Source of the DNA: an uncultured Candidatus Saccharibacteria bacterium | Lineage (GTDB): Bacteria > Patescibacteriota > Saccharimonadia > Saccharimonadales > Saccharimonadaceae | NCBI GenBank assembly: GCA_947306745.1 | Contig: CAMZHH010000009.1 | Location: 1-37,397, forward strand | Reading direction: 5' to 3' | DNA: 37,397 nt | Part shown: piece by piece, positions 1-37,397 of the stretch | Position numbering within the stretch: the first letter of the stretch is position 1 | Layout: each line of letters begins with the position of its first letter | Position numbers and translations under genes: made by a program | The notes under the pieces: model-generated | Told to the model about the DNA's origin: nothing | The model's database searches: none | Seen by the model: the letters and a program-made list of their open reading frames with translations, nothing else

Positions 1-147
1 GCCGTCAATTAAATTTCCTATTGTTGTCTAATCAAATTGTTAAAAGATAAATTTGATGCGAGGAAAAGAATGATTAATTCTAAGTTTCTCGCAATTTATC
101 CACTATTATCAGAGGTTCGCAAACGAACTTGATCAAAAACTGTTCTT
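1..147 (-). promoter_or_regulatory. Probable rRNA operon leader with boxB-like hairpin and boxA
   Basis: Read on the minus strand, this leader starts at about 141. It holds a GTTCG/CGAAC hairpin (115-119/124-128), a TGCGAG/CTCGCA stem (57-62/88-93), and then TCTTTTAACAATTTGA at 32-47. The last element closely matches the boxA antitermination element of bacterial rrn leaders. A stem followed by boxA is the boxB-boxA order known from rrn operons. I infer that 16S rRNA begins just beyond the left edge, but no rRNA is visible here. Confidence 0.5.
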
Positions 148-176
148 ATCTTAGCGCATATTTTGGCCCAATGCAA
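148..176 (-). promoter_or_regulatory. Sigma70-type promoter firing leftward (putative rrn promoter)
   Basis: On the minus strand TTGCAT (171-176) is followed by a 17-nt spacer and TAAGAT (148-153). Directly upstream (180-223) lie A-tracts on the minus strand at roughly helical spacing, which could act as an UP element or curved DNA. The boxA-like leader downstream suggests a stable RNA promoter. Confidence 0.6.
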
Positions 177-276
177 GACTTTTTTTGAAGATTTTTGACT
201 TTTTTGCGACTTTTTTGGTTTTTAGGGGTCTGATTTGGACATTTTAGGCTTTTTGAGGGGTATTTTTGCCTATTTA

Positions 277-2661
277 TTAGTTAGAGTTCTGTTTCAAATA
301 ATCGAAGATGGCGGCCTGATCATGGCTGATTAAATGCAAACGAGTGTCGATTTCGGTAAAGGCCACGTTAATATCACGACTCAGAATGCTCTCATTTATA
401 TATTTATTAAAGAATTCTTTATACTTCTCTGCCTCATCGGCCAGGCGAACAAAGCTAGCCGAGTAGCGCGGGTATTCCGAAATCGTCTTATCGCCTTCAG
501 CCTTGCGGAGCCAATCCCAGTTGCTATACATCCAATCAAAGGCTTCATCCTTAATGACGTAATTCCGTAGGAGGCGAATATAGAAGATAAGGCGGTCTTG
601 AGGGCGAATATTATTCTCATCTTTAAGCTTATCAAGATAGCCCTTTAGAATGTCGTGGTCGCGCGTATTCGTGACGGCATCCATCAAATCGCGTTTCAAT
701 GCGGCATCTGGCGTGCTGTTATATATATTATAGTATTCAGCATCTAGGCTGGCATCGTCGCGAATTAAGGTCGAACCAATAATCCAGCGCAAATTCGCAT
801 CAACATCTTTAATATGCTTGTTGCCATAGGCGGATTTCACATCGGCGCGATACTGTTTATCATTCGAATACAGCATCATGCCCATAATGGTCGAGCGGAG
901 CTGGATATCGTCATAGGTATCGCTATCTTTTGCCACTACACCGAGGCGTTCATAGTTTGGACGAGCCAAATTGCCAATCAAAGTCTGAAACTGACGCTTC
1001 TCTTCGGTCTTTGGATTAAAGAACTGCTTCAAATCCGCCACTATCGCCGAGACTATTTCCCAGATTACGGAGTCGGTTTCGTTTGCAAAAGCCTGGATTA
1101 ACGGTAGCATTGAGGCACTTTCGACCATATCAGTCTTAGCTAATAGGCGACGATCTATAAGTAGACGTAGCTTCTGCTCTTTGCTCATCGCATCTATATG
1201 TTTGAGCTTCTCAGTAAATTCCTCGTCACTATAATTAATAATATAGTGGCCAGATAAATCATCGCGGAGCTCACGGATTGGATACTTTGTATCGTCAGTC
1301 TCTCCAGTAAGCAAGAAACGCGTCTGATTCTTGCCTGTAATAACTGGATAGCCAGATTGCGTGAGCCATGGCGTCATGAATTCTTTTACGTCGAAATCCG
1401 CATGTGGCGTTAGGGTATCCCAGAGGTCATCAGCCGAAGTGTTGCTATATTGATGTTTTGCGAAGTAATCCGTAAGACCAGCGAAGAACTTCTCTTCTCC
1501 CATCGTGCGCATCAGCATTAATAATAGATGCGAGCCCTTACCATAAACGATAGCCGAGTCAAAGAGGTTAGCAATATCTTCAACGCTTGCGACATCGACC
1601 TTAACCGGCTGAACGCCTGGCAAGCTATCGCGCGACAGCGAGCCAGAAACTGCCGTTAGATAAAAGTCTTCCCACGCGCGAAGCTCTGGGCGAATCTTAT
1701 CCGTCGAATAGACTTCCATCATATTAGCAAAGGATTCATTCAACCAGAGGTCGTCCCACCATTTCATTGTGACTAAATCACCAAACCACATATGTGACAA
1801 CTCGTGCGCAATTACGATAGCGACATACTGTTTCGTATCGAGCGAAGAATTCTCGTTGGCTAGCAAGGCGATTTCGCGGAAGGTAACGAGACCCCAGTTC
1901 TCCATCGCGCCAGCTTCGAAGTCCGGCAACGCCAACAAATCCATCTTTGGCAACGGAAATGGCGTCTTGAAACGATCGTCGTAGAAATCCAAAACGTCCG
2001 CCGCAAACTGCGCCGCATAAGTCAGATCCGCGGTGCTCTGATGAAGGCCGGCGTAGACATTAATCTTAATACCGTGCGCTGAAGTAGCGCCAGTAGAGAT
2101 AAACTTACCAGCCGCGAAAGCTACGAGATAAGTGGACATACGTGGCGTTTCAGCAAATTCTACCGTCTTGCGCCCCTCTTGGGTGGTCGTGAAAGTCGCT
2201 GGCATGTTAGAGAGAATCGTATCGTCCGCCACGGAGGAGATTTTGAGCGAAAAAGTAGCTTTTGCGATTGGCTCATCTACGCATGGGAAACATTCGCGCG
2301 CGTAATGAGATTCAAATTGCGTAGCGACAATCTTTTGCGTTTCGCCTTCGTATTCATATGTCGAGCGATAAGCGCCTTCCATATCTGTTTCAATGTGGGA
2401 AATAAACTTAATTTTAAGCTCATGCACACCGTTTACCAGATGTTTAATCGTCAATACATCATTTTCGTGGATAAAATCTTCAAACTTAGCGCCGTCTAGG
2501 TGAACGGATTTAATCTCCATTCGGACCGCATGAAGTTTGATGGTTTCATTTTTCGCTTCACCTTTAATGGTGGCGACACCGTTAATTTTAGTTTTCTCGT
2601 CATTGATAGCCAAATCGAGATCGTAATGCTCGGGCGTAAAGTAATCAAAAAATCTCTCCAT
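277..2661 (-). CDS. pepN: M1-family zinc aminopeptidase
   Basis: This 794-residue protein is a cytosolic-type metallo-aminopeptidase that removes N-terminal residues from peptides. The substrate-recognition motif GAMEN lies at residues 251-255. The zinc site HELSH is at 286-290, with the third ligand Glu in NESFA at about 309, so HEXXH-X18-E is intact. An N-terminal beta domain precedes the catalytic domain, and an ERAP1-like helical C-terminal part follows. There is no signal peptide. The gene stands alone: acetate kinase upstream ends in its own terminator, and no terminator hairpin is visible after its stop. The start follows an extended -10 (TGT TATGAT) by only 6 nt and has no Shine-Dalgarno sequence, so a leaderless mRNA is likely. 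For an amino-acid auxotroph this enzyme would recycle imported peptides (inference). The symbol marks family level only. Confidence 0.93.
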   Translation of the reverse strand: MERFFDYFTPEHYDLDLAINDEKTKINGVATIKGEAKNETIKLHAVRMEIKSVHLDGAKFEDFIHENDVLTIKHLVNGVHELKIKFISHIETDMEGAYRSTYEYEGETQKIVATQFESHYARECFPCVDEPIAKATFSLKISSVADDTILSNMPATFTTTQEGRKTVEFAETPRMSTYLVAFAAGKFISTGATSAHGIKINVYAGLHQSTADLTYAAQFAADVLDFYDDRFKTPFPLPKMDLLALPDFEAGAMENWGLVTFREIALLANENSSLDTKQYVAIVIAHELSHMWFGDLVTMKWWDDLWLNESFANMMEVYSTDKIRPELRAWEDFYLTAVSGSLSRDSLPGVQPVKVDVASVEDIANLFDSAIVYGKGSHLLLMLMRTMGEEKFFAGLTDYFAKHQYSNTSADDLWDTLTPHADFDVKEFMTPWLTQSGYPVITGKNQTRFLLTGETDDTKYPIRELRDDLSGHYIINYSDEEFTEKLKHIDAMSKEQKLRLLIDRRLLAKTDMVESASMLPLIQAFANETDSVIWEIVSAIVADLKQFFNPKTEEKRQFQTLIGNLARPNYERLGVVAKDSDTYDDIQLRSTIMGMMLYSNDKQYRADVKSAYGNKHIKDVDANLRWIIGSTLIRDDASLDAEYYNIYNSTPDAALKRDLMDAVTNTRDHDILKGYLDKLKDENNIRPQDRLIFYIRLLRNYVIKDEAFDWMYSNWDWLRKAEGDKTISEYPRYSASFVRLADEAEKYKEFFNKYINESILSRDINVAFTEIDTRLHLISHDQAAIFDYLKQNSN

Positions 2662-2667
2662 ATATTT

Positions 2668-2676
2668 ATCATAACA
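2668..2676 (-). promoter_or_regulatory. Extended -10 of the aminopeptidase, leaderless type
   Basis: TGT TATGAT lies 6 nt before the ATG on the minus strand. A start site about 7 nt after the -10 box would fall on the A of the ATG. No -35 is recognisable, because that region is occupied by the acetate kinase terminator. Confidence 0.5.
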
Positions 2677-2703
2677 AAAAAGAGCCCCGGTTGTGGGGCT
2701 CTT
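2676..2703 (-). terminator. Terminator after acetate kinase
   Basis: On the minus strand GAGCCCC pairs with GGGGCTC across a 6-nt loop and is followed by six T. The T-tract runs directly into the -10 box of the aminopeptidase. Confidence 0.85.
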
Positions 2704-2717
2704 CGGAAGATTAACGA

Positions 2718-3905
2718 TTAATCTTCGAGGAATTTCTGTGCACGATAGATCATCTGAGCAGTTTCATCAGTGTAGACGATATAAATCGGCTTACTGTCTG
2801 GCGTAGAGATCAAAGCATAACGATCGGTGAATTCTGGATTCAAATTCTTTGCCTCATCGAGCTTAAAGCCGAGGTATTCCATCTTCTGAGTGGCAAGACG
2901 ACGAATTTCTTCGGAGCGTTCGCCAATCGTACCAGCAAAGACTAGAGCGTCGACGCCGCCAAGCGTAGCGGCCATTTGACCTACATAGCTCTGAATACGA
3001 TAGATAAAGATAGAATGTGCCGTGCTAGCGCGAAGATCACCTTCATCGCGAGCCTTAATCACGTCACGCATATCATCAGAAATGCCAGAAAGACCAAGCA
3101 AGCCGCACTTCTTATTGAGGTAAAGCAAGAATTCTTCATCAGAAGTCATCTTGAGCGCCTTCTTTAAGTTAAGCGCAGCGGCGGCATCAATCGTACCGAC
3201 GCGCGTGCTCATCGCGAGGCCTTCAAGTGGCGTGTAGCCCATGGAGTTATCCATTGCGTGACCGTTCAAAATAGCCGAAACGCTCGAACCGGAACCGAGA
3301 TGCATCGCAACGAGCTTCTCTGGCAAAATACCCTGTTCCTTCATATAGCGAGAAATGAACGCATAGCTCAAACCGTGGTAGCCATAGCGCTTAATTTCGT
3401 ATTCATCGGCAAGTGTAGGATCAAAGCTGTAATACTTGTAAGTATCTGGCTTTTCCCAGTGGAAAGCAGAGTCAGAAACGGAAATGATTTTGACGTCCTT
3501 GAAACATTTGCGAATACCACGAATTTCATTTGCAGTAGTTGGAACGTGGACTGGGTTGCGCTTCTCGGCTTCTTTGAGCTGCTTCATATATTCAGCATCA
3601 ACCACATGATCTTCGGTGAAGTAATCGCCAGGGGCAACAATGCGTACTACGACAGCGGCCAACTTGTGCTGACCAGTGACATACTGCTCATCGTTGAGAA
3701 TTTGTGGCAAAATCGTGATTGCGTCGTTGAGGTCGGTAATATCTGGCTTAATTTTTTTCTTGCCATCATCAACATCGTTAATCGTACAGACAACTTTCTT
3801 GCCTTCATATTCAAAGTGGAACTGCGCCATAAGTTCTTCGCCATTATAGAGGGCGTACTTGCGGCTGGCGCTGCCTGGGTTAGTGATAAGAATCAGTTTG
3901 CTCAT
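2718..3905 (-). CDS. ackA: Acetate kinase
   Basis: AckA converts acetyl phosphate and ADP to acetate and ATP. The 395-residue length is normal for the family. Visible motifs are N-x-G-S-x-S near the start (NPGSAS), SDSAFH with the active-site Asp, RYGYHG with the catalytic His, HLGSGSS, the block DNSMGYTPLEGL followed by the Arg of STRVG, FAGTIGERS, and a C-terminal TDE. Several blocks deviate from the usual spelling, for example FAGTIGERS in place of FTGGIGENS, so it is a divergent member. I chose the ATG at 3905 because MSKLILITNPGS aligns with the normal N-terminus; the frame stays open to 4019, but that extension looks non-native. It lies downstream of the split phosphoketolase, whose product acetyl phosphate is its substrate. 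Two promoters are visible: TTGACT-N16-TATAAT at 4021-4048 and an extended -10 just before the ATG. Confidence 0.93.
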   Translation of the reverse strand: MSKLILITNPGSASRKYALYNGEELMAQFHFEYEGKKVVCTINDVDDGKKKIKPDITDLNDAITILPQILNDEQYVTGQHKLAAVVVRIVAPGDYFTEDHVVDAEYMKQLKEAEKRNPVHVPTTANEIRGIRKCFKDVKIISVSDSAFHWEKPDTYKYYSFDPTLADEYEIKRYGYHGLSYAFISRYMKEQGILPEKLVAMHLGSGSSVSAILNGHAMDNSMGYTPLEGLAMSTRVGTIDAAAALNLKKALKMTSDEEFLLYLNKKCGLLGLSGISDDMRDVIKARDEGDLRASTAHSIFIYRIQSYVGQMAATLGGVDALVFAGTIGERSEEIRRLATQKMEYLGFKLDEAKNLNPEFTDRYALISTPDSKPIYIVYTDETAQMIYRAQKFLED

Positions 3906-3911
3906 GGTGGT

Positions 3912-3920
3912 ATTATACCA
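3912..3920 (-). promoter_or_regulatory. Extended -10 next to the ackA start
   Basis: TGG TATAAT lies 6 nt before the ATG at 3905 on the minus strand and predicts a leaderless transcript. A weak GAAGGA lies too far upstream (about 15 nt) to be a clear ribosome binding site. Confidence 0.5.
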
Positions 3921-4020
3921 TTCCTTCGGTGAAATAGCGGACAGATTACTAGCTGTGCATAAAATATGCAAAAGCATCACTCCTCTCAAGGTACTTTGTC
4001 GCATTAAAAGCAACAGCAAA

Positions 4021-4048
4021 ATTATATCATCGAGCGCATAAAAGTCAA
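4021..4048 (-). promoter_or_regulatory. Promoter upstream of ackA
   Basis: On the minus strand TTGACT (4043-4048) is separated by 16 nt from TATAAT (4021-4026), which is preceded by TGA. It would give a leader of about 110 nt before ackA. Confidence 0.6.
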
Positions 4049-4051
4049 AAC

Positions 4052-5221
4052 TTACTTGTCGACACCACGAAGAACGGCATAGTTTGCGTTCTCGACAATC
4101 ATGTCTTCAAACTTACGTTCAAATCCGTAATGGCCGGAACGTTCAAGGATGGCGGCCGCCAAGTCATAACGGCTACAACGGTTACGTGCGAGCTCGTCGA
4201 TTGGTGAAGTAGTCGAGCCCTGATCGGTATAGCCATGAATATCCGCACGACGCGTATCGGTATAGTGTGACATAATACCACGCATTGTTTCTGGATAGCC
4301 GTGGAAGTTTACGATGATTGGTTTATCAATAGTAAAATAGTCGTCGAAGTCAGATGGTTTAAGCTTATTCTCGGTCGTACCAATTGCGCCATAAGACAGC
4401 GCCGCAATACCAATAAAACGTACGCGAAGATCTGGCACTTCTTTCTTGGCGAGTGCGATAGCTTCCATAGCCTCGTTGGTTGGAATATCGCCGGTGGCCG
4501 CTACGATAACTTCCGGGTCATCATCCGAGGCGAAGCCGAAGATTGATGCGCCACCATTGGTTAATTGGAAACGGGCATGATTAATATCAATCCAACGTGG
4601 CTGTTCGATCTTATTGAATGTTGTAAGATTTACAACATCTTTCGAGCGAGACATGAATTCCCAGGCTGCATAAGCAGCAACATCATCAACTGGAAAGAAA
4701 CAGTTTACGAGGTTAGATGGCTTCGCTAGTAAGCTCGAGATTAAAGCTGGATTTTGATGCGTATAGCCGTTATGGTCCTGACGTTGCCAACAAGAAGTAG
4801 AAAGGATATTTAAAGCTGGAACGCGTGGACGCCATTCGATTTCTCTGCTCTGCTTGAGGAACTTCAGATGTTGATCAAGTTGCGAACTAACAATCGGTAA
4901 GAAGCTCTCGTAGCTAGTCATACAACCGCAGCCGCCGCTTAAAATATGGCCAGCCAAAACAGCAAACAAGGTATTTTCAGACAACATCTCAATCACATGG
5001 CCGTTCGAAGAAAGGTATTTATCCCAAGCTTCAACGTCGCGAATCCAGGCGCGATTCGAAGCCTCATAGACGGCACTTAAGCGGTTTGAAGTGGTTTCGT
5101 CAGGGCTAAAGAAATAAAAGTCATCATGCGTACGCAATTCGTCGCGCAAACAATTGCCAAAAACCTTGGCAGAAGAAGTTAGTTCGAGACCTGGATCCTT
5201 AACCTCGGTTGGTAAATTCAT
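4052..5221 (-). CDS. xfp: Phosphoketolase, C-terminal half as a separate gene
   Basis: This 389-residue polypeptide corresponds to the middle and C-terminal part of D-xylulose 5-phosphate/fructose 6-phosphate phosphoketolase. That enzyme cleaves the sugar phosphate with phosphate to acetyl phosphate plus glyceraldehyde 3-phosphate or erythrose 4-phosphate. It begins exactly where the family's second domain begins (NLPTEV, aligned to the usual LRLPDF). It carries PDETTSNRL with the conserved Glu, QRQDHNG, and ends in the usual C-terminal domain. The ATG at 5221 overlaps the end of the N-terminal half by 23 nt in another frame and is preceded by AAGGAG at 7-nt spacing, so it is built to be translated by itself. 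Family members are normally one chain of about 800 residues; the linker of roughly 30 residues between the domains is missing. I infer a two-subunit enzyme. Confidence 0.88.
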   Translation of the reverse strand: MNLPTEVKDPGLELTSSAKVFGNCLRDELRTHDDFYFFSPDETTSNRLSAVYEASNRAWIRDVEAWDKYLSSNGHVIEMLSENTLFAVLAGHILSGGCGCMTSYESFLPIVSSQLDQHLKFLKQSREIEWRPRVPALNILSTSCWQRQDHNGYTHQNPALISSLLAKPSNLVNCFFPVDDVAAYAAWEFMSRSKDVVNLTTFNKIEQPRWIDINHARFQLTNGGASIFGFASDDDPEVIVAATGDIPTNEAMEAIALAKKEVPDLRVRFIGIAALSYGAIGTTENKLKPSDFDDYFTIDKPIIVNFHGYPETMRGIMSHYTDTRRADIHGYTDQGSTTSPIDELARNRCSRYDLAAAILERSGHYGFERKFEDMIVENANYAVLRGVDK

Positions 5222-6140
5222 CGTATAACTCCTTAAAATTGTATGATTTTAGCCATTCTTCTAGCATATGTAATTGTTTCTCGTCGGTCTTCGCTTTCGG
5301 TAGTGGAACCTGATGCGATGCGCAGTTGCCTTCGATTTTTACACCATCGACTTCCTTTGGGCCACCGTAACCTTTCGGCGTTTTCATAATAACGAAACTA
5401 TTCGGCTTAAGCTCACTGAGCGCAAGTTGGAAGGTGTCGGTGTCAGTACCGTCAACGATGATTGGATCATAGCCGAAGCCACGGAACATCTGTAATAATT
5501 CGCGCTGGCTACTGCGACCATAGATAGTTGGAGCAGAAATCTTGTAGCCATTTAGGTGCAAGATTGGAATAACTTGACCATTGTATTTCGAGTTGAGCAG
5601 CTTATTTAAGTTTAAGCTAGCTAATGCCGTTGCCGTTTCCAGCTCGCCATCGCCAATCAATACTGCTACCGTGCGCTCTGGGCGACCTAATACAACACCA
5701 TAAGCTGTCGCAAGCGAATAGCCAAGCTCGCCACCTTCAGCCACAACGTGCGGAGTCAACGGACTAGCATGTGATGGGAAACCATATGGCCAGGAAAATT
5801 GCTTGCAAATGTATTCAATGCCATGCAAATTGTGAGTTGCCTCAGGATAGCGCTCGTGCAAGAGGCCGTCATAGAAAAGATTCGCCTGCAATGCTGGAAA
5901 ACCGTGACCAGGGCCAAGGATAAAATCTGCCGCTGGAAAACGCGCCTTAATGTTTGCATAGGCGCGGTTAATACCAGGGCAGGAGCCCCAGTGGCCAAGC
6001 AAACGTGGCTTAATGTCCGAAAAAGCTAGCGGACGGTTTAATAAAAAATTATCTTTCAAAAAGATTTGCGCAACCGACAGGTAATCACAGAAGTCGATGC
6101 GGTCGTTGATTTCTTTGATGTTTACGCCCAACCCGTGCAT
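5199..6140 (-). CDS. xfp: Phosphoketolase, N-terminal half as a separate gene
   Basis: These 313 residues match the N-terminal thiamine-diphosphate domain of phosphoketolase. Visible blocks are YLSVAQIFL, the signature LLGHWGSCPG, GPGHG, SHASPLTPH, EGGELGYSL, the TPP motif GDGELE, and ASHQVPL near the end. These carry the active-site histidines known from the family. The product stops shortly after LEEWLKSYNFKELYDE, where the family linker would begin, and the second half starts inside this end. A sequencing frameshift is possible in principle. A well-spaced ribosome binding site for the second gene and the clean domain boundary argue for a real split. TGC TAAAAT ends 6 nt before the ATG, so the mRNA is probably leaderless. 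With ackA it makes acetate and ATP from pentose or hexose phosphate. Confidence 0.88.
   Translation of the reverse strand: MHGLGVNIKEINDRIDFCDYLSVAQIFLKDNFLLNRPLAFSDIKPRLLGHWGSCPGINRAYANIKARFPAADFILGPGHGFPALQANLFYDGLLHERYPEATHNLHGIEYICKQFSWPYGFPSHASPLTPHVVAEGGELGYSLATAYGVVLGRPERTVAVLIGDGELETATALASLNLNKLLNSKYNGQVIPILHLNGYKISAPTIYGRSSQRELLQMFRGFGYDPIIVDGTDTDTFQLALSELKPNSFVIMKTPKGYGGPKEVDGVKIEGNCASHQVPLPKAKTDEKQLHMLEEWLKSYNFKELYDEFTNRG
5222..5234 (-). promoter_or_regulatory. Ribosome binding site for the second phosphoketolase gene
   Basis: On the minus strand AAGGAG lies inside the last codons of the N-terminal half, 7 nt before the ATG of the C-terminal half. This site decides that the second reading frame is a gene of its own, and it suggests coupled translation and co-assembly. 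Confidence 0.8.
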
Positions 6141-6146
6141 ATTACC

Positions 6147-6155
6147 ATTTTAGCA
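6147..6155 (-). promoter_or_regulatory. Extended -10 of the phosphoketolase operon, leaderless type
   Basis: TGC TAAAAT lies 6 nt before the ATG at 6140 on the minus strand. No Shine-Dalgarno sequence is present. Confidence 0.5.
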
Positions 6156-6175
6156 TAAGCGAGACGGTTTTGCGC

Positions 6176-6203
6176 AGAAAAATCCCCGCTCTTTCAAGCG
6201 AGT
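6176..6203 (-). terminator. Weak terminator after the DHH phosphoesterase
   Basis: On the minus strand a short CGCT/AGCG stem is followed by GGGGATTTTT. The stem is short, so the call is tentative. Confidence 0.4.
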
Positions 6204-6210
6204 GATTTAT

Positions 6211-7182
6211 TTAATGAATGTCGAGTGCTTTCATAGTAGCTTCGATCAAATCCGGTAGGACGTTTTCATAGTCGTCATAGACTCGGAAGCCGGCTGCGTA
6301 TGGATGGCCGCCGCCACCAAAGAAACCAGCGACTTGGTCGGCGACTGGTTGCGCGGAGCGAATCTTACCAGTCAATTTGCCATCTGGATAGGTCTTAATT
6401 GCTACCGCAATTTCAACGCCTTCCACTAAGCGCAGCTCTTCTAGAATTAAAACGTTCGGATTATATTCATCGGAATATTCTTGGATATCGTCAAACGGAA
6501 TCAAAACCGTCGCAAGTTTACCATCGAGGTGATATTCGACGCGTTTAATTAAATCTGCCTTGTAGTCGAGAATACGTGGCGATTTCTTCGAAAACTCACG
6601 GCGACGTTCTTCCATCTCGGCAATATTGGCGCCATCATCAAGCAATTCTGCTACGGCACGATAATCGTCCGAGCTAGTACTTGGCGAAGTGAGGCCGAGC
6701 GTATCGGAAAGGATACCATAAATAATATCTTCAGCACACTGCGCATTAACGGCGATATTTTGATCTTTGAAAATTTTATACAACAAAGCACAGCAACTCG
6801 ACGTTGGCTCAATAATGCTCTCGTACGGAAATTCGAGATCAGCCTCAGTTTCGTGATGATCAATTACAAGCACTGGCGTACTGTAGAGACAATTACGAAT
6901 CGCGCCATCGTTTAAAAGTTTGGAGAGAAGCGTCGTGCTGGCAGTGTCGACAATAATAATCGCATCGGCCTTGTAGGCGAATTCGATATCCACCCTGCCC
7001 CAACCTTCGAAATAGCGCATATATTTCGGAATATCGACCGGACAGTAAAGCGACACTTCCTTGTCCGCCAAGGCTTCCTCAAGCGCAAGTGCGGAACCGA
7101 GCGAGTCGCCATCGGGATTTTCGGCCTGCACCACGCAGATATGCTGCTTGTCTTTAATGAATTCAGTAAATTTATCGTACAT
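6211..7182 (-). CDS. nrnA: DHH/DHHA1 phosphoesterase, NrnA-like oligoribonuclease or pAp phosphatase
   Basis: The 323-residue protein has the two-domain layout of NrnA-type enzymes, which degrade short oligoribonucleotides and may dephosphorylate pAp in the cytosol. Visible motifs are NPDGDSLGS (residues 22-30), VDTAST with the metal Asp (79), the DHH triad (108-110), and the DHHA1 substrate loop GGGGHPYAAGFR near the C-terminus. One oddity: family members usually have His two residues before the Asn/Arg-Pro-Asp of motif I, and here Ala20 stands in that place, so one expected metal ligand appears to be missing while the other motifs are intact. A short transcript leader is likely, since TGG TAAAAT ends 9 nt before the ATG. 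It is divergent from the tRNA-Trp gene. The fold is certain and the exact substrate is not. Confidence 0.85.
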   Translation of the reverse strand: MYDKFTEFIKDKQHICVVQAENPDGDSLGSALALEEALADKEVSLYCPVDIPKYMRYFEGWGRVDIEFAYKADAIIIVDTASTTLLSKLLNDGAIRNCLYSTPVLVIDHHETEADLEFPYESIIEPTSSCCALLYKIFKDQNIAVNAQCAEDIIYGILSDTLGLTSPSTSSDDYRAVAELLDDGANIAEMEERRREFSKKSPRILDYKADLIKRVEYHLDGKLATVLIPFDDIQEYSDEYNPNVLILEELRLVEGVEIAVAIKTYPDGKLTGKIRSAQPVADQVAGFFGGGGHPYAAGFRVYDDYENVLPDLIEATMKALDIH

Positions 7183-7212
7183 ATTGGTAATATTTTACCA
7201 TGCTCCGAGATA

Positions 7213-7221
7213 TGTTATAAT
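7213..7221 (+). promoter_or_regulatory. Extended -10 of tRNA-Trp
   Basis: TGT TATAAT lies 12 nt before the first tRNA base. The -35 region is weak. Confidence 0.5.
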
Positions 7222-7233
7222 AAACGGAGCCGT

Positions 7234-7309
7234 AGGGGCGTAGCTCAGTTGGTAGAGCACTGGTCTCCAAAACCAGGTGTCGCGAGTTCGAGTCTTGCCG
7301 CCCCTGCCA
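7234..7309 (+). tRNA. trnW: tRNA-Trp (CCA anticodon)
   Basis: The acceptor arms AGGGGCG and CGCCCCT pair fully. The D-arm is TAGCTCAGTTGGTAGAGC. The anticodon stem CTGGT/ACCAG presents the loop with CCA, and the T-arm is GCGAG-TTCGAGT-CTTGC. The discriminator base is G, as usual for tRNA-Trp, and CCA is encoded at the 3' end (7307-7309). A CCA anticodon reads only UGG, in line with UGA being a stop in this genome. Confidence 0.97.
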
Positions 7310-7323
7310 TTTTTTGTTACATC

Positions 7324-7351
7324 AAAAAACCGGCCCCTTCTGGGCCGGTTT
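7324..7351 (-). terminator. Terminator between tRNA-Trp and the membrane protein gene
   Basis: AAACCGGCCC pairs with GGGCCGGTTT. On the minus strand a run of six T follows, so it ends the membrane protein gene. The plus-strand T-tract is poorer. Confidence 0.75.
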
Positions 7352-7361
7352 AGCTTTTGTA

Positions 7362-7913
7362 TTATTTCTTCTTCGTACGGACGAGACACATATCGTCGAG
7401 AATCGCCACTGAACAAACTAGGCCGACCAATAGCGCAGCGTCTACAAGCATAACTACAAACATCGGAAATACGCCCGCCGCTGGATTACCAGACACGAAG
7501 AAAGATGTGGCGTATTCAAAAGTTGCGTCTGGAATTGGCATAAAGATCATTACAGTCGCAATTACGGACAAAACAGCCATGATAGAGTTAAATACGCTCA
7601 TACCTCTAGCGAGACGGGTATTATGCTCGCCCGCCCTAAAGACAAAGATGCCGAGTAGACAGTATAGCAAGGCAATAATAATGCCGCTAAAGACTGATAC
7701 GTTTATTAACCAGTCAATCGTCGGCAAGCCGGCGTTTTCGGCCATATAATTATAGATTTGTGAATACAGAAGTGGCAAAGTGACCATAAATACACTCGAT
7801 ACCACCATTAGAATGCCAGAAGCGTGCAAATAACGAGTGACTTTGTCGTCCTTTTTTATCTGCTCTTTTTCCGGCTTATGCATTTTTTTCTTTGGCATAT
7901 TTGTCAATCTCAT
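7362..7913 (-). CDS. Four-helix membrane protein of unknown function
   Basis: I do not recognise this 183-residue protein. It has a basic cytosolic N-terminus (KKKMHKPEKEQIKKDDK) and then four hydrophobic segments, at about residues 32-52, 72-92, 104-126 and 148-172. The short loops contain NPAAG before the last helix. The tail VRTKKK is basic, so both ends should lie in the cytoplasm. No catalytic motif is visible. It faces the divergent DEH-repeat gene and may share a regulatory region with it. A second ATG at 7898 is possible as the start; neither has a strong ribosome binding site, although CGGA precedes the first. Confidence 0.7.
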   Translation of the reverse strand: MRLTNMPKKKMHKPEKEQIKKDDKVTRYLHASGILMVVSSVFMVTLPLLYSQIYNYMAENAGLPTIDWLINVSVFSGIIIALLYCLLGIFVFRAGEHNTRLARGMSVFNSIMAVLSVIATVMIFMPIPDATFEYATSFFVSGNPAAGVFPMFVVMLVDAALLVGLVCSVAILDDMCLVRTKKK

Positions 7914-7927
7914 TCCGTTTATGTTAA

Positions 7928-7933
7928 TATAAT
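7928..7933 (+). promoter_or_regulatory. Possible -10 box of the DEH-repeat gene
   Basis: TATAAT lies 34 nt before the ATG. No convincing -35 is seen. The gene has a GGGTGAG ribosome binding site 9 nt before its start. Confidence 0.35.
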
Positions 7934-7967
7934 TTTAGCATATTCTATAAAAAGGGTGAGCAAATAA

Positions 7968-9329
7968 ATGAATAATAATGACGCGTCTAATAAGGACGAA
8001 AAAAGCTTTGGCAAAAGCGATTCATTTGAACATATGATCGCCATGCAGGAGCAGATTTTTAATCCGCCTATGGAAGAAACGACTGACACACCTGTCACCG
8101 ATTTTAGCTCTTTTGGCGGTGATAAAACTACTAATGTAAATGACCTCTCAAAGCGCAGTGGCGGCGAACCGGAAAAGGAAGAGGAAGAAAAGAAGGAAGA
8201 GGAAGAGGAAGAAAAAGAAGACGACTACGTGGATAGCCGTAGCGAAGAAGAGATGCATTCCCTCTTTTCTGATCCTAGTGCCGGAACCACGCAGGACGTA
8301 GATCCAGAAGAAAAGAAACTCCTCGACGAAGAACGTCGCGAACGCGAATTCTTCCATCAAGAAGACCTTTCAGTTACCATTCCACCACGCGAAGAAAAAC
8401 CAGAAGAATCAGTCACTCCAGCCTCTGAGGAGAAAAAAGAAGAAGCCCCAGCGTCTGCTGAGGAGCATCACGATGAGGCTCCAACTGAGGAACACCATAA
8501 TGAAGAGCATCACGATGAGACTCCAGCAGAAGAACATCATGATGAAGAATCTCATGACGAAGAGAATCATGAGGAAGAACATCACGAAGAAGAGTCTCAT
8601 GACGAAGAGCACCATGATGAGACTCCAGCAGAAGAACACCATGAAGAAGAATCTCATGATGAGGAACATCATGACGAAGCTCCATCTGAGGAACATCATG
8701 ATGAAGAGCATCACGATGAAGAAGCTCACGATGAAGAACATCACGATGAGGCTCCAGTAGAAGAACATCACGAAGAAGAATCTCATGATGAAGAATCTCA
8801 TGATGAAGAATCTCACGACGAAGAGCGCCATGAGGAAACCCCAACTGAGGGGCACTATGATGGAGAACATCACGATGAAGCTCCAGTAGAAGAGCATCAT
8901 GATGAAGAGTATCATGAGGAAACCCCAACTGAGGAGCACTATGATGAAGAGAATCATGACGAGGAACATCACGAAGATGAATCTCATGATGAGGAACATC
9001 ACGATGAGGCTCCAGTAGAAGAACATCACGACGAAGAGCATCATGAGGAAGAACATCATGATGAAGAGCCGGTCGTCGCACTTGCGCCAGCGGAAGAAAA
9101 TAAACCAGAAGAGGAAAATATGCATGACACTATTCGCAAACGCCTAGAACATCTTCGCGTTGAACGTAATATCTTAATTGTAGATATCGATAAGTTGGAG
9201 GATGCCCTCTTCGACGAGAATAATCCAAACTTCGCGACCGCTAAGGATCAAATCAAAGAGAAGCGCCATGAATTACATCACAAGAATGAAGCAATTGCTG
9301 GTATGCTCGACCTATTACATACGCTTTAA
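7968..9329 (+). CDS. Asp/Glu/His-rich repeat protein with C-terminal coiled coil
   Basis: The 453-residue protein is almost entirely low complexity. Residues 1-60 are Ser/Asn/Asp-rich and 65-90 form a Glu/Lys block. About 165-367 is a degenerate five-residue repeat of the form x-His-Asp/Glu-Glu-Glu with x often His or Ser, punctuated by Ala/Thr-Pro-x-Glu-Glu blocks. The last 70 residues or so (from MHDTIRKRLEHLR) look like an ordinary helical coiled coil. There is no signal peptide or membrane segment, so it should be cytosolic. The repeats would be disordered and strongly acidic at neutral pH, and paired histidines every fifth residue could bind divalent metal (inference). A GGGTGAG site precedes the ATG and a clean terminator follows. 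I know no named family for it. It is not a random open frame, since the repeat translates cleanly to the stop. Confidence 0.85.
   Translation: MNNNDASNKDEKSFGKSDSFEHMIAMQEQIFNPPMEETTDTPVTDFSSFGGDKTTNVNDLSKRSGGEPEKEEEEKKEEEEEEKEDDYVDSRSEEEMHSLFSDPSAGTTQDVDPEEKKLLDEERREREFFHQEDLSVTIPPREEKPEESVTPASEEKKEEAPASAEEHHDEAPTEEHHNEEHHDETPAEEHHDEESHDEENHEEEHHEEESHDEEHHDETPAEEHHEEESHDEEHHDEAPSEEHHDEEHHDEEAHDEEHHDEAPVEEHHEEESHDEESHDEESHDEERHEETPTEGHYDGEHHDEAPVEEHHDEEYHEETPTEEHYDEENHDEEHHEDESHDEEHHDEAPVEEHHDEEHHEEEHHDEEPVVALAPAEENKPEEENMHDTIRKRLEHLRVERNILIVDIDKLEDALFDENNPNFATAKDQIKEKRHELHHKNEAIAGMLDLLHTL
8460..9070 (+). repeat. Degenerate 15-bp coding minisatellite
   Basis: Variants of a 15-bp unit (such as GAAGAGCATCACGAT) are repeated about forty times. 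They encode pentapeptides around His-His-Asp-Glu-Glu. Units vary mostly at third positions, so the array is old or under coding selection. Such arrays can change copy number by slippage. Confidence 0.9.
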
Positions 9330-9341
9330 AACAAACAAAAT

Positions 9342-9375
9342 AAAAGCCCCGCACTGCTTACCCGCGGGGCTTTTT
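9342..9375 (+). terminator. Terminator after the DEH-repeat gene
   Basis: AAAAGCCCCGC pairs with GCGGGGCTTTT across an 11-nt loop, and the T-run follows. Confidence 0.85.
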
Positions 9376-9400
9376 GAAGGTCCGCGCTCCCCTGTTAATC

Positions 9401-9429
9401 TTGACTTTTTAGCCAAAGTGTGCTATAAT
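9401..9429 (+). promoter_or_regulatory. Strong sigma70-type promoter
   Basis: TTGACT (9401-9406), a 17-nt spacer and TATAAT (9424-9429) precede the 188-residue orphan gene. The predicted leader is about 77 nt. Confidence 0.8.
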
Positions 9430-9512
9430 AGATAATATCTGTGCTATTTTTCAAGCATGACCTTTCACACTTACAGTAAGCCAGAAATCTTGATTTATGG
9501 GGAGGATTTATC

Positions 9513-10079
9513 ATGATAAAAATCACCACTTGTCGATTATTCGACGACATTATCGAAGCGTGTCGCCAAAAGGCGGCCACACTTGAGGGCTTTGAGAGCG
9601 GAGATGGATGCATTCGCATTTCCTATCTGCCCCAAAACACTATGGCGGTAGACATCTTGGAAGCAAATACCTGTTTCGCCGATCGCTACGAGCTCTGCGC
9701 TCGCATCTCGCCGGAAGGAAATTATGTCATTAATCGTGGCAGACAACGGGGAGCGCCGGTCGATACCTACGCTTTTTCGGCGTTAAAAGTCGCCGCTTGT
9801 TTGAAGGCGATCGAAATGGGTATCGGCGAAAGATCCGGTTATGACTTAAACGACCTCGCTTGCGACGAGGAGCACGGCTTTGCATCATATCGTGGCGCAA
9901 TTTGCTATACGCTTTGCTTCGAGCATCGCGCTTTTGCCCTACTGGTCGTCTGCGCGTCTGGCGCATCAGCTATCGAAGACGAAGCCGTCGCCGAAGCGGC
10001 CACCGAAGCAATCAAAAAATGGTGCGCACAGGACGATCACTTAAGTGTTGACATTCCGGAGCAGATTGCACCTCGGTGA
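9513..10079 (+). CDS. Orphan protein of unknown function
   Basis: I do not recognise this 188-residue protein. It has no signal peptide or membrane helix and contains about ten cysteines (for example CRLF, EACRQK, ELCARI, AACLKA, DLACDE, ICYTLCFE, VVCASG, KKWCAQ). This is many for a cytosolic protein, but they do not form an obvious CxxC metal site. The C-terminal third is Ala/Glu-rich and probably helical. The gene has its own strong promoter, a very good GGGGAGG ribosome binding site 7 nt before the ATG, and its own terminator, so it is a well-expressed single unit. The convergent SGNH gene shares the terminator region. Confidence 0.75.
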   Translation: MIKITTCRLFDDIIEACRQKAATLEGFESGDGCIRISYLPQNTMAVDILEANTCFADRYELCARISPEGNYVINRGRQRGAPVDTYAFSALKVAACLKAIEMGIGERSGYDLNDLACDEEHGFASYRGAICYTLCFEHRAFALLVVCASGASAIEDEAVAEAATEAIKKWCAQDDHLSVDIPEQIAPR

Positions 10080-10119
10080 CGCTCGTGGAGATGATTACGA
10101 ACTTGGCTTCTGACACCCT

Positions 10120-10149
10120 GCCCAATCGATCAAGATTGGGCATTTTTTT
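10120..10149 (+). terminator. Terminator overlapping the end of the convergent SGNH gene
   Basis: GCCCAATC (10120-10127) pairs with GATTGGGC (10134-10141), and a T7 run follows on the plus strand. The stem covers the stop codon of the minus-strand SGNH gene, which has no good T-run of its own here. Confidence 0.8.
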
Positions 10150-11002
10150 CGATTGCAATACGGCGCAAACCGTAGATGATATAGATTAAAAATGATGCGC
10201 CTAGAATAATCCAAAGTACAAAGCTATAATCCGCCGACGCCGGCGTAGACTTCTCGGCCGCTTTCTGTTGGGTGGCCATTTTTGCATCTGCCGTTTCTTG
10301 AATGAAAGCCGCAAGGTGCTCGGCTAAAGCCTTCTGACCATCAGCATTCGGATGAAGATGGTCGGAGGTAAAATATTCTGGATGCTCGTAAAGCACGTCC
10401 TCAAGATGGTCGATATAGGTAATTCCATCATAACTCTCAACAACTTGGCGCAAAGTTAAAAGTACACGGTCGAGGTTTTCCTGAGCATTTTCGTCAGTCG
10501 TATTCCAAGCATTAAAACCTACTAGAATCTCGGCGTTCGGAAAATTTTCGTGCGCCCGCGCAAAGAGTTCAGCACTATAACTCACGATGTCCTCGTCGCT
10601 GTCTGGATGATCATTGTAGCCACCCGCGATTACGACCCACTCGATACTATTCGGATCTTCGGCTTTATCTTTAGCCTGATTAACTAGATCAATAAAGCGC
10701 ACACCCTCATTAACATGCACGAAACCCGTGCCACCCTTGCAGCTAACAATATAATTCTCGAGCGACAGTAGCTTGGCAGTCACCTCCGCCCACGCCTCAT
10801 CATAATTTGAGCCGACGATATCATTTATGAAAGCACCTTCGCAGTACGAGTCGCCAATAAATACGACATTGTCCACCTTAGCATGTATAACCTCGGATGC
10901 GTCATCGTTCTTTTGCGGCACTAAATCACTGGTAGCAAAAGTATACCCCATCATCGAGAATGCGAGTAAAAAGCTGCAAAAAATGGCAATAATCTTACGC
11001 AT
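10130..11002 (-). CDS. Secreted or membrane-anchored SGNH/GDSL hydrolase
   Basis: This 290-residue protein has an N-terminal signal peptide (hydrophobic residues 4-22, basic MRK start), an SGNH hydrolase domain and a C-terminal transmembrane helix (about 258-280) with a short basic tail. Block I is IGDSYCEG with the nucleophile Ser52, the oxyanion Asn is in GGYND (130), and the Asp/His pair is in DHLHP (214 and 217), so the triad is complete. Such enzymes deacylate sugars, lipids or peptidoglycan. The outside location suggests action on the cell's own envelope or on its host's surface. The domain matches family expectations but the substrate cannot be read. TATAAT ends 7 nt before the ATG, and the GAGGA between them could serve as a ribosome binding site, so the leader is very short or absent. 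The stop codon is TGA. Confidence 0.88.
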   Translation of the reverse strand: MRKIIAIFCSFLLAFSMMGYTFATSDLVPQKNDDASEVIHAKVDNVVFIGDSYCEGAFINDIVGSNYDEAWAEVTAKLLSLENYIVSCKGGTGFVHVNEGVRFIDLVNQAKDKAEDPNSIEWVVIAGGYNDHPDSDEDIVSYSAELFARAHENFPNAEILVGFNAWNTTDENAQENLDRVLLTLRQVVESYDGITYIDHLEDVLYEHPEYFTSDHLHPNADGQKALAEHLAAFIQETADAKMATQQKAAEKSTPASADYSFVLWIILGASFLIYIIYGLRRIAIEKNAQS

Positions 11003-11059
11003 ATCCTCTATTATAGCGGAAAAAATGCGTATTTATATTACAAAATAAAACGCTAATGC

Positions 11060-11088
11060 TTGCAAATTAACTCAAAATAGCCTATGAT
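11060..11088 (+). promoter_or_regulatory. Promoter of the structured RNA
   Basis: TTGCAA (11060-11065), a 17-nt spacer and TATGAT (11083-11088) predict a start at about 11095. No convincing gene follows for 500 nt. Confidence 0.75.
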
Positions 11089-11094
11089 ATGAAC

Positions 11095-11531
11095 AGATTC
11101 GCCAATAACACCCGAATGCCAAGTGAACCTTCGCGGGTTCCAAATGCTGAGTGGGCGAATTGTTCCCTTTGAGATACTGTGGTAGTTTTGGTCTCCTGTG
11201 TGTATACCCGCTAAAATCACACACCTCCCCCGTGGCAACGGGATGAACCAGAAAGAACAACAAGTTTCAATAACGGAAGCAAGAAGTCAAGACATAAAAG
11301 ACATCAGAGTTTGCGGCAGGAATCATCGCCGCTAGTCAAGAAACACCGAACTTTTATCAATCAGGACTCCAAGCTCCACAGTATCTCTTTTATGAAGCAA
11401 GTTACTTCGCCCATTCGTCGCGCGTTTTGCCAGACGCTCTCACCTAACCAACCTTTCGAACGAGAATTGGTCCTGCGATGTGGACGAAGATAACTTTACC
11501 GGCCCCCGACGACGTTCGGGGGCCACTTTTT
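11095..11531 (+). ncRNA. Candidate structured non-coding RNA, about 440 nt
   Basis: The segment is bounded by a good promoter and a strong terminator and has no credible coding frame in either direction. Complementary arms are abundant. A 5' stem-loop is 11096-11103/11154-11161, enclosing GAACC/GGTTC at 11125-11129/11136-11140. A perfect 12-bp long-range helix joins 11171-11182 and 11376-11387 and continues through TTGG/CCAA and TCC/GGA. Inside it are GTGTGT/ACACAC (11198-11203/11219-11224), CCCGT-GGCA-ACGGG (11229-11242) and GCGGC/GCCGC (11313-11317/11328-11332). The 3' part has GCGT/ACGC and ACCAA/TTGGT hairpins. I looked for hallmarks of tmRNA (tRNA-like ends, tag peptide), RNase P RNA (P4 motifs, 5'-3' closing helix) and SRP RNA and found none. 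The region could still be a divergent known RNA. Confidence 0.7.
11501..11531 (+). terminator. Strong terminator of the structured RNA
   Basis: GGCCCCCGA (11501-11509) pairs with TCGGGGGCC (11516-11524), followed by AC and a T5 run. The minus strand lacks a T-run, so it acts on the plus strand. Confidence 0.88.
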
Positions 11532-11709
11532 ATTGTCTCGTTATTTGCTTTTTTATTGTGCATATGCTTAAATTTAAGTAGTGAAGTGTGGCTGATAAAA
11601 CGATAATGTTTGAGGCCGAAGGTGAAAATAAATACTAGGAGGTTAACGAAAAGGAGTCGCCTACAGAGGCTAGTGGCATTTTTTTGCACTCTTAATAATT
11701 AGCGCAAGC

Positions 11710-12396
11710 TTGTTTATTATTTTTAAACCAAGTAGCGCCGTTCCGTTAGCTGAGATTAATCCAGATGATTGGAAACTTGAATTACTATTTTTTGATTCCG
11801 AAGTAAACAAAGGCAAAGATCCAATTGTCGATGAAAAATGGATTATTGAAGAATCGAGCAAACTTGATCGTTTTAGTCGCACCGTCACGATGCAGATTAA
11901 TTACAAGAATGAAACGATGGATCGAACTTATGAACCTGGCGAATTACAAATCGTGGTTCCAAATCCATTAAACGCTGCGAAGATAAAAGATCAAAATATG
12001 ACCGTATCGACTACAGTCGGCGCCAATGGGGTAAGTTATAATTCCTACTTCTGGGACTATAACTATCAAAATTACAACACAAGTAACTTCGTATTTACTA
12101 ATCATGACGCACTCGAGGAAAGCGCGAACGTTGAAGGCAGTATCCAAGTCGTCTATGTTATTAGCTCTAGTACTGAGTACTACGCTGAACAATTCGATGG
12201 TAGCTGCACACACGTCGTTGGCGAGGATAATATGAAGGCCGTCCTAAACTCCTCCGCCGAAAGTAACGCGGCGAGCTTTGAATATAGTCGCGTGTATAAC
12301 CATCCATGGACAAAAGCAAATTATCGTATTAATACTTCCGTATATAAAATCCAGTCATACGATGGCCTAGGCGAAAATGCCGATCAATACACCTAG
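11710..12396 (+). CDS. Surface adhesin, first fragment up to the in-frame TAG
   Basis: The longest intact piece of the adhesin's beginning opens at a TTG and runs 228 residues to TAG. The true frame entry is probably upstream across the T7 run, because the residues just before and after the TTG form the hydrophobic core of a signal peptide and no ribosome binding site precedes the TTG. The rest is a Tyr/Asn/Ser-rich beta-type sequence (YNYQNYNTSNF, SSSTEYY) as expected of an extracellular domain. No named domain is recognised. The codons directly after the TAG (VRYYYYGAS) continue the same style, so the stop looks recent or suppressible. Confidence 0.6.
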   Translation: MFIIFKPSSAVPLAEINPDDWKLELLFFDSEVNKGKDPIVDEKWIIEESSKLDRFSRTVTMQINYKNETMDRTYEPGELQIVVPNPLNAAKIKDQNMTVSTTVGANGVSYNSYFWDYNYQNYNTSNFVFTNHDALEESANVEGSIQVVYVISSSTEYYAEQFDGSCTHVVGEDNMKAVLNSSAESNAASFEYSRVYNHPWTKANYRINTSVYKIQSYDGLGENADQYT

Positions 12397-12510
12397 GTAA
12401 GATACTATTATTACGGAGCTTCAACCTCAAACTCTAGCATCTCCTACTCTACAAGGGTATATAATAATACTTCCCTTAACCAACAATTTATTGGCCTATC
12501 AGAATTCCGC

Positions 12511-12960
12511 GTGGATACTGTTTTTCCTGAAGGCATAAAAGTTGTTAATAGAGCTGGTACCGTTTTGGAACACGATGAAAACTACGTATATAACATGCCG
12601 GATTCCGCAAAGGTCAGTTGCGGTTCTTATAATACTTGCTACGACATCTACGTCGGCTATCCTAAAAGCGTCTACAATACCGAAGCTGGCACGAATAATA
12701 TTACTAACCTCATACAACTTGACGGAGTTTACGCATCTGAGACCGATGAGGGTACATTGGCTACAAATACGGTCAGCTTGGATTTAAGTAAATATGAGTT
12801 CAACTATACAGGAAATGCGGTTAGCATTGGTAAATACTTTACTGGTGCCACTGTACCAAATACCTACGGAAATGGCCTGTATTACTATGATTTAATATCT
12901 TCCCCTACTGGCCAAACGGGTTTTTTAGTAATAACTTCACAGTTCGATACGAAGGCATAA
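12511..12960 (+). CDS. Surface adhesin, middle fragment
   Basis: These 149 residues continue the frame of the first fragment; reading is open from 12397, directly after the TAG. They are rich in Tyr, Asn, Thr and Gly and have two Cys (VSCGSYNTCYD). The fragment ends in TAA 31 nt after the T TTT TTA heptamer where the downstream coding frame takes over. The ATG at 12511 has no ribosome binding site, so independent translation is unlikely. Confidence 0.5.
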   Translation: MDTVFPEGIKVVNRAGTVLEHDENYVYNMPDSAKVSCGSYNTCYDIYVGYPKSVYNTEAGTNNITNLIQLDGVYASETDEGTLATNTVSLDLSKYEFNYTGNAVSIGKYFTGATVPNTYGNGLYYYDLISSPTGQTGFLVITSQFDTKA

Positions 12961-12974
12961 AACAAACCGTCCGC

Positions 12975-15209
12975 ATGGGTGACGATTTGCTCTACTACAT
13001 GAATAATGACACTGGCGCAACACAACAATTGCCCGATAATGATTACTATTTTGAATCGATCACAATACCTGTATTAAAAAATGGAAACTCTCTTGATATT
13101 CCAACAAATAAATACAGCTATTCTGTATACGTACGCTATCGCAATGAAAATGACTTTGTAAAATTCGGAGACTACACAACAACAAATAGAACTATATCTT
13201 TTACGGGCGAAAAGCAAGTCCAGGCCTGGTACATAGATTTGTTTGATTTAACTGATAGTATTAATGGATTATCCATTAGTACCAAGGTTACTCTAAAATC
13301 TACATCTTTGCCGGTTAATGGAACGCTATACAATTTCAATTACGTACAAGTTTTCCAGAACGGCGAACGCGTAAACGAAGCAACACTTGATAATTATGCT
13401 GAAGGAATTACGCGCGAACATGTTTCGGAATACGATTTACGTAATTACGGCGAATATCAACAGCGTTCAGTGGCGAATACTACTTGGAAAGTATATAGCG
13501 TACCTGCGATTCGACACATTGAAAGAGTAGGAAAAGCTCAGGCTACTACCCCTTCCTATAAGCCAGCAGAAGAAGCGTTCGTCGGAAGTTTCTATATAAG
13601 TGCTTCTAGCGCCGATTTTACGTTTGGTTCAGTATCCGATTGGGGTCTAATTAAAGACAAGATACCTGATTCCGGCATGAATCATTTTGTAAAACTTTAC
13701 GACCTGCTTCCATTAGGCATGCTTCCAGATTCTACACCAAAAGAAATAATCAATTCACTTAATGTATGTCCGACTGGAGATACTTATAGGCAAAAGAATG
13801 GCGCAAGCCTGTTCTCGTCTTCTGATGAATGCCAATCGTTCGTAAAAGAACATACTACTGTAAAAATTACAAAGAACTGGCACAATACTGGACGTTGGCA
13901 TATAGCGATTATTGTAGACTTTTCCGAGCGGCCATTTACCACCTACAACGCCTCGCACGGCAATACGAATGCATATAATGTATATACTCCGCTCCGTTTT
14001 ACAGTAAAGTATCGCATACCTTATGATTCTTACGCTGAATATGGTAGATCATTCAAAAATACCGCTTGGCGAGTAATGGAGCATAATACTAATAACAACC
14101 ATAAATACGATAACGATAATGGGACTTTAGATTCAGATGTGGTAGATATAGACGATAACGGCAAGTCGGATGAGCAAATGAGTACGTCCGATTTAACTAT
14201 TAATTTAGTTTCGGTAACATCTACTACTCAAGATTTACAAGTCTCCGTGCTAACCGATCATAGTGGCACATATGAAGTCGATGACGTCTTGGGTGGATTC
14301 GGCGAAGATTACGTTTATAAACTTCGCTTACGCACTGGCAATAATAAGGTTACGAATGCTGTGTTGTATGACCATATCGAAGAAAAGCATACAGGTAATA
14401 CTTATTGGCAAGGTAATTTTGACGGCATCGATACGAGCTATGCGGAATCGAAATTAGATTACTATGATCAGCCGATTAAGATTAAGGCATATTGGTCACC
14501 AAAACCAGACGCAGGTCCCCTTTCTAACGACAATAGCTGGGTTGAATATGACGAAGAAACGGTCGACAAGTCGAAAGTTCGCTCTTTAGCTTTTCAATAT
14601 CTAGACCAAAATGATCAACCAGCATTATTAATGCAATCTAGTTACTCTTATATATTGGTAAAAATGAAAGCGCCATCAGAGGAAGACATTAGCTCATTCG
14701 CCTACAATAATTTACATAGCGAATGGAATGCCATCGATAATCTTACGGGTGATGTTATCTATAATATCGTAGGCATCGAGTCGAATACTACACGCGTGTA
14801 TCTGTCCGACAAATACAACTTAACAGTAAAGAAAGTCTGGGACGACTATGATGATTACTACAAAATAAGACCAGAAACCATAACCTTTAATTTGTATTAC
14901 GATGGCGAAATCGTTGATACTAAGACTCTAGATGTATCGAATAGCGAATCGGAAGTGGTGTTTGAAAATCTATCCGTTTTAGACCAGGACAAATATCTAC
15001 TCGAAGAAGTAGAAGTAGATGGCTATAAAACTTCGATTTCACAAGATCCACAAACACTAGCCTACACGTTCACTAACAGTGTGCTCAGGGCGGCACCAGT
15101 AGAATTAAACCCTCAAACAGGCGATAATATTCTCATATCTATTGTATGTATCAGTGGACTACTATTAGTTGGCTTCAGTGCAGCCTATTTCGCTCGCATG
15201 CGTCGTTAA
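12975..15209 (+). CDS. Surface adhesin, C-terminal part with Cna-B domain and sortase signal
   Basis: This 744-residue fragment carries most of the mature adhesin. The coding frame is open upstream to the heptamer at 12921 and reads sensibly there (FSNNFTVRYEGIKQTVR), so the ATG at 12975 is only the first methionine and not a convincing start. A DIDDNGKSDE loop at about 393-402 resembles a calcium-binding EF-hand or dockerin loop. Residues 615-703 form a Cna-B type domain (LTVKKVWDD at its start, YTFTNS at its end), a fold that often makes an internal Lys-Asn isopeptide bond. LNPQTG at about 711-716 is followed by a hydrophobic helix and RMRR, the layout of a sortase substrate. NPQT resembles class B sortase motifs more than LPXTG. 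No sortase gene is in this window. Confidence 0.8.
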   Translation: MGDDLLYYMNNDTGATQQLPDNDYYFESITIPVLKNGNSLDIPTNKYSYSVYVRYRNENDFVKFGDYTTTNRTISFTGEKQVQAWYIDLFDLTDSINGLSISTKVTLKSTSLPVNGTLYNFNYVQVFQNGERVNEATLDNYAEGITREHVSEYDLRNYGEYQQRSVANTTWKVYSVPAIRHIERVGKAQATTPSYKPAEEAFVGSFYISASSADFTFGSVSDWGLIKDKIPDSGMNHFVKLYDLLPLGMLPDSTPKEIINSLNVCPTGDTYRQKNGASLFSSSDECQSFVKEHTTVKITKNWHNTGRWHIAIIVDFSERPFTTYNASHGNTNAYNVYTPLRFTVKYRIPYDSYAEYGRSFKNTAWRVMEHNTNNNHKYDNDNGTLDSDVVDIDDNGKSDEQMSTSDLTINLVSVTSTTQDLQVSVLTDHSGTYEVDDVLGGFGEDYVYKLRLRTGNNKVTNAVLYDHIEEKHTGNTYWQGNFDGIDTSYAESKLDYYDQPIKIKAYWSPKPDAGPLSNDNSWVEYDEETVDKSKVRSLAFQYLDQNDQPALLMQSSYSYILVKMKAPSEEDISSFAYNNLHSEWNAIDNLTGDVIYNIVGIESNTTRVYLSDKYNLTVKKVWDDYDDYYKIRPETITFNLYYDGEIVDTKTLDVSNSESEVVFENLSVLDQDKYLLEEVEVDGYKTSISQDPQTLAYTFTNSVLRAAPVELNPQTGDNILISIVCISGLLLVGFSAAYFARMRR

Positions 15210-15213
15210 GTTA

Positions 15214-15222
15214 TGTTATAAT
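15214..15222 (+). promoter_or_regulatory. Extended -10 before the ABC exporter operon
   Basis: TGT TATAAT lies just after the adhesin stop and predicts a leader of about 127 nt. The leader contains a 13-codon frame (15252-15293, MYCWGIGKFNLAK) without a clear ribosome binding site. No terminator separates it from the adhesin. Confidence 0.5.
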
Positions 15223-15355
15223 TACATGTGCTGAACAGTCTTAATGGGCTGATGTACTGCTGGGGGATCGGGAAATTTAATTTAGCAAAGTAAAAATAAA
15301 TATATTAAAAATCATTAATTAATTAATTGGGAGACTTCTAGCAAAAGCTTAGACT

Positions 15356-17113
15356 ATGTTTAAACTTTTAAAAAATTTATATAAAAAAGATTATATCTTT
15401 ATCGCTTTAGCAATTCTATTTATCGCTGGCCAGGTTGGCCTCGAATTAAAGATGCCGGAATACATGTCCGAGATCACTAAGCTCGTACAGACCGAAGGTA
15501 GCGCAATGGAAGATATCTTGCGCAACGGTGGCATGATGCTGCTCTGCGCTTTAGGTAGTTTAATTTCGACCATTATCGCAGGTTATTTTGTATCGTATGT
15601 CGGCGCCGACTTCTCATTCATTACTCGTAAAAAGATTTTCGATAAGGTTGAAAGTCTCAGTTTAAATGAGGTCAAAAAGTTTTCGACTTCTTCCCTGATT
15701 ACGCGCACTACAAACGATATCACTCAAGCTCGCATGTTAATTACAATGGGCGCGAATATGTTAGTGCGCGCGCCGATGAGCGCAGTTTGGGCGATTGTAA
15801 AAATTCATGGTAAAAGCTGGGAGTGGAGTACCGCTACCGCTATCGCAGTCATTATTCTACTCGCGACAGTTATTACTACGATGATGATTGTAATTCCGCG
15901 CTTCAAGATTATTCAGAAATTGACCGATAAACTCAACAGCGTTACGCGCGAAAATCTCACCGGTATCCGCGTCGTACGAGCATTTAATGCCGAGAAATAT
16001 CAGGAGCACAAATTCGACAAGAGCAACACCGAGCTCGCCGATATTAACCGTTTCGTCGATCGCGTATTGAGTGTAATGTCACCAATGATGTATCTAGTCA
16101 TGAACGGTATTACTTTGACGATTTATGTAATTGGTGCATATCTGATTGGTAACTCAATGATGGCCAACAAACTAACCGTCTTTAGCGATATGGTCGTCTT
16201 CTCTTCTTATGCAATGCACGTAATTATGAGCTTCTTGATGGTAGCAATGATTTTCATGATGATTCCACGCGCGCAAGTTTCTGCCGAGCGTATCAATGAA
16301 GTGCTCGAAGAAGAAATCACGATTACCGATGGTGACTTTGATGACGAAACGGCCGAAAAAGGTACCGTTGAATTTCGCAATGTATCTTTCAAATATCCCG
16401 ATGCCGAAGAATATCTACTTCGCAATATTTCATTTAAAGCCGAAAAGGGCCAAACGGTCGCTTTTATCGGTTCGACTGGTTCTGGTAAGTCTACCTTGAT
16501 TAATCTAGTACCGCGTTTCTATGACGCAACTGACGGCGAAGTCTTTATCGATGGCGTAAATGTTAAAGATTACAAGCAAAAAGCACTACGTCGTAAACTA
16601 GGTTATATTCCACAAAAGGCCGTAATTTTTAGTGGCACCGTTGCAAGTAATATTTCTTATGGTGACAGTGGTAACGGTAAGCCGAGCGAGCGTCAAATTC
16701 AAACTGCCGCCAAAGTTGCGCAAGCCAAGAATTTCATCGAAAAGCTTGATAAGCAATATAATTCACATGTTGCGCAATCTGGTACTAACTTATCTGGTGG
16801 CCAGAAGCAGCGTCTAGCCATCGCCCGTGCGATTGCGCGCAATCCGGAAATCTATATTTTCGATGATAGCTTCTCGGCACTCGACTATAAAACTGACGCC
16901 GCCTTGCGCCAGGCTCTAAAAGATTACACCAAGGACGCTACGAGCCTAATCGTCGCTCAGCGCATTGGTACCATCATGCACGCCGATCAGATTATTGTAC
17001 TCGATAAGGGCGAATGTGTTGGATATGGTACACATAAAGAACTAATGAAGAATTGCGAGGTTTATAAAGAAATTGCACTCTCGCAGTTAACGAAGGAGGA
17101 GCTCAATGTTTAA
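15356..17113 (+). CDS. Heterodimeric ABC exporter subunit, BmrC-like, degenerate ATP site
   Basis: This 585-residue half-transporter has six membrane helices (about residues 15-310) followed by an ATPase domain: Walker A GSTGSGKST at about 372-380, signature LSGGQKQR at about 479, and Walker B IYIFDDSFSALD at about 500. The residue after the Walker B Asp is Asp, not the catalytic Glu, the mark of the degenerate site in heterodimeric multidrug exporters such as BmrCD, LmrCD and TM287/288. The next gene overlaps by 8 nt and supplies a canonical Glu. Together they should export drugs, lipids or peptides. The ATG has no close ribosome binding site; GGGAGA lies about 22 nt upstream. Its length matches what I recall for B. 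subtilis BmrC. Confidence 0.92.
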   Translation: MFKLLKNLYKKDYIFIALAILFIAGQVGLELKMPEYMSEITKLVQTEGSAMEDILRNGGMMLLCALGSLISTIIAGYFVSYVGADFSFITRKKIFDKVESLSLNEVKKFSTSSLITRTTNDITQARMLITMGANMLVRAPMSAVWAIVKIHGKSWEWSTATAIAVIILLATVITTMMIVIPRFKIIQKLTDKLNSVTRENLTGIRVVRAFNAEKYQEHKFDKSNTELADINRFVDRVLSVMSPMMYLVMNGITLTIYVIGAYLIGNSMMANKLTVFSDMVVFSSYAMHVIMSFLMVAMIFMMIPRAQVSAERINEVLEEEITITDGDFDDETAEKGTVEFRNVSFKYPDAEEYLLRNISFKAEKGQTVAFIGSTGSGKSTLINLVPRFYDATDGEVFIDGVNVKDYKQKALRRKLGYIPQKAVIFSGTVASNISYGDSGNGKPSERQIQTAAKVAQAKNFIEKLDKQYNSHVAQSGTNLSGGQKQRLAIARAIARNPEIYIFDDSFSALDYKTDAALRQALKDYTKDATSLIVAQRIGTIMHADQIIVLDKGECVGYGTHKELMKNCEVYKEIALSQLTKEELNV

Positions 17114-19136
17114 CGGTGGCGGCCACGGCGGTCGTGGCAAAGATATGGGCAAAGCCAAGGATTTTGGCAAGTCTATCAAGCGCATGTTGAGCGAAATGAA
17201 GGGCTTCTATGTCGCAATTGTTTTTGCAATCTTCCTTTCAGTTGGTGGCTCGATTTTATCGGTCGTAGCACCAGATATCTTAGCGCAAATTACCGACGAA
17301 ATTTCAGCCGGTATCATGATAGATAATGAGAAAATGGCCAACATCTTCTCGGAAGTCATGAAAGATCCGATGAACGAAAGCGTTATTGACGGCCAGACGA
17401 TTACCGTTGAGGACAAAATGGAGCTCGCTAAGCTCTCTAATGAGTATGTCAATAAAGCCTATGAATCGAACGGCGACAACCGCGCCGCAATTGCGACGCA
17501 ACTTTATGCCGCGATTGATAAGATGCCAGAATCGGTTCAAAACTTAATTCGCCCGCAAATGAATTATGAAGCGATTAGCGTATTGGCATTCACGATGATT
17601 TGTTTATACCTAGCCTCCGCTTTTCTCGAATTTCTCGAAGGTTGGGTGATGGCACGTGTTACATCTGGTTTTGCGCGCAATTTACGCAATCGCATTTCGC
17701 ACAAGATTAACAAGTTACCATTAAAGTATTTTGATAAGCATCAAATCGGCGACGTCTTGTCGCGCGTCACAAACGATGTAGACTCGGTCGCAAGTAGCCT
17801 TGATAACTCTTTCGGTACCATTATCGGCGAAGGATCATTGTTGCTCGGCGCCGTCGTAATGATGTTCTGGACGAACTGGATTTTAGCGCTAGTCGCAATC
17901 GTCTCTAGCTTGCTCGGCTTCATCTTCGTAGCTATTATCCTATCCAAGTCGCAGAAATATTTTACTGATCGTCAGGTCGAGCTAGGCAACATGAACTCAC
18001 ACATCGAGGAGGTTTATTCTGGTATCGCGGTTGTTAAAGCCTATGATGGCAAATCTACCGCCGATCAGAAATTCGATCGCATCAATAAGAAAATCCACAC
18101 TGCCAACCAACGTAGCCAATTCCTCTCTGGCATGATGCACCCATTCATGGCCTTCGTGGGTAACTTTGGTTACGTAGCAGTCTGTGTAACCGGCGCACTT
18201 CTCACGATGAACGGCGCAATTAGCTTTGGTATTATCGTGGCATTTATCTCTTATGTACGTTTATTCTCTTCACCACTTTCCCGCATCGCACAGGCGATTG
18301 GTGGTTTACAGCCAGCCGCCGCTTCAAGCGAGCGTGTATTTGAATTTATCGACGAAGAAGAGATGCCGAGCGAACGTGGCCTAACTGCGCATATCGACAA
18401 AGATAACGTCCGCGGCGATATTGAATTCGACCATGTAAAGTTTGGTTATAGCGACGAGAAATTAACTATTAAGGATTTTTCAGCCAAAGCCAAAGCTGGC
18501 CAAAAAATCGCAATCGTCGGCCCAACTGGCGCTGGTAAGACTACCATGGTGAACTTATTGATGAAGTTCTATGATATTAAATCTGGCGATATTCGTATTG
18601 ATGGTAAGTCCACCAAAGAAATGACACGTGAAGAAATCCATTCCCTATTCACGATGGTATTACAGGATACCTGGATGTTTAGTGGTACCGTGCGCGATAA
18701 CATCGTTTATAATCATCCAAACGTCACCGACAAAGAAGTTATGAAGGTTTGCGATACAGTGGGTCTTAGCCACTTTATTAAAACTTTACCGAAAGGTCTA
18801 AAAACCGAGGTGACGGAAAGCGATTCGATTTCCGCTGGTCAGAAACAGCTAATTACGATTGCACGCGGCATGATCGAAGACGCACCTTTCTTAATTCTCG
18901 ACGAGGCAACTTCGAATGTCGATACGCGTACCGAGGAGTTAGTCCAGAAAGCGATGGATAAATTAATGGAAGGTCGCACTTCATTTATCATTGCGCACCG
19001 CCTATCGACCATTAAGAATGCCGATTTAATCCTCGTAATGAACGAAGGTAATATCATTGAGACTGGTAACCATAAGGAATTAATGGCGCAGGGCGGCTTC
19101 TACGCTGATTTGTATAATTCACAGTTTGCGCTCTAG
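17106..19136 (+). CDS. Heterodimeric ABC exporter subunit, BmrD-like
   Basis: This 676-residue partner of the preceding half-transporter starts behind AAGGAGGAG and overlaps it by 8 nt. Walker A is GPTGAGKTT (about 472-480), the signature is ISAGQKQL (about 575) instead of LSGGQ, and Walker B is LILDEATSNVD with the catalytic Glu (about 601). In a dimer, its altered signature faces the Asp-bearing site of the partner, so one ATP site is doubly degenerate and the other intact. Between the first two helices (about residues 60-150) lies an acidic stretch of some 90 residues, which should form an extracellular domain, as described for BmrD. The N-terminus is Gly/Lys-rich (GGGHGGRGK). A terminator follows the stop directly. 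The transported substrate is unknown. Confidence 0.92.
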   Translation: MFNGGGHGGRGKDMGKAKDFGKSIKRMLSEMKGFYVAIVFAIFLSVGGSILSVVAPDILAQITDEISAGIMIDNEKMANIFSEVMKDPMNESVIDGQTITVEDKMELAKLSNEYVNKAYESNGDNRAAIATQLYAAIDKMPESVQNLIRPQMNYEAISVLAFTMICLYLASAFLEFLEGWVMARVTSGFARNLRNRISHKINKLPLKYFDKHQIGDVLSRVTNDVDSVASSLDNSFGTIIGEGSLLLGAVVMMFWTNWILALVAIVSSLLGFIFVAIILSKSQKYFTDRQVELGNMNSHIEEVYSGIAVVKAYDGKSTADQKFDRINKKIHTANQRSQFLSGMMHPFMAFVGNFGYVAVCVTGALLTMNGAISFGIIVAFISYVRLFSSPLSRIAQAIGGLQPAAASSERVFEFIDEEEMPSERGLTAHIDKDNVRGDIEFDHVKFGYSDEKLTIKDFSAKAKAGQKIAIVGPTGAGKTTMVNLLMKFYDIKSGDIRIDGKSTKEMTREEIHSLFTMVLQDTWMFSGTVRDNIVYNHPNVTDKEVMKVCDTVGLSHFIKTLPKGLKTEVTESDSISAGQKQLITIARGMIEDAPFLILDEATSNVDTRTEELVQKAMDKLMEGRTSFIIAHRLSTIKNADLILVMNEGNIIETGNHKELMAQGGFYADLYNSQFAL

Positions 19137-19144
19137 AAAACGAG

Positions 19145-19176
19145 AAAACCGCCAGCTGCAATGCCGGCGGTTTTTT
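19145..19176 (+). terminator. Terminator of the ABC exporter operon
   Basis: AAAACCGCC pairs with GGCGGTTTT and is followed by the rest of a T6 run on the plus strand. The convergent orphan gene ends just beyond. Confidence 0.8.
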
Positions 19177-19180
19177 GTGC

Positions 19181-19786
19181 TTAGATGTACTCCCAATCCT
19201 CTTTGATGTTCGCTGAAATTCCTGCGAGTGGGGTCGTATCATCGCCACGAGCAGCCATGATTTCTTGAACCCCATCACGAGTAACAAGATAGAAGTAGTC
19301 ATACGGTGTAAACGACTCGAGCTCTCGGCGACGTTGGATCACGATGATCGCTGGAACTCGGACGCGCAAGAAGATATTGTCGCAACAACGTTCTCCTTGC
19401 TTGTCGTACCCTCCTCCAGAAAGCACCTCCACGCGATTGCGGTCGCAATTACGCACTAGCACCGCATCGGTACGTGTGTATAGGTCTGCTTTCGGATTCA
19501 CCGTATATAGGTCGAGTGTGATCGACGAGTATCTTGATGGAGTCCTCGTTGAGCGTGCGCTAACATAATAGCCACTGTAGTAGCTATATTCCAAGACCGT
19601 GAGGCCTGGCTCCACACCACAATCATAGTCACTGGGACCAAGTTTGCGCATAATTCCTTTGCTGACATCCATCGGTGCCTCACGATGACCGCGGCCAGAG
19701 GTGCGGCAGCGACGATGAATCATTCCAGAATTATAGTCACAATAACTCCCCGAAATACGCGTTGGCGTATTGAAGTAAATTGGCAT
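19181..19786 (-). CDS. Orphan soluble protein of unknown function
   Basis: I do not recognise this 201-residue protein. It has no signal peptide or membrane helix. It is rich in Arg and Tyr, has several Cys (SYCDYN, HRRCRT, YDCGVE, VRNCDR, ERCCDN) and a Gly-rich turn (LSGGGYDKQGE). The C-terminal half alternates hydrophobic and polar residues (FLRVRVPAIIVIQRR, YDYFYLVTRDG), suggesting beta strands. The ATG is preceded by AAAGGGGG at 4-nt spacing. Its promoter is TTGACA-N17-TAAATT, and its leader holds a nested inverted repeat just upstream of the ribosome binding site, so expression may be controlled at the RNA or operator level. It shares an intergenic region with the exporter operon, but a functional link is not shown. 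Confidence 0.72.
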   Translation of the reverse strand: MPIYFNTPTRISGSYCDYNSGMIHRRCRTSGRGHREAPMDVSKGIMRKLGPSDYDCGVEPGLTVLEYSYYSGYYVSARSTRTPSRYSSITLDLYTVNPKADLYTRTDAVLVRNCDRNRVEVLSGGGYDKQGERCCDNIFLRVRVPAIIVIQRRRELESFTPYDYFYLVTRDGVQEIMAARGDDTTPLAGISANIKEDWEYI

Positions 19787-19804
19787 ATTGCCCCCTTTCT
19801 GCCA

Positions 19805-19845
19805 ATCCGTTCAATGGATCTAAAGCGCTTTAAAGTACAACGGAT
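19805..19845 (-). repeat. Nested inverted repeat in the leader of the orphan gene
   Basis: ATCCGTT (19805-19811) pairs with AACGGAT (19839-19845), enclosing the perfect palindrome TAAAGCGCTTTA (19821-19832). It lies between the promoter and the ribosome binding site of the gene ending at 19181. It may be an RNA hairpin or a repressor operator. Confidence 0.6.
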
Positions 19846-19866
19846 AGTAATCCGCGTGCAATATAT

Positions 19867-19895
19867 AATTTATCATAATTTACGCCTTTTGTCAA
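19867..19895 (-). promoter_or_regulatory. Promoter of the orphan gene at 19181-19786
   Basis: On the minus strand TTGACA (19890-19895), a 17-nt spacer and TAAATT (19867-19872) predict a leader of about 74 nt. Confidence 0.6.
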
Positions 19896-19920
19896 TGGCG
19901 CTAGCGGTATTGACATATGT

Positions 19921-20472
19921 TTAGTATATTGTGAAAAGTAATGCTTCCCCACATTCGTTCACTTCGCCGTCTTTATATAAGCTGAGCTCGTAACCGTAAT
20001 TGACGGAGCGGCTTTTCCAATCGCCGTCGCCACTATGACGGCTAACGATAGCATGGTCATCACTAAGCTCAGTAATCTCGATCCAAGCTTCGTCTTTATT
20101 ATTCGTATGGCCATTAGGGCCAAACATGTCGCCAACTTGGACGCCGTAGTTGCGGAAGTCGATTTGCTCGTCCGTAAAGCCGACGCCGTCTTTTTCGGTG
20201 CAGCCATAAAAGTAGCGAACCGAATGCTGTGCACCTAACATAGATGGATCGTAGATGTGAAAGATTTTCCAAACCGCCACACCTGCCAAAGCTAGCACCA
20301 CCACCAACGCTAAATAATGATACCAACGTGGGCCGTCTGGTGCGGTTAGCTTCGTGTGTGCTTTTGTCGCCGTTTCAGTATTTTTTACAACATTAGCATT
20401 TTTTGCGGTTTTATCTGTTTTTGTAATTTTTACAACGTTTTTTGATGGTTTAGTAGTTGATTTTTCTGACAT
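19921..20472 (-). CDS. Single-pass membrane protein of unknown function
   Basis: I do not recognise this 183-residue protein. A Lys/Thr-rich cytosolic N-terminus of about 48 residues is followed by one hydrophobic helix (YHYLALVVVLALAGVAVW, about 51-68) and an extracytoplasmic domain of about 115 residues. The outer domain contains YFYGCTEKDGVGFTDEQ, a Gly/Asp-rich VGDMFGPNGHTNN stretch and a second Cys near the end (NECGEA). The two cysteines could form a disulphide. There is no lipobox. AAGGA lies 7 nt before the ATG. It diverges from the GT4 gene but has no stated role in glucan metabolism. It could be a small surface-exposed anchor protein typical of this phylum (inference). Confidence 0.72.
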   Translation of the reverse strand: MSEKSTTKPSKNVVKITKTDKTAKNANVVKNTETATKAHTKLTAPDGPRWYHYLALVVVLALAGVAVWKIFHIYDPSMLGAQHSVRYFYGCTEKDGVGFTDEQIDFRNYGVQVGDMFGPNGHTNNKDEAWIEITELSDDHAIVSRHSGDGDWKSRSVNYGYELSLYKDGEVNECGEALLFTIY

Positions 20473-20577
20473 AGGATTTCCTTATCTGTATCTTTTCCAC
20501 ATTTTACAAAAAAAGTCCTAAAAATACCACGCATTTTGCTTGTGTTTTTGAAGTATAAGGACTAAACTAAAAAGTAG

Positions 20578-21798
20578 ATGAAAATTTTAATGTTAGGGTG
20601 GGAGCTACCACCACACAACAGCGGTGGACTTGGAGTAGCTTGCTTGAATTTGTCGAAGAGTTTGGCAAAAATGGGCGCTGACATTGATTTTGTCGTTCCA
20701 TACAAAGCCGATCACCATATCGACTATATGAACGTCATCTCTGCAACTCCTATGAGTCCTGAATTCCTTTATGGTGGCGGCAACGCTTATTCTTCCAAGA
20801 CCGTAGAAGACAAAAACTGCATTTGCCCACAGGGTCGTCCTTGCTCGATTCGCGATATTCAGCGCGATTATTGCAAGTTTGTTGAGCAGTACCTAATGCA
20901 ATTTAAGCCAGATCTCGTACATGCACATGACTGGTTGACTTATGAGGCTGGTATTTTGGCAAAGAAAAACTATGGCATTCCGCTAGTCGCACACGTACAT
21001 GCGACCGAGTTTGATCGCGGTGGCGAAAATGGCGGCAATCCACTAATTCATCAGATTGAGTATGAAGGTTTAGTCTGGGCTGATAAGATTATTGCAGTTA
21101 GCCAGGCTACGAAGAATATCATTGTCGAGAAATATGGTATTCCACCGAGCAAGATCGATGTCGCTTATAACGGCTTCGACGCACCAAGCGACGACTACCA
21201 TTACGATGGTTCAAGCTATCAGTACATTGAAGGCTTGAAGGAAAAAGGTTACACGATTGTTTCGACGGTAGGTCGCTTCACCTTGCAGAAAGGCCTCTTC
21301 CATCTTATGCGTGCAGCCGCACGTGCGGTCAGCATTCATCCAAAGATGATTTTCCTCTTTGCTGGTGATGGCGAGCAGAAAGACGAACTTATGCGCATGT
21401 CGGCTGAGCTTGGTATTTCTTCGAATGTTATCTTTACCGGCTTTATTCGCGGTAAACAATTACGCGACATCTATAGTATTTCTGATGTCTTCGTAATGTC
21501 TTCCGTATCTGAACCATTTGGTCTAACTGCTCTCGAAGCAGCGCACCATGGCAATGCTTTGATTATCACGAAACAATCTGGCGTCGGCGAAGTTTTGAAT
21601 TCGATCGTTCGCTATGATTTCTGGGATGAAGATAAGTTAGCAGGAGCACTCGTAAACATCGCCGAGAGCCCAGCCCTAACGAGCACTTTAAGAGATGGTG
21701 TACGCCGTGAATACGCTCGCATCTCTTGGGACGACGTTGCGGCAAAGTGCATTCAGGTGTATGATGAAGTAAGCAAACATAAAAGAAACCGATTCTAA
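20578..21798 (+). CDS. GT4/GT5-type glycosyltransferase, glycogen-synthase-like
   Basis: The 406-residue protein has the GT-B fold. The N-terminus MKILMLGWELPPHNSGGLG resembles the sugar-nucleotide loop of glycogen and starch synthases. AHDWL and HVHATEFDR occur at about 115-145, the second domain begins with VSTVGRFTLQKG, and the E-X7-E-type site is EPFGLTALEA near 315. It is probably a retaining cytosolic transferase. A GH57 enzyme follows 17 nt downstream, a pair that usually belongs to alpha-glucan (glycogen-like) synthesis and remodelling. CICPQGRPCS at about 82 gives an unusual Cys cluster. The start has no strong ribosome binding site; TATAAG lies about 20 nt upstream. The acceptor and the sugar donor cannot be read from sequence. 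Confidence 0.88.
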   Translation: MKILMLGWELPPHNSGGLGVACLNLSKSLAKMGADIDFVVPYKADHHIDYMNVISATPMSPEFLYGGGNAYSSKTVEDKNCICPQGRPCSIRDIQRDYCKFVEQYLMQFKPDLVHAHDWLTYEAGILAKKNYGIPLVAHVHATEFDRGGENGGNPLIHQIEYEGLVWADKIIAVSQATKNIIVEKYGIPPSKIDVAYNGFDAPSDDYHYDGSSYQYIEGLKEKGYTIVSTVGRFTLQKGLFHLMRAAARAVSIHPKMIFLFAGDGEQKDELMRMSAELGISSNVIFTGFIRGKQLRDIYSISDVFVMSSVSEPFGLTALEAAHHGNALIITKQSGVGEVLNSIVRYDFWDEDKLAGALVNIAESPALTSTLRDGVRREYARISWDDVAAKCIQVYDEVSKHKRNRF

Positions 21799-21815
21799 GT
21801 GGAGGAGACGCTAGA

Positions 21816-23063
21816 GTGAAATCGATTGTTTTGTATCTGCATATGCATCAGCCACGTCGCTTGAAGCATTACAATATCTTCTCTGTTGGGTATGATCACG
21901 AGTATTGGACGGAAAAAGACTGGTTCGCCGGTACGAACAACGAACGCATTTTCAAGAAGGTTACCGAGAAATCTTACCGCCCGATGTTGGAGCGTCTTGA
22001 AAAATTAATTAACACTTATCCTGGTTTCAAATTCTCTATTTCTCTTACTGGCTCCTTTATGGAACAAGCTGAAGAGTGGGCTCCTGACATTATCGAATCA
22101 TTGCAACGCCTCGCTAAGACTGGTCGCATGGAAATTGTGGCGGAGACTTATTATCATTCCCTCGCCTTTTTCTATGATCAAGAAGAATTTGCCGAGCAAG
22201 TACGCATCCACCAAGACCGCGTACGTGAATTGTTTGGTGTAGAGACGAAGATTTTCCGCAATACCGAGTTTAGCTACAATAACGATTTGGCACGTTGGGC
22301 AGAGGATTATGGATTCAAAGGCGTCTTGGCTGAAGGTTGGGATAAGGTGCTCGGCGAACGTAGCCCAAATTACGTTTACCGCCCAGAAGGTTGTCACAAC
22401 ATCAAACTGCTGACTAAGAATTACAAGCGCTCTGACGATATCGCCTTCCGCTTCTCGGATAAGACTTGGGATGAATGGCCGCTCACGATTGATAAATATA
22501 TCCGTTGGCTCGATGAAGATGCCGAAAAAGGTCCGTTGCTCAACCTATTTATGGACTTCGAGACCTTCGGTGAGAATATTTGGAAAGATACTGGCATCTT
22601 TGAATTCTTCGAAACGCTAGTTAGCCGTTGGACCAAAGAAGATGATAAAAACTTCCTCACTATTTCTGAAGCCTGCGATTCAATGGAGCCGAAAGATGAG
22701 ATTTCTATGCCATGGACTGTTACTTGGGCTGACAGCGAGCGTGATTTGACTGCTTGGCTTGGTAATTCCATGCAACATGAAGCTATGAAGAATCTTTATG
22801 ATTTGAAGCCAGAAATCATGGCTACCAACGACAAAGATTTGATTGAAGATTGGCGCCGCTTGCAAACGTCCGATTTGGTTTATTACATGTGCACGAAGTA
22901 TTTCAATGACGGTGACGTACACGCCTACTTCTCGCCTTACGATTCTCCGTTTGACGCATTCCTTTACTACATGAATGTTATGCGCGACGTTCGTATGCGG
23001 ATTGACTCGCATAAGAAGAAACCGGACCTCGAAGTTAAAGGCACAACACTTGCAGAGAAATAA
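21816..23063 (+). CDS. GH57 family alpha-glucan enzyme
   Basis: The 415-residue protein has the GH57 conserved regions in order: HQP at 11-13, GRMEIVAETYYH at about 103-114, NTEFSY with the nucleophile Glu151, and MDFETFGE with the acid/base Asp247. The family includes alpha-amylases, 4-alpha-glucanotransferases and branching enzymes. The short length and lack of a signal peptide point to an intracellular amylase or transferase acting on the product of the preceding glycosyltransferase. The start is GTG at 21816 behind GGAGGAG. The short C-terminal region (residues 290-415) is helical. A symmetrical terminator follows the stop and also serves the convergent murD operon. Confidence 0.9.
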   Translation: MKSIVLYLHMHQPRRLKHYNIFSVGYDHEYWTEKDWFAGTNNERIFKKVTEKSYRPMLERLEKLINTYPGFKFSISLTGSFMEQAEEWAPDIIESLQRLAKTGRMEIVAETYYHSLAFFYDQEEFAEQVRIHQDRVRELFGVETKIFRNTEFSYNNDLARWAEDYGFKGVLAEGWDKVLGERSPNYVYRPEGCHNIKLLTKNYKRSDDIAFRFSDKTWDEWPLTIDKYIRWLDEDAEKGPLLNLFMDFETFGENIWKDTGIFEFFETLVSRWTKEDDKNFLTISEACDSMEPKDEISMPWTVTWADSERDLTAWLGNSMQHEAMKNLYDLKPEIMATNDKDLIEDWRRLQTSDLVYYMCTKYFNDGDVHAYFSPYDSPFDAFLYYMNVMRDVRMRIDSHKKKPDLEVKGTTLAEK

Positions 23064-23092
23064 AAAAATCCCCCTTACGGGGGAATTTTTTA
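23063..23092. terminator. Bidirectional terminator between the GH57 gene and murD
   Basis: CCCCC-TTAC-GGGGG is flanked by A-rich sequence on the left and a T6 run on the right, so it can stop transcription from both sides. Confidence 0.85.
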
Positions 23093-24424
23093 TTGATTGA
23101 TTTCTGCAACTAATTTCTTGAATTCGTCACCGCGATCTTCGAATTTTGCATATTGATCCCAAGAAGCGCAGGCTGGTGATAATAGAACAATATCGCCAGA
23201 AGCTTGGAGATCTTTGACCGCATGCATAGCTTCAGTTAGAGTGTCGCGCACTTCGCATTGAATGCCGAGGTCTTTTGCAAAATCCGCAATGCGGTTCTTA
23301 GTTTCGCCGTAGGCAACAATGGCTTTAACATGTCCCATCGAATCCTTTAAATCATAGAACGAATGGCCACGGTCAGTACCACCAAGGAGCAATATAGTTG
23401 GCTCATTAAACGACTGCAAAGCGATATTCGTCGAGACGCAGTTGGTTGCCTTTGAATCGTTATAGTATTTTACGCCATGATGCTCAGCTACGAATTCTAG
23501 ACGATGTTCAACACCCTTAAACTCAGCAAGCACCTTACGGATGGAGGCATTGCTAATGCCGAATACTTTGACGGCCGCGATGGCGCCACAGATGTTTTCG
23601 TAATTATGCTTACCTTTGAGTAGGATATCTTTCAGCTCAACGACTTCTTCTCCGTCGTAATAAATGGCACGCTCATCGAAATAGCATTTATCTAGATTAT
23701 TGCTACCATAATAAATCTTCTGGCTTGGGATATCTTCGGCAATCTTAAGCGATTCTTCATTATTCGTGTTTAAAATTGCGATATCTTCAGCGGTATGATT
23801 ATTAAAGATGCGATGCTTGATAGCTTTATAGCGGTCATAGGAGTCATGAAAATCGAGATGTGTAGGCGTAATATTCGTAATCACGCTCACATTGGTCTTA
23901 AATTTATACATATCACAAAGCTGATGATCGCTAATTTCAAGTGCTAGAATCGTACTTGGTTTGATGTCGTTGATATAGTGCGACAATGGCGTGCCGATAT
24001 TACCGCCGAGAATTACATCGTCTTTTTCTTGAATTAAGAAATTATATACCAAGTTGATGGTAGTAGTTTTACCGTTACTGCCAGTTACGCCAATAATTTG
24101 CGCCTCATGGTTCATAAATTGATAAGCGACCTCGAGCTCGTTCACGATAGGAATGTTAAGCTCACGCGCAAGGTTTAGAAGCGGGTGACTATATTTAATG
24201 CCAGGATTCTTTACGATAAGGTCGAAAGACTCATTAAGTAACTTCGATGGATCGTCAGTAATCTCGACGCGCACATTTAAATCTTTCAACTCCGCAACAT
24301 GCTCGGCATCCTGCTCAACGGCATCCGTTACGATAATTTCGTTATTGTAATGGCTGAGTAGCTTTGCGACTTCGTAGCCGCTACGTGCCATACCAAAGAC
24401 AAGTACTTTAATATTTTGATACAT
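23090..24424 (-). CDS. murD: UDP-N-acetylmuramoyl-L-alanine--D-glutamate ligase
   Basis: MurD adds D-glutamate to UDP-MurNAc-L-Ala in the cytosol in an ATP-dependent step of peptidoglycan synthesis. The N-terminal Rossmann domain starts VLVFGMARSGYEVAKLL. The ATP loop is GVTGSNGKTTT at about 109-119, and the Mur-ligase THLDFH block and KYYNDSKATN follow, with a C-terminal domain containing LLLGGTDRG. The frame is open to 24454, but the ATG at 24424 is preceded by AAGGAGG and matches the family N-terminus, giving 444 residues. It is the last gene of an operon with pta, an orphan membrane protein and an acyltransferase; the spacing to pta is 8 nt. Placement with an envelope acyltransferase suggests a wall-related unit. 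Confidence 0.94.
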   Translation of the reverse strand: MYQNIKVLVFGMARSGYEVAKLLSHYNNEIIVTDAVEQDAEHVAELKDLNVRVEITDDPSKLLNESFDLIVKNPGIKYSHPLLNLARELNIPIVNELEVAYQFMNHEAQIIGVTGSNGKTTTINLVYNFLIQEKDDVILGGNIGTPLSHYINDIKPSTILALEISDHQLCDMYKFKTNVSVITNITPTHLDFHDSYDRYKAIKHRIFNNHTAEDIAILNTNNEESLKIAEDIPSQKIYYGSNNLDKCYFDERAIYYDGEEVVELKDILLKGKHNYENICGAIAAVKVFGISNASIRKVLAEFKGVEHRLEFVAEHHGVKYYNDSKATNCVSTNIALQSFNEPTILLLGGTDRGHSFYDLKDSMGHVKAIVAYGETKNRIADFAKDLGIQCEVRDTLTEAMHAVKDLQASGDIVLLSPACASWDQYAKFEDRGDEFKKLVAEINQ

Positions 24425-24432
24425 AAGCCTCC

Positions 24433-25218
24433 TTAAATTAGCTTCTCGAGACATTTAGTAGTAAAGACAATATCATCGACGGTTGAACCGCGCGATAGGT
24501 CAGAGACGGGCTTGTTAAAGCCAAGCAAGATTGGGCCGGCAAGATGTGCGCCGCCAAATTGCTCGATGGATTTATATAGAATATTGCCCGCATTAATATC
24601 TGGCGTGATTAATACCGTAGCCTGACCAGCAACTTTAGAATCTGGTGCTTTCTTCATGCCCACACGCGGATTTACGGCTGCGTCAAGTTGCATCTCGCCG
24701 TCAATGATAATATCCGGACGACGTTGGCGTATGATAGACATTGCGCTAGCAATCTTATCCATAGACGGGTCCTTGCCGCCAGAGCCCATCGTAGAGAACG
24801 AAAGCATTGCAACTAATGGATCTTCGTCCAAGATGCGATCAGCGGCGTCGTTAATTAATTCGATAATGTCCGCCAACTGAGCGTCAGTAGGGTTTTTACA
24901 AGTGGCACCGTCACCGAGAATAATGCGATGACCATCTGGAAATTCGGCCACAAATAGGCTCGAAAAAGTGCGTTTTTCGCCTGGTACTAATTCGCCACCG
25001 GCCATACCAACAATATCGCGGCAGGCAAGGATGACGTCACGCGAGGAGTAATCAATTCCAGCAACCATGGCATCTACTTCGCCGTCAGCAAGCATCTTGC
25101 AGGCTTTAGGCAAATCACAGAGCTCCAGCACCGGCTCGCAGACCTTCTCTGCGCGCAGACGAGATATAGCACTCTGGATGAAGTCGTTATGGGCTTCAGG
25201 GAAAAGTATCTTATGCAT
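24433..25218 (-). CDS. pta: Phosphate acetyltransferase, short form
   Basis: The 261-residue protein belongs to the PTA_PTB family, which interconverts acetyl phosphate and acetyl-CoA. Typical blocks are MVAGIDYSSRDVILACRDIVGM, LGDGA, LSFSTMGSGGKDPSMDKIASA, DGEMQLDAAVNPRVGMKKAP, and PDINAGNILYKSIEQFGGA near the end. The usual single-domain enzyme has about 330 residues; the missing part is mostly at the N-terminus, which begins MHKILFPEAHND. It could link the acetyl phosphate from phosphoketolase to acetyl-CoA, while AckA makes ATP. The gene starts 2 nt after the preceding stop and has no ribosome binding site, so translation is probably coupled. A phosphate butyryltransferase activity cannot be excluded. 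Confidence 0.88.
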   Translation of the reverse strand: MHKILFPEAHNDFIQSAISRLRAEKVCEPVLELCDLPKACKMLADGEVDAMVAGIDYSSRDVILACRDIVGMAGGELVPGEKRTFSSLFVAEFPDGHRIILGDGATCKNPTDAQLADIIELINDAADRILDEDPLVAMLSFSTMGSGGKDPSMDKIASAMSIIRQRRPDIIIDGEMQLDAAVNPRVGMKKAPDSKVAGQATVLITPDINAGNILYKSIEQFGGAHLAGPILLGFNKPVSDLSRGSTVDDIVFTTKCLEKLI

Positions 25219-25220
25219 AC

Positions 25221-26015
25221 TTATATTTTACTATATTTGCTGAGCTCAATAATCAGTAAATTCGGGTTGTATGGATCGGAGTACTCTGCATCGAGTTTCT
25301 CGAAATCGGATAGATATTTCTCGATTAGGCTTTGGAGTTGAACTTGCTTCTCGGCAATCGTACCAGAAGCACACACGCCAATACAAACTGCCGCATTATT
25401 TAGGTAAGCTATATATTCCTTTGTCATATCGATTGCCTTATTCTTGAGTTCGGCAAGTTCTGGGGTTTGAATTTGTTCAAGAGTAAATAATAATGCTTCA
25501 AAATCCTGTTTAGTCTGAGCGATATTTTTACTATCGAGCGCCTGAGTTTCTACTGAATTAGCGGAATTACTAATTTTCATCGTAGCTGTATGCAAATTAA
25601 TGATTTCCTCAAGCTCGGAATTGTCGAGTAGAATATTATGATAAGTCGCCAAGCGATTAGCTAAATCTTGTGCATGACTACGCACATGATTGTTCTGCGA
25701 AAATTCGAGCAACTGTTGATGAAATTTCGCATAAGCCTTGTCATAGACAGCGCGGTCGCCCGTACGCAATGCTGAGTCAATTAGACTTAATTGAATTACC
25801 ATCTCCTCGGCCAGATCGACGCTGAGATTATACTCGTAGGCCTTTTTCGCAAATACCAACGCGAATCCTTCGCCGACCAAGAACGCGATAATTAAAATAA
25901 TTAGAATAATACGCCTACGGATACGCTTAGGCTGTTCAATATCAACACGCGCGATGCGATTAGCTTTGCGAATTTGACGGCGAATATGAGCGCGACTAGT
26001 TTTCTTAGTTTTCAT
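25221..26015 (-). CDS. Membrane-anchored coiled-coil protein of unknown function
   Basis: I do not recognise this 264-residue protein. The first 33 residues are very basic (RAHIRRQIRKANRIAR, KRIRRR). One hydrophobic helix follows (IILIILIIAFLVGEGFALVF, about 35-54), then an extracytoplasmic helical domain of about 200 residues with heptad-like patterns. Two close cysteines (CIGVCASG, about 218-222) could form a disulphide. Topology by charge places the N-terminus inside. Its ATG overlaps the stop of the acyltransferase gene by 4 nt (ATGA), so the two are translationally coupled and may form a complex at the membrane. No catalytic motif is seen. Confidence 0.75.
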   Translation of the reverse strand: MKTKKTSRAHIRRQIRKANRIARVDIEQPKRIRRRIILIILIIAFLVGEGFALVFAKKAYEYNLSVDLAEEMVIQLSLIDSALRTGDRAVYDKAYAKFHQQLLEFSQNNHVRSHAQDLANRLATYHNILLDNSELEEIINLHTATMKISNSANSVETQALDSKNIAQTKQDFEALLFTLEQIQTPELAELKNKAIDMTKEYIAYLNNAAVCIGVCASGTIAEKQVQLQSLIEKYLSDFEKLDAEYSDPYNPNLLIIELSKYSKI

Positions 26016-27847
26016 TGCATACTCCGTATCACGTTATATATTAAGTTCGCGTAAGTGGCTCGGCCTTCTGGATTGAGATGAATATGGTCGGCATACATCA
26101 ATGACCAGTTGTCGTGCGAAACCGCCCACCAATCAGCAATATAAACATTTTCATGCTTATTAGCAAAATCTTTCAAGGCCTGATTCTGACGGTCGCGCGG
26201 TTGCTGTGGGCCAGCATAGGCCGTAACAAGAATGAACTTTCGATCATTCCCCGCTACGTTCACGATGTTTTGTAGTAGTGAATCCGTAATCGTGCGCTCA
26301 TTCGTGGCAAGGCTAATTACAATCGTGCCAGGAAGCTTACCAGTAGCCTTATACCCCGCAATAATGCTCGTCGCCGTCTCAATGCCGCGCGACTCCTTCG
26401 CATCTACAAAGGTGCCAGGAATGGTCGATTCGAGTGCAGCCTTAGCACCAAGCGTAACAGAATCACCAATGACGAGTACCTGCGCTGCGTTAGCATTCGG
26501 AGCGGCTTGCGAATTGCGCTTTGGCATAGAATCTGGATTTAATGTGGCTTTAAACTGATTGTCTAATGCTACACCAGAATCGTGAATTGCCCCAGCGAGA
26601 CCGATATAATCCGCCCTATCGCCATTTTCTTCCGCCATTGCGACACCCTCCGAGCCGATCTCGTCTAGTTGCATCGCGATACTAGACGCGAGTGGTGCAC
26701 GTACGAGCGCGAGCACGGTTGGAACAATTATCGCCAAACAAGCAATTCCCCATTTCATGCGGTAGGCCGGCCTGGCGGTCTTGAATTTAGCCCAAATTCG
26801 ATCGACGTTAACCTTCGTCGTGAAGTAGGAGGCAATTAAGCTAAGTACAACACAAAGCGTAGGCGCGAACCAGGCCTCCAAGTGCGCAAATAGTTCGCCG
26901 AAGATAATGAATAATGGCCAGTGGAATAAATAAATACCAAACGACATCTCGCCAAGTTTTTCAAACAATTGAAGTGGTAATAAAATTTTGCGACGCACAT
27001 GAGTATTTGGCTGTAATTTGATTATGCAGAAAATCATAATTACGGTCAGCACGGCCGTAAATGGCAAGCCAAAGAAATAAGTCATTGGGTTATCGTAACT
27101 AAGTTTAAATGAGAGAATTATAATCGTAATAATTCCTAAAATCACACCCAAAGCTGGGAAGAATTTCTTCGTGCGTGGCGTGCGCGGAACTAAGGCATTC
27201 ACGACGGCAAATAAGGCGCCGAAACAAAAACCAACTAAGTGCGCATCTGGCGCGAAATAAGCGCGATCCGTCATATGAAAAATGCCGCCGTAGTCAATCA
27301 TTAAAGCCATCGAGAAAACGCCAAGGAATAAGAATAGGAAGCCGAGCGTGCGCAAGCCGGATTTGATCTTTTTTGACTGTCCTAAAACTAACGCTACGAT
27401 AGCTGGCACTAGCAAATAAAATTGCATTTCGAGCGCCAAGAACCACGTGTGTTCAAACAGGTTTGGCGAGATGGAATTTTCATAGCTGCCGCCAGTAATT
27501 AACTCGGCGATATTTGTTGTAAAAGTAAGCGCTGTAGCGGAATCTATTTGAATGCCAGCCACAATGTCTGGATGGATTAAGAATGATAATAATAGCGTCG
27601 ACACAACGCAAATCAACAGGCTCGGAAAAATGCGTTTCAAACGTTTGCCGAGAAATTTCCAATAATTTATGCGGCGTTCGGTTTGATATTCTTCAATTAA
27701 TTTCGATACAATAAAAAATCCGGATAATGTAAAGAAAATTTCGACTGCGATGAAACCACCCGGCAAAGCTGAACGGAAGAGGTGGTAAATGACGATCAGG
27801 ACAATCGCAAAAAATCTGAGGGTATTTATACCAACTATCCACTGCAT
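26012..27847 (-). CDS. Acyltransferase 3 with C-terminal SGNH domain (OafA/OatA type)
   Basis: This 611-residue membrane enzyme is built like the O-acetyltransferases that modify peptidoglycan or surface polysaccharide. The N-terminal acyltransferase-3 part (about residues 1-370, ten or more helices) begins INTLRFFAIVLIVIYH with the catalytic His, and has FFTLSGFFI and TWFLALEMQFYL. The extracytoplasmic SGNH domain has VIGDSVTLG with Ser at about 462 and DHIHLNPEG with Asp/His near 587-590. Acyl groups are thus passed across the membrane and placed on an outer sugar. It is the first gene of the operon ending in murD, which fits peptidoglycan O-acetylation (inference). TATAAT ends 6 nt before the ATG and there is no ribosome binding site, so it is probably leaderless. 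Confidence 0.9.
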   Translation of the reverse strand: MQWIVGINTLRFFAIVLIVIYHLFRSALPGGFIAVEIFFTLSGFFIVSKLIEEYQTERRINYWKFLGKRLKRIFPSLLICVVSTLLLSFLIHPDIVAGIQIDSATALTFTTNIAELITGGSYENSISPNLFEHTWFLALEMQFYLLVPAIVALVLGQSKKIKSGLRTLGFLFLFLGVFSMALMIDYGGIFHMTDRAYFAPDAHLVGFCFGALFAVVNALVPRTPRTKKFFPALGVILGIITIIILSFKLSYDNPMTYFFGLPFTAVLTVIMIFCIIKLQPNTHVRRKILLPLQLFEKLGEMSFGIYLFHWPLFIIFGELFAHLEAWFAPTLCVVLSLIASYFTTKVNVDRIWAKFKTARPAYRMKWGIACLAIIVPTVLALVRAPLASSIAMQLDEIGSEGVAMAEENGDRADYIGLAGAIHDSGVALDNQFKATLNPDSMPKRNSQAAPNANAAQVLVIGDSVTLGAKAALESTIPGTFVDAKESRGIETATSIIAGYKATGKLPGTIVISLATNERTITDSLLQNIVNVAGNDRKFILVTAYAGPQQPRDRQNQALKDFANKHENVYIADWWAVSHDNWSLMYADHIHLNPEGRATYANLIYNVIRSMQ

Positions 27848-27853
27848 ATATTT

Positions 27854-27859
27854 ATTATA
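27854..27859 (-). promoter_or_regulatory. -10 box of the acyltransferase operon, leaderless type
   Basis: TATAAT lies 6 nt before the ATG, with the same AAATAT spacer as at the aminopeptidase gene. No -35 element is clear. Confidence 0.5.
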
Positions 27860-27898
27860 ACTTTATGCAAAGAGAATTAAAAACTTGAGCATAAATGA

Positions 27899-29251
27899 TT
27901 AATATGGTAGTAGCGATTGATACCAAAGTTGTAGTTCTTCTAGTACGTAAGAATCTTTACCCTCGGCTGCTAACTGTTGAATAGCTTTAATATATTCATT
28001 TTGCTTAGCTTTAATGCGAGCGAGGCGATACTCTTCCCATTTTTGATGTTCAGATTCCGTCAAGCTACGCTCAAAGTTGCGCGCTTTGTAATGCAATAAT
28101 AAATCTGGTAGACGCGGGTCGTGAAAATCTGGATGAAAATCTGCCAAGTCGTTTAATTTTGCAACGCGCACAGCATCGCAACGAGTCTTATCGGATGGAT
28201 CCAAGAAGCCGTCATAAAGCGCGGATTCCGAATCGACTGCTGGCGGAAATTCTGGGCGCTCTTCATTTTGACTGCGCATTTTTTCAATAAAATCTGGATG
28301 CGCCAAAAGTGCGGTTTTATTCTTTTCGATTTGTTCTTTAGTTAAGCCGATTTTCTGCCAGCCATCACCCTGCTCCAGTACGCCAAGTGGCGCCACGGCT
28401 GGACAGTGATTGTATTTTAGCTCTTTAACGGTCGGATAGAATTTCGGCTCTTCTTGCGCAAGCAATTCGTCAAGATTCTGACGCAAATCAAAGACCAAGA
28501 CATTGCCATTCTTGGCTGGAGCAATCGGAAAAGCGACAGACGTTTTATTATGCTCACTACTATACTGGCCACAAGAATAAACGAAAGGTTGTGGCTTATC
28601 GAGATTAATCATTTGCTGAACGGCACGCTTTTCGCGCATCTTAAATAGGTAATCATACAACTGTGGCTGTTTTTCTTTAATTAGACGCGTCACGTCAATT
28701 AAAGCTTCTACGTCGGAAAGCGCATCGTGTGCATGTTTATGTTCAATACCGTTCAGCTTCGTAATGAGCTCGAGGCGGTTTGTAGCTTTGCCCTCGCTCG
28801 TAACTGGCCATTCGATTCCCTCCGGACGCAAGGCGCGCGTCATGCGCACTGCATCGAGCATATCCCACTTACTGCGACCGTCTTTCCACTGCCATTCATA
28901 TGGGTCATAAAAACAGCGCCAGAAAATATGGCGCATAAATTCATCATCAAAGCGAATCGAGTTGTAGCCGATTGCAATAGTACTAGGCGTAAAAATCTCA
29001 TCCATCACATATTTGCAAAACTCTGCTTCTGTAAAGCCGTCCGTCAATGTCGATTGTGGCGTGATTTTCGTAACCATAATCGCATATGGGCTCGGAAGCG
29101 TGTCTTCGCTCATTTTAACTAAGATATTAACTGGATCGCCGACAGGTTCAAGATTCATATCAGTACGTTGGCCGGCGAACTGCATAATGCGGTCAGCGCG
29201 CGGATCGAGGCCGGATGTTTCTAGGTCATAAAAGAAGAAGGTCTGTTCCAT
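27899..29251 (-). CDS. sbcB: Exodeoxyribonuclease I (SbcB type)
   Basis: This 450-residue DEDDh nuclease should digest single-stranded DNA 3' to 5' in recombination and mismatch repair. It follows E. coli ExoI closely: FYDLETSGLDPRADRIMQFA with the first Asp/Glu, ITPQ, GYNSIRFDDEFMRHIFWR, FYDPYEWQW, KWDMLD, ALRPEGIEWP, the long insert, and NGIEHKHAHDALSDVEALI with the last His/Asp. The C-terminal SH3-like and helical regions are present, and the length is a little below the roughly 475 residues of E. coli. ExoI is best known from Gammaproteobacteria, so its presence here may reflect old transfer or an underrated spread. It stands alone behind TGC TAAGAT placed 6 nt before the ATG. Confidence 0.92.
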   Translation of the reverse strand: MEQTFFFYDLETSGLDPRADRIMQFAGQRTDMNLEPVGDPVNILVKMSEDTLPSPYAIMVTKITPQSTLTDGFTEAEFCKYVMDEIFTPSTIAIGYNSIRFDDEFMRHIFWRCFYDPYEWQWKDGRSKWDMLDAVRMTRALRPEGIEWPVTSEGKATNRLELITKLNGIEHKHAHDALSDVEALIDVTRLIKEKQPQLYDYLFKMREKRAVQQMINLDKPQPFVYSCGQYSSEHNKTSVAFPIAPAKNGNVLVFDLRQNLDELLAQEEPKFYPTVKELKYNHCPAVAPLGVLEQGDGWQKIGLTKEQIEKNKTALLAHPDFIEKMRSQNEERPEFPPAVDSESALYDGFLDPSDKTRCDAVRVAKLNDLADFHPDFHDPRLPDLLLHYKARNFERSLTESEHQKWEEYRLARIKAKQNEYIKAIQQLAAEGKDSYVLEELQLWYQSLLPY

Positions 29252-29257
29252 ATCTTC

Positions 29258-29266
29258 ATCTTAGCA
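29258..29266 (-). promoter_or_regulatory. Extended -10 of sbcB, leaderless type
   Basis: TGC TAAGAT lies 6 nt before the ATG on the minus strand, with no ribosome binding site between. Confidence 0.5.
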
Positions 29267-29284
29267 CAAGTTTTTGAGCATGGG

Positions 29285-29314
29285 AAAAGGCCCGCCATTA
29301 ACGAGCGGACCTTT
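29285..29314 (-). terminator. Terminator overlapping the end of the membrane protein gene
   Basis: On the minus strand AAAGG-CCGC and GCGG-CCTTTT form an interrupted stem that includes the last codons and the stop of the gene at 29298. Confidence 0.65.
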
Positions 29315-30062
29315 CGTAGTAATTCTGATTCATTGCAAGTGTCGGAAATCCGATGATGACAGTCTGGTCGTCCTGAGTTGTAGTAGTGCGCGCTTTTGCT
29401 GCAGCTTTCTCTTCGGCAGCAGCCTTCTTTTCAGCGATTTCGCTATCGACAGCCCACGCAAATACGCTAGCGAAGAATGCGATAGATTTTCTTTCACCGA
29501 AAAGCGGTGCAACTCCGCGGGTAAGATACCTCCCACCCAGAACAGCAGCAGTATGAATCTGACCAACACGAACTAAACCGTAGGCAAGGTAGGCGTAAGC
29601 CATACCCAAAACGCCAACACAGTTAGCAGCAATAATGTCGCCCCAAGCAGCGGAATCATTAGCTGAAAGGCTATTGATCCAGAACTGAACTAAGCCAGTC
29701 CAATGTTCTTTCGCGAAAACAGCTACGAACACGATAGCAGCGATTGCCGCAATAACGCGATCGAATGTTGCGCTATGGAACATGATAACAGAGTCACATC
29801 TGCGAAGTTCACTCTTGCGAGCAGCCTTGCGATAAGCACCCATAGTTACCTTTTTTGCCTGAGCAACTTTTGCCTTGATGTAGCGCGGAGCATTTTCAGG
29901 AAGTGTCTGAGCGCCATTTGCGGAACTCTTTCTCTTCCTCATCGGAACGATGCGAACACTCTTGCGTCCAATCAGATATACAGCGGCCAAAACCGCGATT
30001 GCGATTACTACTACCTCCCAACTAAATTGTGCATGAAATGCATGATACCAAGAATTTGCCAT
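29298..30062 (-). CDS. Membrane protein of unknown function with long structured leader
   Basis: I do not recognise this protein of 254 residues. A first helix lies near the N-terminus (VVVIAIAVLAAVYLIG, about 16-31) and is followed by a basic loop of some 65 residues (MRKRKSS, KVAQAKKVTMGAYRKAARKSELRR). Two or three more hydrophobic segments follow (VIAAIAAIVFVAVF, ANCVGVLGMAYAYLAYGLV, and a weaker one near FFASVFAWAV). The tail carries an Ala/Glu/Lys helix (EIAEKKAAAEEKAAAKA) and a TQDDQTVIIGFP end. I prefer the ATG at 30062, four nt after GGGTGAG, over a GTG at 30071. The gene has a strong promoter about 210 nt upstream and a leader with four hairpins, so it is probably regulated at the RNA level. 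Confidence 0.72.
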   Translation of the reverse strand: MANSWYHAFHAQFSWEVVVIAIAVLAAVYLIGRKSVRIVPMRKRKSSANGAQTLPENAPRYIKAKVAQAKKVTMGAYRKAARKSELRRCDSVIMFHSATFDRVIAAIAAIVFVAVFAKEHWTGLVQFWINSLSANDSAAWGDIIAANCVGVLGMAYAYLAYGLVRVGQIHTAAVLGGRYLTRGVAPLFGERKSIAFFASVFAWAVDSEIAEKKAAAEEKAAAKARTTTTQDDQTVIIGFPTLAMNQNYYERSAR

Positions 30063-30268
30063 TTTACTCACCCTTTCTCTTTCGAGACCTTTCTCTTTTT
30101 CACGAGCTGCGATAGCTTCGTGTACAGCTCGCCTGCATTTCTACCGGCCTCTGAAGGTAAGTAGGAATGCAGGTGGCTGCTTTGAAAGTGGATGAGATGG
30201 AACATCAACAATTAGGAGATGAATCGAACTACTTTCAAAGTGCGTAACCGCATATTTTCAACGGTTAT
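30063..30268 (-). promoter_or_regulatory. Long structured 5' leader, candidate cis-regulatory RNA
   Basis: The leader runs from the predicted start at about 30268 to the ATG at 30062. In order on the minus strand it holds TAACCG/CGGTTA (30262-30267/30245-30250), CTTTGAAAGT/ACTTTCAAAG (30231-30240/30180-30189, perfect 10 bp), CCTGCATT/AATGCAGG (30166-30173/30132-30139) and CGAGCTG/CAGCTCG (30125-30131/30103-30109). A purine-rich stretch with the ribosome binding site follows. I recognise no known riboswitch class. Confidence 0.6.
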
Positions 30269-30274
30269 GCATCT

Positions 30275-30303
30275 ATTATATCACACATGGCCTAAAAAGT
30301 CAA
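30275..30303 (-). promoter_or_regulatory. Strong sigma70-type promoter
   Basis: On the minus strand TTGACT (30298-30303), a 17-nt spacer and TATAAT (30275-30280) drive the membrane protein gene through the long leader. Confidence 0.8.
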
Positions 30304-30336
30304 GTATGCTTATGCTTATACCTCTATATAGGCACC

Positions 30337-30362
30337 AAAAAGCCCGGTTTTGAGGCCGGGCT
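30337..30362 (-). terminator. Terminator of the pheS-pheT-FKBP operon
   Basis: On the minus strand AGCCCGG pairs with CCGGGCT and a run of T follows. Confidence 0.8.
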
Positions 30363-30372
30363 GAGTGTTTTT

Positions 30373-31098
30373 TTACTTCAAGCCGTACATCTTTGAGTAA
30401 AGCTCTTCAAGGCGAGCTGGATACTCGATCTCTTCTGGCTTTTCAACCAACATCACAACGAATTTTAATGGGCTGTTAGCTGGAATGTCGTTCTGTGCCT
30501 CTGAGCCATAACCCAAGACTGACGGAATTGCAATTTCCCGGACACCACCAATGCGCATACCGTCCCAGATATAGCCTTCCTCGGTACCCTTCGCGACACC
30601 CTCAAGCCAACCTTGGATCAAATTCGTGCTACCTGGGAGCGGCGAGCTAAGTTTAGTCGGATTTTCGTAATTGTCAAAAGATGAGTCAAATACCTTCTCG
30701 TCAGATAGCCAGCCGATATAATAGGCGGCATAATCGACATCGTCGAGATCCTCGATTTGACGACCGTCACCAACCTTCAAGTCGGTCACCTTGAGCTGAG
30801 TCACGTCAGCGGCGTTATAGGCGCGGACGCGATCACGATAAACCTTGAAAGTATCGTAATATTTAGCGGAAAGTTCGTCTGCTTGCGCATTAACCTTCTG
30901 CTGATATTCATACATCAAGTTTTGCATTTCATCCTGCTCTTCAGTAGTTAAGCCGCCAACCGTTTTCGCACCAACGCCTTGATACTGAAGCACAATGCCA
31001 GCGTATAGCGCGAAGGTCGAACCTAACATTAAAATCGCAATTAAAACGATGATAATTCGCTGCTTGGGCGACGTCTTCTTTTCTTCGTTTACAATCAT
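30373..31098 (-). CDS. Membrane-anchored FKBP-type peptidyl-prolyl isomerase
   Basis: The 241-residue protein has a basic start, one hydrophobic helix (IIIVLIAILMLGSTFALYAGI, about 15-35), a helical spacer (about 50-90) and an FKBP domain from about 100. FKBP blocks are KVFDSSFDNYENP, LIQGWLEGV, GMRIGGVREIAIPSVLGYG and SPLKFVVMLVE. The domain should lie outside the membrane and help fold exported proteins. The usual DGxxFDSS motif is spelled DEKVFDSS here, and the GWxxG core is present. Helix and spacer suggest an anchor with a stalk. It starts 21 nt after pheT behind GGAGGT, and it shares the pheS-pheT transcript and terminator, though no direct link to tRNA charging is evident. Confidence 0.88.
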   Translation of the reverse strand: MIVNEEKKTSPKQRIIIVLIAILMLGSTFALYAGIVLQYQGVGAKTVGGLTTEEQDEMQNLMYEYQQKVNAQADELSAKYYDTFKVYRDRVRAYNAADVTQLKVTDLKVGDGRQIEDLDDVDYAAYYIGWLSDEKVFDSSFDNYENPTKLSSPLPGSTNLIQGWLEGVAKGTEEGYIWDGMRIGGVREIAIPSVLGYGSEAQNDIPANSPLKFVVMLVEKPEEIEYPARLEELYSKMYGLK

Positions 31099-31119
31099 TT
31101 TACCTCCGTTAGCCCGCCC

Positions 31120-33552
31120 TTATTTAATACTCTCTAATTTCTTCATTATAGCTTGAATTTCGGCTTTTTCCAAAGTCTTCTCTGGGTCAGCAAACTCAAT
31201 GTGGAAGCTTACATTCTTCGTCGTAGCGCCTTCGGCTTGATAAATCGAAGTGCAAGCGAGCTTGAAGATAAGCTCTTTGTTTTGAAGAACCTTACGCAAT
31301 TGTTGCTCAAGTTCCACATATGGCGTATCGAGCGGTACGCTTAACGTTACGTCGCGCGAGACGGATGGATATTGGCTAACACGGAAATCTTTATGCGTGG
31401 CACCTTCAGCGAAGCGCAAAACCTCGTGCAAATCGAGCTCAAATGCGGCCGTGCCGGTAGCTAATTTAAAGCCACGCAAGATACTAGCCTTAATCTCGCC
31501 AAGATAGCCAATCACCTTATCATGTGACTTGATTGCCGCGGAGCGCTTTGGTTCATAGTAAGCATTCTCATCATTTGCCTCAAAAGCTTCGATGCTGTAA
31601 TTTACGCCGAGCGTAGAAAGTAAAGATTCGAGGTATTTCTTGGCAGTATAGTAATTCGATTTCACTGCACCATCGATATATACAAAACCGAGTTGATATG
31701 CGTTCTGTGGGACATTATCGTTATCGAAGCCGAGCGTGCGTGGATAGACCTGATTCATTTCGAATAAGGCAAACTTAGCATGGCCGGCGCGAACATTCGC
31801 ATAGGATTTATCTAGCAAGCTCGGCACGATGCTCTGACGAATATATTGCAATTCAGGCGAAATCGAATTGACGATTTTATAAGAGTTTTCCGGTTTCTGG
31901 CCAACTTTGGTTAACAAATCGCCGTGTACGAAGCTGTAAGTAAGCACTTCATTGGCGCCATGTGCGGCGAGATGGTCGCGAATATGCGTCTTGAGTTGGA
32001 ATAATGGATTTGGATCGCTCGTAGCGTGAAGTGGCAAAACTGGCGTAATATTATCAAAACCAGACAAGCGGCCAACTTCCTCGATGATATCTTCGGCAAT
32101 ATGAATATCAGTGCGCCAGAATGGTACGTCGACGATGATTTTATTACCATCAACTTCGGTGTCGAATTCGACATTTTCAAGAATTTGGCAGACTTCATTA
32201 ATGTCGAAATCTGTGCCGAGCAAATTATTAATTTGTGCGAGGCTAACAGTGACCTGTTCTGGAGTCGGCTCTTCTTTTTGACTATCGAATAAGGCAAGTG
32301 GAGTCAAATATCTTGAGGTGACATTCGCAAAGCGCAAAGCTACGGCTTTGGTCTGCCCCGCTGGTTGCCCCTTCGTGAAGCGTGTAATGGCTTCAGAGAA
32401 GATACCATGCGCCATCTGCGTCTTGCGCAAATTATAGAGGCTAAAGGTGGCCGATTCGAGAATTACGCGTTTAGTATTTTCGTCAATGGCAGTATTTGCG
32501 CCACCCATTGCACCGGCAAGTGCAACTGGGACATCATTACTAGTGATTACGATATCGTCAGTATTCAGTTCAACTATATTGCCGTCGAGTAATTCAAGCT
32601 TCTCGCCTTCTTTAGCGGCGCGAACGATGATTTTTGGTGTCTTGCTACCGCCAACGGCTACGAATTTATCATAGTCGAAAGCATGGAGCGGCTGGCCAAA
32701 GGCAAGCATCGCTATATTTGTTGCGTCAACAATTGGACTGACTGGGCGCATGCCCGAGCGAGCCAAAAGTGTCGATTCGTAGTCCAAGTAAGGTTTCTTA
32801 TTCTCGAGTTTTGCATCAAAGACAATTGCCGTATAGCGAGGGCACAACTTTTCATCAATTTCGATGTCTAGTTTAATTTTTGGATCATTGTCGAACTCTT
32901 GCTCTGGATTGAGATACCATTTTTCGGATTTATACTCCTGGCCAAGAATGCCAGCTACCTCGCGGCGAAAACCAAGAATACCAAAGGTGTCTGGGCGATG
33001 CGTGAGGGATTTATTTTCGATATCGAGGATTTTATCGCTGAGGTTACCAAACGTCTCAGAAAGCGTCTTGCCAGCATGAGCATAGTTAGGATTGATCTCA
33101 ACAATGCCAGAATGGTCATCGCCAAAATCAAGTTCATCAGCGCCAGCCATCATGCCATAAGAATCATATTTCTTAAGCATACGGCGCATGCCGATTTTGA
33201 ACGGCTCCGCATCGTGATAGGTGGCTGGTACGATTGCACCTGGCGCAATCCAAGCCGCAAACATGCCCACGTGAACATTTGGCGCGCCACACATAACCTG
33301 GACATAGCCGTTCTCATCACGTTCGACGTCTTTCGCAACGCCATTATCGTCGATTTTGCAGAGACTTAAATGAGTGTCTGGAATCTTTTCGCAATATTTT
33401 ACTTCTACGACGTAAATGCCGTCGTATTTATGCGTTTCATCAATTACGCCTTCAACTTCTACTAAGCGGGCGCCGATTAGTTTAACTAATTCGTCGTCAG
33501 AGATAGCGTCCGTCTCGAGGCCACTTTTGAGCCAGTTAAGTGAAATTAGCAT
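31120..33552 (-). CDS. pheT: Phenylalanine--tRNA ligase beta subunit
   Basis: The 810-residue beta subunit of the cytosolic alpha2-beta2 enzyme has the full bacterial layout. It starts MLISLNWLKSG, has an EMAP/tRNA-binding domain (YVVEVKYCEKIPDTHLSLCK, VMCGAPN), the B3/B4 editing domain, a B5 domain, and the class II-like core with NSISPELQYIRQSIVPSLL. The C-terminal FDX-ACB domain begins DFRVSQYPSVSRDVTLSV and binds the anticodon region of tRNA-Phe. Its start overlaps the end of pheS by 7 nt and is preceded by AAGGAG. Length agrees with the family. No defect is visible. Confidence 0.96.
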   Translation of the reverse strand: MLISLNWLKSGLETDAISDDELVKLIGARLVEVEGVIDETHKYDGIYVVEVKYCEKIPDTHLSLCKIDDNGVAKDVERDENGYVQVMCGAPNVHVGMFAAWIAPGAIVPATYHDAEPFKIGMRRMLKKYDSYGMMAGADELDFGDDHSGIVEINPNYAHAGKTLSETFGNLSDKILDIENKSLTHRPDTFGILGFRREVAGILGQEYKSEKWYLNPEQEFDNDPKIKLDIEIDEKLCPRYTAIVFDAKLENKKPYLDYESTLLARSGMRPVSPIVDATNIAMLAFGQPLHAFDYDKFVAVGGSKTPKIIVRAAKEGEKLELLDGNIVELNTDDIVITSNDVPVALAGAMGGANTAIDENTKRVILESATFSLYNLRKTQMAHGIFSEAITRFTKGQPAGQTKAVALRFANVTSRYLTPLALFDSQKEEPTPEQVTVSLAQINNLLGTDFDINEVCQILENVEFDTEVDGNKIIVDVPFWRTDIHIAEDIIEEVGRLSGFDNITPVLPLHATSDPNPLFQLKTHIRDHLAAHGANEVLTYSFVHGDLLTKVGQKPENSYKIVNSISPELQYIRQSIVPSLLDKSYANVRAGHAKFALFEMNQVYPRTLGFDNDNVPQNAYQLGFVYIDGAVKSNYYTAKKYLESLLSTLGVNYSIEAFEANDENAYYEPKRSAAIKSHDKVIGYLGEIKASILRGFKLATGTAAFELDLHEVLRFAEGATHKDFRVSQYPSVSRDVTLSVPLDTPYVELEQQLRKVLQNKELIFKLACTSIYQAEGATTKNVSFHIEFADPEKTLEKAEIQAIMKKLESIK

Positions 33553-34508
33553 GTGAACTCCTTCAAGAAATCAAGTTTAGCAGCTTCAAAGTTGCGAACA
33601 TCGCCAAGACCGTAGCGAAGCATAACGAGACGATCGATGCCGCCGCCCCATGCAAAGCCTTGATATTCGGTTGGATCAATGCCAGCCATCTTAAGAACGT
33701 TTGGATGAATCATGCCACAACCGAGCATTTCGAGCCAACCGTCACCCTTACCGCCGAGGGATTTTGGTTTCTCGATTAAGAATTCAAGCGAAGGCTCTGT
33801 AAATGGGAAGTAGCCCGGCTGAGTTTTAATGTTAAGCTTTTGGCCATAGTATTTTTCGAAGAACTCGCGCAGAATTGCGAGCATATTACCGAGTGTACAA
33901 TCTTTTGACACATAAACACCCTCGCACTGATAGAAGGTGTGCTCATGCGTAGCGTCAACGTCTTCATTGCGATAGACGCGCCCTGGAACGGCAACTGCGA
34001 TAGACTTGCCGGCATCGAGCTTGTATTTATTCGCCTTCAAAACGCGATGCTGCATTGTGCTAGTGTGAGCTGGCGGAATGAAGCCTTCCTCGGTGCGGAA
34101 AGTATCGTAGCCGTCACGTGCTGGGTGACCTTTGGCGAAATTAAGACTGTCAAACATATGAAATTCATCATCGAGCTGACGAGATTCCATAATATCAAAA
34201 CCCATGCTCTGATAGATGCCAATCACGCGATCGAGCTCGGTCATAAGTGGATGTTTGCTGCCAAAATCTGCCGTCAAAAATTCTGGTTGCGCACCATTAA
34301 TATCGCATGGAGCGGTGATATCTAACGCTTCAACGTTGGCGACTTCGGCCGCAGCTTCAGCATCAGCAATTTGCTGCATGAGATTTTGCTTTTTAATATT
34401 TAGTTGTTTGCCAAAATCAGCCCGCTCGGCGGCTGGGACGTCTTTGATTTTGGCGTATTCTGCATTGAGCTTTTTCAGCTCTTGTTTTAACTCCGAAATA
34501 CTAGGCAT
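33546..34508 (-). CDS. pheS: Phenylalanine--tRNA ligase alpha subunit
   Basis: The 320-residue catalytic subunit joins phenylalanine to tRNA-Phe together with PheT. The N-terminal coiled coil (about residues 1-45) is followed by the class II synthetase core: HPLMTELDRVIGIYQSMGFDI, DNLNFAKGHPAR-like block (spelled DSLNFAKGHPAR), TSTMQHRVL with motif 2 Arg, GRVYRNEDVDATHEHTF, and motif 3 GGGIDRLVMLRYG. It is first in the operon with pheT and an FKBP. TGG TAAAAT ends 10 nt before the ATG and AAGG lies between, so the leader is very short. Confidence 0.96.
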   Translation of the reverse strand: MPSISELKQELKKLNAEYAKIKDVPAAERADFGKQLNIKKQNLMQQIADAEAAAEVANVEALDITAPCDINGAQPEFLTADFGSKHPLMTELDRVIGIYQSMGFDIMESRQLDDEFHMFDSLNFAKGHPARDGYDTFRTEEGFIPPAHTSTMQHRVLKANKYKLDAGKSIAVAVPGRVYRNEDVDATHEHTFYQCEGVYVSKDCTLGNMLAILREFFEKYYGQKLNIKTQPGYFPFTEPSLEFLIEKPKSLGGKGDGWLEMLGCGMIHPNVLKMAGIDPTEYQGFAWGGGIDRLVMLRYGLGDVRNFEAAKLDFLKEFTC

Positions 34509-34556
34509 AACACCTTATATTTTACCATACTATCAGATGAGATGTGTCCTTATATC

Positions 34557-34579
34557 AAAAAAGCGCCCGGTGGGGCGCT
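34557..34579 (-). terminator. Terminator of the small tail-anchored protein gene
   Basis: On the minus strand AGCGCCC pairs with GGGCGCT across a 4-nt loop, followed by six T. Confidence 0.8.
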
Positions 34580-34595
34580 AAATTTCAGTTTCTAT

Positions 34596-34820
34596 TTATT
34601 TTAAGAAGAAGATAATGCCCAACGAAATCAAAGCTAACACGACTAAAGTAATCCAAAACCAGCCAGCGCGAGTGCTCTTCTGCGTACCCTCAAGTAGTGC
34701 AGAATCTTCAATGTCGTAATCTTCCTGATCAGACGTGCTTTGGGTGCGCTCACGAAGGTCAGCCGTAATACGTTCCCCGAGCTGCGAACGTTGCTCGTCT
34801 TTTTCTACCATAATCCCCAT
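34596..34820 (-). CDS. Small tail-anchored membrane protein
   Basis: This 74-residue protein has a polar, acidic N-terminal part of about 48 residues (with EDYDIEDSALLEGTQ) and one C-terminal hydrophobic helix (WFWITLVVLALISLGIIFFLK). This is the shape of a tail-anchored protein with the bulk in the cytosol. I do not recognise a family. The gene is supported by an AAGGAGG site 7 nt before the ATG and by a good terminator after it. A second ATG three codons in is less well placed. It lies between the aquaporin-like gene (divergent) and pheS but has its own terminator. Confidence 0.72.
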   Translation of the reverse strand: MGIMVEKDEQRSQLGERITADLRERTQSTSDQEDYDIEDSALLEGTQKSTRAGWFWITLVVLALISLGIIFFLK

Positions 34821-34918
34821 ATTGCGTCCTCCTTCTGTATTATGCGAATGTATCTAGTATAACATACAAGCATAATCTGTATAAATTTCGTTTTAAAGAT
34901 GCGACCACTGAAAAACTG

Positions 34919-34927
34919 TGTTATTAT
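34919..34927 (+). promoter_or_regulatory. Extended -10 of the aquaporin-like gene
   Basis: TGT TATTAT predicts a start near 34934. The ribosome binding site AAAAGGAGGAG then lies close to the 5' end of the message. Confidence 0.45.
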
Positions 34928-34955
34928 AGAGGCATATATCTTAAAAGGAGGAGAA

Positions 34956-35987
34956 ATGGCAACATCTAAAGCCAAGTCGGCCAAGAAGTCTGCCGCCAAG
35001 AAGACTACTTCAAGTAAGTCTGCGAAGGTAAAAGGCGCAACTTCCAAGGCTAAGACTACCGTTAAGACGACTTCTGCCAAGACTGCAAAGAAACCGAAAG
35101 TAGTCGCGAAAGAAGTTATCGCAGAGCCGGTAGAAGAAAAACCAAAAATCATGTCCGAGAAGGCTCATCCAGTTAAGGAATTCTTCGCTCGCAAAGGCGA
35201 CCCGACAGAGAACATCCTTACTATCTTCAAAGACACTAAGATTATCGGCGCATTGATTGGCGAGATTATTGGTACTGGTCTTATTACGGCCGTTGCCCTT
35301 ACGCTCGGCTTATTCAATCCGCTTTATTTGATTTTTGCATACATCGGCATTATCGCCGCTGTTCATGCATTATCTGGCGCACATCTTAACCCAATCATCA
35401 CTGCTGGTATGATGGCAAGCCGTCGCGTTTCTGCGATTCGTGGCGTTTTGTATTTCATCGCTCAGATTCTCGGTGCTTGGTTTGGTTTCATGATTGTAAA
35501 CGGTTTCTACAACGCCGGTGTTGCTTCTGGCAACATTAACGCCGAATCCGTCGCTTTGCCAGCGCTCGCATCGGCTGATAGCGTCGTTGCTGCAACCGAA
35601 GGTTTCAGTTTCTTCTGGCCAATCACGATGATCGAATTCATTGGCGCAATCATCATTGCATTCTTCTATGCACGTGCTACCAACTATCGCCGCGGTGTCT
35701 TCACCTTTGCTGCGATTGCTGCTAGTGGTATCTTCCTTGCAATGCTCTTTGCCGTTGTTATGTGCAATACCTTCCTCGGTATTGGTGATAACATATTCAT
35801 CATGAACCCAGCCGCTGGCTTGATGTATGGCTTACTTCCAGCATCCGCCGAAGGCTTCGATGCTCTAATGGGCGCTTTGATGCCAATGCTCGTAACCTAC
35901 GTAATCTTCCCAGTAATTGGTGGTGTTATCGGTTTCTATCTATCCGATATTGCCGCTAAGCTCCGTGGCGAAAAGCTCGTAGCCTAA
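34956..35987 (+). CDS. Aquaporin/MIP-family channel with Lys/Ala/Ser-rich N-terminal tail
   Basis: The 343-residue product has a highly basic, low-complexity tail of about 50 residues (KAKSAKKSAAKKTTSSKSAK), an acidic spacer, and then a six-helix MIP channel from about residue 90. The first half-helix motif is GAHLNPIITAG (NPI instead of NPA) and the second is IMNPAAGLMYG (NPA). The family conducts water, glycerol or other small neutral solutes; an Arg after the second NPA is expected for selectivity and is not evident (NPAAG). I chose the ATG at 34956, behind AAAAGGAGGAG; the frame is open to 34899 but that part is non-coding in character. The tail resembles histone H1-like Lys/Ala repeats and is unusual on a channel. 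A terminator follows. Confidence 0.85.
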   Translation: MATSKAKSAKKSAAKKTTSSKSAKVKGATSKAKTTVKTTSAKTAKKPKVVAKEVIAEPVEEKPKIMSEKAHPVKEFFARKGDPTENILTIFKDTKIIGALIGEIIGTGLITAVALTLGLFNPLYLIFAYIGIIAAVHALSGAHLNPIITAGMMASRRVSAIRGVLYFIAQILGAWFGFMIVNGFYNAGVASGNINAESVALPALASADSVVAATEGFSFFWPITMIEFIGAIIIAFFYARATNYRRGVFTFAAIAASGIFLAMLFAVVMCNTFLGIGDNIFIMNPAAGLMYGLLPASAEGFDALMGALMPMLVTYVIFPVIGGVIGFYLSDIAAKLRGEKLVA

Positions 35988-36000
35988 TAGCATTTAACAA

Positions 36001-36033
36001 AAATATCCCCTTCTCTCTAGGGGATATTTTTTT
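36001..36033 (+). terminator. Terminator of the aquaporin-like gene
   Basis: AATATCCCC pairs with GGGGATATT across about 9 nt, ending in a T7 run on the plus strand. Confidence 0.85.
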
Positions 36034-36039
36034 AGCCCC

Positions 36040-36069
36040 AAAAAACTTCCAGCCCGTAGACTGGAAGTT
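36040..36069 (-). terminator. Terminator of the rpsB-tsf operon
   Basis: AACTTCCAG (36044-36052) pairs with CTGGAAGTT (36061-36069). On the minus strand a T6 run follows. Confidence 0.8.
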
Positions 36070-36083
36070 TTATTAGCTACAAA

Positions 36084-36734
36084 TTACTCAGTAACGCCGA
36101 GCTCGATGCGCTTGAATTGCTTAATCTGAATGTTTTCACCAGTCTTAGCCATAACGTCTTTAACGTATTCAGCAACAGTCTTGGTTTCATCAAAGATGTA
36201 GGCTTGGTTCATAAGAACACGATCAGCGAAAGCCTTGCTAACCTTGGAAGCGATAATTTGCTCCTTGCGGTTTTCTGGCTCTTTGCCAGTGAGAGACTTT
36301 TCGGCAGCTTCGCGAGCTTCTTTGAGCTTGTCGGCTGGGATGTCAGCTTCGGAAACCCATTGTGGGTTCATGCTAGCAACCTGAATTGCAATCTTGTGAG
36401 CGAGATCCTTGAATTCGTCAGTCTTAGCGACGAAAGAAGTTTCGCAGTTTACTTCAACGATTGCACCGAGGCGACCATCATGAATGTAAGCCTCGACGAG
36501 GCCTTCGCGAGTTTCGCGATCGCCGCGCTTTTCAGCCTTAGTGAGGCCTTTCTTGCGCATAGCGGCGAGAGCTTTGTCGAAATCGCCTTTAGCTTCAACG
36601 AGAGCGTTCTTAGCGTCGGTCAAACCAACACCAGAGAGCTCTTTAAGTTTCTTGATTAATTCAATGCTGATAGCTTTTGCTTCACCAGCAACTTCTTTGG
36701 TAGTTTTAGTTGCAGCTTTTTTCTTATCTGCCAT
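36084..36734 (-). CDS. tsf: Elongation factor Ts
   Basis: EF-Ts exchanges GDP for GTP on EF-Tu. The 216-residue product has the N-terminal UBA-like domain (ELIKKLKELSGVGLTDAKNAL, about 24-62) and the core block AIVEVNCETSFVAKTDEFK, then a short C-terminal part. It is short compared with the roughly 280 residues of E. coli and closer to the Thermus-type short form. In the core motif Ser replaces the Asp of the usual ETDFVA; that Asp, with the next Phe, touches the EF-Tu nucleotide site in E. coli. The first 20 residues are Lys/Ala/Thr-rich. It follows rpsB by 24 nt behind AAGGAG, the standard gene order. Confidence 0.95.
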   Translation of the reverse strand: MADKKKAATKTTKEVAGEAKAISIELIKKLKELSGVGLTDAKNALVEAKGDFDKALAAMRKKGLTKAEKRGDRETREGLVEAYIHDGRLGAIVEVNCETSFVAKTDEFKDLAHKIAIQVASMNPQWVSEADIPADKLKEAREAAEKSLTGKEPENRKEQIIASKVSKAFADRVLMNQAYIFDETKTVAEYVKDVMAKTGENIQIKQFKRIELGVTE

Positions 36735-36758
36735 TTTTAAAAACTCCTTATTTAAATG

Positions 36759-37397
36759 TTAGTTCTTTGCAGTTTTAGCTTTGCCATCTTTGATAGCAGC
36801 GGCAAAGTAATCAAGAATGAGCTTAACGGACTTAATAGCGTCATCGTTAGCCGGAATTGGATAATCTACCTCTTCTGGGTTGGTATTAGTGTCGCAGATA
36901 GCGAAGACTGGAATGTTGAGAGTCTTAGCTTCCTTAACAGCGTTCTTGTCTTGAATCATATCAGTGACAATAACGGCAATTGGCTGTTCTGTCATATCCT
37001 TGATACCACCGTAGCGCTCGTTGAGCATATCAATTTCTTCTTGATAGCGCTGAACTTCGAGCTTGCTATAGCGCTTTTCGAGTTCACCGGAAGCCATGCG
37101 GCGTTCGAGATCTTTGAGCTTACGAATTTGCTTAGTAACAGTTTCGACGTTAGTAAGCATACCGCCAACCCAACGAACGGTAACATATGGCATATCGATA
37201 GACTCAGCAACTTCCTTAACGGTGTCTTTGAGTTGCTTCTTAGTGCCAACGAAAAGGACTTTCTTGCCCTTGCTTGCGAGCTCAGTCATCTTTGGAAGAG
37301 CTTCGTCGAGAGCCTCAACGGTCTTTTCGAGGTTGATAATATGAGCGCCTTGGCGCTTGCTGTGAATGTATGGAGCCATCTTTGGGTGCCAGCGGCT
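36759..37397 (-). CDS. rpsB: Small ribosomal subunit protein uS2, 5' end beyond the window
   Basis: The reading frame is open to the right edge, and the last codons read SRWHPKMAPYIHSKRQGAHI, which matches the conserved S2 region after the HFGHQ block. The start therefore lies outside the window, and the ATG at 37379 is internal. Further S2 blocks are INLEKTVEALDEALPKM, KKVLFVGTKKQLKDTV, YVTVRWVGGMLTN, and DKNAVKEAKTLNIPVFAICDTNTNPEEVDYPIPAND. The protein binds the small subunit near S1 and is made with EF-Ts from one message. 213 codons are visible. Confidence 0.96.
   Translation of the reverse strand, partial: SRWHPKMAPYIHSKRQGAHIINLEKTVEALDEALPKMTELASKGKKVLFVGTKKQLKDTVKEVAESIDMPYVTVRWVGGMLTNVETVTKQIRKLKDLERRMASGELEKRYSKLEVQRYQEEIDMLNERYGGIKDMTEQPIAVIVTDMIQDKNAVKEAKTLNIPVFAICDTNTNPEEVDYPIPANDDAIKSVKLILDYFAAAIKDGKAKTAKN

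Follow-up and report, generated by a model that had tools for sequence, protein, structure and literature searches.

Alphaproteobacterial small RNAs of the alpha-r14/NfeR1 type, the "cuckoo" sRNAs, carry redundant anti-Shine-Dalgarno (anti-SD) motifs on stems that differ in sequence and mask translation initiation regions; they are defined by three hairpins that all expose the same CCUCCUCCC (PMC10746234). In Bacillus subtilis, the exporter genes bmrCD are controlled by bmrB through ribosome-mediated attenuation (PMC4191407). Here we analyzed a segment of a 37,397-nt stretch of Saccharibacteria DNA (hereafter, the window) that the original prediction had put forward as a candidate new structured RNA. 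The RNA is indeed structured and has no match in Rfam, but it did not turn out to be isolated, being one of a genus-wide set of fast-evolving RNA genes.

The segment consists of about 435 nt, with a promoter at 11060-11088 on one side and a terminator at 11501-11524, followed by T5, on the other, and from the sequence we infer a transcript start at ~11095. Both elements had been predicted to surround a segment without a credible gene, in agreement with our finding that no ORF in 11093-11531 exceeds 63 aa or has a Pfam match; an 81-aa ORF on the minus strand reaches into this interval from the downstream side. Taken by themselves, the scans of the window for promoters (2 found, 1.6 expected) and terminators (1 found, 0.8 expected) were not significant. 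Both elements are nevertheless conserved in G044, another species of this genus. As read from the sequence, the anatomy of the segment is that of an independent transcription unit. Its features are as follows.

11060..11088, + strand: promoter TTGCAA-N17-TATGAT, with GCTTGCAAATT and TATGATAT conserved in G044
11095..11531, + strand: predicted structured RNA gene of about 435 nt, with a syntenic homolog showing compensatory changes and without an Rfam match
11097..11160, + strand: 5' domain D1, a predicted hairpin closed by ATTCGCC/GGCGAAT; present in the MFE fold of both species, one U-A to U-G change
11171..11182, + strand: P2a, 5' strand; 6 of 12 pairs doubly compensated, 0 broken
11188..11191, + strand: P2b, 5' strand TTGG, partner 11369-11372; 2 of 4 pairs doubly compensated
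11195..11198, + strand: P2c, 5' strand CCTG, partner 11362-11365; 4 of 4 pairs doubly compensated
11203..11210, + strand: conserved motif TATACCCG, identical in G044; TATACC/TATACCC enriched across units
11220..11228, + strand: anti-SD-like CACACCTCC, predicted mostly unpaired (0.76); ATCACA..ACCTC kept in G044, enrichment family-wide
11229..11242, + strand: predicted hairpin P4, CCCGT-GGCA-ACGGG; 3 of 5 pairs doubly compensated
11313..11332, + strand: predicted hairpin P5, GCGGC...GCCGC; 3 of 5 pairs doubly compensated
11362..11365, + strand: P2c, 3' strand CAGG; 4 of 4 pairs doubly compensated
11369..11372, + strand: P2b, 3' strand CCAA; 2 of 4 pairs doubly compensated
11376..11387, + strand: P2a, 3' strand; 6 of 12 pairs doubly compensated, 0 broken
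11405..11489, + strand: 3' domain D3, predicted outer stem CTTCGCCCA/TGGACGAAG; covariance model R1, 1 double change
11422-11437 and 11447-11471, + strand: two predicted inner hairpins within D3
11501..11531, + strand: intrinsic terminator, a 9-bp stem (11501-11524) and T5; 1 double compensation relative to G044

In the predicted architecture, the 5' hairpin D1 is followed by an interrupted long-range helix (P2a-P2b-P2c), which would enclose two hairpins and a single-stranded core, and then by D3 and the terminator. The perfect 12-bp long-range helix of the original prediction is exact (11171-11182 with 11376-11387), and it continues in register through the two further short helices, which are 4-bp extensions: TTGG/CCAA (11188-11191/11369-11372) and CCTG/CAGG (11195-11198/11362-11365). 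The original prediction held such complementarity to be unlikely by chance; perfect inverted repeats of at least 12 bp with arms 100-300 nt apart number 18 in 924 kb of the same genome, this is the sole one in the window, and its pairing is compensated in G044. The fold z-score of the segment relative to shuffles was -3.70 with the terminator and -2.65 without it. We also observed an alternative perfect 8-bp helix, 11152-11159/11406-11413 (TGGGCGAA/TTCGCCCA), that competes with the D1 and D3 stems. The stem strands of these two domains resemble each other, and G044 can form the alternative 8-bp helix with two G-U pairs; a conformational switch through this predicted helix is possible.

To place the segment among known RNAs, we searched it against the Rfam covariance models, and no family matched; at E 10 there were just two chance matches. 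The claim that it lacks marks of tmRNA, RNase P RNA and SRP RNA was confirmed with the individual models. The tmRNA model (RF00023) had no match in the window, and the tmRNA of this genome lies at C22:3472-3838; RNase P RNA (RF00010) was not found at the segment and lies at C32:101-454 (245.9 bits); SRP RNA (RF00169) and 6S RNA (RF00013) had no match in the window or elsewhere in the genome. The SRP apical motif GNAA..AGCAGC was absent from the segment, and none was found in the assembly. Both tmRNA and RNase P RNA were detected in the G000 genome; the failure to detect SRP RNA and 6S RNA there may reflect divergence or the 10% of the assembly that is missing. In principle, the segment could belong to one of the known classes (tmRNA, RNase P, SRP or 6S) and have diverged to an extreme degree, as the missing SRP and 6S matches would allow. 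This is highly improbable, given that tmRNA and RNase P RNA sit elsewhere, that even at E 10 Rfam yielded only the two chance matches, that the assembly has no SRP apical motif, and that one to five copies with extreme variability do not fit such a class.

Searches by sequence were equally negative. For the segment, blastn in genus, order and phage collections gave chance matches only; a match of 19 nt, lying antisense to gatA in three of the relatives, was dismissed as chance because the RNA of G044 does not have it. Exact-pattern scans of genome and viral collections returned no match for the P2 helix, and for a D3 motif they returned the G044 species and three unrelated chance matches only. 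No further copies were found in the same genome, and literature searches, covering open-licence papers, turned up no description of such a locus. The RNA is previously uncatalogued, and sequence-based RNA searches (Rfam, blastn) miss the locus completely.

The homolog in G044 was reached through the divergent GDSL neighbor of the window RNA. It is located between the GDSL gene and the ABC exporter gene, the same place as in the window, and an identical unit is present in the public Saccharibacteria MAG record CAMZJD010000001.1. The G044 unit has the promoter TTGCAA-N17-TATGAT, the D1 hairpin ATTCGCC/GGCGGAT, the long-range helix GAGGTGTCATGC/GCATGACACCTC, the motif TATACCCG, the 3' domain and the terminator; much of its other sequence differs from that of the window. 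Direct comparison of the window RNA rests on these two independent sequences, window and G044, which were aligned manually, one helix strand after another, using linkers that were neutral or taken from the consensus; over 63 pairs it contains 20 double changes with pairing kept, 1 one-sided change, 41 unchanged pairs and 1 broken pair, a C-A mismatch in the window. The registers of P4 and P5 were chosen and could lean towards pairing, whereas those of P2 were dictated by sequence. Compensatory changes in relatives, which the original prediction had proposed to look for in the named helices, are present in P2a, where all 12 pairs are kept (6 by double change), and in P2b and P2c, where pairing persists although 6 of the 8 pairs are doubly changed. 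None of 500 shuffles approached the observed compensation, and sliding the 3' partners by 1-3 columns left at most 2 double changes. Covariance model R1, built for D3 and run over 295 family genomes, matched in the window and G044 only.

These results also bear on the notion that the segment is a product of chance or decay, a gene remnant with accidental complementarity. A broken adhesin lies next door, and neither the promoter scan nor the terminator scan, taken alone, departs far from expectation, as such a remnant would have it. However, the covariation in the two aligned sequences, with 20 double compensations and a single one-sided change, already contradicts it, and the syntenic homolog has its promoter and terminator intact, so that we consider a remnant hardly credible. 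Overall, the comparison demonstrates that the predicted RNA fold has been maintained by evolution, and the segment is almost certainly a genuine structured RNA gene.

The genes surrounding the RNA in the window are the following.

10130..11002, - strand: GDSL lipase gene (Pfam PF13472), divergent neighbor, adjoining the RNA in G044 too
11622..15209, + strand: interrupted Cna_B adhesin between the RNA and the ABC pair, absent from the G044 locus
15356..19136, + strand: two-gene ABC exporter pair, syntenic in the genus and the conserved landmark of the RNA locus

The adjacency of the RNA to the interrupted adhesin, part of the original description, is real in the window, where the exporter is 3.8 kb away from the RNA. 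The adhesin is nevertheless incidental, because the G044 RNA directly precedes the ABC exporter. The adhesin has a sortase-type C-terminus (NPQTG) and is broken by a T7 homopolymer frameshift in the signal peptide (11679-11685), an in-frame stop (12394-12396) and a frame change at ~12960; the homopolymer could represent phase variation or a sequencing error. Elsewhere in the window, 7968-9329 encodes a 453-aa protein with long low-complexity EEHHDEE repeats and no Pfam match. Two palindrome-rich elements in G000 (C15:8645-9135 and C15:18857-19311, L207), about 80% identical over 280 nt and ~10 kb apart, contain TTAACGTTA repeats and a 16-bp inverted repeat and are possibly ends of a mobile element.

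With the exporter pair as landmark, noncoding promoter-terminator units were found directly upstream of it in 26 of 40 other genomes of the genus. The pair is BmrCD-like, and each locus holds 1-5 units of about 160-400 nt (four in L079, four or five in L081), with unit borders in relatives set by consensus scan; some units follow immediately on the terminator of the unit before, and for these the scan detected no promoter (e.g., G022_395, G028_400 and G029_403). Most units cannot be aligned with one another. Their fold z-scores relative to shuffles nevertheless average -2.9 over 39 units (27 below -2), and many have a 10-14 bp long-range helix, the helix sequences being unrelated between units. 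Clusters of related units, such as G002_379/G020_425 and G012_566/G034_590, show compensation in these helices. The units may all share a common ancestry, or the slot may simply gather RNAs. In five genomes (G007, G040, G003, G023 and G030), the slot encodes a short peptide instead of RNA units; at L059, L060, L061, L062 and L064 the peptide is 43-45 aa long (MKKRYIVVGAVAAVAAFIAASLYAIGFILADEDFYDEDYSEYE), with a strong Shine-Dalgarno sequence, a membrane segment and an acidic tail. A second genus (g27) had no RNA units ahead of the ABC gene.

The position upstream of an exporter raises the possibility of a leader acting in cis by ribosome-mediated attenuation, as bmrB of B. subtilis does, in which antibiotic stalling on a short leader ORF would cause read-through into the exporter (or, in the window, into the adhesin). 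The downstream gene is of the same kind as bmrCD (PMC4191407), and G044 has a GAGGTG Shine-Dalgarno sequence and an ATG within P2, opening a 38-aa ORF. The window has a GTG at the same place (MVVLVSCVYTR, compared with MLLLVSAVRYTR in G044), and the leader codons of the two, read by eye, differ mostly at first and third positions. On the other hand, the window ORF lacks a good Shine-Dalgarno sequence and stops after 11 codons, and no small ORF is common to the units; one shared leader peptide was rejected as weak and not general. Furthermore, a promoter-like sequence separates the last terminator from the start of the ABC gene in 20 of 26 genomes, several units can form a tandem array, each under a promoter of its own, and the exporter of the window is distant. 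D3 is separate from the terminator, which leaves no evident antiterminator; the translated leader ORF overlapping a terminator or antiterminator that marks the bmrB type was not found. We consider attenuation unlikely.

A different function is suggested by word composition. The most enriched words in the 39 units are substrings of the 16S rRNA 3' tail (GGATCACCTCCTTTCT): ACCTCC occurs in 14 of 39 units (1.9 expected) and its complement in none, and CTCCTTT occurs in 13 (1.1 expected). The enrichment is strand-specific: any 7-mer of the tail is found in 25 of 39 units and its reverse complement in 3, and CTCCTT is present in 18 units, AAGGAG in 0. On the negative side, across units the anti-SD motifs are only slightly less paired than average (0.53 versus 0.43 unpaired), and in G044 one such motif falls inside P2. 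Taken together, the strand bias of the anti-SD words, the tandem arrangement and the presence of independent promoters suggest RNAs that act in trans by masking initiation regions, and, from sequence and by analogy, the units are most likely regulatory RNAs masking ribosome-binding sites. In the proposed mechanism, the window RNA and its sister units would act in trans: their stems would present CCUCC-type anti-SD segments, which would base-pair with mRNA targets at their Shine-Dalgarno region and keep translation from starting, and sequence outside the short motifs would drift freely provided that pairing is kept. A scan of the same genome for target duplexes gave candidates only, with C1:29613-29948 an example of a candidate initiation region, and we put the anti-SD mechanism forward tentatively.

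The same mimicry of the 16S tail could instead serve a structural or protein-binding RNA, a scaffold or oligomer like OLE, ROOL or GOLLD or a ribosome-associated RNA, that binds the ribosome or a protein rather than mRNA. The size, the long-range helix, the several hairpins, and a fold that is strongly conserved while the sequence is weakly so would all suit such a role. It is nonetheless rather improbable: known ornate RNAs retain much sequence, which the units do not, Rfam gave no match, and no partner protein gene is consistently linked except the ABC pair. As a whole, the picture that explains the data best, and that we hold to be nearly evenly balanced, is a structured RNA gene of a genus-wide locus that would act in trans through anti-SD segments.

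As a provisional description, this would be a dedicated hypervariable RNA locus of one Saccharibacteria genus, with 1-5 autonomous RNA genes of common architecture, mostly unalignable between species because of fast sequence turnover and most of them mimicking the 16S rRNA 3' tail. If true, it would represent a system of RNA regulation that is specific to this lineage, diversifies rapidly and resembles no family catalogued so far. Keeping fold and ribosome-tail mimic while replacing sequence, it would show the evolution of structured RNA under relaxed sequence constraint. Epibionts with small genomes are generally regarded as having little regulation, and the regulatory RNA of Saccharibacteria appears almost uncharted; the locus supplies concrete, easily tested RNA genes for bacteria whose gene control offers few points of entry.

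Among described RNAs, type I toxin mRNAs such as hok are about 440 nt long with long-range pairing; the window RNA resembles them in both respects but has no hydrophobic toxin ORF. The units share with OLE, ROOL and GOLLD (PMC12286853) the character of long, highly structured, autonomous, lineage-restricted bacterial RNAs; they differ in being shorter, in having no Rfam match and in a sequence that is not conserved among units. Like the bmrB leader (PMC4191407), they are terminated RNAs ahead of a two-gene multidrug ABC exporter; in contrast to it, they stand several in tandem, usually with an independent promoter after the terminator, have no shared leader ORF, and keep the terminator separate from the other helices. 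The cuckoo sRNAs alpha-r14/NfeR1 (PMC10746234) are likewise autonomous genes with CCUCC-type anti-SD motifs on divergent stems, and more than one motif per RNA occurs in some units too. The window RNA has no sequence or fold in common with them; it is far longer, its long-range helix is interrupted, its 3' domain stands apart, and the units lie in tandem at one locus before an ABC exporter, with candidate targets only. Membership in the cuckoo family was rejected: the window RNA lacks CCUCCUCCC and has just one CACACCUCC, located between hairpins. Though not a member, the window RNA may, by analogy, work as the cuckoo sRNAs do.

Follow-up and report, generated by a model that had tools for sequence, protein, structure and literature searches.

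Translational RNA thermometers such as ROSE and FourU mask the Shine-Dalgarno (SD) sequence by pairing. In the icaR mRNA of S. aureus, as set out in part of PMC3868564, an anti-SD UCCCCUG segment base-pairs with the SD and hinders ribosome loading, and the mRNA is an RNase III substrate. Passages of PMC5371410 on E. coli adhE and lambda cIII describe RNA structure that occludes the ribosome site and is relieved by RNase III cleavage. Leaders can also carry a hairpin and a short motif, as with the boxB-boxA leaders bound by NusB/NusE in rRNA operons and suhB, for which a section of PMC5725501 gives the boxA consensus GYTCTTTAANA.

For the Patescibacteria, part of a 2024 perspective (PMC11665869) calls the mechanisms that govern differentiation completely unknown and names translation regulation as likely to be key. 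We analysed a leader that lies ahead of a membrane protein gene in a 37,397-nucleotide stretch of DNA (hereafter the window) from an uncultured Candidatus Saccharibacteria bacterium. No description of this leader was found in the literature searched, which lay mostly outside subscription journals, and a term search of PMC8040213 found no mention of Saccharibacteria, TM7 or Patescibacteria. Judged by comparative sequence analysis, 33 of the 45 genomes compared from its genus carry the leader as a conserved RNA element with covarying pairs. We consider it probable that it represents a new family of structured 5' leaders that lower or gate translation of the downstream gene, with RNase III as the likeliest means of relief.

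The leader and its promoter

The original prediction proposed a TTGACT-N17-TATAAT promoter feeding a leader of about 206 nucleotides. Both parts are borne out. The promoter lies on the minus strand at 30303-30275, with an extended -10 element and 11 of 12 consensus matches (Table 1), and the leader measures 206 nucleotides given a start 7 nucleotides past the -10 element, the putative start site. A start site just upstream of the ATG, which was to count against a long leader, finds no place in the promoter scan, since 30303-30275 is the sole promoter-like site at 9/12 or better on either strand of 29200-30450 (shuffles average 1.5).

Table 1. Features of the leader unit in the window, from the upstream gene boundary to the end of the membrane protein gene.
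Feature	Position	Strand	Basis or remark
Terminator-like hairpin between the upstream FKBP-type gene and the leader unit	30341..30362	(-)	Terminator scan
Promoter TTGACTTTTTAGGCCATGTGTGATATAAT (TTGACT-N17-TATAAT, extended -10)	30275..30303	(-)	11/12 consensus matches
5' leader, ~206 nt	30063..30268	(-)	Start ~30268 inferred, 7 nt past -10
H1, 5'-terminal hairpin	30245..30267	(-)	Fold; structure conserved
Single-stranded motif GCACTTTGAAA, consensus GNACNU	30233..30243	(-)	Directly 3' of H1
H2, second hairpin of the original prediction	30181..30240	(-)	10-bp inverted repeat at both range ends; unformed in predicted fold, unconserved
Anti-SD strand CTCATCC of long-range helix P2	30190..30196	(-)	
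H3, long conserved hairpin	30124..30180	(-)	C.A mismatch 30165/30140; covariance-model match 30126-30179
H4, small hairpin	30101..30122	(-)	By eye only in source genome and close relatives G202, G213, G159
SD region GAAAGGGTGAG	30067..30077	(-)	P2 uses GGGTGAG (30067-30073) as its 3' strand
Membrane protein ORF, 254 aa, ATG 30062, stop codon end 29298	29298..30062	(-)	ATG aligned with relatives
Hairpin over the stop codon, terminator-like by eye	29285..29315	(-)	Fold z -2.99; absent from terminator-scan output

The promoter, strong and of vegetative type, belongs to a very uniform class, TTGACTTTTT-N8-TGTGNTATAAT, which includes a T run after the -35 element and TGTG before the -10 element. 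Members of this class occupy 59 places in genome G000 at three mismatches or fewer, 20 of them exact, and the reversed pattern used as a control has no match in the same genome. A second place within the window is 9401-9429 on the plus strand. DNA searches found similar promoters in 22 of 151 family genomes, the source genome counted.

Predicted transcript starts behind this promoter class were inspected at 30 of the 59 loci. A 5' hairpin followed by a GNNCNUU-like motif was also seen in some of these other transcripts (L156, L149, L159, L163 and L143 in G000), examples of the motif being TGCACATTTCGAG at L156 and AGTTCCTTAAGA at L149. The L156 leader is 168 nucleotides long and, by eye, has a long hairpin of its own.

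Predicted fold of the leader in the window

The mRNA strand of the leader folds at -67.6 kcal/mol compared with -48.6 (sd 4.1) in shuffles (z -4.63), and none of 200 dinucleotide shuffles is as stable. The original prediction had four stems of 6 to 10 base pairs in series. Four inverted repeats do exist, but they do not form such a series. The third is a hairpin of 22 pairs (H3), and the second (H2), with arms CTTTGAAAGT and ACTTTCAAAG (30231-30240 with 30181-30190), has a pairing probability of 0.00 at the two pairs checked on the mRNA strand. In place of the H2 repeat, the long-range helix P2 is predicted, in which 30190-30196 pairs with the SD region at 30067-30073 through seven pairs with predicted probabilities of 0.92-0.98. 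Conservation likewise extends to only some of the four hairpins, namely H1 and H3, whereas H2 is unconserved and H4 is confined to close relatives. H2 as a conserved switch hairpin is not supported, given these pairing probabilities and a z of 0.4 in 26 of 31 rows of the comparison described below.

The original prediction had also recognised no known riboswitch motif, and Rfam searches agree. At the curated gathering score there was no match in the window leader, the sole match in the window being a tRNA, and none in the loci of 20 relatives. A permissive search (E up to 5) gave sub-threshold matches only, mostly to microRNA-type hairpin models.

Genomic context and recovery of homologous leaders

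A DNA search with the leader across 151 family genomes matched, beyond itself, only the promoter and the first bases (query 1-56 of 256), and leader conservation is therefore visible solely through gene order and structure. The membrane protein is recognisable in six of 199 family genomes, the source included, all six of which belong to the same genus. Because the order of FKBP-type gene, promoter, leader and membrane protein is constant in all six, the FKBP gene was taken as an anchor.

This anchor is present in 44 of the 45 genus genomes, the remaining one (G201) having no FKBP match. Behind it, 31 loci carry the promoter, a long leader with H3 and an ORF. A further two genomes complete the set of 33, with the leader located behind an insertion in G094 and with the remainder of the leader on another contig in G211. 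The insertion in G094 (L047, L122), which lies between the FKBP gene and an intact leader, is insertion-sequence-like and has terminal inverted repeats TTAACCCCTCAAGTGCAACA. In seven genomes (G136, G197, G165, G177, G189, G109 and G068), the first 450 nucleotides contain a different gene or lack such a promoter, and two named ruminant-gut Saccharibacteria also lack the unit at the FKBP-exonuclease position. Thus, the space between the FKBP and exonuclease genes appears to hold the leader unit as a facultative module.

Four genomes (G208, G222, G217 and G205) carry short leaders of 56-65 nucleotides that keep H1 and have no H3, and H3 is therefore not indispensable at the FKBP locus. These loci bear on the proposal that the structures merely stabilise or insulate a constitutive mRNA, with a 5' hairpin as stabiliser, a spacer hairpin and an unregulated output. 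Short leaders that retain H1 alone fit that proposal, as does the frequency of 5'-terminal hairpins behind the same promoter class at the 30 of 59 loci inspected. However, it leaves unexplained both the covariation between anti-SD and SD and the conserved sequence of the H3 core, and we regard it as unlikely.

Conserved anatomy across the genus

The 31 long leaders, folded individually, give the same general picture. The order of elements is H1, which begins at the first nucleotides, the GNACNU motif, a C/U-rich anti-SD strand, H3 (about 23 pairs), the SD and the AUG. A loss of the stems in relatives was to speak against the original prediction, and for H1 and H3 the opposite was found, with extensive covariation throughout the genus. 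Permutation tests were run on 26 of the 31 rows after five near-duplicates had been dropped. Cognate pairing exceeds swapped pairing for the arms of H1 (z 10.9) and for the outer arms of H3 (z 13.7), in each case with none of 5000 permutations reaching the observed value.

In an alignment of 25 H3 sequences, 92.2% of cells are paired compared with 38-46% in slid versions. Changes on both sides occur at 20 of 23 pairs and the other three pairs never vary, and the covariation score is 0.722 versus 0.281 in shuffled alignments (none of 500 shuffles reaches the alignment values). The sequences align on invariant G-C, C-G and U-A pairs beside a conserved mismatch position, at which 20 of 31 rows have C.A, four have a different mismatch and seven form a pair. 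The longest hairpin in the leader has 21-28 pairs in 28 of 31 rows and 32 and 35 pairs in two others; the longest hairpin picked in G200 is H1, and its H3 core was identified separately.

Of 44 leader rows (31 long, four short and nine extra), 36 have a GN[AT]CNT motif within positions 13-36, one of these matches (G128) lying inside H1. In 500 shuffles of positions 13-41, the mean was 6.0 rows and the maximum 12. Together, H1 and the motif may constitute a wider 5' module that extends beyond this leader family.

Upstream ORFs that start with ATG and span at least five codons are present in 26 of 31 rows and vary in place and length. Only four of 31 rows have an upstream ORF preceded by an SD, and hence there is no conserved leader-peptide ORF. 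An attenuator based on a leader peptide was rejected for these 31 rows on this ground.

Sequestration of the Shine-Dalgarno sequence

Pairing between anti-SD and SD was evaluated by searching solely for helices that join the sequence preceding H3 to the sequence following it. This design makes H3 enclosed in 31 of 31 rows by construction, and the claim of sequestration rests instead on permutation tests and unconstrained folds. In the permutation tests (26 of 31 rows), the best helix reaches 18.15 between cognate partners compared with 14.50 between non-cognate ones, a fit equalled in none of 20,000 permutations, and a separate test gave z 6.4 (0 of 5000). Examples of these paired segments are UCUCUCCU/AGGAGAGA in G011, ACCUCCA/UGGAGGU in G210 and GCCUCC/GGAGGU in G120.

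In the unconstrained folds, the SD has a median unpaired probability of 0.05 versus 0.32 when the upstream part is shuffled, and 26 of 31 leaders fall below their shuffled value. In the other five, pairing of the SD does not exceed that in shuffles, the unpaired probabilities being 0.88 (G225), 0.68 (G215), 0.45 (G159), 0.41 (G213) and 0.33 (G200). The GAAAGG part of the SD in the window is partly paired, at 0.36 unpaired versus 0.44 shuffled. Because anti-SD and SD co-vary, most members are predicted to have a paired SD. By this predicted pairing with a covarying upstream strand, the RNA is an SD-sequestering leader, five of 31 rows excepted.

An SD that is paired to an upstream strand resembles the situation in RNA thermometers, and the P2 helix could in principle melt as the temperature rises. 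However, SD accessibility is predicted to be nearly flat, with unpaired medians over the 31 leaders of 0.02 at 20 °C, 0.03 at 30 °C, 0.04 at 37 °C, 0.06 at 45 °C and 0.10 at 60 °C, and a thermometer of this kind would have no need for H3. A thermal switch is thus very improbable.

A metabolite riboswitch, in which an alternative fold would free the SD, might be suspected from a conserved structured leader before a membrane protein gene and from the conserved single-stranded motif. Ungapped helices were searched for such a fold, and no conserved alternative pairing was found for the anti-SD strand with the 5' region (z -0.6) or for the motif region with the sequence leading up to H3 (z 0.4; 26 of 31 rows). 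The motif and the H3 loop give a weak signal (z 2.2, 90 of 5000) that is one among several tests and is not claimed. Since Rfam also yields no match at threshold, we consider a riboswitch quite unlikely.

Distribution of the H3 hairpin

A covariance model of the H3 hairpin (R1), built on 25 rows, matches in 32 of the 45 genus genomes. Seven of these were outside the training set (G199, G204, G210, G213, G224, G094 and G211), the first four being near-duplicates of training rows. R1 misses G216, which has a deviant H3 core. Extending the search to 344 family genomes adds G040 (genus g40, E 1.4e-12) and G260 (genus g2, E 3e-4). In G094, G211 and G040, the match is accompanied by the promoter, H1, the motif and a paired SD (unpaired 0.11, 0.00 and 0.17, respectively). 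In G260, the promoter and both hairpins, H1 and H3, are present and the SD is again paired (unpaired 0.11), but the motif pattern is unmatched.

Searches of 392 order genomes and 379 phylum genomes added just two matches at E <= 0.001, G460 (E 1e-6, another family) and G705 (1e-4); filtering was stricter in these large searches and the genomes were a sample, so weaker members could have escaped detection. Neither these two nor a weak match in G230 (0.007, from the family genomes) was counted as a member, as their surroundings lack the promoter-H1-SD arrangement. Viral contigs gave no match to one exact H3-core pattern. Mimicry of rRNA was considered and rejected, R1 giving one match at E 0.46 over the rRNA loci of seven genomes, two of which were covered by longer operon stretches of 6.2-6.4 kb. 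We place the leader as a new RNA family at the level of the genus that extends a little further within the taxonomic family and belongs to a known general kind, the SD-sequestering leader.

Leaders before other genes

Second copies of the leader are found in G221, G204, G215 and G199, and in G218 on the strand opposite to the R1 match. By BLAST at 1e-3, none of the ORFs behind these second copies or behind the G040 and G260 leaders matches the membrane protein family. The second-copy ORFs of G221 and G204 are similar to one another (37%, 119 aa, with two hydrophobic segments), the G040 ORF has three hydrophobic segments, and those of G260 and G218 have none. The corresponding ORFs of G215 and G199, which are short or broken by unread bases, were left unjudged. 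Unpaired probabilities of the second-copy SD are 0.64 (G221), 0.17 (G204), 0.33 (G215), 0.96 (G199) and 0.00 (G218), and the SD is poorly masked in two of the first four (G221 and G199). In the G218 copy (L118, minus strand), anti-SD, hairpin and SD run together as a single, very long and nearly perfect hairpin, and the ORF that follows at once is a different one that looks soluble.

As similar leaders precede several different genes, the element looks like the signal of a small regulon rather than the private feedback of one protein.

The membrane protein family

Twenty-four family members align with the window protein at 16-44% identity, and 32 of 35 ORFs fall in one similarity cluster. This divergence indicates that the leader structure is kept while the protein changes fast. 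Complete ORFs encode 129-255 amino acids with 2-4 hydrophobic segments, and a basic segment is visible by eye between the first and second membrane helices. Pfam searches with 25 members found no family common to more than one of them, and NCBIfam searches with five gave nothing above cut-off; this is a membrane protein family without known relatives in the libraries searched.

A structure model of the window protein (mean pLDDT 85.5) predicts one membrane helix, a basic segment, small strands and two long helices. It gave no PDB match at E <= 0.001, and the best Foldseek candidate on re-examination (Z 6.3) is within the chance level for helical bundles. A likeness to ZorA or TolQ reached only Z 4-5, within chance for helical folds, and is not claimed.

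Membrane proteins, a masked SD and a 5' hairpin also bring to mind type I toxin-antitoxin units, in which a translation-inert mRNA is paired with an antisense RNA. Type I toxins are usually smaller than 129-255 amino acids, and this difference in size speaks against such a unit here. In addition, the promoter scan (threshold 9/12) found no promoter-like site on the opposite strand of 29200-30450, and we judge a toxin-antitoxin arrangement extremely unlikely.

Proposed mechanism

The original prediction reasoned that such a leader is likely to be regulatory. The covariation of H1 and H3 and the predicted pairing of the SD with a covarying upstream segment support this view. Covariation is strong; the regulatory output and the factor involved are inferred. 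In the default state, the SD would be paired to the anti-SD strand and translation would be poor, with H1 probably protecting the 5' end of the RNA. Given that no conserved switch pairing, no marked thermal opening in the predicted folds, no conserved upstream ORF and no antisense promoter-like site was found, a trans-acting factor that recognises the H3 arm would be the most economical means of setting the output.

By analogy with adhE, the likeliest form of this control would be a cut in H3 by RNase III, an enzyme encoded in the source genome. Cleavage would leave the anti-SD fragment untethered from the SD, the fragment would be lost and translation would start, as in E. coli adhE. The predicted fold offers a long double-stranded arm 5' of the SD, as expected of an adhE-like leader. 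When H3 is cut in silico, the SD of the 3' fragment opens only to a moderate extent (median 0.34), and so the RNase III step is offered as a hypothesis.

The H3 core shows more sequence conservation than RNase III is known to require. This excess favours a protein that reads sequence, and the H3 bases that are conserved may just as well be there for a binding protein. Such a protein, which might be the encoded membrane protein itself, would bind the H3 core and stabilise or open the SD helix. The invariant G-C, C-G and U-A pairs next to the mostly-C.A position would suit it, as would the basic segment between membrane helices 1 and 2 of the ORF family. However, similar leaders also precede ORFs with no detectable similarity, which speaks against self-binding, and no candidate binder was identified. 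We therefore treat a sequence-reading protein as a possible, though doubtful, alternative to RNase III cleavage.

A broader and more speculative proposal is that the H1-GNACNU-antiSD-H3-SD arrangement defines a multi-gene translational regulon in epibiotic Saccharibacteria, through which RNase III or a reader of double-stranded RNA would time the production of fast-evolving membrane proteins; we put this forward with considerable reserve. If it is true, one factor would time a set of membrane proteins, for example at the change between host-attached and free cells. A leader with predicted SD masking, genus-wide covariation, occurrence before several genes and a structure that persists while the protein behind it diverges offers a testable handle on differentiation in Patescibacteria, and it could supply a native part for translational control in organisms with few genetic tools.

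Comparison with known systems

The Saccharibacteria leader shares with ROSE and FourU elements the masking of the SD by pairing, but its predicted fold stays closed to 60 °C.

A likeness to the boxB-boxA leaders lies in the placement of a short motif immediately after a hairpin and in the coincidence of G1, C4 and T6 with boxA, as the consensus appears in the section of PMC5725501 used here. However, position 3 of the leader motif is A rather than T in 33 of 36 rows. Scored against that GYTCTTTAANA consensus, the motif averages 6.7 of 10 versus 5.7 when shuffled (44 rows), and the rRNA leaders of the same genus differ from it, carrying UUAACAAUUUAG rather than the leader motif in seven of seven cases. 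By eye, these regions upstream of 16S rRNA (L123-L129, seven genomes) share UUAACAAUUUAG, UGUGCAAUU and CGUCAGUCUUUUAU and represent a candidate antitermination region.

In icaR, according to the same part of PMC3868564, the SD is likewise paired with a C-rich segment from within the same mRNA. That segment resides in the 3' UTR, whereas its Saccharibacteria counterpart belongs to the 5' leader and has a conserved hairpin between it and the SD. With adhE and lambda cIII, the leader would share the availability of a long double-stranded element, cleavage being hypothetical here. No sequence relation to these RNAs is expected. The Saccharibacteria element differs from both in its recurrence ahead of several genes and in its conserved 5' hairpin and motif.
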